A model generated the notes under the pieces. It worked only from the letters and a program-made list of their open reading frames with translations. It had not been told where the DNA came from and did no database searches. This document shows positions 1-47,970 of a DNA stretch of 47,970 nucleotides, in pieces (position 1 is the stretch's first letter; each line of letters starts with the position of its first letter). Where the stretch lies: positions 1 through 47,970 of the forward strand of contig WFTQ01000108.1 in the NCBI GenBank assembly GCA_015485355.1. The letters run 5' to 3'. The position numbers were made by a program, and so were the translations under genes. This DNA comes from a bacterium (lineage in GTDB: Bacteria; Calditrichota; Calditrichia; RBG-13-44-9; J042).

Positions 1-1491
1 CTCATACTCCACATCAATCTGGGCTCGTTGCAATCTGCCCGAAAAGTCCACGTATACGACTTTGGTTTCGGTGTAAAAATCATATACCTCCCAGCCCCCT
101 TCCCGATGTCCATTGCCGGTGTGTTTGGTTCCACCAAAAGGCATGTGGGCTTCCGCCCCAATGGTGGGACCATTGATATAGGTAATGCCCGCATTGATAT
201 CCCGCATGGCACGAAAGGCCAGATTCACATCCTGGGTATAGATCGACGAAGACAACCCATAGTCGGTATCGTTTATAACCCGGATGGCCTCATCAAAGTC
301 TTGCACTCGAATGACCGACAGCACCGGTCCAAAGATTTCTTCCTGCTCGATGCGCATACCCGGTTTGACATCGACAAAGATCGTGGGCTTGTAGAACCAC
401 CCTTTGGCCAGTGCTCCATCGGCGGCCGGTTCCCCGCCGATCAGTAGGGTGGCGCCCTCTTTTTTACCGATCTCCACGTAGGAATGGATTTTTTCCCGGG
501 CTCCTTTGTTAATGACCGGCCCCACATCGGTTTCGGGCTGTAGTCCGTCCCCCAGTCGCAACCGGCGAACCCGTTCGGCCAGCATCTCCACAAATCGATC
601 GTGAATGTCTTGGTGCAATATGAGACGGCTGGTGGCGGTGCAACGTTGACCGGTCGTTCCAAAAGCCCCCCACAGCACGCCTTCCAGGGCCAGATCCAGC
701 CGAGCATCCGGCATCACAATCTGACCATTCTTTCCGCCCAATTCCAAAGAAACCCGCTTCAAATCCTTGCCTGCCCTGGAATTGATAAGGCTTCCCACTG
801 CAGAGGAACCGGTGAAGCTGATCAGATCCACATCCGGATGTTCGACCAGCGGAATACCCACCTGATTCCCTGTACCATGAACCAGGTTGATCACCTTTGG
901 CGGCAACCCCGCTTCCAACAAGATTTCCACCAGTTTGGTGGCCGTGGCCGGCGTATCGCTGGCGGGCTTAAACACCACCGTATTCCCCGATACCAGCGCG
1001 GGAAAAATCTTCCAGGTGGGAATGGCCATGGGGAAATTCCAGGGGGTAATGATGCCGGCCACCCCGATCGGTATACGAAAGGAGATGTTCATTTTATTGG
1101 GCAACTCCGACGGTGCCGTGTGTCCAAATAACCGTCGCGCCTCGGAAACGGCGTAATAAGCGGTGTCGATGCCTTCCTGCACGTCCCCCCGGGTTTCGGT
1201 CAATACCTTCCCCATCTCCCGGGTCATCAGCCGGGCGATCTCTTCCTTGCGCTCCGTTAACAGGTCCCCCACTTTCTTAATGATCATTCCTCGTTGGGGT
1301 GCAGGGACCAACCGCCATTCTTCATAGGCTTCCCGGGCAGCCTGTACGGCACGATCCACATCCTCTTTTCCGGACTTTGGGAAGATGCCGATCACTTCCT
1401 CCCAGTCGGCCGGATTGCGATTCTCGAAGGTCTCTCCCGTGGATGCCTCACACCACTCGCCATTGATAAAATTGTAATACTTTTCAGCCAT
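1..1491 (-). CDS. Aldehyde dehydrogenase family protein (3' end beyond window)
   Basis: NAD(P)-dependent oxidation of an aldehyde to a carboxylate; the substrate cannot be read from sequence. The frame is open from the ATG at 1491 to base 1 (497 codons), so only the extreme C-terminus is missing. The ALDH marks are all present: the FTGSSAVG nucleotide-binding turn, LELGGKN with the general-base Glu near residue 250, and GTTGQRC with the nucleophilic Cys near residue 284. It also has the EEIFGPV block and the PFGGTKHTGNGHREGG C-terminal block. The start is supported by an AAAGGAGG ribosome site just upstream. The C-terminal style resembles semialdehyde dehydrogenases (2-oxoglutarate or aminoadipate semialdehyde types), but that is only a hint. 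The family is certain; the substrate is unknown. Confidence 0.93.
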   Translation of the reverse strand, partial: MAEKYYNFINGEWCEASTGETFENRNPADWEEVIGIFPKSGKEDVDRAVQAAREAYEEWRLVPAPQRGMIIKKVGDLLTERKEEIARLMTREMGKVLTETRGDVQEGIDTAYYAVSEARRLFGHTAPSELPNKMNISFRIPIGVAGIITPWNFPMAIPTWKIFPALVSGNTVVFKPASDTPATATKLVEILLEAGLPPKVINLVHGTGNQVGIPLVEHPDVDLISFTGSSAVGSLINSRAGKDLKRVSLELGGKNGQIVMPDARLDLALEGVLWGAFGTTGQRCTATSRLILHQDIHDRFVEMLAERVRRLRLGDGLQPETDVGPVINKGAREKIHSYVEIGKKEGATLLIGGEPAADGALAKGWFYKPTIFVDVKPGMRIEQEEIFGPVLSVIRVQDFDEAIRVINDTDYGLSSSIYTQDVNLAFRAMRDINAGITYINGPTIGAEAHMPFGGTKHTGNGHREGGWEVYDFYTETKVVYVDFSGRLQRAQIDVEYE

Positions 1492-1626
1492 GACCGGCCT
1501 CCTTTCATGTAATTAAAATAGACCAAACAGGTTCTTATTGCCGATCGAAATTAAAAAACCGCCTACCGCATTAGCAACGGAAAGGATTTTTTCCAGAAAT
1601 CTGGAGGGCAACCGCATTCCAGGCAT

Positions 1627-2520
1627 TTAAAATAGAACGTGCAAACCGACAAGGTTCACCCCGGTGCCGGACACCCGGAGGGGGGTGATTTTCAAGGAAA
1701 GTGTCGACGGTTTTGGGGAAGTGGAACGGTTCAATACCCGCCAGCCCACAGCATACCCCAGAGCGGCACTGGGAACGACATCGGACAGCCAGTGAGCATT
1801 GTGATAGATGCGTGCCGCCGCCACGAGCACCGCCGCACCGTAGAAGAAACCTTTCCACATCGGGTGATCCACCTGTTCGGCCACCACCGTGGAGGCGGCA
1901 AATGCCACCACAGTATGTCCCGAAGTAAAGGACCGATAGCGCACCGATCCGTTGAACGGACGAAACACGTAGGGATCATCGCCTCCATAAGGCCGCTGCC
2001 GTCCCACTACCACTTTGATTGCCGCCGAAATCAGCCCCACATAGGTGAGGGCCTCGGTGGCATAGAGCGCCGTTCGCCGCAGCCGGGGCATATCCAGCAC
2101 CAATCCGGCACCATAGGCTATCATTAAATACACCTGAGTGTACTGATTGCCATGATAGGCATCGATGGCGAACAACAGGTCGGCCCAGCGGGACTGTCGA
2201 CTTTGTGCCAAACGCTTCAGCCGAAGGTCCTGGGTGGACAACCCCGCCGTGCCCGCCAACCAAAGCCCCACCCTTTGCCAATCGCCGCTCTCGAAACGTA
2301 GAGGGGCCAGCAACACATCGGCTCCGGTTTCCAGAAAATGTCGACCATCCTGACGCAGGGTATCGAGTACGTTCATGGCATGAACACCATTCCCCTCCCG
2401 GAGGATGGGAATCAGGGCCATCAGAACCCATAACCACAGCCCGTACCGGGACAACGCATACCGCCCCCCAGGTCTCCCTTCCGGGCCAAAGGGTATCGGC
2501 ATTTGATCTTTACTCACCAT
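1627..2520 (-). CDS. PAP2-family membrane phosphatase
   Basis: Acid phosphatase of the PAP2 superfamily, 297 residues. These integral-membrane enzymes dephosphorylate lipid phosphates such as undecaprenyl pyrophosphate or phosphatidate. The three-part active site is visible: KVVVGRQRP (motif 1), SFTSGH (motif 2, with the catalytic His) and RIYHNAHWLSDV (motif 3, His plus Asp). A hydrophobic N-terminal stretch (LWLWVLMALIPIL) precedes a long non-conserved linker, then a multi-helix core. The 3' end is 135 bases from the aldehyde dehydrogenase start, and the 5' end is 15 bases from the exonuclease stop, so it may be cotranscribed with the exonuclease. No strong ribosome site is seen at the chosen ATG, so the N-terminus is uncertain. 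The specific lipid substrate is unknown. Confidence 0.88.
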   Translation of the reverse strand: MVSKDQMPIPFGPEGRPGGRYALSRYGLWLWVLMALIPILREGNGVHAMNVLDTLRQDGRHFLETGADVLLAPLRFESGDWQRVGLWLAGTAGLSTQDLRLKRLAQSRQSRWADLLFAIDAYHGNQYTQVYLMIAYGAGLVLDMPRLRRTALYATEALTYVGLISAAIKVVVGRQRPYGGDDPYVFRPFNGSVRYRSFTSGHTVVAFAASTVVAEQVDHPMWKGFFYGAAVLVAAARIYHNAHWLSDVVPSAALGYAVGWRVLNRSTSPKPSTLSLKITPLRVSGTGVNLVGLHVLF

Positions 2521-2535
2521 TCACAAACCGGCTGA

Positions 2536-3216
2536 TCATTCCGTACTGAATCGATAATTTTCCACAGGGATGACCGCACCACGATGGTAAATTTTTTGCC
2601 ACAGGTTTAATGTGGTGGCGACATCAAACTCGCAGTAGTGCACGATGCGTTCCCATTCACCCTTTCGATAGGCGGCCAGCACCTGATCCCCGCTCAAATC
2701 TTGCTTGGGACTGGGAATATCAAACAATTCCGCCAGTATTCCCAGCGGCAGCGCCCTTTGCACGTCCCAATTGTAATAAACCATCATCAAATCGAAATGA
2801 GGGCTGGTTTGATATCGTCGAAGATTGCTGAAAGCACTATTGGCCGGGGGGATACCGTGATGAGCCATCCGCTGCAAAAGAAAGGGCACATCGAAATGAA
2901 TCCCATTATAATGAATAAACACGCCCCGGAATCCCGCCAGGACCTCATTAAATTCATGCAAAATGTTGTATTCGTCATCGCCGAAAAGGGATTTTAAACG
3001 GATGTATCGATCGTCTTGAATATACCCCATCGAGATACAAATGACCTTGCCGAAATCCCCATGGGTGCTGGCAAAATAATCAAAATCATAGTCCGGATTG
3101 CGTTCCTGCAGGCGCTCAATCTTTTTCTGAATACTCTCCCGCACCGAAGGACTGTAACGATGAAGGGGCGCTTCCGGGACCGTCTCGATATCGAAGGCCA
3201 GATGATCGGCAGGCAT
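2536..3216 (-). CDS. Predicted PolB-type 3'-5' exonuclease (DnaQ-like fold)
   Basis: Stand-alone 3'-5' exonuclease of 226 residues, related to the proofreading domain of family-B DNA polymerases (the PF10108-type family). The DEDD residues fall in three motifs: FDIET near residue 8 (ExoI), YNGIHFDVPFL near residue 102 (ExoII) and YCEFDVATT near residue 190 (ExoIII). No polymerase domain is attached, and the length matches the stand-alone family. A plausible sigma70 promoter lies 53 to 81 bases upstream. The family's cellular role is not well established; DNA or RNA end trimming is an inference. It sits with other nuclease-like or uncharacterised genes (DUF1848, DUF429) upstream of the ATPase-PglZ gene, which may be coincidence. 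Confidence 0.85.
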   Translation of the reverse strand: MPADHLAFDIETVPEAPLHRYSPSVRESIQKKIERLQERNPDYDFDYFASTHGDFGKVICISMGYIQDDRYIRLKSLFGDDEYNILHEFNEVLAGFRGVFIHYNGIHFDVPFLLQRMAHHGIPPANSAFSNLRRYQTSPHFDLMMVYYNWDVQRALPLGILAELFDIPSPKQDLSGDQVLAAYRKGEWERIVHYCEFDVATTLNLWQKIYHRGAVIPVENYRFSTE

Positions 3217-3268
3217 CGGGATTACCTTGTGATTTTGAGTGAAAAGATTTTTCTTTATGTCAGATGGA

Positions 3269-3297
3269 ATTATGCCAATTTTTTATCACCAATGCAA
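3269..3297 (-). promoter_or_regulatory. Candidate sigma70 promoter for the exonuclease gene
   Basis: On the minus strand, TTGCAT and CATAAT are separated by 17 bases, about 53 bases before the ATG. The hexamers and spacing are read directly; promoter activity is inferred. Confidence 0.4.
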
Positions 3298-3342
3298 CCG
3301 AAAAAGAAGGGATCGGCCCCAATGGAAGCACCCACTTATGCC

Positions 3343-4206
3343 CTACTTCCATCTGGGATTGGCGTAACAATAAAGACAACCCAAATAACACGGCTGAAGC
3401 TGATAATCTCCGACGTCAATGGAGGAGGTACACCCACAATCTTTGCGGGTGGGCGCTTTTGCTTCCGTCACCTTTCCTCTGGATGACAATTGATTCAGCA
3501 ATTGCCCGTCGATGCAACGGCCTTTTGCCATGCCCGGAAGCTGAAGCAGCCTGTCATTGCAACAACTGTACAACCGGATTCCATATTCCCGGGCGATGGC
3601 CAGCATTTCCTGTAGTATTTTGAACCGCTCAGGATCCTCCAGATTCACCAGCCGGGCCCGAGGGTATTTCTTGCGAAATCGACGGATAAACTTTGTATAA
3701 GGGGTCACAAAGCTGAGATAACAACGGGACACTCCCAATTGAGCCACCTGCCGGCACAGTTCCCGAAATTCCTCCGAACGGTAATTGGTGTGCCCACATC
3801 CATTTTCCACCCAGAATACCAGGGGATCGTATCGCCAGGTAATGCGGCGGCCTCCGTAAAGAAATGCCAGTCGTTCCAACTGTCGTAAAGCAACAGGAAC
3901 CGGGTTTTGGTGTTTCTCCAAGGCGGGGTGATGGCTAACGATGGTGAAATGAAAAAACAGCTGATAGTCCTGAAAGAAGTGGCGATGTTTCAGAAACACG
4001 TTGTAATTCCGGGACCAGAAGACAATCCATTCCACCGTTCGCGGCGAAAGGTCGACCACCTTCACCTGGCGGCGGTAAAAGGGATTGCGGACCTCCACTT
4101 TGCCCCGGCGAATTTGTTCCATGAACCATTTCAAATAAAAGGCCGGAATGTCCGTTCGCCGCGAGGCCGATATCACCGTCTTCCGATTCATTTTCCAGGC
4201 CGCCAT
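3343..4206 (-). CDS. DUF1848 family protein (putative Fe-S protein)
   Basis: Protein of 287 residues that opens with SASRRTDIPAFY, the hallmark of DUF1848 (PF08902). The C-terminus carries a Cys-rich patch: CGCTSS, then PCYLGCLYCYANP. This looks like the cluster-binding loops of radical-SAM/SPL-like proteins and suggests an Fe-S cluster, but no enzymatic activity is established for the family. I place the start at 4206 because AGGA lies five bases upstream; an ATG at 4191 (MNRKTV) and one at 4233 are also in frame. It is divergent from the DUF429 gene across a short AT-rich gap. Function unknown. Confidence 0.82.
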   Translation of the reverse strand: MAAWKMNRKTVISASRRTDIPAFYLKWFMEQIRRGKVEVRNPFYRRQVKVVDLSPRTVEWIVFWSRNYNVFLKHRHFFQDYQLFFHFTIVSHHPALEKHQNPVPVALRQLERLAFLYGGRRITWRYDPLVFWVENGCGHTNYRSEEFRELCRQVAQLGVSRCYLSFVTPYTKFIRRFRKKYPRARLVNLEDPERFKILQEMLAIAREYGIRLYSCCNDRLLQLPGMAKGRCIDGQLLNQLSSRGKVTEAKAPTRKDCGCTSSIDVGDYQLQPCYLGCLYCYANPRWK

Positions 4207-4366
4207 TTTTTCCTGAAACGATCGATGCTGCACCCGGGTTTCTTATGTATATTTCGTTTGTCTTAAATACAAAACCCGGGTCCAGGAAAAGAAAAAGAGA
4301 TGTATGTCTGGAGTAAACCAAACAAGCCGATCTATCCTTACCAGAGGGCAGGCAAAGGTTAAAGCC

Positions 4367-5188
4367 ATGGGAGTTCAGGAGGACCTATTGATCGGGGTGG
4401 ATTTTAGTGGTGCTCAACGGGCCGGCCGAAAAATCTGGATAGCCGAAGCCAGGGGCCGGAAGAAGGGGGTATGCTTGTTATCCGTGGAAACTGCGGCCCA
4501 AAAGTTAGGGCTCCCTTCGGGAGAACGAGAACGGATATACCCAGCATTGTGCCACTATTTGATGCACCGGATGCCCCGGGCGGTCGGTCTGGATTTTCCT
4601 TTTGGACTGCCGGCACCGCTGACCCACGCTCCCAATCTTATCGACTTCATCCTCCGGTTTCCCCGGCGGTTTCCAGACCTCCGCAACTTTGAACCCCTTC
4701 GTCGTCAGGCTTCCCGGCGGGGAGAACCCAAACGACAAACCGACATGGAAGGGAAAGCCCCTTTCTCACCTCTAAATTTGAGACTATACCGCCAGACCTA
4801 TTTCGGGATAAAAGAGGTACTGGCCCCATTGCTCCAAACGGGACGGTTTGGCATCCCGCCGGTACAACCCCTCGATAACCAACGAACCGGGTTACTGGAA
4901 GTCTGTCCCGCATCGTTGTTAAAAAAATTGGGATTGTATCGGCCGTACAAAGGCCATTCCCCGGCACAACGGAGACACCGAGAAACCATTTTGCACTATT
5001 TTCTACGCCAGGAAAGGCTTGACCTCGCCCACGCATCGCTTTACGAGACCCTGGTAAACGATCAAGGGGGAGATGCCCTGGATAGTTTTCTGGCCCTCTG
5101 GATTGCTTTTACCGCCGTTCGGCGCTCCGACTGGACCCGACGCCCTTTGAATCCGCTAACCCGAAAAGAAGGTTTTATCTTTTTCTAA
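4367..5188 (+). CDS. DUF429 family protein (RNase H-like fold)
   Basis: About 273 residues. DUF429 is described as a predicted nuclease family with an RNase H-like fold. Signature segments are GVDFSGA near the N-terminus, GLDFPFGLP in the middle (acidic residue in a beta-strand), LEVCPASL, and GGDALDSFLAL near the C-terminus. I chose the ATG at 4367 because the family motif follows directly; an in-frame ATG at 4304 would add 21 unconserved residues. It is the only plus-strand gene among minus-strand neighbours here and is divergent from DUF1848. Substrate and role are unknown; nuclease activity is a family-level prediction only. Confidence 0.8.
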   Translation: MGVQEDLLIGVDFSGAQRAGRKIWIAEARGRKKGVCLLSVETAAQKLGLPSGERERIYPALCHYLMHRMPRAVGLDFPFGLPAPLTHAPNLIDFILRFPRRFPDLRNFEPLRRQASRRGEPKRQTDMEGKAPFSPLNLRLYRQTYFGIKEVLAPLLQTGRFGIPPVQPLDNQRTGLLEVCPASLLKKLGLYRPYKGHSPAQRRHRETILHYFLRQERLDLAHASLYETLVNDQGGDALDSFLALWIAFTAVRRSDWTRRPLNPLTRKEGFIFF

Positions 5189-5239
5189 TGTTTGGCATGG
5201 GCTAATAACGATTGGGCATAATTAACAGAAGGGGCGGGC

Positions 5240-5351
5240 TGTCATGCCGAGGAGCGCCGGCGAGGAAGCATCTCCCAAACGACCGTGGAGATGCTTCGCT
5301 GCGCTCAGAATGCCAGGGGAGCATTGTCACACCGAGCGTCAGCGAAACACC
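5240..5351. repeat. Interspersed repeat: two inverted units plus a third partial unit
   Basis: Between DUF429 and the ATPase-PglZ gene. The first unit (5240-5274) begins TGTCATGCCGAG and ends AAGCATCTC. The second unit (5288-5318) is inverted, starting GAGATGCTTCGCTGCGCTCA. The third partial unit (5325-5351) begins TGTCACACCGAGCG in the orientation of the first. The facing GCATCTC/GAGATGC arms can pair around a 13-base spacer. From memory, the TGTCAT-CTGAGCG-GCGAAGCATCTC pattern recurs between genes in many unrelated bacterial genomes. No ORF and no transposase are present. Confidence 0.65.
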
Positions 5352-5391
5352 ACAAAAATGACCGGGAAAATGCTTTACCCGCCGGTGACCA

Positions 5392-8300
5392 TCAAGACTC
5401 CGCGGCACCCCACAAGGTCAAGGGAACAATTTTTTCAAAAAAGGAATCTCCTCCGTGCTGGAAATGGGCCTCCTTTGCAACAAAACCATGGTCAGCGGTG
5501 ACGAGAACAAAGGCATGGGGCGGAATTCTCTTCAGCACAGGAATGAAAAGAGATTTCATCCGCACCTGTAGCACCTGGTAAATGGTTCCCAGGGGTTCCC
5601 GGCGTTCGTGCAGTAATCGGTCCAGGATAGTCACATTCAGCACCAGTAAGGGCAGTTTTTTCTCCAGAGCGGAGAGAACTTCACTTTCCGCCGATGGTTT
5701 TTCGGCCAGTTTCACCAGATGCCATTGCAGCGCCCCAGTGGCATTCAACAATTGTTCCAACAGCACCGGACGGTTGATTTCCGTGGTGGTGGGACTATTC
5801 ACTTCCACCGCGGCGGTGAACAAAATCGGGCGGTTGTGTAATGCGTCCGCCAGCAAGGGTTCCACGATCTTCCAGGCGTCCATGCGAAGGGCGTCGATGA
5901 TAACCGCCACCAGCGGGTGCTCATCGGAATGCAATAAAGCGGTTAATCGGCGGGGCCATTGGGCAAGGTGGAAATATGCCATCGGCAGCGATTTTTTCGA
6001 GAACGCCGGCACAGGGAACGTGAGTTTATGCTCCAACAGCTGAATTTTTTGGGTGACTGACTTCCATTTTTCATCGGGAATCAATTCCAATCGACGATTT
6101 TTCTCTTCCAAGACACTCTTTAACAAGGGCAGTTGCCATCCATCCTGCAGATAAAACACCAGCGGATGTTCGCCCTTTCGGTGGATGAGTTCCAACAACA
6201 TCAGGTAATCGTGGAGCAAGCGAAGGTGCTCCCATTGTTGCCGGCGGGAGTGCCGACTTAAATTTTTTCCCAATGCTTGCAACAAGTCTACCGGGGTTTC
6301 CGTGGGGGCCAGTTGTCGGAGGAGTGCTTTTGTGGCTTTGCGCGAAAGTTCCTCCCACATTGTTTCTTTTTCGATGAAACGCGCCAGCTCCGGTAATGGT
6401 TGCCCGGCGGGTTGTATCAGTTTTTCCAGCTGTTCCAGAGTACCCTTTTCAACCAGCGCCAATGCGACCTGCTCCCAATCTTTCTGCCAACTGGATTCCG
6501 CTGGAGCCGTTTGCAGTTTTTCCTTGGCACCATGGCGAAACCGATACTGTTCCTGCACCCAATTTTCCCAGGCGGGTCGAGCATGCTGAACGGCCCACCG
6601 CAAGAGCCAGAAAGCTTCAAAAAAGCGCCGGCCTTCTTCATGAATGAGGTCAGTAAAATCGTGGTAGTTGGCGGGATCGAGCCGAGGAAATTTTTCGGGA
6701 TGGCGAATGTGCACAAACGTGTTTTCATCCACGGTATGTCCCTCCGTGAGCCACTTATCGAAAATGTCCCGGATTTCCTTCACCGTAAGCTGTCGACCCA
6801 CAAGGGCTTGCTCCAACTGGTGCCAATCGCGTCGTAAAATGAGCACCCGTCCCTGCACCGCCTGCTCGATGTGCTCCAGCACTTCTTGATTCAGCAGGTG
6901 CAGAAGTTCGTTTGTCCGACTGTCCATTTGTTGCACCGGAAAGGCCAGCACCTTTTCCAGCTGATCGGCCAGTAACGGTTTCTTTATCTGACGGAGATTT
7001 TGGACATATTCTTCCAGAATCCAGCGAAAACGCGACTGCAGTTGCTCCAGGAAACTCCGAATTCCCGATGCGGCCATTTGCCGGAGGCTCTGTTGGCGGG
7101 ACTGGGGCGCTTGTTGACCGGGCACGAATCCACATTCGCAAAAGGCGCGATGGGTCAGTTGTTTCTCCACCAGACGCCCACAGGGAACCGGCAAGTCCAA
7201 AAGCTGCTGTTGAACAGCGATCCAATCGGGATCCGGAACGATACTGGGCGAATGATGCAGCCGCTTAAGCAGCTGAATTTCCACCGATTGTTCCAGTTGT
7301 CCCCTTTCCTGAAATACCGATTGCTGATAATATTGCTGGTGCAATTTTTGGTACAGGGCGATGTATTGACGCCGCACCTGGTAAAAGCGGCGAGAAAGTT
7401 GTTCCAGCGCCTCGGGTTCCAGCACCAGCGAGGTGGTGAGTTTCCGCCGGATATCCTGCAGTTCCTGAATCTCCGGATACACCACCCGGGAACCGGATTG
7501 CTTAAATGCCGGCTGGGAAAGATAATGGTAAATCTGATTCAGCTCCCCAAAGCGGCCTTCCAGAACCTGAATGGTATTTTCCAGCTGTGCGACATTTTCC
7601 GGAAGACCGGCAAACGATTGCAAGCCCAGGTTTGACACCAGCTGTTCCAGCCCTTCGGTGGAAGAGAGCGAGGGTTTGAAATGGCGGGAAAATTGCAACA
7701 ATGCCTCCGGGATGGGTGTCAATTTTTCTTTCAACGTTTCGTAAAAGGGGTAATTTTGCATGCGCTCCGTTAACTCGCGCCACCGGTTTAAGAGCTGTTG
7801 CAATGTTTCCCTTAATTGCCGCATTCGGCGCCAGTACATTTCCTGAATGGTGAAGGAAAAGCCGGGGGGAATGTCGGCAAAGTCGTTCAGTCGCCGGAAA
7901 GAATGCAGGGCATTTTGCACCTCTTCGCGCACCAGTTTGCCACGTCCCACTCCGTCGATGCCGCCGTCTTCCAGCTGGGAAAGGGAGTGGAAGACAACGG
8001 AATTGCCGCTTAAAAAAGACGTGAGTCGACCGGTGGCCAGCAAGGCTCCCATGAGCAGCCGAAAAACCTCCGGACTTAAGCCCCATTCTCCTTTTCGGAA
8101 TCGCCAGTACAGCGCGTATAGGCTCACAATTTGATCCCCCTGGCAACGATCCAGGATCGCTTTCAGCAGGGGTTGTTTGTTCGGGTCGATGCGCAGGACG
8201 TACCGCTCGTTTTCCAGCGCCACCATTTTCAAAGGGGTGAGGAATGTTTCGATGAGCACGTCCAGGTGCCTTTCCCGGGCTTCAGCGCGGTGCAGGCTGC

Positions 8301-10656
8301 CTGGACGAATCAATTGGTCGAATAATTTATCGGCTACGAAAGGGGCCATGGTGTCGGTTGGCATAACTTCGCTGTGCCGGGGGAATATCTCCTGCAAAAT
8401 GGGTGAGAAAATCTGGTTTAACATGGTTTTAAAATCGGGGTAGAAGGGGGCAAGCCGCAGCGGCAACCAGCCCTGGCAATTGGCCAGCCGTCCTTCCAGG
8501 TAGAGCGATTCTACAATAGCAACCACTTCCGCCTGAAGGGACTGCAACCGTTCTTCCACAATCTGTTGTTTTTGACGGTCGGACAAATTGGAGCCGGATT
8601 TCCATGTAGAGGCCAGCTGCCAGTAAGCAAAGTATCGCCGCAGCACGTCCCATTCATCGTCCATCGGTCGGCGAGGAAACCAGAACACCAGCGCTCCGGC
8701 AAATCGACTCTCCGGAGCCCCGGGGAAAATTGCGCTGAGAGGGGTCTCATCCGTTTCGGGGGAAGGCATCAGCACAAGAGCAAAATCTCGTTCTGTTCGG
8801 TTCAGCTCTTCCACCAGCTCTTCCAGCTCAAGGCCGTCGATTGTACCGTTGGGTTTCCACATTACCCAGCCTTCCCGCCGGGTATTTTGCCACAGGAACT
8901 GAAACTTTTTACGGCTGCCGGAAGCGATCCGGTTGAAGGGAATCTGGGGAGAAGATAGGGTCGGGAGCAGCGTTTTAAGCCAGTCGGAAAAATCCAGAGG
9001 TTGTTTCAGCAAATCCCGCACGTTTTGTTTTATCAGCTGCGGCAGGCTCACTTCCAGGCTGATACCGTAAACCGGTTCCTTCCCGCCGGTGTCGAAACGC
9101 GTGACGTAGGTGGATTCCTGGGTGAGTTGTTTGAGGATGACTTCCTCCATGTAACTGTAGTTAATAGAACTTTCCAGCGGGGATATCGGTTGGGCAATCA
9201 TTTCGGTGAGCCGCCCGGCGGTGGGTCGCTGGAATGTAGGGGAAATTTCGATGAGAATAAGGATTTTTAGCACTTTGGTGGCCAGCTGTCGGTCGGTCTC
9301 TTCCGGGAAAAGCGTCGCAATTTCTTTTTGCACCGTCGGATAAACCACGTCCACGTAGTCCACAAATTCCGGCAAACTGGAAAGCCGTTCCTGGAAATGG
9401 TCGAAAATAGTATCGGGCGTCAACAGCGTTGTGGCTGGAAGTTGCAGCATTCCCGGCCAGTTGCGGTTGGAATCCCCCGCCAGCTGGTGGTATATGAAGT
9501 CCACCACTCCCCGATGCTGCGAGAAAATCGGCGTCAATGTCTCCAACAGGTCGATGGTTGCGGGATGAACGGGATAGATTGCTTCAAAGGTTTGAGCCTC
9601 GATGGCGCCAGGCGCAAAAGCTTCCTGGAATCGACGATAGATTTGAGGCAGAAGCTGTGCGGCTTCCGGCTTTTTTTGAATCAATCGCTGGGAGATGAGC
9701 TCCCGGACGTGGTGGGCGGAGAGGTAAATGCGCACGGGGAAGCGGTCTTTAATGCGGAGGAGTAAGTCCTGCTCAATGTAGCCGGTTTTTTCAATGTTTT
9801 CCTGCAAGGCGGCCAGTAAAAAAACGGCAGGTCTTTCTGCGGAAGGGGGTTGCTGGGCTATTTCCCCTAAGAATTGCAGAAAACGTAAATCCTCGTTAAA
9901 AGCCGCCGGGTTTTGTTTGGATTTCAGAAATTCGGACAGCTCGTCCAGTAAAAAGAAAATGCCCTGAGCCTGGGCCTGTTGCATGGCATTCAACAGGATC
10001 TGGAGAGCCTGCCGCCGGTCGAACACCGGCTTTAGGGGAATGTTGTGGGATTGAATAAAAGCATAAGCCGATTGCATGGCCTGACGAGGCTGGGTTTCAC
10101 GCAAATGCCGCCATTCCCGTGGGGTAAGTCGGTGGGATTTCAGAAAATCCGGGTGTTGCGGGAGCACATATTTTTCGAAATGTTCCAGCAGCAGGGAACC
10201 GCTTCGCAGCCAGATTTCTTCGCCAACAACTTCTGTTAACGCCTTTTCGGCCGCACCGAACACAATGGATTCCAAGTATTCGGCAGCCGAAAAGTGGTGC
10301 AAGGCAATTTTCACCGGCACAATGCGGGGCCGGTTTTCCTGCAACGGTCGAAACACTGGATGGGGCAAAATCTTCGACAATTCCGGATCGGACAGGAGTA
10401 AATACAGCACCGCCAGAAAATGCGATTTGCCCGATCCATAATTGCCTTTGACAAAACCACCCAATCCTTGTTGATGGCGGATATGGTGGAAAACAACCTG
10501 AAAGGCCTGTTCGATCTCGCGGGTGATGACAAACTGGCGAAGTAAATTGTGGGTACGTTCCCGATCCCGGACTTGAACCTGCTCCAGTTGTATAACCGTT
10601 TCTACCAGGGGAATGGTAATCAGGTCGCCTATCCGATAGGATTTTAAATCACCCAT
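5392..10656 (-). CDS. PglY/BrxC-like P-loop ATPase fused to PglZ-like domain
   Basis: Single 1754-residue frame. The N-terminus is a large P-loop ATPase like the DUF6079/PglY/BrxC proteins of BREX and Pgl phage-defence systems: Walker A GNYGSGKS at residues 71-78 and Walker B IFFLLDE at about 233-239. The middle is long, helix-rich and Gln/Leu/Arg-rich. The last 175 residues look like a PglZ domain (alkaline-phosphatase superfamily): IDALRMD near 1587-1593, an NSPTTTEINRP segment, and VTADHGF near 1719-1725 with candidate metal ligands Asp and His. PglY and PglZ are normally separate proteins. No methyltransferase (PglX), Lon, BrxA or BrxB gene is in the window. The GGGG-AAAAAC stretch before the ATG is a weak ribosome site. 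It follows the TPR gene by 85 bases on the same strand. Defence is an inference; a housekeeping role is possible. Confidence 0.85.
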   Translation of the reverse strand: MGDLKSYRIGDLITIPLVETVIQLEQVQVRDRERTHNLLRQFVITREIEQAFQVVFHHIRHQQGLGGFVKGNYGSGKSHFLAVLYLLLSDPELSKILPHPVFRPLQENRPRIVPVKIALHHFSAAEYLESIVFGAAEKALTEVVGEEIWLRSGSLLLEHFEKYVLPQHPDFLKSHRLTPREWRHLRETQPRQAMQSAYAFIQSHNIPLKPVFDRRQALQILLNAMQQAQAQGIFFLLDELSEFLKSKQNPAAFNEDLRFLQFLGEIAQQPPSAERPAVFLLAALQENIEKTGYIEQDLLLRIKDRFPVRIYLSAHHVRELISQRLIQKKPEAAQLLPQIYRRFQEAFAPGAIEAQTFEAIYPVHPATIDLLETLTPIFSQHRGVVDFIYHQLAGDSNRNWPGMLQLPATTLLTPDTIFDHFQERLSSLPEFVDYVDVVYPTVQKEIATLFPEETDRQLATKVLKILILIEISPTFQRPTAGRLTEMIAQPISPLESSINYSYMEEVILKQLTQESTYVTRFDTGGKEPVYGISLEVSLPQLIKQNVRDLLKQPLDFSDWLKTLLPTLSSPQIPFNRIASGSRKKFQFLWQNTRREGWVMWKPNGTIDGLELEELVEELNRTERDFALVLMPSPETDETPLSAIFPGAPESRFAGALVFWFPRRPMDDEWDVLRRYFAYWQLASTWKSGSNLSDRQKQQIVEERLQSLQAEVVAIVESLYLEGRLANCQGWLPLRLAPFYPDFKTMLNQIFSPILQEIFPRHSEVMPTDTMAPFVADKLFDQLIRPGSLHRAEARERHLDVLIETFLTPLKMVALENERYVLRIDPNKQPLLKAILDRCQGDQIVSLYALYWRFRKGEWGLSPEVFRLLMGALLATGRLTSFLSGNSVVFHSLSQLEDGGIDGVGRGKLVREEVQNALHSFRRLNDFADIPPGFSFTIQEMYWRRMRQLRETLQQLLNRWRELTERMQNYPFYETLKEKLTPIPEALLQFSRHFKPSLSSTEGLEQLVSNLGLQSFAGLPENVAQLENTIQVLEGRFGELNQIYHYLSQPAFKQSGSRVVYPEIQELQDIRRKLTTSLVLEPEALEQLSRRFYQVRRQYIALYQKLHQQYYQQSVFQERGQLEQSVEIQLLKRLHHSPSIVPDPDWIAVQQQLLDLPVPCGRLVEKQLTHRAFCECGFVPGQQAPQSRQQSLRQMAASGIRSFLEQLQSRFRWILEEYVQNLRQIKKPLLADQLEKVLAFPVQQMDSRTNELLHLLNQEVLEHIEQAVQGRVLILRRDWHQLEQALVGRQLTVKEIRDIFDKWLTEGHTVDENTFVHIRHPEKFPRLDPANYHDFTDLIHEEGRRFFEAFWLLRWAVQHARPAWENWVQEQYRFRHGAKEKLQTAPAESSWQKDWEQVALALVEKGTLEQLEKLIQPAGQPLPELARFIEKETMWEELSRKATKALLRQLAPTETPVDLLQALGKNLSRHSRRQQWEHLRLLHDYLMLLELIHRKGEHPLVFYLQDGWQLPLLKSVLEEKNRRLELIPDEKWKSVTQKIQLLEHKLTFPVPAFSKKSLPMAYFHLAQWPRRLTALLHSDEHPLVAVIIDALRMDAWKIVEPLLADALHNRPILFTAAVEVNSPTTTEINRPVLLEQLLNATGALQWHLVKLAEKPSAESEVLSALEKKLPLLVLNVTILDRLLHERREPLGTIYQVLQVRMKSLFIPVLKRIPPHAFVLVTADHGFVAKEAHFQHGGDSFFEKIVPLTLWGAAES

Positions 10657-10741
10657 TTGTTTTTCCCCAACACCAATAAGGAATGATCTTTCACGTCAAT
10701 TCCTCATTCTGATTGAAATCGACCACGACACCGTTGAGCGG

Positions 10742-11725
10742 TTAAATTTCCCATTTTTCCACTTTCCGTCGGATTCCATAATATTGTTTTTTATCGGGGT
10801 AGCGCACCAGGATTTTTTGAATCAGTTCCAATGCACCCTGCTTATCGCCTTTTCCCCGAAAGGCTTTCAAAAGCGCATTCCGCACATACACATCGTCGGG
10901 GTCTTCCAGCAAACAATCCTGGAGCAGGTGAACGGCGGTGTCCCAATCTTTCTTTTTCAGATGCGTGAACCCCATCTGCTTCCGCTGGTAGAGATTGCCG
11001 GGAGCCAATTGCAGAATCCGTTGTTGCAGGGGTTCGGCTTTCTCCAGTTGACCGGCTTTACGGTATTCCCGAGCCAGCAGTCCCAATAAATGAACGTTAT
11101 GGGCCCGCGATGGGATTTTTAACAAATTTTCCAGATGCCGGATTCTCTCTTGGAGGGACAATCCTTCAATTTTCAAATCAATGAAACGATTGTAAATGAA
11201 ATCATCATCGGGTCTGGCTGCCACCAGTTTCTGGTATATGGCAAGGGCTTTTTCCTTCTGACCCAGGCGATGGTAAAACTCAGCAGCAATCTGGAGGAAA
11301 TCCATTCTGCGGCGGTAAAGGGATTCCAGCTCCGAAAACAGATTGTCCAGCAGGGGTAATTTCCGGTTCTGCTCGGCCAGTTTGAAGAGGTTTCGAAGAA
11401 TGTGCCGATGGAATTTTCGGGTGAGTACTTCTGTCGCCAGTGGAAGTGCTTTTTCCAGCTCTTTTTGTGCCAGCAAAATTTGTACATAGATCGAACGGAG
11501 GAATTCATCGTGCGGCGCCAGGGCCAGAGCGGTTTCGGCGTACTGCCTGGCTTCGTTCAGACGTTTCATCAGAAAGGCCAGATGAGCAAAATTCCCCCAG
11601 AAATAGGAAGATTTTGGATTGGAGGCCGCCAGTTCCTGAAACGCATGCCAAGCATTTTCATAATCTTTTTCTTTTTTCAGCTGAATTGCGTGGGCAAGGC
11701 GTTTTGAAAATGCGATCTGTGTCAT
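10742..11725 (-). CDS. TPR-repeat protein upstream of the ATPase-PglZ gene
   Basis: A 327-residue tetratricopeptide solenoid with no signal peptide, so probably cytoplasmic. TPR-like helix pairs run through it, e.g. KDYENAWHAFQELAASNP, EKALAIYQKLVAARPDD, QLEKAEPLQQRILQLAPGN and KDWDTAVHLLQDCLLEDP. TPR proteins mediate protein-protein contacts. Being 85 bases upstream of the ATPase-PglZ gene and cotranscribed-looking, it may be its partner (inference). I chose the ATG at 11725 (MTQIAF). A TTG at 11815 also lies in frame but would place a Shine-Dalgarno-like GGAGGTGAT inside the coding sequence, and the extra 30 residues look non-coding. Neither start has a well-placed ribosome site, so the N-terminus is uncertain. 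Confidence 0.78.
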   Translation of the reverse strand: MTQIAFSKRLAHAIQLKKEKDYENAWHAFQELAASNPKSSYFWGNFAHLAFLMKRLNEARQYAETALALAPHDEFLRSIYVQILLAQKELEKALPLATEVLTRKFHRHILRNLFKLAEQNRKLPLLDNLFSELESLYRRRMDFLQIAAEFYHRLGQKEKALAIYQKLVAARPDDDFIYNRFIDLKIEGLSLQERIRHLENLLKIPSRAHNVHLLGLLAREYRKAGQLEKAEPLQQRILQLAPGNLYQRKQMGFTHLKKKDWDTAVHLLQDCLLEDPDDVYVRNALLKAFRGKGDKQGALELIQKILVRYPDKKQYYGIRRKVEKWEI

Positions 11726-12247
11726 GTTGGAAGAATGGTTATGGGTGGATACCCATGGCAAATCTTTTACGTGAAGGCCCGGTCTTTCCTTATTTTTGTT
11801 GCCGATCACCTCCAAACATGGAACAATTTAGGCAAGGATTGCAAAGAAAACAAGGCGGGTTTACGGAGAACATGGGTGAATTCATAATAACCAGTATCCG
11901 CCGGCAATTTTCCAGGAGAAAGAACATGAAAAATGTATTTTACGGCATGAAAAATAATCCCTTCTTACATCTTGATTTTCAACGGAATAATTGTTCTTCT
12001 TTTTAATCCGCATTTATTGTCTCAATCCAATACTTCCATGGCTATCGGCACCACAAATCGTGCATGAGTTCTTTAACACATATGGCGGTGATGGATTTGC
12101 TGAAGCCGAACGGCGGGGTTGGGAGGCTCTGGGAAGTACGGTGGTCCGGGGAGTTTTTCAGCATCTGTTGTCTGCGCCCGTCCACCGCCGCCCAAGCATG
12201 GCCGTTATTTCGGCAGCAACGCCCGCAGCCGGTGAAGGCACATTTTC
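11726..12247. other. Intergenic stretch, 522 bases, no recognisable gene
   Basis: Lies between two minus-strand genes. It holds a plausible promoter for the TPR/ATPase-PglZ pair (11825-11853) and an orphan Shine-Dalgarno-like GGAGGTGAT (minus strand, about 11804-11812). Short ORFs exist on both strands at 11991-12345, but none resembles a family I know, none has a good ribosome site, and they run in opposite directions over the same bases. I see no RNA gene or repeat. Confidence 0.6.
11825..11853 (-). promoter_or_regulatory. Candidate sigma70 promoter for the TPR/ATPase-PglZ unit
   Basis: Minus strand TTGTTT, a 17-base spacer, then TAAATT. The same -10 hexamer occurs in the candidate promoters of lepA and of the acyl-CoA dehydrogenase in this window. 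The transcript would carry a leader of about 90 bases before the ATG at 11725. Confidence 0.42.
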
Positions 12248-12904
12248 CTAATCCTGCGCATGCCGTGCGTAAACCATCACCTGCCACATACCTCGTGTCC
12301 GATGATACCGACGATGCAGGCCTTCCCGCTGCAGAATATTGTTGACTATCTGGGTGGAATGCACATAGGTTCGAAACGGTCGCCGGAGCAACCCCATGGC
12401 CAGGTTCAAACCCCACACTCCCAATTTCACCCACCAGCGTTCCCGGGGAAACACCAAACCATACAGCCGTTTTGCCCGAGCGGCGGATAATCCGACCAGC
12501 CGTTGGACATCGGGATAACAACAAATGACCCGATCCAGAGTGACAATATCGACTTGGGGCACCTGCGGTGCCAGCTCCACGAAATCGCCCATCAGATACG
12601 TCGCCCGTTCGACGTATCCCAATCGCTCCGCTTCCGCGCGGGCCACGGCCTGGTATGCCGGAGAGGCATCCACATTGTATATCCGCCGAATCCCCTTCCG
12701 TACGAACTCGTGTTGAATGGCGCCTATGCCACCGCCGATATCCAGCAAACTCTCTCCCCGCCCATCGGCCGCCTGCAGAGCCTCTAAAAGCATGCCCGTG
12801 GTTTTGGCAGGACCCTTCTTCAAATACCGTTTCAGATCCCGGCGGGCGGTCTTTTCATTAAAAATTTCCTGAATACCCACACACTGCGCTTGACAACAAG
12901 CCAT
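12248..12904 (-). CDS. Class I SAM-dependent methyltransferase
   Basis: 218 residues. Motif I is LLDIGGGIGAIQHE, followed by the acidic strand end YNVDAS (binding the SAM ribose) and VDIVTLDRVICCYPD (motif IV region). The start is fixed by GGGAGG seven bases before the ATG at 12904. The frame extends further upstream without family character. The N-terminus has a Cys cluster (MACCQAQC) followed by IFNEKTARRDLKRYLKKGP, a pattern I associate with a conserved group of small-molecule methyltransferases sometimes annotated near magnesium-protoporphyrin O-methyltransferase. There is no bacteriochlorophyll context here. The substrate is unknown. A good sigma70-type promoter lies just upstream. Confidence 0.83.
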   Translation of the reverse strand: MACCQAQCVGIQEIFNEKTARRDLKRYLKKGPAKTTGMLLEALQAADGRGESLLDIGGGIGAIQHEFVRKGIRRIYNVDASPAYQAVARAEAERLGYVERATYLMGDFVELAPQVPQVDIVTLDRVICCYPDVQRLVGLSAARAKRLYGLVFPRERWWVKLGVWGLNLAMGLLRRPFRTYVHSTQIVNNILQREGLHRRYHRTRGMWQVMVYARHAQD

Positions 12905-12959
12905 TGGGCCGCCTCCCAAGCGATTGATTGACAGCCTCCCTTTACCCCATAATTGCCCC

Positions 12960-12988
12960 AATATAGGCAGAGCGCCGGCGATTTCCAA
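12960..12988 (-). promoter_or_regulatory. Candidate sigma70 promoter for the methyltransferase
   Basis: Minus strand TTGGAA, 17 bases, TATATT, about 55 bases before the ATG. The match and spacing are good; activity is inferred. Confidence 0.48.
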
Positions 12989-13112
12989 AAAGTTCCCCGG
13001 GAATCCGGGTCGGTGGAAAATCCCGTCCTCCTGCGAGTTTCCGGAAAACCGCCCCACGAACACCGCGGGAGTATCATTTCCAGATTCCAGGCCACAGACG
13101 ATGATTATGGCT

Positions 13113-13140
13113 TTGATTCCAACGATGAAAAATTTATTTT
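13113..13140 (+). promoter_or_regulatory. Candidate sigma70 promoter for the MDR oxidoreductase
   Basis: TTGATT, 16 bases, TATTTT. The predicted transcription start lies just before the GGGGA ribosome site at 13156-13160, so the leader would be very short. It is divergent from the methyltransferase promoter. Confidence 0.38.
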
Positions 13141-13168
13141 ATCGAAAACAAAAACGGGGAGAATGGGT

Positions 13169-14194
13169 ATGCACACCATGCGAGCGGTGGTGCTTCACCG
13201 GACGGGTGGGCTGAAGCATCTGAAACTGGAGGAAGTTCCGGTACCCGCACCGGGTGCGGGGGAAGTACTTGTTCGTTTGAAAGCCGCAGCATTGAATCAC
13301 CGGGACGTATGGATCGTCCAGGGACGGTATGCCAACATTCAATTACCGGTGATTCTGGGTTCCGACGGCGCGGGGATAGTGGAGCAGGTGGGCCCGGGGG
13401 TCGATGCCGCCCTGGTGGGCAAGGCCATCCTAATCAATCCGAGCCTAAATTGGGGAAGCAATCCACGGGCGCAGGGCAAAGCCTATCGCATTCTGGGTAT
13501 GCCCGATCCGGGCACCCATGCGGAATACATTGTGGTCCCCGCCGGCCAGGTGGTGGAAAAACCCGATTATTTAAGCTTCGAGGAGGGGGCGGCCATACCG
13601 CTTGGGGGGCTTACCGGATACCGGGCCCTGTTTACCCAGGGCCGGCTCACCGCTGGGGAAACGGTGCTGCTCACGGGCATCGGTGGAGGAGTGGCGGCTT
13701 TGATGTTCACGATGGCCCTGGCCGCCGGGGCCAGAGTGGTGGTTACCTCCGGTTCCGACGAAAAACTCAAACGAGCGGTCGATGCCGGCGCATTCGGCGG
13801 GGCCAATTATCGAGACCCCAACTGGGTAGACACTTTGCAGCGGCTCACCGCACCCCGGGGCATCGATCTCATTGTGGACAGCGCCGGTGGCGACCATTTT
13901 TCCTCCCTGATCAACCTGGTGAACCCCGGCGGCCGCATCGTCTTCTTTGGCGCTACCGCCGGCAATCCCCAACGCCTGGACCTGCGCCGCATCTTCTGGA
14001 AACAAATCACCCTGCAGGGCACCACCATGGGCACGGAACAGGATTTCTACGAAATGATCCGCTTGTTTGAGCTGCACCAAATAAAGCCCTTGGTCGACCG
14101 CATCTTCCCAATAGAAGCATATCCAAGCGCCTATCAGCGAATGTTCAATGGCGAACAATTCGGTAAAATTGTGTTGACAATGGGCAACACCTAA
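13169..14194 (+). CDS. MDR-superfamily oxidoreductase (quinone-reductase / alcohol-dehydrogenase-like)
   Basis: 341 residues. The medium-chain dehydrogenase/reductase fold has a GroES-like N-terminal domain (AALNHRDVWIVQGRY, LGSDGAGIVEQVG) and a Rossmann domain with the loop TGIGGGVAAL. The Cys residues of the structural zinc lobe and the usual catalytic zinc site are not apparent, so it resembles the zinc-free quinone oxidoreductase branch. An NAD(P)H-dependent reduction of quinones, enones or related carbonyls is likely; the substrate is unknown. The start is the second of three close in-frame ATGs (13163, 13169, 13178); GGGGA eight bases before 13169 favours it. It is divergent from the methyltransferase. 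The frame is open far upstream, but that extension is non-coding in character. Confidence 0.86.
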   Translation: MHTMRAVVLHRTGGLKHLKLEEVPVPAPGAGEVLVRLKAAALNHRDVWIVQGRYANIQLPVILGSDGAGIVEQVGPGVDAALVGKAILINPSLNWGSNPRAQGKAYRILGMPDPGTHAEYIVVPAGQVVEKPDYLSFEEGAAIPLGGLTGYRALFTQGRLTAGETVLLTGIGGGVAALMFTMALAAGARVVVTSGSDEKLKRAVDAGAFGGANYRDPNWVDTLQRLTAPRGIDLIVDSAGGDHFSSLINLVNPGGRIVFFGATAGNPQRLDLRRIFWKQITLQGTTMGTEQDFYEMIRLFELHQIKPLVDRIFPIEAYPSAYQRMFNGEQFGKIVLTMGNT

Positions 14195-14333
14195 AAACCT
14201 CTTTATGGGGTAACCGCGGGCAACAAACGGCGAAGAGCAACGACGGGGCGGATGCCGGCCAAACAAACCCAACACCTTGAATATTTCCTCGGGATGGTGT
14301 ATGTTGCAAAGTTGCCATACAGAGGAGAAAGGC

Positions 14334-14808
14334 ATGGCTGCCCGGGAAACGGATCGCACCGAGGTGGCGATCATTGGTGCAGGGCTGGCCGGCATCGCAG
14401 CGGCCCTGGAACTCCTGGAAGCCCATCGATCGGTGCTGCTGCTGGAACGGGATTCGGCGGTGGCGGCATTCATCGTCCCCGGTCATAGAAATTCGGGGAC
14501 TCCACAACCCCCTCGGGGATGCGAAGGCGCTGATGGGCGTTGAACCGGCCCCGAGGGAAGGCGGGATTTTCGGTTTGATCGGGCCCGTCGGGCGCCGGCA
14601 AAACGCCCCTCATTCGCATTCCGTGCACCTGGATCTTTCCCACCCGGGGTACCGTCCCCACATTAGGAACGGCCACCCGGCATTGTCGTGGTGTTGCTCC
14701 ACCGTCATTTCCATGATGCCGACGGCCATGAGCTTGGTTCGGGAGCACGAAATCGGAACCCCGGAACCGCTTAGGGTGGTCTCCAGCCGGGGCCGAATTT
14801 CCAGGTAA
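14334..14808 (+). pseudogene. Gene graveyard: flavoprotein start, ABC ATPase piece, ABC-2 permease piece
   Basis: Three remnants lie head to tail. At 14334-14463 an ATG with a good AGAGGAGAAAGG ribosome site begins a flavoprotein: VAIIGAGLAGIAAALELL is an intact FAD-binding GxGxxG turn, followed by SVLLLERDSA, then homology stops. In another frame, 14476-14589 reads IEIRGLH, then GVEPAPREGGIFGLIGP, the start of an ABC ATPase. One extra base near 14590-14592 breaks Walker A; skipping it gives GPVGAGKTPLIRI and then PTRGTV. At about 14701-14808, AMSLVREHEIGTPEPLRVV matches an ABC-2 permease signature. Internal parts of all three genes are missing. It lies immediately upstream of flgN. The family calls rest on short motifs. 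Confidence 0.6.
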
Positions 14809-14865
14809 AGAAATGCACGAGGGCAACCGAATATAGCTTATGCAATCAAGGAAGGTGGACAGAAG

Positions 14866-15351
14866 ATGAGTCATGGACGATTGATTCTCAATCTTCTTAA
14901 GAAACGGGTCTCTTTACTCAACGAGCTAAAGCGCTTGCTTCAGGAACAGCAGGCCCTTCTACTCAAGAATCAGATCGATTCCCTGGACGAGCTCAACGAG
15001 CGTCAATTTCGGTGTCTGGAGAAAATCCAGGACGCAGAGAGCAACTGGCAATCCGTTGTAAAACGATTGTCCGCCGGTGCGCCCCACGCCTCCATAGCAC
15101 CCAATTACCCGGTATTAAAACTTCTGAACGATGAGGAATTGATGGAATTCGAGAATTGGAATACCCGGCTGCGAGCCTTACGAGACGAGATCGACCAGCT
15201 AAAACAAAATAACCAGGCCTTGCTGGAAAATTCCCTGGGATTTGTTCAGACCATGTTGCGTTCCATTCTGTCCACGGGAGAAAAGCCAGCCGGGTATCAA
15301 CCGGGCCGTCCGCTGACGCAGCGGAATCTTTGGGTGGACAAAACGCTATAG
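14866..15351 (+). CDS. flgN: FlgN-type flagellar chaperone
   Basis: 161-residue, all-helical protein. FlgN is the cytoplasmic export chaperone that keeps the hook-filament junction proteins FlgK and FlgL unfolded and delivers them to the flagellar export gate. Here it lies 10 bases upstream of flgK, as is usual. The sequence shows a long amphipathic coiled coil (LLKKRVSLLNELKRLLQEQQ, then SLDELNERQFRCLEKIQ) and LRALRDEIDQLKQNNQALLENSL near the C-terminus, typical of FlgN. The ribosome site AAGGTGG precedes the ATG. A weak sigma28-like arrangement (TAAAG at 14806, CCGA at 14827) lies just upstream. Identity rests on fold pattern plus context rather than a diagnostic motif. Confidence 0.85.
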   Translation: MSHGRLILNLLKKRVSLLNELKRLLQEQQALLLKNQIDSLDELNERQFRCLEKIQDAESNWQSVVKRLSAGAPHASIAPNYPVLKLLNDEELMEFENWNTRLRALRDEIDQLKQNNQALLENSLGFVQTMLRSILSTGEKPAGYQPGRPLTQRNLWVDKTL

Positions 15352-15361
15352 GGAACATCCG

Positions 15362-16750
15362 ATGCCAGGAATATTTCAGAGTTTGGATATTGCGCGGCGG
15401 GCGATCTGGGCCAATCGGTTGGGCCTGGATGTGGCCAGCCATAACATTGCCAATGTCAATACGCCCGGTTACAGTCGGCAACGGGCCGTATTGCAATCGG
15501 CTCGTCCCCTCACCCTGATCAAGGGGCAATTGGGCCTGGGCGTCAAGGCCGATCAAATCGAACGCATTCGGAGTCAGTTGCTGGATTTGCAATATCGTCG
15601 GGCCGGCCACACCTTCGGGAAAGCCGAAATCCAGGAAAACACCCTGCTCCAGGTAGAAACCGTCATTCAAGAACCCGCGGAAAACAGCATAGGCAATTTA
15701 ATCACCGAATTCTTCTCCGAATTCAGCAAATTGGCCGGCGAGCCCGAAAACACCGCCATCCGCAACACGCTGGTGCAAAAAGCCACCGGGCTGGTGGAGG
15801 CGTTTCGTTCAAAATACGAAAGTCTTTCGGAAATTCGGAACTCCCTGCGCCAGGAAGCTGGCTCCATGATCAACCAGATCAACGAGATGCTGCGGCAGAT
15901 GGCCGAGCTCAATGCTCAGATCGCCGGTGTGGAAGGCGGCGGCGGCAGCGCCAACGACCTGCGCGACCAGCGCGATCGACTACTGGATCAATTATCGGAA
16001 TATCTGGACGTGCGCTACGTGGAAAACGACCGGGGGCTAATGACCGTTTCGGTGGAAGGCATGATGTTGGTGGGAGGGGACACCTTCAATCCCCTTTCTC
16101 TGGAAACCTACCAGGCCGATGGGGTTCTCAAGATTCGCCTGAAAACAGATGAAGGGCGGATCCTATCGGTCCAGAACGGGCGGCTGGGCGGCCTGATTAC
16201 CCTTCATAACACGACTATCCAGAAGGTCCTGGACGACTTGAACACCCTGGCCGGTAATCTGATCCAGGAGGTAAATCGGATTCATCGCAAAGGGAACGGA
16301 TTGCCGGTGGGCAATCCACCCCAACCGGCCACGGGGTTGGACTTTTTCACCGGGACCGATGCCCAATCCATCGATATTCAACCGGACGTGGCCGACAACG
16401 TGGCGAACATAGCCGCCTCCCTGGACGGCTCCGTGGGTAATGGTGAGGTGGCCCTGGCCATCGCTAATCTGAGGAACAAAAAGCTCTTCAACGGGCGCAC
16501 CGAAACCCTGAACGATTTTTACAGCAACATGATTACCAACCTGGGCACCGAGATTCAGGTGGCTCAGGATACCCGGTTTAATCAGCAATTGCTTCGGGAT
16601 CAGATTCAAAATCAGCGGGACTCGGTATCGGCGGTTTCGCTGGACGAAGAGATGACCAATCTCATCAAATACCAGCGGGCCCTCGAAGCGGCGGCAAAAA
16701 TCGTTCGGGTTGTGGACGAAGTGCTGGAAACCGTCATTCAAATGGGATAA
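15362..16750 (+). CDS. flgK: Flagellar hook-associated protein 1
   Basis: 462 residues, shorter than the enterobacterial protein. FlgK (HAP1) forms the first ring of the hook-filament junction. The N-terminal signature is present: FQSLDIARRAIWANRLGLDV, then ASHNIANVNTPGYSRQRA, the conserved rod/hook/HAP motif. The C-terminus has the matching helix (AVSLDEEMTNLIKYQRALEA, AAKIVRVVDEVLETVI). The N- and C-terminal helices pack together as the D0 domain outside the cell. The reduced length reflects a smaller variable middle. It is secreted by the flagellar type III apparatus with the FlgN chaperone encoded upstream; flgL follows after 22 bases. Confidence 0.96.
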   Translation: MPGIFQSLDIARRAIWANRLGLDVASHNIANVNTPGYSRQRAVLQSARPLTLIKGQLGLGVKADQIERIRSQLLDLQYRRAGHTFGKAEIQENTLLQVETVIQEPAENSIGNLITEFFSEFSKLAGEPENTAIRNTLVQKATGLVEAFRSKYESLSEIRNSLRQEAGSMINQINEMLRQMAELNAQIAGVEGGGGSANDLRDQRDRLLDQLSEYLDVRYVENDRGLMTVSVEGMMLVGGDTFNPLSLETYQADGVLKIRLKTDEGRILSVQNGRLGGLITLHNTTIQKVLDDLNTLAGNLIQEVNRIHRKGNGLPVGNPPQPATGLDFFTGTDAQSIDIQPDVADNVANIAASLDGSVGNGEVALAIANLRNKKLFNGRTETLNDFYSNMITNLGTEIQVAQDTRFNQQLLRDQIQNQRDSVSAVSLDEEMTNLIKYQRALEAAAKIVRVVDEVLETVIQMG

Positions 16751-16772
16751 GCACCAAAAGGGATCAAAGGCC

Positions 16773-17666
16773 ATGAGAGTTACCCAGAACTACAGCATTA
16801 ACAGCCTGCTGCGTCAGATCAACTACACGCGCGAACGCATCAACACGTATCAGCGGAATCTGGCCACAGGCAAACGGATCAATCAAATATCCGACGACCC
16901 GGAAAAAATTGAAACCGTGATCCGATACCGGCGCATGCTGAAACTAAACCGGCGATTCGAAGAAAATATCGATAACGCGCTGGATTTCATGTATTTTACT
17001 TCTCAAGTCTTGGACGACAGCGCCAACGTGATGGCCCGCCTGAAAGAACTGGCCATTCAGGGGATCGATAGCATCGGAGATGATGAATGGAATGCCTTTG
17101 TGAATCAATACAACGAGATGCTGGAAAAATTGGTGCAACTGGCCAACAGCCGTTTCAAGGATCGCTACCTGTTCGGGGGGGTGAATGTCAACAAAGCGCC
17201 GTTTGTCCTGGCAGCAGATCGCAGCCGGGTCACACCCAATCCCGAAGGGATATCCGGGGCCTTACGCGTGGAGTTGGGTAACGGAAAAATCGATACCTAT
17301 AACGTCTCCGGGCAGGAAGCCTTTGTCGGTACAGTAAACGTCTTCGACGTGGTCATCGCCCTGCGGGATGCGTTCGCCAATCGCGACGCCAGGCAAATCA
17401 ACCAGCTGCTTCCTCAACTGGACGCCGCCATGGATCAAATCCTTCAGGTAAACGCCAAACTGGGAGCCCGGATCAATCGTTTTCAATTGCTCCGGCAGCA
17501 ATACGACAGCGAAGACCTCCGAATTCAGGAATTCTTATCCAAGGTTCAGGATACCGACCTGGCGAAGACGGTGGTGAACTTGCAAATGGAACAAACCGCC
17601 CTGGAGACCGCCCTCCGGGCCCTGGCCCAGACGGTGAACATCTCCCTGGTCGACTTCATCGGCTAA
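16773..17666 (+). CDS. flgL: Flagellar hook-associated protein 3
   Basis: 297 residues. FlgL (HAP3) joins FlgK to the flagellin filament. The flagellin-like N-terminus is clear (MRVTQNYSINSLLRQINYTR, then NLATGKRINQISDDPEKI), as is the C-terminal helix with NLQMEQTALETALRALAQTV. A central FGGVNVNKAPF segment marks the variable domain. The start at 16773 aligns with family N-termini; the frame is open upstream into the end of flgK but that part is not conserved. It is cotranscribed with flgN and flgK; the next gene (fliW) has its own promoter. Confidence 0.95.
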   Translation: MRVTQNYSINSLLRQINYTRERINTYQRNLATGKRINQISDDPEKIETVIRYRRMLKLNRRFEENIDNALDFMYFTSQVLDDSANVMARLKELAIQGIDSIGDDEWNAFVNQYNEMLEKLVQLANSRFKDRYLFGGVNVNKAPFVLAADRSRVTPNPEGISGALRVELGNGKIDTYNVSGQEAFVGTVNVFDVVIALRDAFANRDARQINQLLPQLDAAMDQILQVNAKLGARINRFQLLRQQYDSEDLRIQEFLSKVQDTDLAKTVVNLQMEQTALETALRALAQTVNISLVDFIG

Positions 17667-17783
17667 GTGTGTTGGAAATTCGGATAATGGGTGTTGAAAT
17701 CGGCAGTTAAGACCGGAGATGGGCCGGAGGGATACAATGGGCAACTTTTTGTTTTTTAAAAGATTATTTTCCAAGCCGCCTCA

Positions 17784-17799
17784 TGGCATCGAAATTGCA
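17784..17799 (+). promoter_or_regulatory. Sigma54 (-24/-12) promoter upstream of fliW-csrA
   Basis: TGGCATCGAAATTGCA: the GG at 17785-17786 and GC at 17797-17798 are exactly 12 bases apart, and the sequence fits the TGGCAC-N5-TTGCA consensus with one mismatch. It ends 32 bases before the chosen fliW start. sigma54 control of flagellar genes is established in several phyla; use here is inferred. No activator binding site is identified. Confidence 0.68.
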
Positions 17800-17831
17800 A
17801 AACAATGGGTGCAAGCGAAATGGAGAAGGAA

Positions 17832-18248
17832 ATGAAAGTAGCGACGAGACAATTCGGAGAACTGGAATTCACCGAGGACTTGATAGTCCATTTTCCCAAG
17901 GGAATGATCGGGTTCGAAAATTGTCGTCAATTCATTATTATTAATGATGAGGAATATGAGCCCTTCCGATGGCTCATATCGGTGGACAAAAAAGAGATCG
18001 GGTTCCCGGTACTCAATCCTTTTCTGGTCGTTCCAGATTATGGAAAAGAACTCCCCGATGATCTGGTGGAACAGTTGTTCGCTTCAGACGAATTGATGGA
18101 CCTGTTTTGCGTGGTCACGCTTAAGGGCGAAGGGGGGAAGGTAACCATTAATCTAAAAAGTCCCATCATCATCGATTACCAAAAAAAGGAGGGCGAACAG
18201 ATCATATTGCCATCGGATGATTTACCCATTGCATTGCCCATTTCCTAA
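17832..18248 (+). CDS. fliW: FliW, flagellar assembly factor and CsrA antagonist
   Basis: 138 residues. FliW binds flagellin in the cytoplasm and, when free, binds and inhibits CsrA, so flagellin translation is tied to export. Family marks include FPKGMIGFENCRQFIII near the N-terminus, FRWLISVDKKEIGFPVLNPF (the core), VTLKGEGGKVTINLKSPIII, and the C-terminal LPSDDLPIAL. I chose the ATG at 17832 because GGAG lies six bases upstream and the family begins with this strand (KVATRQFGELEF); ATGs at 17805 and 17820 are also in frame. csrA follows after 41 bases, the classical fliW-csrA pair, and a sigma54 promoter precedes it. Confidence 0.95.
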   Translation: MKVATRQFGELEFTEDLIVHFPKGMIGFENCRQFIIINDEEYEPFRWLISVDKKEIGFPVLNPFLVVPDYGKELPDDLVEQLFASDELMDLFCVVTLKGEGGKVTINLKSPIIIDYQKKEGEQIILPSDDLPIALPIS

Positions 18249-18271
18249 GGAAGGGAACCATAACCATTAAA

Positions 18272-18283
18272 AACCAAGGATGG
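18272..18283 (+). promoter_or_regulatory. Candidate CsrA site over the csrA ribosome-binding site
   Basis: AACCAAGGATGG matches the CsrA SELEX consensus RUACARGGAUGU at 9 of 12 positions; AAGGA also serves as the Shine-Dalgarno of csrA. Flanking ACCAT and ATGGT can pair so that the GG lies in a loop. This suggests autoregulation; it is inferred. Confidence 0.42.
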
Positions 18284-18289
18284 TGCATT

Positions 18290-18529
18290 ATGCTGGTATT
18301 AACAAGGAAGTTAGGCCAAAACATTGTCATTGGCAACGGAATTTCGGTTAAGATTCTGAAGATTTCGCACAACAAGGTCCGTCTCGGCATTTCTGCTCCA
18401 GAAGATGTACCCATTTTCCGACAGGAAGTCATAGACCGAATCAAGAATTTTAATCGCATAGCCAGCACCACAGATCACGCAAAGCTTAAAGAAGCGGCGT
18501 ATTTGTTTAAGCGTTTCATCAATGATTAG
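18290..18529 (+). CDS. csrA: Carbon storage regulator / translational regulator CsrA
   Basis: 79 residues. CsrA is a dimeric RNA-binding protein that binds GGA in hairpin loops and blocks ribosome access. The family core is intact: MLVLTRKLGQNIVIGNGISV, then KILKISHNKVRLGISAPEDV (including the RLGI strand), and the conserved VPIFRQEV before a C-terminal helix. The tail (KNFNRIASTTDHAKLKEAAY) is longer than in the roughly 60-residue proteobacterial form, as in many fliW-containing genomes. It lies directly behind fliW. Likely targets are the two flagellin leaders downstream, which carry CsrA-type GGA sites. Confidence 0.96.
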   Translation: MLVLTRKLGQNIVIGNGISVKILKISHNKVRLGISAPEDVPIFRQEVIDRIKNFNRIASTTDHAKLKEAAYLFKRFIND

Positions 18530-18539
18530 GGGGCAGTCG

Positions 18540-18800
18540 ATGAGCAGGCACAACGGTTCACAAACTAAACCAACAAGGGTGGACATAACCATGGGCGTTT
18601 TAAAAGGCCTGAGCAATCAGGAACGCATTTTAGTGGCTCTGTATTATTACGAGCGCTTGACCCCGGAAGAAATTTCCGAATTGCTGGGAAAGGATGCCCG
18701 GAGCATTCGGGTGCAGCTGGACCAGATTCATGCCAAGATCGCTCATTTGCTTCAGGTCGAAGAGGCCTCCGCCCCGACCACCGTCAGGGTATATGGATAA
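18540..18800 (+). CDS. Small HTH protein resembling sigma factor region 4
   Basis: About 86 residues. The segment LSNQERILVALYYYERLTPE, then EISELLGKDARS and QLDQIHAKI, closely recalls region 4 of sigma28/FliA-type factors (ERERLVL-LYYYE-L, then EI-LG, then QIHSKA). No region 2 is present, so it cannot be a complete sigma factor. It could bind DNA through the HTH, act as an anti-FlgM decoy, or help RNA polymerase recruitment; all are inference. The ATG at 18540 has GGGGG six bases upstream. An earlier ATG at 18522 overlaps the end of csrA. It sits between csrA and the glycosyltransferase, whose ATG begins two bases after this stop, so translational coupling is likely. A conserved hypothetical of the locus is the conservative reading. 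Confidence 0.72.
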   Translation: MSRHNGSQTKPTRVDITMGVLKGLSNQERILVALYYYERLTPEEISELLGKDARSIRVQLDQIHAKIAHLLQVEEASAPTTVRVYG

Positions 18801-18802
18801 CG

Positions 18803-20365
18803 ATGGGTAAGAAAAAGAAAAAAGGAAAAAAACGCCGTCACGCAGGGAAGCGCACGGCCCCTCTTTCTTCCCGGACTTCCGCCTCATCCACCGCTCCCAT
18901 CTCCCTGTGCATGATCGTTAAAAACGAGGCGCATCACTTGCCCGGGTGCCTGGAAAGCGTGCAAGAACTAGTGGGAGAAATCGTTCTTGTGGACACCGGC
19001 TCCACCGACGAAACCCTGAAGATCGCCCGCCGATTCGGTGCCCGTATCATTCGCACCCGCTGGGAAAACCATTTCGCCCACGCCCGCAACCTGGCACTCC
19101 AACACGCCGCTTATCCCTGGATTTTGTACCTGGATGCCGATGAACGGTTACACCCCCAATATCATCCCATCGTGAGACGGGCCATCCAGTCCGGAAAAGC
19201 CGACGCTTTTTATGTTCAGATTTACAGTCCTGTAAACGGGCGGCTCGGTTCCACCCCTCATATTCAAACTTATCCTCGTCTGTTTCGCAAAATGCCCGGG
19301 GTTCAATTTGAAGGCCGGATTCATGAACAAATCACCCCTGCTCTCCAACGCGCCGGGGCCCGTTTTGCGAATCTGGACGTCCGCATCGAACACCTGGGAT
19401 ACCAGCTGGATGAAACCACACTTTCCCGAAAAATCAAACGCAACATCCATTTCCTGGAAGTTCAAGTTCGAGAAGAACCCCACAACGCCTATGCGAAATA
19501 CCAATTGGGCCAGACCTACATTTTGGACGGCCAGACAGACAGAGGCCGGGTGCTTCTGCAGCAGGCCATCGCAAGTGGAAACCTGACGACCAAGATCGAA
19601 GCCACAGCCCGCTTGGTACTGGCCAACCTTTACCTGGAGAGTCAAAAGCCGGAACAGGCCTTAGCGCAGGTCAAGCAGGCCCTCCACATCGCTCCCCGTC
19701 AACGGCTGGGATGGTTTCTCTTCGCCGCCATTCAGGAAACCCGGAAGCAATGGGTGGAAGCGGCCAAAGGCCTTCAGAACTATTGGAAATACGAAAAGGA
19801 ACCGTTTACCGATTTGGGAATTGACAAAATACTGGAACGCCCCGTCGTTTTAAAAAAATTTCTCGGCATTCTCCAGCACATCCCGGAGCACATTCAGGAA
19901 TTTCGGTCGACATTCCAGTACATCCTTGCTACGCTGGAAGAATTCCCGGAAGTCTCCCCAGTGCTTCAGGTTCTATCCAAATTTGTGGAGACCTTTTCCA
20001 TAGAAACCTGGAAAGAGGCGCTCTACCGCAAGGCCACCCGGCTGGTGCCGGATGCGGGGATATACTGGACCTTGCTGGGAACCACCTGTCTAAACCGCGG
20101 CCTATGGAGCGAGGCACGGCAGGCTTTTATAATGGGAAAAGCAAAACAGCCTCACATTCTGGAAAACTATAACGGATTAGCCGTGGTGGCCCTGAAACAG
20201 GGTCGATTTGACGAAGCCCTACGCTGGTTTCGCGAAATCGCCCGGCGTTTCCCCGAACAGGCCGCCGACGCTTACCGAAAAATGGCCGGAATTTATGTCA
20301 AGATGGGAAAGGTACAGGAGGCCATGAAATATCTGCAACCCACGAACACAACGAGCATGGTATGA
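18803..20365 (+). CDS. Family-2 glycosyltransferase with C-terminal TPR repeats
   Basis: 520 residues. A Lys/Arg-rich start is followed by a GT-A catalytic domain (about residues 30-230): SLCMIVKNEAHHLPGCL, EIVLVDTGSTDET and WILYLDADERL, the last carrying the metal-binding DxD-type motif. This subgroup is also seen in TPR-glycosyltransferases. From about residue 230 on, TPR-like repeats appear (NAYAKYQLGQTYILDGQTD, KPEQALAQVKQALHIAP, GRFDEALRWFREIARRFP). It sits directly upstream of the two flagellins, and the sigma28 promoter of the first begins one base after its stop. Flagellin O-glycosylation is the natural inference. Donor sugar and acceptor sites cannot be read. Confidence 0.85.
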   Translation: MGKKKKKGKKRRHAGKRTAPLSSRTSASSTAPISLCMIVKNEAHHLPGCLESVQELVGEIVLVDTGSTDETLKIARRFGARIIRTRWENHFAHARNLALQHAAYPWILYLDADERLHPQYHPIVRRAIQSGKADAFYVQIYSPVNGRLGSTPHIQTYPRLFRKMPGVQFEGRIHEQITPALQRAGARFANLDVRIEHLGYQLDETTLSRKIKRNIHFLEVQVREEPHNAYAKYQLGQTYILDGQTDRGRVLLQQAIASGNLTTKIEATARLVLANLYLESQKPEQALAQVKQALHIAPRQRLGWFLFAAIQETRKQWVEAAKGLQNYWKYEKEPFTDLGIDKILERPVVLKKFLGILQHIPEHIQEFRSTFQYILATLEEFPEVSPVLQVLSKFVETFSIETWKEALYRKATRLVPDAGIYWTLLGTTCLNRGLWSEARQAFIMGKAKQPHILENYNGLAVVALKQGRFDEALRWFREIARRFPEQAADAYRKMAGIYVKMGKVQEAMKYLQPTNTTSMV

Positions 20366-20366
20366 C

Positions 20367-20393
20367 TAAAGAATGTCAACAAAGCTCCGATAA
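20367..20393 (+). promoter_or_regulatory. Sigma28 (FliA) promoter of the first flagellin gene
   Basis: TAAAG, 15 bases, CCGATAA: an essentially perfect match to the flagellar class-3 consensus TAAA-N15-GCCGATAA. It starts one base after the glycosyltransferase stop and lies 119 bases before the flagellin ATG. Confidence 0.8.
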
Positions 20394-20476
20394 TAATGGT
20401 TGCTTCTAAGGCGCCTTAGGCGGAAGTAGAAGAAGGCAGCCGCTTCTGCTTTCCCAATTAACCCGGCTGCAACAAA

Positions 20477-20507
20477 GAGAAGGGATTCTCACCAAAAAAC
20501 AAGGAGG
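20477..20507 (+). promoter_or_regulatory. Two candidate CsrA-binding sites in the flagellin 1 leader
   Basis: GAGAA-GGGA-TTCTC (20477-20490) forms a 5-bp hairpin with the GGA in its loop, the canonical CsrA target shape. The second site is the Shine-Dalgarno itself: AAACAAGGAGGT (to 20508) matches 10 of 12 consensus positions. A hairpin site plus an overlapping Shine-Dalgarno site is the arrangement described for Bacillus hag. Function inferred. Confidence 0.58.
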
Positions 20508-20512
20508 TTGTT

Positions 20513-21352
20513 ATGGCGTTCTACGCTGGATCCCGCATCAACACGAACGTTGGGGCACTTAATGCCTTCAACGCTCTCAACAACATTAATTCCCGCATCG
20601 GTACCGTTCAGATGCGTCTGGCATCGGGCAAACGGATCAACTCCGCCGCCGATGATCCCGCCGGCTACACCCTGAGCAAAAAGCTGGAAGCGCGTTCCCG
20701 CAGTCTCTCCCAGGCTTTAAACAATGTCGGAGAATTGAAGAATGTGCTCTCCGTGGCCGAAGGCGGTCTGCAAAACATCAACGACATCTACGTCGGCATC
20801 AAGGAGAAAGTCATCCAGGCCGGGAATGGTTCCTACGGAGACGAAGAGCTCAATGCCATTCTGACCCAGATCAACGATATGCTGAAAGAAGTGGACGATA
20901 TTATCAGCCAGACGAAGTTCAATTCTTCCAAGCTGCTGGACAATAACTTCACCAGCAAGATCTTCCAGATCGGTGCCGATGGCGGCGACACGCTGACCGT
21001 CAGCTTGACCAAATCGATCGACTCCTCCGACTTCGGATTGAACAGCCTGAGCACCACCGACCTGAGCGGAAGCAGTGTGTCCACCACATTGAGCAGTATC
21101 GATTCCGCCATCAAGACGGTCACTCAGGAATTGCAGAACATCGGATCTTTGATCAGCCGACTGGACGTCAAGGAATCGACGCTGTTGACGGCGATCACCA
21201 ACACCGAGGCCGCCAAGAGCCGAATCATGGATGCCGACATCGCCAAGGAGCAACTGGAACTGACCAAACTCCAGATATTGCAGCAAACGTCTACGGTACA
21301 ACTGGCCCAGGCAAACGCGGCGCCCCAGTTCGTGTTGAGTCTGTTCCGGTAA
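20513..21352 (+). CDS. Flagellin (first copy)
   Basis: 279 residues. Filament subunit with intact D0/D1: NTNVGALNAFNALNNINSRI, then LASGKRINSAADDPAGYTL at the N-terminus, and ITNTEAAKSRIMDADIAKEQ, then LELTKLQILQQT and AQANAAPQFVLSLFR at the C-terminus. The central part (about residues 170-200) is short and Ser/Thr-rich (SLSTTDLSGSSVSTTLSSID), with no large D2/D3, so the filament should be smooth. These Ser/Thr are potential O-glycosylation sites. No Cys is present. Transcription from a sigma28 promoter and CsrA control through the leader are both suggested. An intrinsic terminator at 21371-21407 separates it from the second copy. Confidence 0.97.
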   Translation: MAFYAGSRINTNVGALNAFNALNNINSRIGTVQMRLASGKRINSAADDPAGYTLSKKLEARSRSLSQALNNVGELKNVLSVAEGGLQNINDIYVGIKEKVIQAGNGSYGDEELNAILTQINDMLKEVDDIISQTKFNSSKLLDNNFTSKIFQIGADGGDTLTVSLTKSIDSSDFGLNSLSTTDLSGSSVSTTLSSIDSAIKTVTQELQNIGSLISRLDVKESTLLTAITNTEAAKSRIMDADIAKEQLELTKLQILQQTSTVQLAQANAAPQFVLSLFR

Positions 21353-21370
21353 TTCAAATTTCGAGCCACC

Positions 21371-21407
21371 CATCGGGGGCCGTCACTCGTTGATGGTCCC
21401 CGATTTT
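21371..21407 (+). terminator. Intrinsic terminator after flagellin 1
   Basis: Arms ATCGGGGGCC and GGTCCCCGAT (9 Watson-Crick pairs plus one G-U) around a 14-base loop, followed by TTT. It separates the two flagellin genes and implies the second has its own promoter or relies on readthrough. Confidence 0.68.
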
Positions 21408-21505
21408 AAACATCGCTCAACCGTTTCGCCGGGTATGGACGCAGGGGATACCCAACGAAAGGGTTGAGGACGATCGAACGAGGATCAAGAGTGACAATAC
21501 CAAGC

Positions 21506-21555
21506 AGCATCTGGGCAAGGATGCTCAGTAAATCCGTAACAAAATACAAGGAGGT
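21506..21555 (+). promoter_or_regulatory. Two candidate CsrA-binding sites in the flagellin 2 leader
   Basis: A hairpin AGCATC/GATGCT with loop TGGGCAAG (21506-21525) places an AAGGA at the loop-stem junction. Site 2 is ATACAAGGAGGT (21544-21555), the Shine-Dalgarno, matching the CsrA consensus at 11 of 12 positions. It has the same two-site layout as the first flagellin although the leaders are otherwise dissimilar. Confidence 0.6.
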
Positions 21556-21561
21556 ATTATC

Positions 21562-22401
21562 ATGGCTTTTTACACAGGTTCACGGATCAACACCAACGTG
21601 GGGGCCCTCAATGCGTTTAACGCCCTCAGCAATATCAACAGCAAAATCGGGGTCCACCAGTTACGGCTTTCCACGGGAAAACGCATCAATTCCGCGGCGG
21701 ATGACCCGGCGGGGTACACCCTGGCCACCAAACTCAAAGCCCGTTCCCGGGCCCTGGGACAGGCCCTGAACAACGCCGGTGAAGCCAAAAACATCCTCTC
21801 GGTGGCGGAAGGCGGCCTGCAGAACATCAACGACATCCTGGTGACGATCAAGGAAAAAGCCATTCAGGCCGGAAACGGCTCCTACGGCGACGAAGAACTG
21901 GATGCCATCGTTACCCAGATTCAAGATCTGCTCAAAGAAATCGATGACATCATCAGCCAGACCAAATTCAACAACTCTCAGTTGCTGAACAACAATTTTA
22001 CCGGCAAGGTCTTCCAGATCGGTGCCGATGGAGGGGATACCCTGACCATCAGCCTGACGAAATCGATCGATTCGGCGGATTTCGGGCTGAACAACATCGC
22101 GTCCACCGATCTGCAGGGATCGAGTCTCAGCGTCACCTTGACCAGTATCGATACGGCGATCAAAACCGTGACGGAAGAATTGCAAAACATTGGTTCACTG
22201 ATTCAGCGTCTGGATTATAAAGAGGCCACACTACTGGTTGCCATTACCAATACCGAAGCCGCAGCCAGTCGTATTATGGACGCCGACATGGCCAAAGAGC
22301 AGATGGAAATGACCAAGCTTCAGATTCTCCAGCAAACGGCCACAGTACAATTGGCCCAGGCGAATGCCGCTCCACAGGGAATTTTACAGTTATTCCGGTA
22401 A
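21562..22401 (+). CDS. Flagellin (second copy)
   Basis: 279 residues, the same length as the first copy and differing at scattered positions throughout, so a diverged tandem duplicate rather than a recent one. D0/D1 signatures are intact (LSTGKRINSAADDPAGYTLA, then ITNTEAAASRIMDADMAKEQ, AQANAAPQGILQLFR). The middle is short and Ser/Thr-rich (IASTDLQGSSLSVTLTSID). No clear sigma28 promoter is seen in the 209-base gap; TAAA at 21406 with a GCCG further downstream has the wrong spacing. A promoter of another type or readthrough must serve it. The leader has two CsrA-type sites. FliS and FliD follow. Confidence 0.96.
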   Translation: MAFYTGSRINTNVGALNAFNALSNINSKIGVHQLRLSTGKRINSAADDPAGYTLATKLKARSRALGQALNNAGEAKNILSVAEGGLQNINDILVTIKEKAIQAGNGSYGDEELDAIVTQIQDLLKEIDDIISQTKFNNSQLLNNNFTGKVFQIGADGGDTLTISLTKSIDSADFGLNNIASTDLQGSSLSVTLTSIDTAIKTVTEELQNIGSLIQRLDYKEATLLVAITNTEAAASRIMDADMAKEQMEMTKLQILQQTATVQLAQANAAPQGILQLFR

Positions 22402-22436
22402 CGGAGGAAAGGGCCTTTCCCTCCGGGTAAAAGGGC
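22402..22436 (+). repeat. Inverted repeats after flagellin 2 (possible terminator)
   Basis: AAAGGGCC and GGCCCTTT can pair around an intervening 18-base segment, and an overlapping alternative stem (CGGAGG with CCTCCG) also exists. No run of T follows, so this is a possible terminator or attenuator before fliS, not a confident one. Confidence 0.35.
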
Positions 22437-22450
22437 CCTTTCGAAAGGGT

Positions 22451-22477
22451 TAAACAAGGTCGAATGGCAACCGAAAC
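22451..22477 (+). promoter_or_regulatory. Weak sigma28 promoter upstream of fliS
   Basis: TAAAC, 15 bases, CCGAAAC, with the same spacing as the flagellin 1 promoter but two mismatches in the two boxes. A start about seven bases downstream would lie just before the AGGAGA ribosome site, consistent with translation from the ATG at 22497. Confidence 0.45.
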
Positions 22478-22496
22478 CGTTAGGAGAACATCAAAC

Positions 22497-22832
22497 ATGA
22501 ACACATCATTGGGATATCGGAAAAAGGCGCAACCGAAAGGACTGAATCAGTATCGACAGAACGACATTCTAAACGCCTCGCCCACGGAGCTCATCCTGAA
22601 ATTGTACGATCTGGCGATCGTTTCCATAAAGAAAAAGGACATCAGCAAAGCCAATCGGGTGCTCACGGAGTTGATCTCGGCACTCAACTTCGATTATCAA
22701 GAAGTGGCCCTGGGGTTTTTCCGCCTGTATCGCTACTGCCAGGAGCACCTGATACAGGGCAATACTCAGGAACCCTTGCAGATTCTGCAACAATTACGGG
22801 AAACCTGGGCCAGGGCGTTTAACCTGGATTAA
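22497..22832 (+). CDS. fliS: Flagellin export chaperone FliS
   Basis: 111 residues. FliS binds the C-terminus of flagellin and prevents premature polymerisation before export. The family pattern is present: GLNQYRQNDILNASPTELIL, then KLYDLAIVSIKKK, and the helix RVLTELISALNFD (usually IISELNSSLD), then YCQEHLIQGN. The start at 22497 (MNTSLGY) is supported by AGGAGA upstream; an ATG at 22464 is in frame but overlaps the candidate sigma28 promoter. It is followed by fliD after 23 bases. Confidence 0.93.
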   Translation: MNTSLGYRKKAQPKGLNQYRQNDILNASPTELILKLYDLAIVSIKKKDISKANRVLTELISALNFDYQEVALGFFRLYRYCQEHLIQGNTQEPLQILQQLRETWARAFNLD

Positions 22833-22855
22833 AGGTATTCTAAGGAGGTGAAACC

Positions 22856-24280
22856 ATGATTTCGCCCGTCGGCGGCAACAACATCGAATTGCTTCTCCAG
22901 AGCTATCGGGTACTGGAAGAGCGGCCCATACGCGAGCTGGAATCGCGCCGGGATGCCATCAACCAGCGCATCAACCTGTTCAACCAGCTGAAAACCCGGC
23001 TCAACACCTTGCAAAGCCTGGTCAAAGACCTGGGTTATTCCGGCACCACCTCTATCTGGGGAAGCAAAGCCGCTTCCAGCAGCGACGAGACCATCGTCGC
23101 TGTCAGTGCGACGTCTTCGGCCGTATCCACGACCCACACGGTATTTGTCTCCCAGCTGGCGAAAGCGGATCAGGTGGTATCCAATCAATATTCCACAACG
23201 GGTACCGATATCTCCTCCGCCCTCGGTGCCGGCACCTACACCTTCAGCGTGACGGTCAATGGCACCACCCAACAGGTATCGGTGGATATTCAGGCGGGCG
23301 AAGATAACCAGACGGTCTTACAGAATATCGTAACGGCGGTGAACAACACCACCGACATCGGCATTCGGGCGTCGATCGTTCAGGATAGCGCTTCCACGCT
23401 GCGACTGGTGTTCACCAGCGAGGAGACGGGACTGGATTATGAAATGGGTCTGGCCGATGTCAGCGGCAGCTTGCTGAACACCATCGGGATGAACGACAGC
23501 GTTAAAATGTCCGGGACGTCCGGTGGATATGTATACGACAGCACGGAACTCAATGCCATTGCCCTGATCAATGGGATCACCGTTACCAGCAACAGCAACA
23601 CCATCGAAGGGGCCATTGAGGGGTTAACGTTGACCCTGCGCAAGGCCCAGGAACAGACCGAGGCCCCCGTTACGGTGACGGTGACCAACGATGTGGATGC
23701 GATCAAAGGCAAGATCCAGGATTTCATCAACGCCTACAACGAGGTGCTGGACTTTATTAAAAGCAACACGGCCGTCAATACGACCACTTACGAACGCTCC
23801 ACCTTCAGCGGAGATTTCTCCGTCATGCAATTGCGGCTCCAATTGCGGCAAGCAATCGCCGATCCGGTCGATGGGCTTCCGAGCGGCGATCCAACGATCC
23901 TTTCGGAAATCGGCATTACCACCGATCGGGATGGGAAACTGAGCCTTTCCGACAGCGCCAAGCTGGAGGACATGATCCGCAACAACCTGGACCAGGTGGA
24001 AGCCCTGTTCAACTCCAGTGACGGTTACTCGGGCCGTTTGGATGCCTTGCTGGAAGAAATGACCTCCGGCGAAGGGGTGATCGAGAGCCGCAAAGATGTG
24101 CTGTCCAGTCAGATCAACCGCATCAACAATCGAATTGAACTCCTCCAGAAGCAAATCGACCGGAAAATGGAATTCTATCGGGATCAATTCTCGCGCTTGC
24201 AGGCGGCATATGCCATGTATACCGCACAGTTCAATTACATATCCTCGGTCGTCCAGGCCGGCTTCTTTATTCCCGGATAG
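22856..24280 (+). CDS. fliD: Flagellar filament capping protein FliD
   Basis: 474 residues. FliD (HAP2) forms the cap at the filament tip that folds flagellin into place. The N-terminal region has the FliD_N pattern (IELLLQSYRVLEERPIRELE, then NQRINLFNQLKTRLNTLQSL). The middle is Thr/Ser-rich and predicted beta. A flagellin-IN-like segment is visible (VNNTTDIGIRASIVQD). The C-terminal FliD_C part has FINAYNEVLDFIKSNTAVN, then LSEIGITTDRDGKLSLSDSA. The C-terminal coiled coil includes LSSQINRINNRIELLQKQID. The ribosome site AAGGAGGTGA is near-perfect. The length is in the lower part of the family range. Confidence 0.95.
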   Translation: MISPVGGNNIELLLQSYRVLEERPIRELESRRDAINQRINLFNQLKTRLNTLQSLVKDLGYSGTTSIWGSKAASSSDETIVAVSATSSAVSTTHTVFVSQLAKADQVVSNQYSTTGTDISSALGAGTYTFSVTVNGTTQQVSVDIQAGEDNQTVLQNIVTAVNNTTDIGIRASIVQDSASTLRLVFTSEETGLDYEMGLADVSGSLLNTIGMNDSVKMSGTSGGYVYDSTELNAIALINGITVTSNSNTIEGAIEGLTLTLRKAQEQTEAPVTVTVTNDVDAIKGKIQDFINAYNEVLDFIKSNTAVNTTTYERSTFSGDFSVMQLRLQLRQAIADPVDGLPSGDPTILSEIGITTDRDGKLSLSDSAKLEDMIRNNLDQVEALFNSSDGYSGRLDALLEEMTSGEGVIESRKDVLSSQINRINNRIELLQKQIDRKMEFYRDQFSRLQAAYAMYTAQFNYISSVVQAGFFIPG

Positions 24281-24291
24281 GAGGGATAGTT

Positions 24292-24708
24292 ATGGATATC
24301 GAGAGCATCAACATCCGGTTTTCCCAATTTCACCAGGGTTTTTCCAAAACGGGACAGGAGATACAACAAAAAAGTCGACCTCAGGAATTACCCCGACCCA
24401 ACCAGCAAACGCGACAATTGAACTCGGAATTGAAACACGTAAAAATCGACCCGAAAATGGCCAACAATCTGGCCACCCTGCGGGAAATCGCCCGAAAGGT
24501 TCGGGACCACCTGAAACAGGCGGGCATTAAAATCCAGTTCGAAGTCAAAAAAGACGCCGGGAAAGTGGTCGTCATCGTCAAAGATCCGGTTACCGACAAG
24601 GTGGTCCGAGAAATTCCTCCTGATGTTTACCTGAAACTGGTCGAACATATCAAACAGATTCAGGAAGCCCAGGACTTTCAGGGTTGGGAAATCGACACGA
24701 GGCAATAA
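24292..24708 (+). CDS. flaG: FlaG-family flagellar protein
   Basis: 138 residues. FlaG proteins influence filament length in several bacteria. The C-terminal half holds the FlaG signature: a helix, then IQFEVKKDAGKVVVIVKD, and KVVREIPPDVYLKLVEHIK. The N-terminal half is Gln/Pro-rich and unstructured-looking, as is common. It starts 11 bases after fliD with GGAGGG upstream; the fliT-like gene follows after 5 bases. Confidence 0.87.
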   Translation: MDIESINIRFSQFHQGFSKTGQEIQQKSRPQELPRPNQQTRQLNSELKHVKIDPKMANNLATLREIARKVRDHLKQAGIKIQFEVKKDAGKVVVIVKDPVTDKVVREIPPDVYLKLVEHIKQIQEAQDFQGWEIDTRQ

Positions 24709-24713
24709 ACCCA

Positions 24714-25118
24714 ATGAACAAAGGCAGACTGAAGCAGGAAGTGGGACAACTGCTGCAGGCGATAGAGGCGGTCACCTGGCAACTACAGAGTTGCGCCCGG
24801 GAGAAAGACTGGGAAGGGTTTGTGGAAGGGGCCCAGCAGCGCGCCATTCTTTTTTCGCGCCTGGAAGCCCTGAAAAAACAGCTGCAAGAGGAAACCTTCC
24901 GATCCCAAAAACTGGACCAGATCGTTGCCGAAATCAACGATTGGGTCGTCCGCGAATTCCAAAAAGTGGCTAAAGTTGATAAGCAGATCGGCGATATTAT
25001 AGAAAGTGAGAAGAAAAAAACGATCGAGAACATCGTCCGGATGCAAAAAGGATTGGAATTTCTGAAGACGTACCAACGGAAGGCCAATAGTCGAAAAATT
25101 GTCTCGAGGGTCTATTAA
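24714..25118 (+). CDS. FliT-like flagellar chaperone
   Basis: 134-residue all-helical protein. Position (behind fliS, fliD and flaG), length and helical pattern (LKQEVGQLLQAIEAVTWQLQ, then DWEGFVEGAQQRAILFSRLE) match FliT, the chaperone for the cap protein FliD. The WEGF-QR segment resembles the usual pattern of FliT (D-W-E----L---R). No catalytic motif. The start at 24714 is chosen over an upstream ATG (24684) that overlaps flaG. The specific FliT assignment rests on context and is not certain. Confidence 0.66.
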   Translation: MNKGRLKQEVGQLLQAIEAVTWQLQSCAREKDWEGFVEGAQQRAILFSRLEALKKQLQEETFRSQKLDQIVAEINDWVVREFQKVAKVDKQIGDIIESEKKKTIENIVRMQKGLEFLKTYQRKANSRKIVSRVY

Positions 25119-25133
25119 CTAAGGAAGGTTAAT

Positions 25134-25436
25134 ATGAAAATCGATTTCATCAATAGTGCCCTGAACTCCATCATGGGGGTTGAGCGGAATCAGAAGTTAA
25201 GGGCAGTGCAACGAGAGGAAATTCGAACGGACAAAGCGGAATTTTCCAGGGAAGCAAAAAAAATGGCAAAAAAACAAAAGGCACTATCTCCTGAAAGGTT
25301 GGAAGAGATCAAGCGACGCATCGCCGAGGGTTATTACAGCAGAGAAGAGATTTTAAAGGAAATCGCCGAACGCATGTTGAACAGCAAAGACTTTCAGGAA
25401 TTCATAAAATCCCGAAAAATCGACCGTAACCTGTAA
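25134..25436 (+). CDS. flgM: FlgM-like anti-sigma28 factor
   Basis: 100 residues. FlgM binds sigma28 (FliA) and is exported once the hook is complete, releasing late gene expression. The C-terminal half has the FlgM pattern: RTDKAEFSREAKKMAKK, then LSPERLEEIKRRIAEGYYSR, EEILKEIAERML. The N-terminal half is basic and probably disordered. AAGGAAGGT precedes the ATG. It is last of the flagellar run; a hairpin follows. FliA itself is not in the window. FlgM is confident by signature, though the protein is divergent. Confidence 0.76.
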   Translation: MKIDFINSALNSIMGVERNQKLRAVQREEIRTDKAEFSREAKKMAKKQKALSPERLEEIKRRIAEGYYSREEILKEIAERMLNSKDFQEFIKSRKIDRNL

Positions 25437-25443
25437 TGGTTCG

Positions 25444-25474
25444 CCTCTGCCCAGCCTTGGCGACCGGGCAGAGG
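25444..25474 (+). terminator. Hairpin after flgM, possible terminator
   Basis: Perfect 9-bp arms CCTCTGCCC and GGGCAGAGG around a 13-base loop. No clean T-run follows, so termination would be weak or Rho-assisted. Confidence 0.5.
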
Positions 25475-25553
25475 GACAACGTTTCCCTCCCTCTTTCTGT
25501 CCCCTTATCCTTTTTCGAAACGTCAGGAAAGGTTTAAATAAAATCGGGAAGTT

Positions 25554-26729
25554 ATGTCTCGGCTGAAAGCGTTTTTCCGTTACCCTAAATTTAAAGCCCC
25601 TCCCTTTCGGATCATTTATTTAAATGATGATTACTTCCTGCAGGCCGCTACCATCGAAGCCCTGAAAACCTTGGGGCATCACGTATATCCGTTGCAAATA
25701 GAACGGAATCCCACCCGCATGCTGGAGAAGCTACTGAAAACCTGTGTGCTGGTAAAACCCGATGCCGTGATGGGAGTCAACCACGGCGGTTTCGATCCCG
25801 AAGGGAAAATTGCGGGCATTCTGGCGGAACTGAACATCCCCATCGTCATGTGGTATCTGGATGATTTCCGATTCATTATTCATAAAAACAATGTGCATGC
25901 CACGCCCAACAGCATCATTTTCACCTTCGATAAAAAGCAGGTGGTCCCTTTGCTGGAAACCGGTTTTCAACACGTGTTCTACCTCCCGTCGGGCAGCTCC
26001 TACCATCCCCAACGGCTTTACCGAAGCCCGAAATTCGCTTTCTTACAAGGCGCCGTGACATTTGTGGGGAACACTTTTGACAAAACCAAGACCACGCGGA
26101 ACAAACCCCACTACGCGCGTCATCTTCGGGAACTGGAAGGAGAAATCGACTTCACCCGCCTGCATCACGATCTGGTGGAACAAATCGAAAGGCACCAAAA
26201 AACTCGCTTCGATAACGAAGACGATTTTTATCGATATGCCGGATTCGTGATCGCCCATGCCACCCAGGTGTACCGTCAGTACATGTTGCGCCATATTTCC
26301 GAACCCGATTTTCACCTTTTCGGAGACTCCAAATGGAAGGAGCTGGGCATCGGGGCCCGGCTTCACGGGGGGACTCATTTTCTTAACGAAACCCCCTTTG
26401 TGTATGCCCATTCCCAGATCAACATCAATCTCTCCAGCCAACAACTGGAGAGTAGTGTCAGTCTGCGGATTTTCGATGTGCCGGCGGCGGGCGGGTTTTT
26501 GCTGACCGACTGGAAAGAGAGCCTGGCGGAATTGTTCGATATTCAACAGGAGGTCGCCTACTTCGGCAGTGCGGAAGAAATGAACGATAAAATTCGTTTT
26601 TATCGTCGGCACCCGGAGCTGCGAGCCCGGATGGTTGAACGGGCCAGAGAAAGGGTTCGGAAAAGCCACCTGGTACAACACCGCGTCCAGCGCATGTTAT
26701 CCATCTGCCAGCAGATCGATGCCTTTTAA
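25554..26729 (+). CDS. CgeB-like glycosyltransferase, probably for flagellin
   Basis: 391 residues. The shape is that of CgeB-family GT-B glycosyltransferases: an N-terminal domain (FRIIYLNDDYFLQAATIEAL, then KPDAVMGVNHGGFDPEGKIA, IPIVMWYLDDF) and a C-terminal nucleotide-sugar-binding part (TFVGNTFD; then SQININLSSQQLESSVSLRI, FDVPAAGGFLLTDWKESLAE, then LFDIQQEVAYFGSAEEMND). The R-FD-PA-G-FLLTD block is the family hallmark. Genes of this family are often found near flagellin or polysaccharide loci. Here it ends the flagellar run, so a role in filament glycosylation is likely but inferred. Donor unknown. Confidence 0.82.
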   Translation: MSRLKAFFRYPKFKAPPFRIIYLNDDYFLQAATIEALKTLGHHVYPLQIERNPTRMLEKLLKTCVLVKPDAVMGVNHGGFDPEGKIAGILAELNIPIVMWYLDDFRFIIHKNNVHATPNSIIFTFDKKQVVPLLETGFQHVFYLPSGSSYHPQRLYRSPKFAFLQGAVTFVGNTFDKTKTTRNKPHYARHLRELEGEIDFTRLHHDLVEQIERHQKTRFDNEDDFYRYAGFVIAHATQVYRQYMLRHISEPDFHLFGDSKWKELGIGARLHGGTHFLNETPFVYAHSQININLSSQQLESSVSLRIFDVPAAGGFLLTDWKESLAELFDIQQEVAYFGSAEEMNDKIRFYRRHPELRARMVERARERVRKSHLVQHRVQRMLSICQQIDAF

Positions 26730-26780
26730 CCTTGCGTCTTTCTCAATCTTGAACAACCATCTATTCCCCCAGCCATGCCA

Positions 26781-26818
26781 CTGCCGCCTCAACGAAGGCG
26801 TACTGGAGACCGCGGCAG
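26781..26818. repeat. Inverted repeat between convergent genes
   Basis: CTGCCGC and GCGGCAG arms, 24-base loop with a further CTC/GAG pairing, in the gap between the CgeB-like gene and lpxH, which converge. A two-way terminator is possible; there is no T-run. Confidence 0.35.
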
Positions 26819-26862
26819 CCCCCCTCATCGACGGGCTCAATGCCTGTGTCACCCGGGCGCCG

Positions 26863-27597
26863 TTATCCCACGACATCGTGCCAGCGCTTAAGTTCCAGCG
26901 TTTGACCGTCAAAAACCGCATAGGTGAAATGATCGATCCAATCGCCCAGGTTGACATAAATTTTTTCCCCAATAATTTGGTAATTGGGCATATGCAAATG
27001 CCCCATCACCACAAAATCGAAGCCTTCCTGAAATTTCCGGATCGCCAATTGCAAATAATCGGTGTCGTTGGGCACACCGACCTGAGCGGTATGTTCCCGG
27101 CTGAGGGACGAAATCCATTTGGCAAACGGTATTCCGAAATCCGGATGAATCAGGCTGTAAAGGAAAATATTGACTCTGTTGCGAAAAATACGCCTGAGAA
27201 GACGGTACCCCCGGTCATTCCGAGCTACACCATCGCCATGGTTGATGTAAAACCGTTTGTTCTCGATCCTGCAATCCAGGGGGTCTCGGTGGATCCGGAA
27301 ACCCATTTCCCGGGAAAGAAAATCGCGCATCCAAAAATCGTGATTACCGGCAATGTAATGCAGCTCCTTACCCAACTCCCGCAGATGATTGAGGGCACAC
27401 AACACGCGGGTATAACCGCGGGGGATGACGGTTCGGTATTCAAACCAGAAATCAAATAAATCTCCCACAATGAACAACCGGTCTCCCGTTGTGGCCACGT
27501 GTTCAAGAAAAGATAGTAACTTACGCTCTTTCACCCGCTCCGACTTGGTGTTGGACATGCCCAGATGAACATCTGAAATAAAATAGGTCCATCCCAT
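26863..27597 (-). CDS. lpxH: UDP-2,3-diacylglucosamine diphosphatase
   Basis: 244 residues. Hydrolyses UDP-2,3-diacylglucosamine to lipid X in lipid A synthesis, at the cytoplasmic face of the inner membrane. It is a calcineurin-like phosphoesterase: SDVHLG (residues 8-13), GDLFDFWF, GNHDFWM, NHGDG and GHLHMP, supplying the two-metal ligands in the usual order. The start is the ATG at 27597 just before the first metal motif; the frame is open much further upstream but without family character and would overrun the lepA promoter. Divergent from lepA. Presence implies an outer membrane with lipid A. LpxH rather than the related LpxI is clear from the fold motifs. Confidence 0.88.
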   Translation of the reverse strand: MGWTYFISDVHLGMSNTKSERVKERKLLSFLEHVATTGDRLFIVGDLFDFWFEYRTVIPRGYTRVLCALNHLRELGKELHYIAGNHDFWMRDFLSREMGFRIHRDPLDCRIENKRFYINHGDGVARNDRGYRLLRRIFRNRVNIFLYSLIHPDFGIPFAKWISSLSREHTAQVGVPNDTDYLQLAIRKFQEGFDFVVMGHLHMPNYQIIGEKIYVNLGDWIDHFTYAVFDGQTLELKRWHDVVG

Positions 27598-27657
27598 AAT
27601 GACTGATACCCTCGTTTCCCATTCCCATGCGGTCGGGAGAATTGGTTTGTAATTAGT

Positions 27658-27686
27658 TTGACAAATCCCTTTTCTTCGTTTAAATT
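27658..27686 (+). promoter_or_regulatory. Sigma70 promoter of the lepA operon
   Basis: TTGACA (perfect -35), 17 bases, TAAATT. Located 85 bases before the lepA start and likely drives lepA, lepB, hemW and perhaps the genes after them. Confidence 0.65.
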
Positions 27687-27770
27687 TTCCTACTTGGATA
27701 ATTAAATGAATCGCCGAGACTTTTGCAGTAAAAAAATAAAATTCAATCAAAGGATACGACCACGATTGTA

Positions 27771-29570
27771 ATGGACATAAAAAACATTCGTAATTTCTGC
27801 ATCATCGCTCATATTGATCACGGGAAATCCACCCTGGCAGACCGGTTGCTGGAATTTACCGGGGCGCTCCATCAGCGGAAGCTCCAGGAACAGATACTGG
27901 ACAGCATGGATCTGGAACGGGAACGGGGGATCACGATCAAAGCACATGCGGTGCGGATGGAATATCGTTCATCCGACGGGAACCAATACCTTTTCAACCT
28001 GATCGATACTCCTGGACATGTGGACTTTACCTACGAAGTTTCCCGGAGTTTGGCCGCCGCGGAAGGAGCCCTATTGTTGGTGGATGCCGCCCAGGGTGTG
28101 GAAGCGCAAACCATCAGCAATCTGTATCAAGCCATCGAAAACGACCTGGTGATCATCCCGGTCATCAATAAAATCGATCTGCCCAACGCTCAGATCGAAG
28201 CGGTAAAACATCAGATTCTGGAATTGATCGGCTGCCCGGAGGAGGAGATTCTTCTGGTCAGTGCTAAAACCGGTGAGGGGGTCAATCGGGTCGTCCAGGC
28301 CATTCTGGAAAAGATTCCCCCACCTCAGGGAAATCCCGGAGCCCCTCTACAGGCGCTGATTTTCGACTCCAGCTTCGATGTGTACCGCGGTGTGGTGGCT
28401 CTAATCCGGGTGTTCAACGGCGAAATTCAGGTGGGAGACAAAATCCGATTTCTGGCTACGGGCCGAGAATTCGAAGTGGAGGAAGTCGGTACCCTGTTGC
28501 TCAAACGGATCCCCACAAAAAGGCTTACGACCGGGGAAGTGGGATATCTCATTTGTGGGGCAAAAAATGTGCGGGACATTCGGGTGGGAGACACGGTAAC
28601 CCACGCCCTTCGTCCCGCCGCCGAGCCTCTTCCGGGATATCGTCAGGTCAAACCCATGGTTTTTGCAGGCATATATCCTGTAGACAGTCAGGATTTCGAA
28701 GACCTGCGCAACGCCCTGGAACGACTGGCGCTGAACGATTCTTCCCTATACTTCGAGCCGGAAACTTCCTCGGCCCTGGGCTTTGGATTTCGTTGCGGGT
28801 TTCTGGGGCTTTTGCATATGGAAATCGTCCAGGAACGCCTGGAACGGGAGTTTGGACAGAGCATCATCGTTACCACCCCGAATGTGGTTTATAAAATCAT
28901 CACCACCGATGGAGAGGAACTGTATATCGACAATCCGGTCAAAATGCCTTCCCCCGTGAAGATTGCCCGTTTCGAAGAACCGTACATCGATGCCCATATC
29001 ATCACCCCCCCGGAATACATCGGGAACATCATGAAACTGGCCAGCGAAAAGCGGGGTATTCTTCAGAATACCACTTATTTGGATCCGACTCGTGCCGACC
29101 TGCACTATCATTTTCCCCTTTCGGAAGTAATTTTCGACTTTTTTGATCGCCTCAAATCCGTAAGCCGGGGCTACGCTTCTCTGGACTACGAATTCGCCGG
29201 CTATCGGGCGTCGGAGCTGGTGAAATTGGACATCTTGATCAACGGGGAGATTTTGGATGCGCTATCGACCATAGTCCACAAAGACCGGGCCTACGATTAC
29301 GGCCGTAAATTATGCCGGAAGCTCAGACGACTGATCCCTCGCCAGCTATTCGAAGTGGTGATTCAGGCCGCCATCGGCAGCCGCATTCTTGCCCGGGAAA
29401 CGGTTAAAGCGTTACGGAAAAACGTATTGGCCAAATGTTACGGAGGCGATGTTACCCGAAAACGCAAGCTTTTGGAAAAACAGAAAGAAGGTAAGAAACG
29501 CATGAAACAAGTCGGCCGGGTGGAAATTCCTCAGGAGGCCTTTCTGGCCGTGCTATCGGCCGACGACTGA
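27771..29570 (+). CDS. lepA: Elongation factor 4 (LepA)
   Basis: 599 residues, the usual length. Ribosome-associated GTPase that back-translocates or aids subunit assembly. G1 [15 protein letters not shown] at about residues 14-28, the switch I region with [18 protein letters not shown] (G3) and NKIDLPNA (G4) give the translation-factor GTPase domain. The C-terminus has the LepA-specific domain with [45 protein letters not shown] and [19 protein letters not shown]. The only start with a good context is the ATG at 27771. A sigma70 promoter with perfect -35 precedes it; lepB follows in the same direction, the classical order. Confidence 0.98.
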
Positions 29571-29592
29571 ACTAACATTGCCAGACGCGCAT

Positions 29593-29613
29593 GGTCCGGA
29601 ACCTATTCCGGCC
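29593..29613 (+). repeat. Hairpin between lepA and lepB
   Basis: GGTCCGGAA / TTCCGGCC with a four-base loop (8-9 pairs, one mismatch). No T-run follows; it could modulate lepB expression or mRNA processing. Low confidence in any function. Confidence 0.35.
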
Positions 29614-29664
29614 TTCAGCGATTAAAATGTCGAGTGTAAATCAGACGAACGGAGGTGACCCAGA

Positions 29665-30384
29665 GTGAAACCCGCAGAAAAGTATTGGGATGGAATGAAG
29701 GCCATCCTGATTGCCGTACTGGTTGCGCTGACCCTGCGTCAGTTTGTTATCGCCGCTTACAAAATTCCTACGGGTTCCATGGAAGATACTCTGTTGATCG
29801 GCGATTTCCTTTTAGTCAACAAATTTGCCTATGGAGCCCAGACCCCCGATTGGATCGGCATCCCTTTTACCCGGGGACACCGCATTCTGGGGCTTCCCAC
29901 CGGTTTCGAGGTACCCCGCTGGATGCGGATTCGCTTCCCTGCACTGACCCGACCGGAGCCTTACGATATTGTGGTATTCAAATATCCCCGAGACCCTCGA
30001 CTGGAATACATCAAGCGGTGCATCGCCGTGGGCGGGCAAACCGTGGAGGTGATCAACAAAAAAGTTTTTGTGGATGGCCAACCGTTTCCCAATCCTCCCA
30101 AAATGAAGCATATCGATCCCTATATTATTGCCCGGGATGATCCTTTCGGCCGGGGGTTTCAGGTGTTCGAACCCGGGCTGGGCAGCCGGGATAACTTCGG
30201 CCCCTATACCGTTCCGGAGGGCCATTATTTCATGATGGGCGATAACCGCGACAACAGTTCCGACAGCCGTGAATGGGGTCCCGTCGCCCCGCAAAACATC
30301 GTGGGGAAACCGTTAATCATTTACCTGTCTTTGAATTCCATGTACAACATTCGCTGGAATCGATTGGGGATGGTAATTCGCTGA
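29665..30384 (+). CDS. lepB: Signal peptidase I
   Basis: 239 residues. Cleaves signal peptides from Sec and Tat substrates at the outer face of the inner membrane. One N-terminal membrane segment (ILIAVLVALTLRQFVIAAY) precedes the catalytic Ser of PTGSMEDTL (Ser38); the Lys partner is in LEYIKRCIAVGG (about Lys117), and the C-terminal block GDNRDNSSDSREWGPV completes the family. An extra insertion of roughly 40 residues (GAQTPDWIGIPFTRGH and following) lies between Ser and Lys. It starts at a GTG with GGAGGTGA seven bases upstream. Its stop overlaps the hemW ATG (TGATG). Confidence 0.96.
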   Translation: MKPAEKYWDGMKAILIAVLVALTLRQFVIAAYKIPTGSMEDTLLIGDFLLVNKFAYGAQTPDWIGIPFTRGHRILGLPTGFEVPRWMRIRFPALTRPEPYDIVVFKYPRDPRLEYIKRCIAVGGQTVEVINKKVFVDGQPFPNPPKMKHIDPYIIARDDPFGRGFQVFEPGLGSRDNFGPYTVPEGHYFMMGDNRDNSSDSREWGPVAPQNIVGKPLIIYLSLNSMYNIRWNRLGMVIR

Positions 30385-31517
30385 TGACCCAGACCGCCGG
30401 GCTATACATACACATTCCTTTTTGCGAACGGAAATGCGGTTATTGCGACTTCTATTCCATCACTCATCTAGAACTGGTGGACGCCTTTGTGGACGCCCTG
30501 ATTCAGGAGATCCAACTCCGGGGGCGTTGGGGTGCCGATTACCGGTTCCAGACGGTTTTTCTGGGCGGAGGCACCCCCTCTCTTCTTTTGCCCGAACAAC
30601 TCCATCGCATCTTGGGCGGCCTTCGGGAACAATTCCCGATTCTGAGGGATGCCGAAATCACCATCGAGGCCAATCCCGGCACGTTGAGCCGGGAAAAACT
30701 CCGCGCCTTCCGACAACTGGGGATCAACCGGTTAAGCCTGGGAGCACAAAGCCTGCATGCGGCGGAGCTGCGTTTCCTGGGACGCCGGCATACCGCAGAA
30801 GAGGTGATGCACAACGTTTCGCTGGCCCGGGAAGCCGGATTCGAGAACATCAACCTGGACTTGATGACCGCTTTTCCGGGACAAACGCTCGATTCCTTCC
30901 GTCACACTCTGGAACAGGCTGTCCAACTACACCCAGCCCATCTCTCCTGTTATACATTAATCTTTGAACCGGGAACACCCTTTTACCATCGCATGAAAAC
31001 GGGTGAATTGCCTCCGGTACCGGAGGAGAAAGAAGTCCAGTTTTATCAGGAAGCGCGCCGATTTCTGGAAGAGCGGGGTTATCGGCAATACGAAATTTCC
31101 AACTTCGCCCGGGACAAGGCATATATCTGCCGCCACAACTGCATTTACTGGAACTATCACCCTTACCTGGGCCTGGGGCCCTCGGCCCATTCTTTCGACG
31201 GGAAACAGCGTTGGGCCAACATCCGCTCCGTTTCTTCTTACATCCAGCATCTGAAGGCCGGACGGCTTCCGGTTGATTTCCAGGAATCCCTAACCCCGGA
31301 ACAACAAATGTTCGAATATATTTATCTTCATCTACGGTTACGAAACGGGCTGGATTTAGCCGCCTTTCGGCAGCGGTTTGGTATGGATTTAACAAGCCGA
31401 TATCGCGGCACCATCCATCGGCTTCTTTCGGAGGGGCTGATAGAACCGCCCAATGGGCATTTAAAACTTACGGATAAAGGGTGGTTGTTGGCCGATACGA
31501 TTGCCACGTATTTCTAA
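30384..31517 (+). CDS. hemW: HemW-type radical SAM heme chaperone
   Basis: 377 residues. HemW binds heme and transfers it to target proteins; it was long called oxygen-independent coproporphyrinogen III oxidase. The radical-SAM Cys triad is FCERKCGYC (Cys14, Cys18, Cys21), followed by the GGGTPS turn and the LGLGPSAHSF segment. HemW lacks the longer N-terminus and extra residues that HemN needs for decarboxylation, as does this protein. The start at 30384 overlaps the lepB stop by one base, so the two are translationally coupled. Distinguishing HemW from true HemN relies on family length and N-terminal form. Confidence 0.92.
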   Translation: MTQTAGLYIHIPFCERKCGYCDFYSITHLELVDAFVDALIQEIQLRGRWGADYRFQTVFLGGGTPSLLLPEQLHRILGGLREQFPILRDAEITIEANPGTLSREKLRAFRQLGINRLSLGAQSLHAAELRFLGRRHTAEEVMHNVSLAREAGFENINLDLMTAFPGQTLDSFRHTLEQAVQLHPAHLSCYTLIFEPGTPFYHRMKTGELPPVPEEKEVQFYQEARRFLEERGYRQYEISNFARDKAYICRHNCIYWNYHPYLGLGPSAHSFDGKQRWANIRSVSSYIQHLKAGRLPVDFQESLTPEQQMFEYIYLHLRLRNGLDLAAFRQRFGMDLTSRYRGTIHRLLSEGLIEPPNGHLKLTDKGWLLADTIATYF

Positions 31518-31546
31518 CTTTAAAAAATGGTATGGGTGGAAAACGG

Positions 31547-33385
31547 ATGAAATGGACGGTACGATGGGGGATCAGCGTCAGCCTGTTCCTCTGCAATCTG
31601 GTCTCAGCCCAGGCCATTCAGACGCCGGTCGCCCGGCAGACCGACCGGGCCATGCAGCAATTTCGGCTGGCCCAGACCTATCAGCAGCTGGGAGACCACG
31701 AGCGCGCCGTCCCCCTTCTGGAAACCCTGTACCGTCAACAACCACAGAATCTGTTGTTTTACCAAGCATTGTTGGAATCCTACCTGTTTCTCTCTCGGCT
31801 GGACAAAGCCGAACGGCTGGTTGAGCAGCAACGGCTTCGGCAGCCGGGAAATGTCCGCTTCGACATCGATAAAGGGATGGTGTTGTATAAGAAAGGCTTA
31901 CAGGAAGAGGCCCGACAACTGTGGCGGGCGGTTCTCCAAAAACGAAAAAAAGACGTCACCGTCTATACCATGATCGCCAACGCCATGTGGCAAAACCGCC
32001 TCTACGACGAAGCCCTGAAAGTGTATCAAACGGCTTACCGGCAATTTCCCTCTCGCACCTATCTGCTTCAGAATATCGCCAATCTCTACCGCATGCGCAT
32101 GCAATATCGGCAGGCGTTGCAATACTACCTGGAATACCTGAAAAAAGAACCCGATCGCTACGAGGGCGTGGCCCGGCAGATTCTTACCTTCCGACTAAGC
32201 AAGGCGCAGGCCGACAGCTTCGTCCAATACCTGCAGGAAGCGGCCCGCAAGGGCGACGACTCTCCTCAGGTACAATTGATCATTGCCAAATTTTACCAGA
32301 AATACCAGCATTACGACGAGGCGTTGAATATTTATTTACAGATTAAGGGAACGCCCGATGCCGCCCGCTATTTATTGGATTTTGCGCGTGCGGCACAGAA
32401 CGATTCGGCCTATACGGCGGCACTCAAAGCCTACCAGGCCTATATCACCCGATTTCCTCAATCCCCCAACCTATTGCAGGCCTATCGAGGAGCAGCATTT
32501 TGCCATTTGGCACTGGCCCGATTGAACAACGAGGTGCGCCACGCTCAACAGGCTCTGGAAATCCTCCAGACCGTGCAAACCCGTTATCCCGGGCATCCTT
32601 CGATCCCACAGCTGCGTTTATTGGAAGCGGATATCTACAAAAGCTTCTTTTTCGATATTGACAGGGCGTTGAAGATCTACCGGGACATGATTTCCCGTTT
32701 TCCCAAACGCCCCGACATGGTGGAAACGGCGCGCTTGCGGGCCGCCGAATGTCTGATCCTCCGGGGGGAGCTAGAAAGCGCCGCCGACATGCTGCAGCCC
32801 ATACGAACCCGCCGGAAAAAGCCCGAAGCCCTTCTTTTGCTGGCAAGAATCGCTTTTTACCGGCAAGAGTATTCCAGGGTAAAGCAGTACGTCAATGAAA
32901 TCATCCGGCAGCAAGGTCTGTCCGGGGAAATGATTAATGACGCCCTGCAGTTGCTTTTATGGACGGATTATCAGGAATCGGCTCCCCGCGCCCTGGCGCT
33001 CTACGCCCGGGCGGACCTGTTGCAGTTTCAGCAAAAAAAATCCGAAGCCCTGAAAACCATTGAGGAAGCCCTGGCGGTCAACCCGCCGGCCGACATGCGC
33101 GCCCGTCTGATCCTCAAAGCAGCCTTTCTGGCCGAAGAACTGGAAAAATTTGAACAAGCCTTAAGCTATTTGAATCAACTCATCCAGGAAAACCATTTTC
33201 AGGCCTATGCCGACGAAGCCCTTTTTCGGATGGCCAATATTCTGCTCCTGCGATTACAAAAACCCCGGGAAGCGTTTCTGCTCTATGACCGATTGTTAAG
33301 CGAATTCCCGGAAAGCCCCTTTGCCAATCCCGCTCGGGATCGGTTAAGAGCAATTCGTGAACATCATCCGGACTTAATGCCATGA
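31547..33385 (+). CDS. Secreted TPR-repeat protein
   Basis: 612 residues. Signal peptide MKWTVRWGISVSLFLCNLVS, with cleavage likely after AQA at about residue 22. The rest is a string of TPR units (RAVPLLETLYRQQPQNLLF, DEALKVYQTAYRQFPS, RALKIYRDMISRFPKRP, REAFLLYDRLLSEFPESP), giving a periplasmic or outer-membrane-associated scaffold. The LL-YDRLL-EFPESP-A-A-RL ending resembles YbgF/BamD-type TPR proteins. Its stop overlaps the start of the next gene (ATGA), so it forms a translationally coupled pair with the secreted protein that follows. Specific function unknown. Confidence 0.85.
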   Translation: MKWTVRWGISVSLFLCNLVSAQAIQTPVARQTDRAMQQFRLAQTYQQLGDHERAVPLLETLYRQQPQNLLFYQALLESYLFLSRLDKAERLVEQQRLRQPGNVRFDIDKGMVLYKKGLQEEARQLWRAVLQKRKKDVTVYTMIANAMWQNRLYDEALKVYQTAYRQFPSRTYLLQNIANLYRMRMQYRQALQYYLEYLKKEPDRYEGVARQILTFRLSKAQADSFVQYLQEAARKGDDSPQVQLIIAKFYQKYQHYDEALNIYLQIKGTPDAARYLLDFARAAQNDSAYTAALKAYQAYITRFPQSPNLLQAYRGAAFCHLALARLNNEVRHAQQALEILQTVQTRYPGHPSIPQLRLLEADIYKSFFFDIDRALKIYRDMISRFPKRPDMVETARLRAAECLILRGELESAADMLQPIRTRRKKPEALLLLARIAFYRQEYSRVKQYVNEIIRQQGLSGEMINDALQLLLWTDYQESAPRALALYARADLLQFQQKKSEALKTIEEALAVNPPADMRARLILKAAFLAEELEKFEQALSYLNQLIQENHFQAYADEALFRMANILLLRLQKPREAFLLYDRLLSEFPESPFANPARDRLRAIREHHPDLMP

Positions 33386-34644
33386 AACCGATGCTCTGGA
33401 TCAGCCTATTTCTTTTGACCCTCTCGGGCCCAAGCCCGGGGCAATATTGCCTTATCCCAATGGATTTAACCCAGACTGATCATCTGAAAGCCTACGGGAT
33501 CGCCTACTGGAGCCTAACCCGCGGTGTGAATGTGGAATGGTTGTTAAACTATCGAGGCGGCTCCTTTTTGCTGGAGGTGTTTCCGGGACTGGAGACCGAA
33601 TGCCGCATTCGGGGCGTCAAATACGAAATCCTTTCGGCCACCCAGGTAAACGAAATCTACGCCACCATCGAAAACGAAAACATGGAACGCATTTTGTTGG
33701 AAAAGGCCCCTAAGATTGCGGTGTACACCCCTCCCAACAAACAACCGTGGGACGATGCCGTCACCCTGGCCTTGACGTATGCCGAGGTTCCCTACGACAA
33801 GATCTACGATCCCGAGGTCCTGACGGGTAAATTAACCCGCTACGATTGGTTGCATCTCCACCATGAAGATTTCACCGGCCAATACGGAAAGTTCTATGCC
33901 GTTTATCGGAATGCCGCCTGGTATCAGGAAGAGGTTCGGGTGAACGAAGCCATGGCCAAGCGGTTTGGTTTTGCCAGCGTTTCGGCATTGAAAAAGGCGG
34001 TGGCCTGGGAAATCCGCTCCTATGTGGAAAAGGGAGGCTTTCTGTTCGCCATGTGCTCGGCCACCGATGCCCTGGACATAGCCCTTGCCGCGCAAGGGGT
34101 CGACATTGTGGACGTCCCCTTCGATGGGACCCCGCCCGACCCCAATTACCTGGAAAAGTTAGACTTTTCCAAAACCTTCGCCTTTCAAAACTTCCGCTTG
34201 TATACCGACCCCAATATCTACGAATATTCCGACATCGACGTGCCCCCGAGCTTCGCCCCACGGGTCCGCGATCCCGAAACCGACTACTTTACCCTTTTCG
34301 AATTCTCCGCCAAATACGATCCGGTGCCTACCATGTTAACCCAAAATCATGTGGATGTGGTTAAGGGATTCATGGGACAAACCACCATGTTCGATCGCAC
34401 CAAAATCAAACCCTCGGTCATCATCATGGGCGAAGTGGAGGGTACCAACGAGGTGAAATACATTCATGGCAACCTGGGCAAGGGGACCTTCACCTTTTAT
34501 GGAGGTCACGATCCCGAAGATTATACTCATGCCGTGGGGGATCCCCCGACACAATTGGAGCTCCATAAAAACTCCCCCGGCTATCGGTTAATCTTAAACA
34601 ATATTTTATTTCCGGCGGCACGGAAAAAGAAGCTAAAAACCTGA
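33382..34644 (+). CDS. Secreted conserved protein of the family labelled "asparagine synthetase B"
   Basis: 420 residues. A signal peptide (MLWISLFLLTLSGPSPGQYC, possibly lipobox-like) precedes a conserved body: DHLKAYGIAYWSLTRGVNVE, NYRGGSF, DWLHLHHEDFTGQYGKFYA, LFAMCSATDALDIALAAQG, SAKYDPVPTMLTQNH and GKGTFTFYGGHDPEDY. I recognise this as the family often labelled asparagine synthetase B in Bacteroidota genomes, yet it has neither the N-terminal glutaminase Cys nor the PPi-loop of real AsnB, and it is exported. I do not assign a function. Conservation of His/Asp-rich stretches suggests an enzyme. It is translationally coupled to the TPR gene by a 4-base overlap. Confidence 0.82.
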   Translation: MKPMLWISLFLLTLSGPSPGQYCLIPMDLTQTDHLKAYGIAYWSLTRGVNVEWLLNYRGGSFLLEVFPGLETECRIRGVKYEILSATQVNEIYATIENENMERILLEKAPKIAVYTPPNKQPWDDAVTLALTYAEVPYDKIYDPEVLTGKLTRYDWLHLHHEDFTGQYGKFYAVYRNAAWYQEEVRVNEAMAKRFGFASVSALKKAVAWEIRSYVEKGGFLFAMCSATDALDIALAAQGVDIVDVPFDGTPPDPNYLEKLDFSKTFAFQNFRLYTDPNIYEYSDIDVPPSFAPRVRDPETDYFTLFEFSAKYDPVPTMLTQNHVDVVKGFMGQTTMFDRTKIKPSVIIMGEVEGTNEVKYIHGNLGKGTFTFYGGHDPEDYTHAVGDPPTQLELHKNSPGYRLILNNILFPAARKKKLKT

Positions 34645-34670
34645 TCCAATCTCCGGATCGGCTTTTCCTT
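34643..34670 (+). terminator. Weak hairpin and T-stretch after the secreted protein
   Basis: GATCC and GGATC arms with a 7-base loop, then GGCTTTTCC. It could end the lepA operon. Weak. Confidence 0.35.
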
Positions 34671-34723
34671 CGGAAGGTCCGAAAAACCATGTTCCAGTAA
34701 CCGTTCAGAGGGAGGAGAAGACG

Positions 34724-35122
34724 ATGTTTGTGGAATTGAAGATCGCTACCCGCCACCGTACCGAATTGATCGATATCACCCCCAAGGTTCAGCAGGCGGT
34801 CAGGCAAACTCAAGTCCAGGAAGGGCTCTGTCACATCTGGGTACCCCACACCACAGCCGGGGTAACCATTAACGAGAATGCCGATCCCTCGGTGGCCAAA
34901 GACATTCTGATGGAACTGAACAAGGTGATTCCGTTTGAAGACCATTATCATCATTTAGAAGGAAACTCCGCCGCCCATATCAAATCTTCTCTGGTGGGAT
35001 GTGCCCAGACGCTCATCATTCACCAGGGGAGGGTGATGTTGGGGAGCTGGCAGGGCATTTTTTTTTGCGAATTCGATGGTCCCCGCCACCGCACCGTATG
35101 GTTGAAGATTTTCGCTCAATGA
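34724..35122 (+). CDS. yjbQ: YjbQ/UPF0047 family protein
   Basis: 132 residues, the standard family length. Features: HIWVPHTTAGVTINENADPS (the invariant PHTTA), HLEGNSAAHIKSSLVG (the E-GN--AH-K block), and GRVMLGSWQGIFFCEFDGPR, with conserved His residues. The family is reported to have weak thiamine-phosphate synthase activity in E. coli (suppressor evidence), while its physiological role remains unsettled. The GGGAGGAGAAG ribosome site precedes the ATG. Stands alone with no obvious pathway neighbour. Confidence 0.93.
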   Translation: MFVELKIATRHRTELIDITPKVQQAVRQTQVQEGLCHIWVPHTTAGVTINENADPSVAKDILMELNKVIPFEDHYHHLEGNSAAHIKSSLVGCAQTLIIHQGRVMLGSWQGIFFCEFDGPRHRTVWLKIFAQ

Positions 35123-35205
35123 TGAGGGCGGGCGGCAGCATTAAAGGAAAGTTCAATAACCATCGAGATCCGATCGATTTCTAAACATCGGCATTGGAGG
35201 GATCG

Positions 35206-35835
35206 ATGACGTCTAATGAATACTTTAACCGTATTTCCTCCCAGTGGGACCGTTTACAACAACAATTCTATTCTGAACGGGTTCGTCTTGCAGCGATCCA
35301 ACAGGCCGATTTAAGACCCGGCCAATATGTGGCCGACGTGGGGGCAGGCACCGGTTACCTTACCGAAGCCCTGTTGCAGCACGGTGTGTGGGTAATCGCC
35401 CTGGATGCCTCCCGGCCCATGTTGGATGTGCTTGTTCAAAAACTGGGCCCATGTTCTCAACTCTGGTGTCAGCGGGCCCTGGGAGAACAGCTGCCCCTGG
35501 CCGACGAAAGCGTGGATGCCGTGTTCGCCAATATGTTTCTCCATCATGTCGAGTCTCCTGCCGCCGTCATCCGAGAATTGACGCGAATACTTAAACCCGG
35601 AGGGAAATTGGTCATCACCGATCTGGATCGCCATCCATTTCGCTTTTTGCTGGAAGAGCATCACGACCGCTGGCCTGGCTTTGAGCGGGATCAGCTGCGA
35701 GAGTGGTTCACCCAGGCCGGCCTGAATCCTGTTCGTCTGAGCTGTGTGGGAGAAGAGTGTTGCGACACCTCCGCCGACGGAGAGGTGGTGGCCCGGATCA
35801 GCATTTTCCTTGCCTACGGCGAAAAAAATCACTAA
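35206..35835 (+). CDS. Class I SAM-dependent methyltransferase (Methyltransf_11-like)
   Basis: 209 residues. Motif I is VADVGAGTGYLTEALL, the acidic loop ALDAS, motif post-I/II LPLADESVDAVFANMFLHHV, and motif III RILKPGGKLVITDLD, as in UbiE- or ArsM-like small-molecule methyltransferases. Its start YFNRISSQWDRLQQQFYSER resembles those of regulator-linked methyltransferases. The ATG at 35206 follows GGAGGG by six bases. Unlike the 12248-12904 methyltransferase it lacks the N-terminal Cys cluster. A Cys pair (GEECCD) near the C-terminus is noteworthy. Substrate unknown. Confidence 0.85.
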   Translation: MTSNEYFNRISSQWDRLQQQFYSERVRLAAIQQADLRPGQYVADVGAGTGYLTEALLQHGVWVIALDASRPMLDVLVQKLGPCSQLWCQRALGEQLPLADESVDAVFANMFLHHVESPAAVIRELTRILKPGGKLVITDLDRHPFRFLLEEHHDRWPGFERDQLREWFTQAGLNPVRLSCVGEECCDTSADGEVVARISIFLAYGEKNH

Positions 35836-36045
35836 TCTATTGAAAAATTGGAAACTACATGGATTTTTTTCTAAATTATAGTTGCCGGGTCTTTGAAACG
35901 ACGATCCTTCACACCCCCCGGAGAAAGGAGGGATACCGATCCGATTTTGAGGGGCGCAATATGTGATCTTCAAAACATTGTATCCGTGAAGAATCATTAT
36001 ACATAAACCGTTACGGCGTGCGATGTCGTCGATGGAAGAAAGAAC

Positions 36046-37338
36046 GTGGAAATCAAAACGACGAGGCCAACCATGTTAGACCAGATCATTGAAAATATCA
36101 TTCAAAACATCCGGCAGGAAGTGGTCCAACCCGGTATGGACCGAATTCCCCTGACGTACATCACGACCCGGAATATTCCCGACTCCGTAAAACATTTTTT
36201 TGATCAGGAAGTGGAACTCTGGCTCCGGGAAGAGGCCGACAAATTCAGTACCGGCGACCGCTTTGACTACGATTTACCCGAGGTTCGGGTGCTCATCGAT
36301 AAAATCTTCGATATCCTTAAACAAACGGCCACTTTCCATATCACCGTCTTTAATCGCCTGCTGGAGCGGGCGATTAAACTGGAAGCGAACTATCTGATCC
36401 GACCGCACCAAACGCTTACCCAGTTCCTCTTTAAAGACAGCTATACCATCACCACCATGGAAGTGTACGACATGCTGAAATATTTCGAACGGTTTCAGTA
36501 CTACAAGGACGCCCTGACGGATTATTTCAATTTGAAATACATGCGGGAAATCTCTCAGCCGCAATTCGAAGAATTGATTGAGGCCATCGACAAACAGGTT
36601 TTCTCCAAGAATCCGGTGGAAACCACCCTGCAAATGGTAAAAACCATTACCAATTTTCTCAATGAAGGGCGTCCACCTTCGGACACCATTTCCCTGGAAA
36701 TCCTGCTGACCGCTTTCAACGATCGAAATCTGAACCAGTTTACTCAGCTTATCGAACAGGAGCAACGGGCGGGGACCCGGGAGGTTTCCCTCCAGGACCT
36801 GGAACAGATGCTCCGCAGCGGTCAACCCCTGAGCCGGTTGAAAGCCGCCCCTTCCGTAGAGACCCGGGTGGAGGAAATTGCCGATATCGAGGAAGAAAAA
36901 CCCGAGGTTCAGGTGGAAACCATCACCGTATCCGAGGTAACGGAACCGCCGCCGGTGATGGAGGAAAAGGAAGAGGAATTGGTGGAGGAAGAAGAAGAGG
37001 AAAAAGTGGAGGCCGTCGGCGGAGCCGCCGAGCAACTGGCCAACATGGTGGCCGAAAAGATCAAAGGCGACCACTTAGAAGATTTACATCAACTGATCAA
37101 ACCCAAACAACGGAAAAAATTCATCAAGAAAATATTTCGTAAGAATGAATCGGAATATACGGAATTTATCGATCTTCTCAATCGGATTCCGGATTGGAAA
37201 AGGGCCTCCCGCACCATCGACGAATACTTTGTCACCGCCAGCATCAATCCCTATTCGAAAGAGGCCTTGGAATTTAGCGATCTGGTCTACAACCGCTATT
37301 TCCCCAAAGATCGACCCCTGGCTGAGGACGAATTCTAA
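36046..37338 (+). CDS. Conserved protein of unknown function with acidic linker
   Basis: 430 residues, cytoplasmic. Three parts are visible: a helical N-terminal domain (about 1-230; e.g. RNIPDSVKHFFDQEVELWLR), a strongly acidic, low-complexity linker (about 290-325, runs of Glu), and a small C-terminal domain (about 345-425; QRKKFIKKIFRKNESEYTEF, then INPYSKEALEFSDLVYNRYF). The C-terminal pattern is one I have seen in FCB-group proteins without function. The start is taken at the GTG at 36046 with GGAAG seven bases upstream; the ATG at 36073 is possible. A 210-base gap lies upstream. The DUF2520 gene follows after 11 bases and is probably cotranscribed. Confidence 0.7.
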   Translation: MEIKTTRPTMLDQIIENIIQNIRQEVVQPGMDRIPLTYITTRNIPDSVKHFFDQEVELWLREEADKFSTGDRFDYDLPEVRVLIDKIFDILKQTATFHITVFNRLLERAIKLEANYLIRPHQTLTQFLFKDSYTITTMEVYDMLKYFERFQYYKDALTDYFNLKYMREISQPQFEELIEAIDKQVFSKNPVETTLQMVKTITNFLNEGRPPSDTISLEILLTAFNDRNLNQFTQLIEQEQRAGTREVSLQDLEQMLRSGQPLSRLKAAPSVETRVEEIADIEEEKPEVQVETITVSEVTEPPPVMEEKEEELVEEEEEEKVEAVGGAAEQLANMVAEKIKGDHLEDLHQLIKPKQRKKFIKKIFRKNESEYTEFIDLLNRIPDWKRASRTIDEYFVTASINPYSKEALEFSDLVYNRYFPKDRPLAEDEF

Positions 37339-37349
37339 GAGGTAAGCGT

Positions 37350-38240
37350 TTGGGTAAGGAACGCTTTGTCATTATCGGGGGAGGACGGGTAGGCGGCGTA
37401 CTGGCCTACCACCTGCAGACAGCCGGTTTTGGGGTGACCGGAATAGTGGAAACTTCCGAACAGCGGCGGCGCCGTTTACAAACCCTGTTTCCGCAGATTC
37501 CTCTTTCCCAAAACCTGCCCTCAGAATGGATACCTGCCTGTGATTGTTTATTGATCTGTGTACCCGACGACGCCATCCCGGCACTGGTCCAGCAACTACA
37601 GGCCCATCGCACTTTTTGGAAACATCACATCCTTGCCCACACCTCGGGGATTCTCCCCGCGTCGATTTTACAACCGTTAAAAACAGCGTTCGTTTACCTT
37701 GCCAGTGTGCATCCCATCTTCAGCTTTAGCACCCGTCCTCCCTCCCAGCACTCGCTTGGAGGAGTATATTTTGATCTGGAAGGCGACAGGGAAGCCGTGG
37801 CTTGGTTCCGATCCGTCATCACCCGCCTGGGCGGCCGCTGTCTGACAGTTACGGCCCGGCAGAAAAAAGCCATCCATCTGGCATCGGTATTCTATTCCAA
37901 CTTTCTGGTAGGCATTGTAGAGGGTGCCCAACAGATTCTGAAACAAGCCGGCCTGAGTCCCCCCTTTCATCTGGAGCCCTTTTTACCCCTGGTGCAGGCC
38001 ACACTGGAAAATCTTTCCACCCTACCCCCGATCGAAGCGCTCACCGGACCGCTGAAACGCGGAGACGTTTCTACCGTTCGGGCACACCTGGAGTGGTTGC
38101 GACAGCATCTTCCATCCTGGTTCCCCGTTTATACGGCCATCTGTCAGGCGCTGTTACCATCGTTGGACCTGCCCCCGGAGAAACGGCATCAGCTGAACCG
38201 TTTGTTCGAAAAGCCGTGGAATGGGTCCGACACCCCCTAA
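37350..38240 (+). CDS. Rossmann-like and DUF2520 domain-containing protein
   Basis: 296 residues. An N-terminal NAD(P)-binding Rossmann fold (FVIIGGGRVGGVLAYHLQT, the GxGxxG turn) is followed by a C-terminal helical domain of DUF2520 type (ALTGPLKRGD, AHLEWL, YTAICQALL). This architecture resembles 6-phosphogluconate- or pyrroline-5-carboxylate-reductase-like enzymes; the substrate is unknown. Start is a TTG with AGAGGT six bases upstream. Its 3' end overlaps the convergent trmH-type gene by four bases. Confidence 0.85.
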   Translation: MGKERFVIIGGGRVGGVLAYHLQTAGFGVTGIVETSEQRRRRLQTLFPQIPLSQNLPSEWIPACDCLLICVPDDAIPALVQQLQAHRTFWKHHILAHTSGILPASILQPLKTAFVYLASVHPIFSFSTRPPSQHSLGGVYFDLEGDREAVAWFRSVITRLGGRCLTVTARQKKAIHLASVFYSNFLVGIVEGAQQILKQAGLSPPFHLEPFLPLVQATLENLSTLPPIEALTGPLKRGDVSTVRAHLEWLRQHLPSWFPVYTAICQALLPSLDLPPEKRHQLNRLFEKPWNGSDTP

Positions 38241-38818
38241 CGGTTCAACCAGTCCTGCAGCATGGTCTCGATCCACTCGGGAGGCCAATCGGGATTGGGG
38301 TACCGCCCCTTCTGCAAGCGCTGACGCACGGCCTCGTAAAGCATAACGGCGGTTGCCACGGAAACGTTTAAACTTTCTACCATTCCAAACATCGGGATGT
38401 AGACATTCTGATCCGCCATGGCCAAGGCCTCTTCCGAAACACCGCGATGTTCATTTCCTACAATGATGGCCGACGGCCGGGTCCAGTCAACATCATAAAT
38501 GGAAGTAGAGCGATGTCCCAGATGGGTGGCATAAATTCGGAACCCCTTGTCTTTCAGGTGCCGCTTCAGGGCGGTAGAGTTTCGAAACGGTACCGTATCC
38601 ACCCATTTTCTGGCCGAAGCGGAGGATTTTTTGCCCAGTTCCGGGAAGGCTTCTTCCGTGTAAAGTAAATAGACCTGTAATACGCCGGTGGCATCGCAGG
38701 TGCGCAGAATGGCACTAACGTTATGGGGGTCGTGGATATTTTCGCACACCACGGTCAGGTCGGGTTGGCGATGTTGCAATACGCGTCGAATTTTCGCCAT
38801 TCGTCTTTCCGTGGGCAT
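38237..38818 (-). CDS. TrmH-family RNA 2'-O-methyltransferase
   Basis: 193 residues. SPOUT methyltransferase: N-terminal helix RRVLQHRQPDL, motif 1 ENIHDPHNVSAILRTCDATG (Asn and Arg of the knot), motif 2 AIIVGNEHRGVSEEALAMAD and motif 3 IPMFGMVESLNVSVATAVML. The combination fits TrmH, tRNA Gm18 2'-O-methyltransferase, more than the RlmB/TrmL subfamilies, but that is not decided by motif alone. The ATG at 38818 follows CAGGAAAA by seven bases, and the longer upstream reading lacks conservation. Convergent overlap with DUF2520. Confidence 0.88.
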   Translation of the reverse strand: MPTERRMAKIRRVLQHRQPDLTVVCENIHDPHNVSAILRTCDATGVLQVYLLYTEEAFPELGKKSSASARKWVDTVPFRNSTALKRHLKDKGFRIYATHLGHRSTSIYDVDWTRPSAIIVGNEHRGVSEEALAMADQNVYIPMFGMVESLNVSVATAVMLYEAVRQRLQKGRYPNPDWPPEWIETMLQDWLNR

Positions 38819-38894
38819 GGGCGTTTTCCTGTCTTCATCCGGCTGGGAATTTACGCCCCCGTCCAGAAAAACCAAACCGAAATCGAGAAAAAAT

Positions 38895-38924
38895 TTGGTC
38901 AAAATTTGAGGAAAAATTTATTAT
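38895..38924 (+). promoter_or_regulatory. Candidate sigma70 promoter for the zinc-ribbon gene
   Basis: TTGGTC, 18 bases, TATTAT in a strongly AT-rich patch, about 140 bases before the ATG at 39067. Weak match. Confidence 0.33.
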
Positions 38925-39066
38925 ATTTTGGGCAATTTTGGAAAGGTGATGGTTTTTTCACCGAAAATACCAACGCATCCTTTGAAGGCGGATGGCCAGG
39001 AAGGGCCGGGAACAAAAGGATAACATCGAATGTAATCGTAAAGATGAATTTTGAGGAGGATCAACC

Positions 39067-39789
39067 ATGGCCCGGCGCAAAAAAGAAATGAGGGATGAAG
39101 CATGGGAAGAAAAGGATCAGGAATTCCATGAAGAGCTGGAAGACGGGGGGCTGGAGGAGGAATCCCGGCAAACCGATGCAGAGGACATTGAAGAGGACAT
39201 GCTGGAGCTGGAAGAAATTGAAGCCAAATTGGAAAGCGGAGAGGCCTTTTTCACCACTTCGGACGACCGTTCCCTTTTGCCCAAAGCCCGGATTGTTTAT
39301 TCTTGTCCTCGATGCCGTCGCATCTTCTTTAACAATCGCTGGGTAAAAGACAACATCACCGACTTATTCACCGTACGCACCGAGCTGGCCTATTGCGACC
39401 GTTGCACCGGCAAAGCGGTAGACAACTTTGTGGGCAGCATTGAGATTTACGACAAACAGTTAAAAGAGCGCAAAACCGAGTTTATTCGCCTGGCCCACGA
39501 TGTGGAAGCCGAACTGGAGAATCGGCCTCCTTTCGAGAAAATCCTCAACATCGTAGAAAAGAACGACATTTTATTTATATTTACCAACACCACGCGTTTG
39601 GCCATGGAAATCGGTCGGCGTATTCGCAGCGAATTTCACGGCGGCATTCAATACGAATGGTTCGACCGTAACCAGTACCTGCGCGTCAAATGGTACGATG
39701 AGGTGCACAATAAAGAGTATTTTAAAGAGCGCATTCGGGCATTAAAAGAACGGCGCTTCGGTCTTTTCGCCTTCGAAGACGAAGAATAG
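39067..39789 (+). CDS. BCAM0308/NMD3-like zinc-ribbon protein
   Basis: 240 residues. An acidic N-terminal region (about 1-65, runs of Glu) precedes a zinc ribbon: SCPRCRR, a 30-residue gap, then YCDRCTGK. After this, GSIEIYDKQLKERKTEFIRL, EKILNIVEKNDILFIFTNTT, RLAMEIGRRIRSEFHGGIQY and FDRNQYLRVKWYD resemble the C-terminal half of BCAM0308-family proteins, which are distantly related to the ribosome-export/NMD3 zinc proteins. Function unknown; RNA or ribosome binding is an inference. The AGGAGG ribosome site precedes the ATG. A strong intrinsic terminator follows at 39820-39849. Confidence 0.74.
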   Translation: MARRKKEMRDEAWEEKDQEFHEELEDGGLEEESRQTDAEDIEEDMLELEEIEAKLESGEAFFTTSDDRSLLPKARIVYSCPRCRRIFFNNRWVKDNITDLFTVRTELAYCDRCTGKAVDNFVGSIEIYDKQLKERKTEFIRLAHDVEAELENRPPFEKILNIVEKNDILFIFTNTTRLAMEIGRRIRSEFHGGIQYEWFDRNQYLRVKWYDEVHNKEYFKERIRALKERRFGLFAFEDEE

Positions 39790-39819
39790 GTTGAAGCCGT
39801 TTATCGAAGTGTGCTCCGG

Positions 39820-39849
39820 GGCCCGCTACGGGAGCGGGCCTTTGTTTTT
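39820..39849 (+). terminator. Intrinsic terminator after the zinc-ribbon gene
   Basis: Perfect 8-bp arms GGCCCGCT and AGCGGGCC with loop ACGGG, then TTTGTTTTT. This is the clearest intrinsic terminator in the window. It also shows that the WbqC-like gene must start downstream. Confidence 0.85.
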
Positions 39850-39862
39850 AGGAAAACCATCT

Positions 39863-40561
39863 GTGGGTCGAGAACCCATGCTTCCACCCTCCCTATACCT
39901 GGCCGCCGTGCGACCCCATTATTTCTTGACAGTGGGGGATGTATTGAAGATTGCGGCATCCGGGGCAGTGCTATTTGCAGATCATCTGCGCTTTACCCGG
40001 CAAAGCCCCATCACGCGAGCCTTACTGGCGGCACCCGAAACCGATCTGCGATTGATCATTCCGGTTCGGCATCCCACCATCCCCCATCCCGCGCTTTCGG
40101 ATATCCTGATTGACCATCGGCAACCCTGGCCCCGACGGCATTTGCGTTCCCTGGAACTCTCCTACCGCTATGCCCCTTTCTTCGATTATTATTTTCCTCA
40201 TCTCCAAACACTCTTCCACTCCATCCCACAGCGATTAACCGATTTTTTATGGGAGCTGACTCTCTGGCAACTCCGCATCTTGTTCCCGGACAGGCCCGTG
40301 TGGCGAGCTTCCTGGGTCGGTATTCAGCATGCGCAAGACGTCGTCGCCTTTTTACCCCGGCAACACCTCCAAGGAATGGTTCATCTGCCCGAAGAAAGCG
40401 GCTATTATGGCACCCATTTTCCGGAAAACCTCTGCCATACGCTTCCCGTCCAAGACCTCTCCCACCGGTCCGTTCCATTGACCCTTCACCCCGGGCACGC
40501 CTCGCTTCCGCTGTTGTTCTTTCTGGGTCCCGATGTGGGCAGACGGTTGTTCTCCCCCTAA
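39863..40561 (+). CDS. WbqC-like family protein
   Basis: About 232 residues. WbqC-like (PF08889-type) pattern: LPPSLYLAAVRPHYFLTVGD, then ADHLRFTRQSPITRALLAAP, RLIIPVRHPT, DILIDHRQPWPRRHLRSLEL, SYRYAPFFDYYFPHLQ. Family members occur in O-antigen or polysaccharide loci, but activity is not established. Start is the GTG at 39863 with AGGAAA about seven bases upstream, or the ATG at 39878. A longer frame opens at a TTG (39791), but that region holds the intrinsic terminator and cannot be coding. It is followed by GGGP synthase after 246 bases with a promoter in between. Confidence 0.75.
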   Translation: MGREPMLPPSLYLAAVRPHYFLTVGDVLKIAASGAVLFADHLRFTRQSPITRALLAAPETDLRLIIPVRHPTIPHPALSDILIDHRQPWPRRHLRSLELSYRYAPFFDYYFPHLQTLFHSIPQRLTDFLWELTLWQLRILFPDRPVWRASWVGIQHAQDVVAFLPRQHLQGMVHLPEESGYYGTHFPENLCHTLPVQDLSHRSVPLTLHPGHASLPLLFFLGPDVGRRLFSP

Positions 40562-40587
40562 GGGGCCGAGTGGGATACGCAATTGCC

Positions 40588-40616
40588 TTGCATTTCAAAT
40601 ATGCCTTTATTATTTT
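40588..40616 (+). promoter_or_regulatory. Candidate sigma70 promoter for the GGGP synthase gene
   Basis: TTGCAT, 17 bases, TATTTT. It would give a long leader of about 185 bases before the ATG at 40808. Nothing recognisable as a riboswitch is seen in that leader. Confidence 0.45.
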
Positions 40617-40807
40617 CAGCGTGGCGATTTTAGTCCAATAGTCAGCCGGTGAACGAGAGTCCCGTAGGAGCAGTCGATACAATCGGAAACTCCGGGATCT
40701 TCGACATAATTTTTTTCCACCGCCACCTTTCAACAACCATGCGGTGTGGTATCGGTTGGGGAGGACAACACACACGCAATAACCAGCAAGGTGAATGGGG
40801 CCATTGT

Positions 40808-41557
40808 ATGCAGAGCGCATTTTCCCGAATCCAGGCAATCATTCAGCAACGGGGAGCTGGATTTGTTCTGTTACTGGATCCGGATAAGACCTCTTTAACG
40901 ACATTGCCGGAGACCATCGTTCAGGCCTGCGATGCGGGGGTAGACATTTTCTTCCTGGGAGGCAGTTTTCTATTTCACAACAATTTTGATGATTTTGTCC
41001 GAACGGTGAAGGCGGCCGTCGGGGAGCAACCGGTCATCCTTTTCCCGGGAAGCATGTATCAGTTGTCCTCTCATGCGGACGCCGTGCTGTATTTATCGCT
41101 GATCAGCAGCCGTAATCCGGAGCACCTGATCGGCACTCAGGTGTTGGCCGCGCCGCTGGTATGGAAACTGGGACTCGAGGCCATTTCCTGTGGATACATG
41201 ATCATCGAATCCGGGAAATTGACCAGTGCTCAGTTTTTAAGCAATTCCTCGCCCATTCCTCGGAACAAGCCGGACATTGCGTTGGCCCATGCTTTGGCGG
41301 CCCAGTATCTGGGAATGCAAACCGTCTATCTGGAAGCCGGGAGTGGAGCCGAACTCAGCGTTCCCGAAGACATGATTCGCCAGCTCGCCCGACATGTTGA
41401 GGTTCCCATCATCGTTGGCGGGGGCATTCGTTCTCCGGAGCAGGCGGCCGCAAAGGTACAGGCCGGCGCCCGGCTGGTTGTGGTGGGAAATTTTTTCGAA
41501 GAAAAGGCCAACACCCATTTAATAAACGAATTTGCATCGGCCATACACCAAAAATAG
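40808..41557 (+). CDS. Geranylgeranylglyceryl phosphate synthase-family protein (GGGPS/PcrB)
   Basis: 249 residues. These TIM-barrel prenyltransferases condense sn-glycerol-1-phosphate with a polyprenyl diphosphate to form the first ether bond of archaeal-type lipids; Bacillus PcrB uses heptaprenyl diphosphate. Motifs: VLLLDPDKT, FFLGGSFL, LFPGSMYQL, LYLSLISSRNPEHLIG, SCGYMIIESG, YLEAGSGAEL, PIIVGGGIRS and VVGNFFEE, the phosphate- and G1P-binding set. Length and motif style fit the larger group II GGGPS seen in Bacteroidota and archaea rather than the shorter PcrB. No G1P dehydrogenase or DGGGP synthase is in the window. Product inferred. Confidence 0.88.
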   Translation: MQSAFSRIQAIIQQRGAGFVLLLDPDKTSLTTLPETIVQACDAGVDIFFLGGSFLFHNNFDDFVRTVKAAVGEQPVILFPGSMYQLSSHADAVLYLSLISSRNPEHLIGTQVLAAPLVWKLGLEAISCGYMIIESGKLTSAQFLSNSSPIPRNKPDIALAHALAAQYLGMQTVYLEAGSGAELSVPEDMIRQLARHVEVPIIVGGGIRSPEQAAAKVQAGARLVVVGNFFEEKANTHLINEFASAIHQK

Positions 41558-41566
41558 GACTCAACC

Positions 41567-42166
41567 TTGGATAACCAGGCATTTATCCGACAACAAATTC
41601 AGGAACATCTGAATACCCAACAGCGGCTGCTGAACGAACAGGCACACACCATCGAACAGATTGCTTTAAAATTTGTGGAGACTTTTCGAGGAGGGGGAAA
41701 GATTCTATTCTGCGGCAACGGAGGCAGCGCCGCCGACGCCCAACATCTGGCGGCGGAACTGATCATCCGCTTGCGCAGCAGTTTCCCCCGTCCCGGACTC
41801 CCCGCCATCGCCCTGACCACAGACACCTCCGTGCTTACGGCAGGAGCAAACGACCTGGGGTTTGAACAGGTGTTTGCCCGGCAGATTCAGGCCTTAGCCC
41901 ATCCCACCGATTTGCTGGTCGCCCTCAGTACCAGTGGTAATTCCCCCAACATTTTGCAAGCCATCCAGGCGGCGCGAAACAAGGGCCTGTTCGTGGTGGG
42001 ATTCACCGGCGGGGATGGAGGGCAAATGGTTCACCAAGTTCAACTGGCACTCGTGGTTCCTTCCACTACCACCGCACGTATCCAAGAAGGTCACATCCTG
42101 GCAGGCCATATCATTTGCCAGCTGACCGAAGAACATCTTTTCCATAAACACCCCCAACACCCATAA
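41567..42166 (+). CDS. gmhA: Sedoheptulose-7-phosphate isomerase (SIS domain)
   Basis: 199 residues. GmhA converts sedoheptulose 7-phosphate to D-glycero-D-manno-heptose 7-phosphate, the first step to ADP- or GDP-heptose for LPS core or glycoproteins. Motifs: ILFCGNGGSAADAQHLAAEL (sugar-phosphate and Zn-ligand region), ALSTSGNSPNILQAI (SIS loop), GFTGGDGGQM, and ARIQEGHILAGHIICQLTEE (Gln, Glu, His of the active site). Starts at a TTG nine bases after GGGPS with AGGA seven bases upstream. The heptose could also feed flagellin glycosylation. Convergent with the HD-GYP gene. Confidence 0.9.
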   Translation: MDNQAFIRQQIQEHLNTQQRLLNEQAHTIEQIALKFVETFRGGGKILFCGNGGSAADAQHLAAELIIRLRSSFPRPGLPAIALTTDTSVLTAGANDLGFEQVFARQIQALAHPTDLLVALSTSGNSPNILQAIQAARNKGLFVVGFTGGDGGQMVHQVQLALVVPSTTTARIQEGHILAGHIICQLTEEHLFHKHPQHP

Positions 42167-42304
42167 CCCACCCAGGCTTTCCAGGAATCGCATGGCGGGT
42201 GAGAAAAAGGGGCAGCGGGGCGATGCCCTTGGGCAGGCAGGGCACCCAAACGACAAAAATTCGGGCCTTTGCCTCGAAAAAAGCACCGTTCATCCAGCTG
42301 CGGA

Positions 42305-43336
42305 TCAGGAGCGATCGATTCTGAACGAAACAGGGGCTTGCCGGATGGAAAATTCCCGGGCGGATGGTTCCGTTTGATCCCGATATTTCTTGAGGACCCG
42401 GATAAACACCTCCACCAGATGGGGATCGAACTGCGATCCGGCATTTTTTCGAATCTCCTGCAGGGCCGACTCGTGTTCCACCGCCTTCCGATACACCCGA
42501 TCGGAAACCAACGCTTCGTAAGCATCGATAATCGCCAGCAGCCGAGAAAAGAAAGGAATGGCCTCCCCCTTTAATCCATCGGGATAACCGGTGCCATCAT
42601 AGCGCTCGTGATGATGGCGCACTATCGAGGCCACTTCGGACAGCTCCTCGATTTCCCCGATAATCTGGCTTCCGATAATGGGATGGTCCTTGGCCCTTCG
42701 CAATTCATAATCTTCCAAACTGCTGGCCTTATGGAGGATGTGATCCGGCATGCCGATCTTACCAATGTCGTGAAGGTAGGCGGCCAGCATCAGGGTAAAT
42801 TTTTTATCGGGATCCAGCTGCAGTTCTTCGGCCATCCGCATGGCCAGCCGAACCACCCGCTGAGAATGCCCCGAGGTGTAGGGATCTTTTGCATCCAGTG
42901 CCCGCATCAATGCCTTTAACGCCTTGAACAGAATCTCCGCCTTGTTTTCCTGAATGCGCCGCGCTTCCAGCCGTTTGCGCTCCAGATTCCGCTCAATCAC
43001 CACCGGAATTTCATCGATTTTGATGGGTTTTACGATATAATCGCTCACGCCCAATTTCAATGCGTGTTTAACCAGAGAAAGATCGTGTACCCCGGTCACC
43101 AGCACCACCGGAATGTCCAGATACATGGCCATCACCTTTTTCGCCAACTCGATGCCACTAACCCCCGGCATGTTGACATCACTGATCACGATGTCCACTT
43201 TGTTTTGCCGGATGATATCCAGGCCACCGGTAGCGGAAAAGGAAAGATGGACCCGATATCCGAAATGTTCCAGCGCCTCCCGGAGCATTTGCCCATACTG
43301 AATATCATCTTCAATGACCAACACCGAAATCGCCAT
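42305..43336 (-). CDS. Response regulator with HD-GYP phosphodiesterase domain
   Basis: 343 residues. REC domain (1-120): acidic pair Glu9/Asp10-Asp11, phosphoacceptor in ISDVNMPG (Asp53), LVTG and VKPI. HD-GYP domain (about 140-320): RVVRLAMRMAEEL, HDIGKIGMPDHILHK (the HD), HPIIGSQII, HHHERYDGTGYPDG (the full GYP motif with DGxGYP) and LLAIIDAYEAL. Such proteins hydrolyse cyclic di-GMP, lowering it and typically favouring motility. The ATG at 43336 has AGGTGG five bases upstream. It lies 24 bases downstream of the acyl-CoA dehydrogenase on the same strand, with no kinase gene adjacent. Probably linked to flagellar control, but no direct evidence is in the sequence. Confidence 0.93.
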   Translation of the reverse strand: MAISVLVIEDDIQYGQMLREALEHFGYRVHLSFSATGGLDIIRQNKVDIVISDVNMPGVSGIELAKKVMAMYLDIPVVLVTGVHDLSLVKHALKLGVSDYIVKPIKIDEIPVVIERNLERKRLEARRIQENKAEILFKALKALMRALDAKDPYTSGHSQRVVRLAMRMAEELQLDPDKKFTLMLAAYLHDIGKIGMPDHILHKASSLEDYELRRAKDHPIIGSQIIGEIEELSEVASIVRHHHERYDGTGYPDGLKGEAIPFFSRLLAIIDAYEALVSDRVYRKAVEHESALQEIRKNAGSQFDPHLVEVFIRVLKKYRDQTEPSAREFSIRQAPVSFRIDRS

Positions 43337-43360
43337 TCCAACCACCTGCCGCGTTTCCTT

Positions 43361-44530
43361 TTAACTATAGGCGGGAATGCCCGTAATATCCTCGCCGACA
43401 ATCAGGGTGTGTATATCGTGGGTCCCCTCGTAAGTGTAAACCGATTCCAGATTACACATGTGTCGCATGCTCTGGTATTCCGAGACAATCCCGTTGGCAC
43501 CCAGGATATCCCGAGCCATGCGGGCGATTTGGAGGGCATGATACACATTGTTTCTTTTGGCCAGGGATACCTGAGTAAATCGCATCTTATTCTGGTCCTT
43601 CAGTCGCCCTAACTGTAAAGCTAACAATTGCATCTTGGTAATTTCTGTGATCATATACACCAACTTATTTTGTACCAGTTGAAAGGAAGCAATGGGCTTA
43701 TCGAACTGAATACGGGTTGTCGCATAATTCAAGGCTTCGTCATAACAGGCCATGGCGGAGCCAATGGCGCCCCAGGCAATCCCATATCGGGCCTGGGTCA
43801 GACAACTGAGGGGGGCTTTCAATCCCCGGGCGTTGGGTAAAAGGTTTGCTGCGGGAATGCGACAATCCTGAAACACCAGCTCCGAGGTCACCGATGCCCT
43901 CAGGGAATGTTTATCTTTGGTTTCGGGCGCCTCAAAACCCGGGGTGCCCTTTTCCACCAGAAATCCACGAATCTCGCCCTCCAATTTGGCCCAGACCACC
44001 GCCACATCCGCAATGCTCCCATTCGTGATCCACATCTTGGCCCCGTTTACAACATAGGATTGACCGTCCTTTACCGCCTTGGTCTGCAATCCACCAGGAT
44101 TGGAGCCGAAATCGGGCTCCGTCAGTCCAAAACAACCGATTTTTTCTCCCCGTGCCAACCGGGGCAGCCAGTAGTCCTTTTGCTCCTCACTTCCATAGGT
44201 AAAGATGGGATACATGACCAGCGCCCCCTGCACAGAAGCAAAACTCCGAATGCCACTATCACCCCGTTCCAGCTCCTGCATCATCAACCCGTAAGCGACA
44301 TTGTTTACCCCCGCACAACCATATTTCTCCGGTAAGTTTGCCCCAAACAATCCCAGTTCCGCCATCTGAGAAACCAGATGCAGAGGGAATTCCGCTTTCT
44401 GATAGGCCTGTTCGATAACCGGCAAGACCTCCTCATCCACCCACTCCCGCACGGATTGCCGAATCATTTTTTCCTCATCGGACAGCAAGTCGTCCACGTT
44501 ATAATAATCCGGGGATTCAAACTTCTTCAT
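43361..44530 (-). CDS. Acyl-CoA dehydrogenase, glutaryl-CoA-dehydrogenase-like
   Basis: 389 residues. FAD enzyme of the acyl-CoA dehydrogenase family: CFGLTEPDFGSNPGG and MWITNG (substrate and FAD loops), a TQARYGIAWGAIGSAMAC helix, a FQLVQNKL segment and, at the C-terminus, VYTYEGTHDIHTLIVG with the catalytic Glu about residue 368. The segment SGIRSFASVQGALVMYPIF resembles glutaryl-CoA dehydrogenase, where an Arg in this position binds the distal carboxylate. So glutaryl-CoA (lysine/tryptophan catabolism) is plausible but not proved. The TAGGAGAT ribosome site precedes the ATG. A TTGCCT-N18-TAAATT promoter lies upstream. Confidence 0.9.
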   Translation of the reverse strand: MKKFESPDYYNVDDLLSDEEKMIRQSVREWVDEEVLPVIEQAYQKAEFPLHLVSQMAELGLFGANLPEKYGCAGVNNVAYGLMMQELERGDSGIRSFASVQGALVMYPIFTYGSEEQKDYWLPRLARGEKIGCFGLTEPDFGSNPGGLQTKAVKDGQSYVVNGAKMWITNGSIADVAVVWAKLEGEIRGFLVEKGTPGFEAPETKDKHSLRASVTSELVFQDCRIPAANLLPNARGLKAPLSCLTQARYGIAWGAIGSAMACYDEALNYATTRIQFDKPIASFQLVQNKLVYMITEITKMQLLALQLGRLKDQNKMRFTQVSLAKRNNVYHALQIARMARDILGANGIVSEYQSMRHMCNLESVYTYEGTHDIHTLIVGEDITGIPAYS

Positions 44531-44561
44531 GATTCCGATCTCCTATTAAATTCAGTGGCCT

Positions 44562-44591
44562 AATTTATCCCCCTCTACCCGGATCAGGCAA
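44562..44591 (-). promoter_or_regulatory. Candidate sigma70 promoter for the acyl-CoA dehydrogenase and HD-GYP genes
   Basis: TTGCCT, 18 bases, TAAATT on the minus strand, about 32 bases before the ATG at 44530. No other structure is obvious in this 266-base gap. Confidence 0.42.
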
Positions 44592-44796
44592 CCCAAATAA
44601 AACTTCAGCCGATCAGTCGGTTTTGGCATAACCGGCGACGTTTGATCCGTCATTTGCCTCCGGCGTTTTTCCGGCCACTGCATCCGGGCCTGTTGCCGGG
44701 GACGGCGAAGGGAGCCTTTCCCGGTAAAAACATGCCCGGCCTTTCTTCGAGTCGGTAAGAAACCGACACGGGATTCTTCAAGGCGGTGCAGGGCCC

Positions 44797-46374
44797 TTAC
44801 TCCTTGTCCGGATCAGCGGAATTTCGCATTAGATCTTGAAGGGCCTCCTCCAAATAAGTTAACAGGTCGCCGGCCATAAAGGTATTCGGATCGTGCTTGC
44901 GAACATAGTAATCCGCAATATGGCCCTGCAACAGGTTAGCCATAATGGGGGCCAATTCGGGGTCTTCGTTAAAAAAGTGAAGCAGCCCACCAATCCACCC
45001 GCACAGCACATCCCCGGTGCCCCCTTTGGCCAGGGCACTGTTGCCGGTGTGATTGACATAGACTTTCCCTTCGGGAGTGGCCACCAGGGATGTGGCCGAC
45101 TTGAGATTCAGAATAACGGCATGGCCGGAGGCGAATTCCCGGGCGATGTCGATACGATGTTGATAAAGCTCCGCCTTTTCCATTCCCGGAAAGAAACGGA
45201 GAAATTCCCCGTCGTGGGGAGTGAGCACCCAGTTGGGCCGGCGGAGGCGTTGAAATACCTCGGGATGCATGGCCAGGGCAAAAAGCGCATCGGCGTCTAC
45301 CACCGCCGGCTTGGAGAAATCGGTTAATATTTCGAGAACGGTTTCCTGGACTTCTTTACCGCGCCCCAACCCCGGTCCGATAATCAGCACATCGCACCAG
45401 TCCAGAAGTTCCTGGACGGCCGGGAGGCTGTTTCTACCGAGGGTGTGCTGATCGGTCTCCGGCAACGGGCGGGTAATGACCTCGGTGAGCTTCTGCTCCA
45501 AAACGGGGTTTAAGCTTTCGGGAATACCCAGGATCACCAGTCCGGCCCCGATTTTCGCGGCCGCCTGCGCCGCAAGCGCGGCCGCTCCCGTATAACCCGG
45601 TGAACCGGCCAGCACCGCCACTTTACCGGCACTGTATTTGTGGACCATCTCTCCACGAATGGGTAAAAAAAATTCCTCTTTCTCCATCAATACCACCGAA
45701 GAGGGTAGGGAAAGCATGGACTCCGGGGGAAATCCGATATCGGCCACCATCACCTCACCACAAGCCATTCGTGCCGGATAGACGACATGACAGCGTTTGT
45801 ACATCCCCATGGCCACGGTAACATCTGCATAAATACATACTTCGGGTAAATCGGTTTGATCGGCGATGAGACCCGAAGGAATATCGATGGAAAGCACGGG
45901 GCAGTTACTGTATTTATTAATCACCTCGATAACCTGTTTCAATCGCCCCCTCACCTTCCCCTCGATCCCGGTCCCCAGAATGGCATCCACGATCAAATCC
46001 GGCGTTACCTGGAGAATATTTTCCACTCTTACGACGGAACGGGCAAATTCAATGGGAATGCCTAAACGCTGGACAATCTGCAAATTGGTGGCGGCATCTC
46101 CGGTCATTTCTTCGGGGTGGGCTACACAGATGATCCGAACTTCGATATCCGCCATCGCCAAATACCGCGCCACTACCAGTCCGTCCCCCCCGTTGTTGCC
46201 CTTCCCGCAAAACACATACACCAGGGGACTTTCCCGATCCGCCAGAATATCCCGTGCCACCAGATAAGCAAACTGCCCGGCCCGTTCCATCAAAACAATT
46301 CCCGGTATGCCGACTTCTTCGATGGTAAACTGATCGAGTTGACGCATTTCCGCGGCGGTGACAATTCGATGCAT
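44797..46374 (-). CDS. nnr: Bifunctional NAD(P)H-hydrate epimerase and ADP-dependent dehydratase
   Basis: 525 residues. Repairs hydrated NAD(P)H: the N-terminal epimerase domain (about 1-215; VFCGKGNNGGDGLVVARYLA) interconverts R- and S-NAD(P)HX, and the C-terminal ribokinase-like domain (about 225-510) dehydrates it using ADP (LTPHDGEF, VDADALFAL, HTGNSALAKGGTGDVLCGWI, with the catalytic Asp in GTGD). Both active sites look intact. The order epimerase-dehydratase is that of the fused E. coli-type Nnr. The start at 46374 is the only ATG near the family N-terminus (MHRIVTAAEMRQLDQ). Downstream is a 266-base gap, then the acyl-CoA dehydrogenase. Confidence 0.96.
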   Translation of the reverse strand: MHRIVTAAEMRQLDQFTIEEVGIPGIVLMERAGQFAYLVARDILADRESPLVYVFCGKGNNGGDGLVVARYLAMADIEVRIICVAHPEEMTGDAATNLQIVQRLGIPIEFARSVVRVENILQVTPDLIVDAILGTGIEGKVRGRLKQVIEVINKYSNCPVLSIDIPSGLIADQTDLPEVCIYADVTVAMGMYKRCHVVYPARMACGEVMVADIGFPPESMLSLPSSVVLMEKEEFFLPIRGEMVHKYSAGKVAVLAGSPGYTGAAALAAQAAAKIGAGLVILGIPESLNPVLEQKLTEVITRPLPETDQHTLGRNSLPAVQELLDWCDVLIIGPGLGRGKEVQETVLEILTDFSKPAVVDADALFALAMHPEVFQRLRRPNWVLTPHDGEFLRFFPGMEKAELYQHRIDIAREFASGHAVILNLKSATSLVATPEGKVYVNHTGNSALAKGGTGDVLCGWIGGLLHFFNEDPELAPIMANLLQGHIADYYVRKHDPNTFMAGDLLTYLEEALQDLMRNSADPDKE

Positions 46375-46409
46375 CGTCTACCCTTTCGCTATTCTGCCCA
46401 TTGAGTCAT

Positions 46410-46437
46410 AATATAAGAATCCACCGAAATTTTCCAA
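46410..46437 (-). promoter_or_regulatory. Candidate sigma70 promoter for nnr
   Basis: TTGGAA, 16 bases, TATATT on the minus strand, about 36 bases before the ATG at 46374. Confidence 0.45.
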
Positions 46438-46556
46438 ACGATTTCGAACTCCGGCAACATCCCGAATGGGAAGTCGGCGATGACGTGAAGAGGTTCCCGG
46501 CAACGATTCCGGCCCGCCCGAATGGTTGACGCGGGCCGGTTTCATTGCCAAGACGA

Positions 46557-46766
46557 TCAGCGAATTTGAAATTCGGCCTCCGGGGCTTGGAAACGAATTT
46601 GCTTATGCTTGCCGTCACAAAACGGCTTATTCTCCGAAGCCCCACATCGACAAAGAGCCACGGCCTTCTGGTTGATGATTTCTTCCTTACCCTCCTTTAT
46701 CTGCACCAACGTTCCCTCCCCTTCCACCACATAAGGCCCATTGGCCAATACTTTTATCTTTACCAT
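46557..46766 (-). CDS. CDGSH iron-sulfur domain protein
   Basis: 69 residues. The CDGSH motif is CRCGASENKPFCDGKH: ligands Cys39, Cys41, Cys50 and His54 hold a redox-active, pH-sensitive 2Fe-2S cluster. The N-terminal half is beta-rich (KIKVLANGPYVVEGEG). Family members act in redox or cluster transfer in bacteria, but a specific partner is not known. It follows a strong AAGGAGGTG ribosome site. The gene lies on the strand of the arsR-doxX-small-ORF group and may share its transcript. Confidence 0.92.
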   Translation of the reverse strand: MVKIKVLANGPYVVEGEGTLVQIKEGKEEIINQKAVALCRCGASENKPFCDGKHKQIRFQAPEAEFQIR

Positions 46767-46897
46767 TGTTACACCTCCTTACTGTTTGGGACCATACCTC
46801 CGTTTGTTTACCGGGGAAACGGGAATTTTGGGTTTTCCACCGGCCGCCCGCTCCGCCTGTTTCCCGGCCACCCGGCAATGGAAACATCTACCGAAAA

Positions 46898-47155
46898 TCA
46901 CGGGCGGCCGGCATTGTTCCGCCGCCGTCGAGCAAACAAATTCGCCTGCACCGCCCGATCCCAAAAGCCGTAAAGCATTGAAAGGGAACCATCTTCCACA
47001 CTTTGCCCTTCATTTCGTACCTCACGGAGCAACCGTTCCCACTCTTCCGGAGGAAACCGTCTATTGCGCATTGCTTCCCTCACGTTTTCCGGGCACCTTG
47101 CACCACATTCCTGCGCCGAGCATACCCTGCGGCGGCTCACCCACCTGCGGATCAT
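46898..47155 (-). CDS. Small ORF coupled to doxX, unknown function
   Basis: 85 residues, starting at an ATG that overlaps the doxX stop (ATGA), a typical translational coupling, which is the main reason to list it. It has a Cys cluster near the N-terminus (VCSAQECGARC), then a helix-like FPPEEWERLLREVRNEGQS and an Arg-rich end. I do not recognise the family. No good independent ribosome site. A chance ORF cannot be excluded. About 130 bases separate it from the CDGSH gene. Confidence 0.35.
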   Translation of the reverse strand: MIRRWVSRRRVCSAQECGARCPENVREAMRNRRFPPEEWERLLREVRNEGQSVEDGSLSMLYGFWDRAVQANLFARRRRNNAGRP

Positions 47156-47556
47156 CCGTTCTTGGCAGCAGACTTCTCCAAGCTGAGCGGCCCGGAACCA
47201 AAGTAAAAAACTATCAGGGCAGCCCCTGCCAGAGAGAGATTTTTCATGAAATGGGCCATCTGCGCCTGGGCCTGTAGAGGCTCCTCCATGGCCCAAAAAG
47301 GATGCATCATGAACGCGGTCATCACCAGAAAAACCGACAGCAGAACAGCCCCGATTTTCACCCGATATCCCAGCAGAATGCTCAAACCGCCCAGCAGAAT
47401 CATTAGACCGGTGACAATGACGGCCCATGTGGAGGCCGGAACGCCCATGGAAGCCGCGTACCGGCTCAGGGATTGAAGCTGGGTGAAATGATTTATCCCC
47501 GACAGCACAAAAAGGGATGCATACAAAATCCGACCTACCAGAGGAATGTATTGCAT
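47152..47556 (-). CDS. DoxX family membrane protein
   Basis: 134 residues with four probable transmembrane helices: LVGRILYASLFVLSGINHF, AVIVTGLMILLGGLSILLGY, IGAVLLSVFLVMTAFMMHPF and NLSLAGAALIVFYFGSGPLS. The pattern fits the DoxX/DoxD-like family of quinone- or redox-associated membrane proteins; the biochemical role is not established for most members. The TAGGAGGAGG ribosome site precedes the ATG. It lies 34 bases downstream of arsR. Probably regulated by that ArsR protein. Confidence 0.9.
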   Translation of the reverse strand: MQYIPLVGRILYASLFVLSGINHFTQLQSLSRYAASMGVPASTWAVIVTGLMILLGGLSILLGYRVKIGAVLLSVFLVMTAFMMHPFWAMEEPLQAQAQMAHFMKNLSLAGAALIVFYFGSGPLSLEKSAAKNG

Positions 47557-47590
47557 GAGGACCTCCTCCTATTTTTAGATGAAGAGCAAA

Positions 47591-47881
47591 TTAATCACCG
47601 GACCTCGAATGTATTTTTTCAAAGTCCGGGAGAAACTGTCTCAACACTGTTCGATTAACGGTTATAAAAATGTGCTGGCCGGCTTTTCGTGTGGTAATGA
47701 GTCCGGAGTTTTCCAGCACCCGGTAGTGATGCGACATGGCCGACTTGCTAAGATGAAATTCCTGATCGAAATCGGCGCAGCTCAGCTCCCCGCGTTCCAG
47801 CAACATGCGGACGATCCTGTAGCGGGTTTCGTCTCCCAGTGCTTTGAAAATTTTAATCGCCTGTTTCTCAAAATCCAGCAT
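47591..47881 (-). CDS. ArsR-family transcriptional regulator
   Basis: 96 residues. Winged-helix repressor: FKALGDETRYRIVRMLLERG (helices 1-2), DFDQEFHLSKSAMSHHYRVL (recognition helix with SKSAMSHH), and the wing LITTRKAGQHIFITVN. The classic metal-binding ELCVCDL box is replaced by GELSCADFDQEF, with a single Cys, so the inducer is probably not arsenite; a redox or thiol signal is conceivable. It overlaps its own operator region: two palindromes and a consensus promoter sit immediately upstream, so autoregulation is likely. doxX follows after 34 bases. Confidence 0.92.
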   Translation of the reverse strand: MLDFEKQAIKIFKALGDETRYRIVRMLLERGELSCADFDQEFHLSKSAMSHHYRVLENSGLITTRKAGQHIFITVNRTVLRQFLPDFEKIHSRSGD

Positions 47882-47888
47882 CGTTTCA

Positions 47889-47912
47889 ATATTTCTAAAT
47901 TTTTGGAAATAT
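47889..47912. promoter_or_regulatory. Operator 1, ArsR palindrome over the -10 box
   Basis: ATATTTC at 47889-47895 and GAAATAT at 47906-47912 form a 7-bp inverted repeat with 10 bases between. It overlaps the TATATT -10 box of the arsR promoter and lies 7 to 31 bases upstream of the ATG, the position expected for repression. Confidence 0.62.
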
Positions 47913-47936
47913 AAAAGGATGCGACGGGCAGGTCAA
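47908..47936 (-). promoter_or_regulatory. Sigma70 promoter of arsR-doxX
   Basis: TTGACC (47931-47936), 17 bases, TATATT (47908-47913) on the minus strand, with near-consensus hexamers and ideal spacing. Confidence 0.7.
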
Positions 47937-47938
47937 GA

Positions 47939-47970
47939 GTATTTCAATATTTCTCGAAATATCGAAATAC
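47939..47970. promoter_or_regulatory. Operator 2, long palindrome upstream of the -35 box
   Basis: A 32-base near-palindrome running to the window end: arms GTATTTCAATATTTC and GAAATATCGAAATAC, with a few mismatches. It shares the TATTTC/GAAATA half-sites of operator 1. It may be bound by the same ArsR protein and may extend past the edge. Confidence 0.6.

Follow-up and report, generated by a model that had tools for sequence, protein, structure and literature searches.

We describe here a conserved family of proteins in which a BrxC-type ATPase and a PglZ domain form a single chain, and which has a TPR-repeat protein as its partner. The family is represented in the window, by which we mean the whole stretch of DNA analysed, 47,970 nucleotides that make up one complete contig (WFTQ01000108.1) of a Calditrichota genome of 3.44 Mb; a preliminary description of the same DNA had missed the partner. 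Our best reading, which we put at an even chance, is that the two genes constitute a BREX-related module, composed of a TPR adaptor or sensor and a single-chain protein that unites a BrxC ATPase with a cap-less PglZ phosphodiesterase or nuclease.

The ATPase part and its relationship to BrxC

The preliminary description had proposed one intact frame of 1754 residues with four recognisable motifs, and both points were borne out: the frame has no internal stops, it lies on the minus strand (the strand had not been given), and the motifs fall at residues 71-78 (GNYGSGKS), 233-239 (IFFLLDE), 1587-1593 (IDALRMD) and 1719-1725 (VTADHGF). The features of the gene and of its partner are collected in Table 1.

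Table 1. Features of the fusion gene and its upstream partner, in window positions
Feature	Position	Strand	Residues or length	Remark
TPR-repeat protein gene	10742..11725	minus	327 aa	length counted from a start also found in a homologue; TPR families (Pfam)
Spacer, TPR stop to fusion start	10657..10741	minus	85 bp	
BrxC/DUF6079-PglZ fusion gene	5392..10656	minus	1754 aa	ATG at 10656, stop ends at 5392
AAA+ ATPase part	9232..10656	minus	~1-475	border approximate
Walker A	10446-10423	minus	71-78	invariant in ten-row alignment
Walker B	9960-9940	minus	233-239	invariant in ten-row alignment
Trans arginine	9744-9742	minus	R305	aligns with BrxC R330
Rest of DUF6079/BrxC part	6727..9231	minus	~476-1310	predicted winged-helix and alpha/beta region, coiled coil
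C-x13-C-x-C motif	7182-7132	minus	1159-1175	distal part of DUF6079/BrxC region
All-helical linker (predicted)	5932..6726	minus	~1311-1575	from model of residues 1301-1754
PglZ domain, putatively cap-less	5395..5931	minus	~1576-1754	resembles PorX and BREX PglZ in profile and fold searches

An ATPase of the BrxC/PglY kind had also been proposed, and matches to both DUF6079 and BrxC were obtained. The Pfam family DUF6079 (PF19557) matched residues 741-1305 with an E-value of 1.3e-51 and 175.7 bits, above its gathering score of 23, and the PADLOC BrxC model matched at 8e-39, while the 103.8 bits scored against the NCBIfam model NF033441 (BREX_BrxC) are below the cut-off of 400. When a profile of the ten-row alignment, covering residues 1-1192, was run against the PDB, BrxC was the only natural protein matched (1.3e-14 to 2.6e-14), with two designed helical proteins ranking after it. 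An AlphaFold model of the ATPase part (mean pLDDT 79.5, pTM 0.47) similarly returned BrxC structures first in Foldseek (9zll, 1.8e-11) and ORC next, and up to residue 1192 the predicted secondary structure is compatible with winged-helix, alpha/beta and coiled-coil regions, at an overall pTM of 0.47; the structure models used in this work were built on 5 and 10 sequences.

By our residue count in an alignment to 9zn5, R305 corresponds to R330 of BrxC, the arginine that is given in trans to the ATP pocket of the neighbouring molecule (PMC13326643). The AAA+ core, the Walker motifs, the trans arginine and the length of the ATPase part as a whole are common to the fusion and BREX BrxC/PglY, and the distal cysteine motif is shared at least with one Halorarius BREX BrxC. 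They differ in that the fusion carries a C-terminal PglZ domain, stays below the NCBIfam cut-off for BrxC, and has no adjacent BREX genes.

The absence of PglX, BrxA, BrxB and BrxL from the window, claimed in the preliminary description, held among the frames scanned with Pfam and PADLOC, and the refuting finding of BREX genes just outside the window, a whole contig, was not made; no phosphorothioation module was recognised in the window either. In a genome-wide search the fusion profile matched the fusion alone, the one further PglZ is of the PorX type, and no PglX-type methyltransferase is present, the only Eco57I-type enzyme scoring as DISARM DrmMI. That enzyme, on contig C20, was rejected as part of a hidden BREX system on account of this score and of its place beside a DrmD/DpdE-type helicase; the two form a DISARM-like pair (L052:2538-9715), in which the 1420-aa DrmMI-type methyltransferase reaches the contig end. 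A 271-aa methyltransferase in the window (12248-13063) was likewise rejected as a stand-in for PglX, its Pfam families being those of general small-molecule enzymes, with no NPPY-like motif seen.

The BREX hallmark of a BrxC-type ATPase together with PglZ is present here as one fused chain. According to a recent survey, BrxA- and BrxB-like proteins occur in all BREX types (PMC12839542), and the fusion locus is built from BREX parts without being a member of BREX. It resembles the BREX-Related Capture (BRC) systems in using DUF6079 and PglZ outside BREX; in BRC, however, these are separate proteins that come with HerA/FtsK, a STAND NTPase, DUF4007 and others (PMC12839542), and no BRC-type components were recognised at the fusion locus, with no HerA/FtsK among the neighbours scanned with Pfam and PADLOC. 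There are precedents for the joining of core parts in the type-4 BREX PglZ with its fused BrxB-like domain (PMC12839542) and in an engineered BrxC-BrxB fusion (PMC13326643), but neither has the BrxC-PglZ joint. We found no mention of a BrxC-PglZ fusion or of TPR in the main text of the survey (PMC12839542), and no description of the fusion and TPR pair in the literature searched.

The PglZ domain

The C-terminus had been described as PglZ-like. The Pfam score alone is under the cut-off, with 20.8 bits for the window domain against a gathering score of 25 for PF08665 (best E-value for the five fusions, 2.4e-5), but the family profile and the predicted fold confirm the assignment. A profile of the five PglZ domains, run against 177,635 PDB sequences, placed PglZ-domain proteins in all of the top six positions (PorX 5.6e-4, BREX PglZ 0.02), and with an AlphaFold model of residues 1301-1754 (mean pLDDT 80) 18 PorX/PglZ chains ranked first (E 3.8e-9). 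Comparison of the fusion domains with a two-row PglZ/PorX alignment, profile to profile, gave a weak result (25% probability, E 7.6e-4), probably because both alignments are thin.

All seven residues expected at the metal site are present (D1588, T1625, D1679, H1683, D1722, H1723 and H1734), and none of them varies among five fusions whose identity to the window protein in the PglZ region is otherwise 20-42%. T1625 and H1734 align with T272 and H500 of PorX, which equal T538 and H741 of PglZ; in PglZ the T538A substitution abolishes activity, and H741A alters and lowers it (PMC12205998). Sequence and model together indicate that the domain has an alkaline-phosphatase-type fold with a complete metal site.

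The spacing between the DHG and HGG motifs is 14-16 residues in all six fusions, whereas it is 75 in the BREX PglZ of a Halorarius and 87 in the PorX of the window's genome. Given that a three-stranded cap-like insert is described in the main text of the survey as common to BREX, BR and PorX PglZ (PMC12839542), we infer that the stretch missing from the fusions is the cap, and that their PglZ is a reduced form. The model of residues 1301-1754 contains no alpha/beta domain like that at the N-terminus of BREX PglZ. The fusion shares with BREX PglZ and with the PglZ domain of PorX (PF08665) the fold and the metal-site residues, but would differ from both in lacking the cap insert, from BREX PglZ in having a helical linker in place of the reported N-terminal alpha/beta domain, and from PorX in lacking an N-terminal receiver domain, no receiver family being matched anywhere in the protein.

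The PorX homologue of the same genome is itself split (contig C50, L012:7577-8044 and 8113-9141), with the receiver domain in one frame and the PglZ part (NF052313, 455 bits over the latter) in another, the mark of a frameshift or an assembly error.

The TPR partner and the distribution of the family

The preliminary description had called the gene stand-alone. This is right insofar as it lies apart from any BREX locus, but it is not a lone gene, for a TPR gene precedes it on the same strand, across a spacer of 85 bp. The longest frame of the TPR gene begins at 11815, and a G-rich stretch upstream of the fusion ATG is a possible ribosome-binding site.

Two genomes yielded full-length homologues of the fusion: G015, which belongs to the window's order (contig WYBG01000251.1, 44% identity), and one from the Fidelibacterota (SCKK01000002.1, 42% identity). 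Further relatives in G125 and G187 are truncated by contig ends. More distant fusions, whose end motifs are the same, were found in G391 and G156, with a partial gene in G014. The latter genome, likewise a member of the window's order, holds its remote, contig-truncated DUF6079-PglZ fusion at L014:6384-9821, and a BREX-like BrxC is encoded separately on a different contig (L015:4176-7907).

The upstream TPR gene recurs with these fusions. It precedes the Fidelibacterota fusion (46% identity to the window TPR protein, E 4e-104) and stands directly before that of G187 (30%, 3e-20), while in G391 a weakly similar TPR gene is divergently placed. Across 26 genomes, each with 16 to 72 TPR candidates, homologues (E<=1e-12) were found in five of the five with close fusion relatives and in none of the 21 others. 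With the query genome left out, four of four against none of 21 is by our calculation one way in 12,650, in a sample whose genomes we chose, which are not independent, and among whose 21 the remote fusions of G156 and G391 are counted. The TPR gene was not seen beside the fusion in G015 or G125; in both it is on a different contig, with other genes after it in G015, so that, assembly errors aside, the tie between TPR gene and fusion is not merely one of physical linkage. The divergence of the two proteins is parallel: G015 and the Fidelibacterota genome share 57% identity in the TPR protein and 54% in the fusion, and the window protein shares with either of them 46-47% and 42-44%, respectively.

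The family is patchy. Only 3 of 40 genomes of the phylum gave any match to the fusion profile, and a genome of the same genus (G001) gave none. Searches of the phyla around G040, G125 and G187, at one to three genomes per phylum, returned no further relatives; a single-sequence scan of genome contigs found no relative, and a two-row alignment search found two. No fusion relative was found in phage records or IMG/VR contigs, and among plasmids the sole relative was the Halorarius BREX BrxC that served as our control, with no close plasmid relative. In the tree the G015 copy groups with the Fidelibacterota copy and not with that of the window (95/96), which suggests a transfer across phyla. The deep order of the fusion groups and BREX BrxC could not be separated because of long branches, and the homologue set is small, with most relatives coming from fragmented genomes of uncultivated lineages.

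In G040 (contig C82) a short C-terminal PglZ remnant (L013:12242-12619), most like the Fidelibacterota fusion and followed by an integrase-like frame, is a decayed copy. At the Fidelibacterota locus (L017:9282-9865 and 15471-16210) an AbrB-like and a PIN-like frame separate the TPR gene from the fusion, and just downstream come an MqsA-like zinc-finger frame and a fragment of an integrase; those of these frames that were scanned had no PADLOC match. A related DUF6079 clade with the ATPase and without PglZ was found in two families of one group (L031:8650-12684, L034:7085-11110, L040:7272-11291 and L041:5085-8159). Its neighbourhood is conserved, with cyclophilin, MoaD-like and hotdog-type genes, and pyr genes in two loci, these functions being our reading of the sequences save where Pfam was run; in each of the three loci that are complete, a small membrane protein is encoded immediately upstream.

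The neighbours in the window are ordinary genes (flagellar, LepA, dehydrogenase) and do not form a defence island. A DUF1848 protein (3343-4233, minus strand) matches the PADLOC model of reverse-transcriptase-associated DUF1848 at 7.4e-47, with no reverse transcriptase recognised beside it. A 346-aa protein (42305-43345, minus strand) with weak PADLOC matches to the PD-T4-6 and Cas3 HD models (1.1e-10 and 1.6e-7) is probably an HD-domain protein whose N-terminus forms a domain of its own. Two tandem flagellin genes of 279 aa each (20513-22401, plus strand) follow a glycosyltransferase-TPR gene; the flagellar cluster to which they belong also has FlgN, FlgK, a third flagellin-like protein, FliW and FliD.

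Proposed function and alternatives

TPR proteins have many roles, and the one encoded here is a natural candidate for sensing or for restraint. In BREX, BrxB bridges BrxC and PglZ (PMC13326643), ATP controls the self-association of BrxC and its binding to DNA, and PglZ cuts DNA (PMC13326643, PMC12205998). Since BrxC and PglZ are covalently joined in the fusion, a BrxB bridge would be unnecessary. In the mechanism we propose, ATP and DNA would cause the BrxC part to dimerise or to form a ring on DNA, as reported for BrxC, and the covalent link would bring the PglZ domain straight to that DNA, in place of the bridge made by BrxB. The TPR protein would either keep the enzyme inactive or, as we guess, bind a trigger such as an invader protein or a DNA-protein complex, and on activation the metal site would nick or cut nearby nucleic acid. 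Given that there is no dedicated methyltransferase, the host would be spared because activation is conditional, not because its DNA is marked.

A restriction or defence role for the module we rate at about one half. In its favour are the matches in only 3 of 40 genomes of the phylum, the genome of the same genus without a fusion, the apparent transfer (95/96 in the tree), and the toxin-antitoxin-like frames and integrase fragment beside the Fidelibacterota copy. Against it are the ordinary neighbours in the window, the failure to find a relative in phages, viral contigs or, at close range, plasmids, the conserved housekeeping setting of the ATPase-only relatives, and the TPR gene that does not stand beside the fusion in G015 and G125. 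The fuller proposal, that this is a TPR-controlled single-chain BrxC-PglZ system of two genes, found in several phyla, which restricts or processes DNA without a methylation mark and is the smallest BREX-related system known, we hold tentatively, at somewhat less than an even chance.

The preliminary description had wavered between a minimal defence gene and a different cellular machine. A machine of the latter sort, engaged in DNA maintenance or chromosome processing, would combine an ORC-like AAA+ loader with a phosphodiesterase and a TPR assembly adaptor, and the resemblance of the ATPase part to ORC structures (after BrxC), the housekeeping genes that adjoin the fusion in the window and in G015 and surround the Fidelibacterota locus, and the chromosomal neighbourhood and small membrane protein that the ATPase-only relatives keep in two families would all suit it. 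We nevertheless think it unlikely, because a core function should be distributed more evenly than a gene that is absent from the genome of the same genus and from most of the phylum, and whose tree disagrees with taxonomy; the patchy spread and the apparent cross-phylum transfer favour the minimal defence gene.

It is less probable still that the fusion is a signalling enzyme, in which a PorX-like PglZ domain would hydrolyse cyclic or linear oligonucleotides, the ATPase would gate it and the TPR protein would pass on the signal. The absence of a receiver domain, the lack of any nucleotide cyclase seen beside the fusion and the DNA-binding, BrxC type of the ATPase all weigh against this, even though PorX is the best match by both profile and fold and a cap-less domain may favour small or flexible substrates. 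The PglZ domain of PorX is reported to cleave both cyclic and linear oligonucleotides, but BREX PglZ cuts both oligonucleotides and DNA (PMC12205998).

That the fusion is a stray component of BREX, or of a BREX-related system, acting in trans with genes elsewhere in the genome, we consider very improbable. Parts of some systems can be scattered, and the assembly is in 114 contigs, but the genome is 98.7% complete and has no second match to the fusion profile, no PglX-type enzyme, a PglZ otherwise only of the PorX type and an Eco57I enzyme that scores as DISARM, and the family recurs with TPR genes, not with BREX genes. A decaying remnant or assembly artefact without function can hardly be entertained, for although the distribution is sparse and the G040 fragment beside its integrase-like frame demonstrates that decay does happen, full-length frames are open in three genomes at 42-54% identity, with the active-site residues of both ATPase and PglZ kept and the partner conserved.

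BREX systems comprise up to eight genes, and their mechanism is unsettled, partly since BrxC, BrxB and PglZ form shifting complexes. If the two-gene module is what we propose, it would be a naturally occurring single-chain form that lacks BrxB, PglX and BrxL, in which the ATPase-nuclease core is isolated for study on its own. It would also test whether methylation is dispensable, the TPR protein would be a new kind of partner, and the cap-less PglZ would offer a natural variant from which to learn the part that the cap plays in the choice of substrate.
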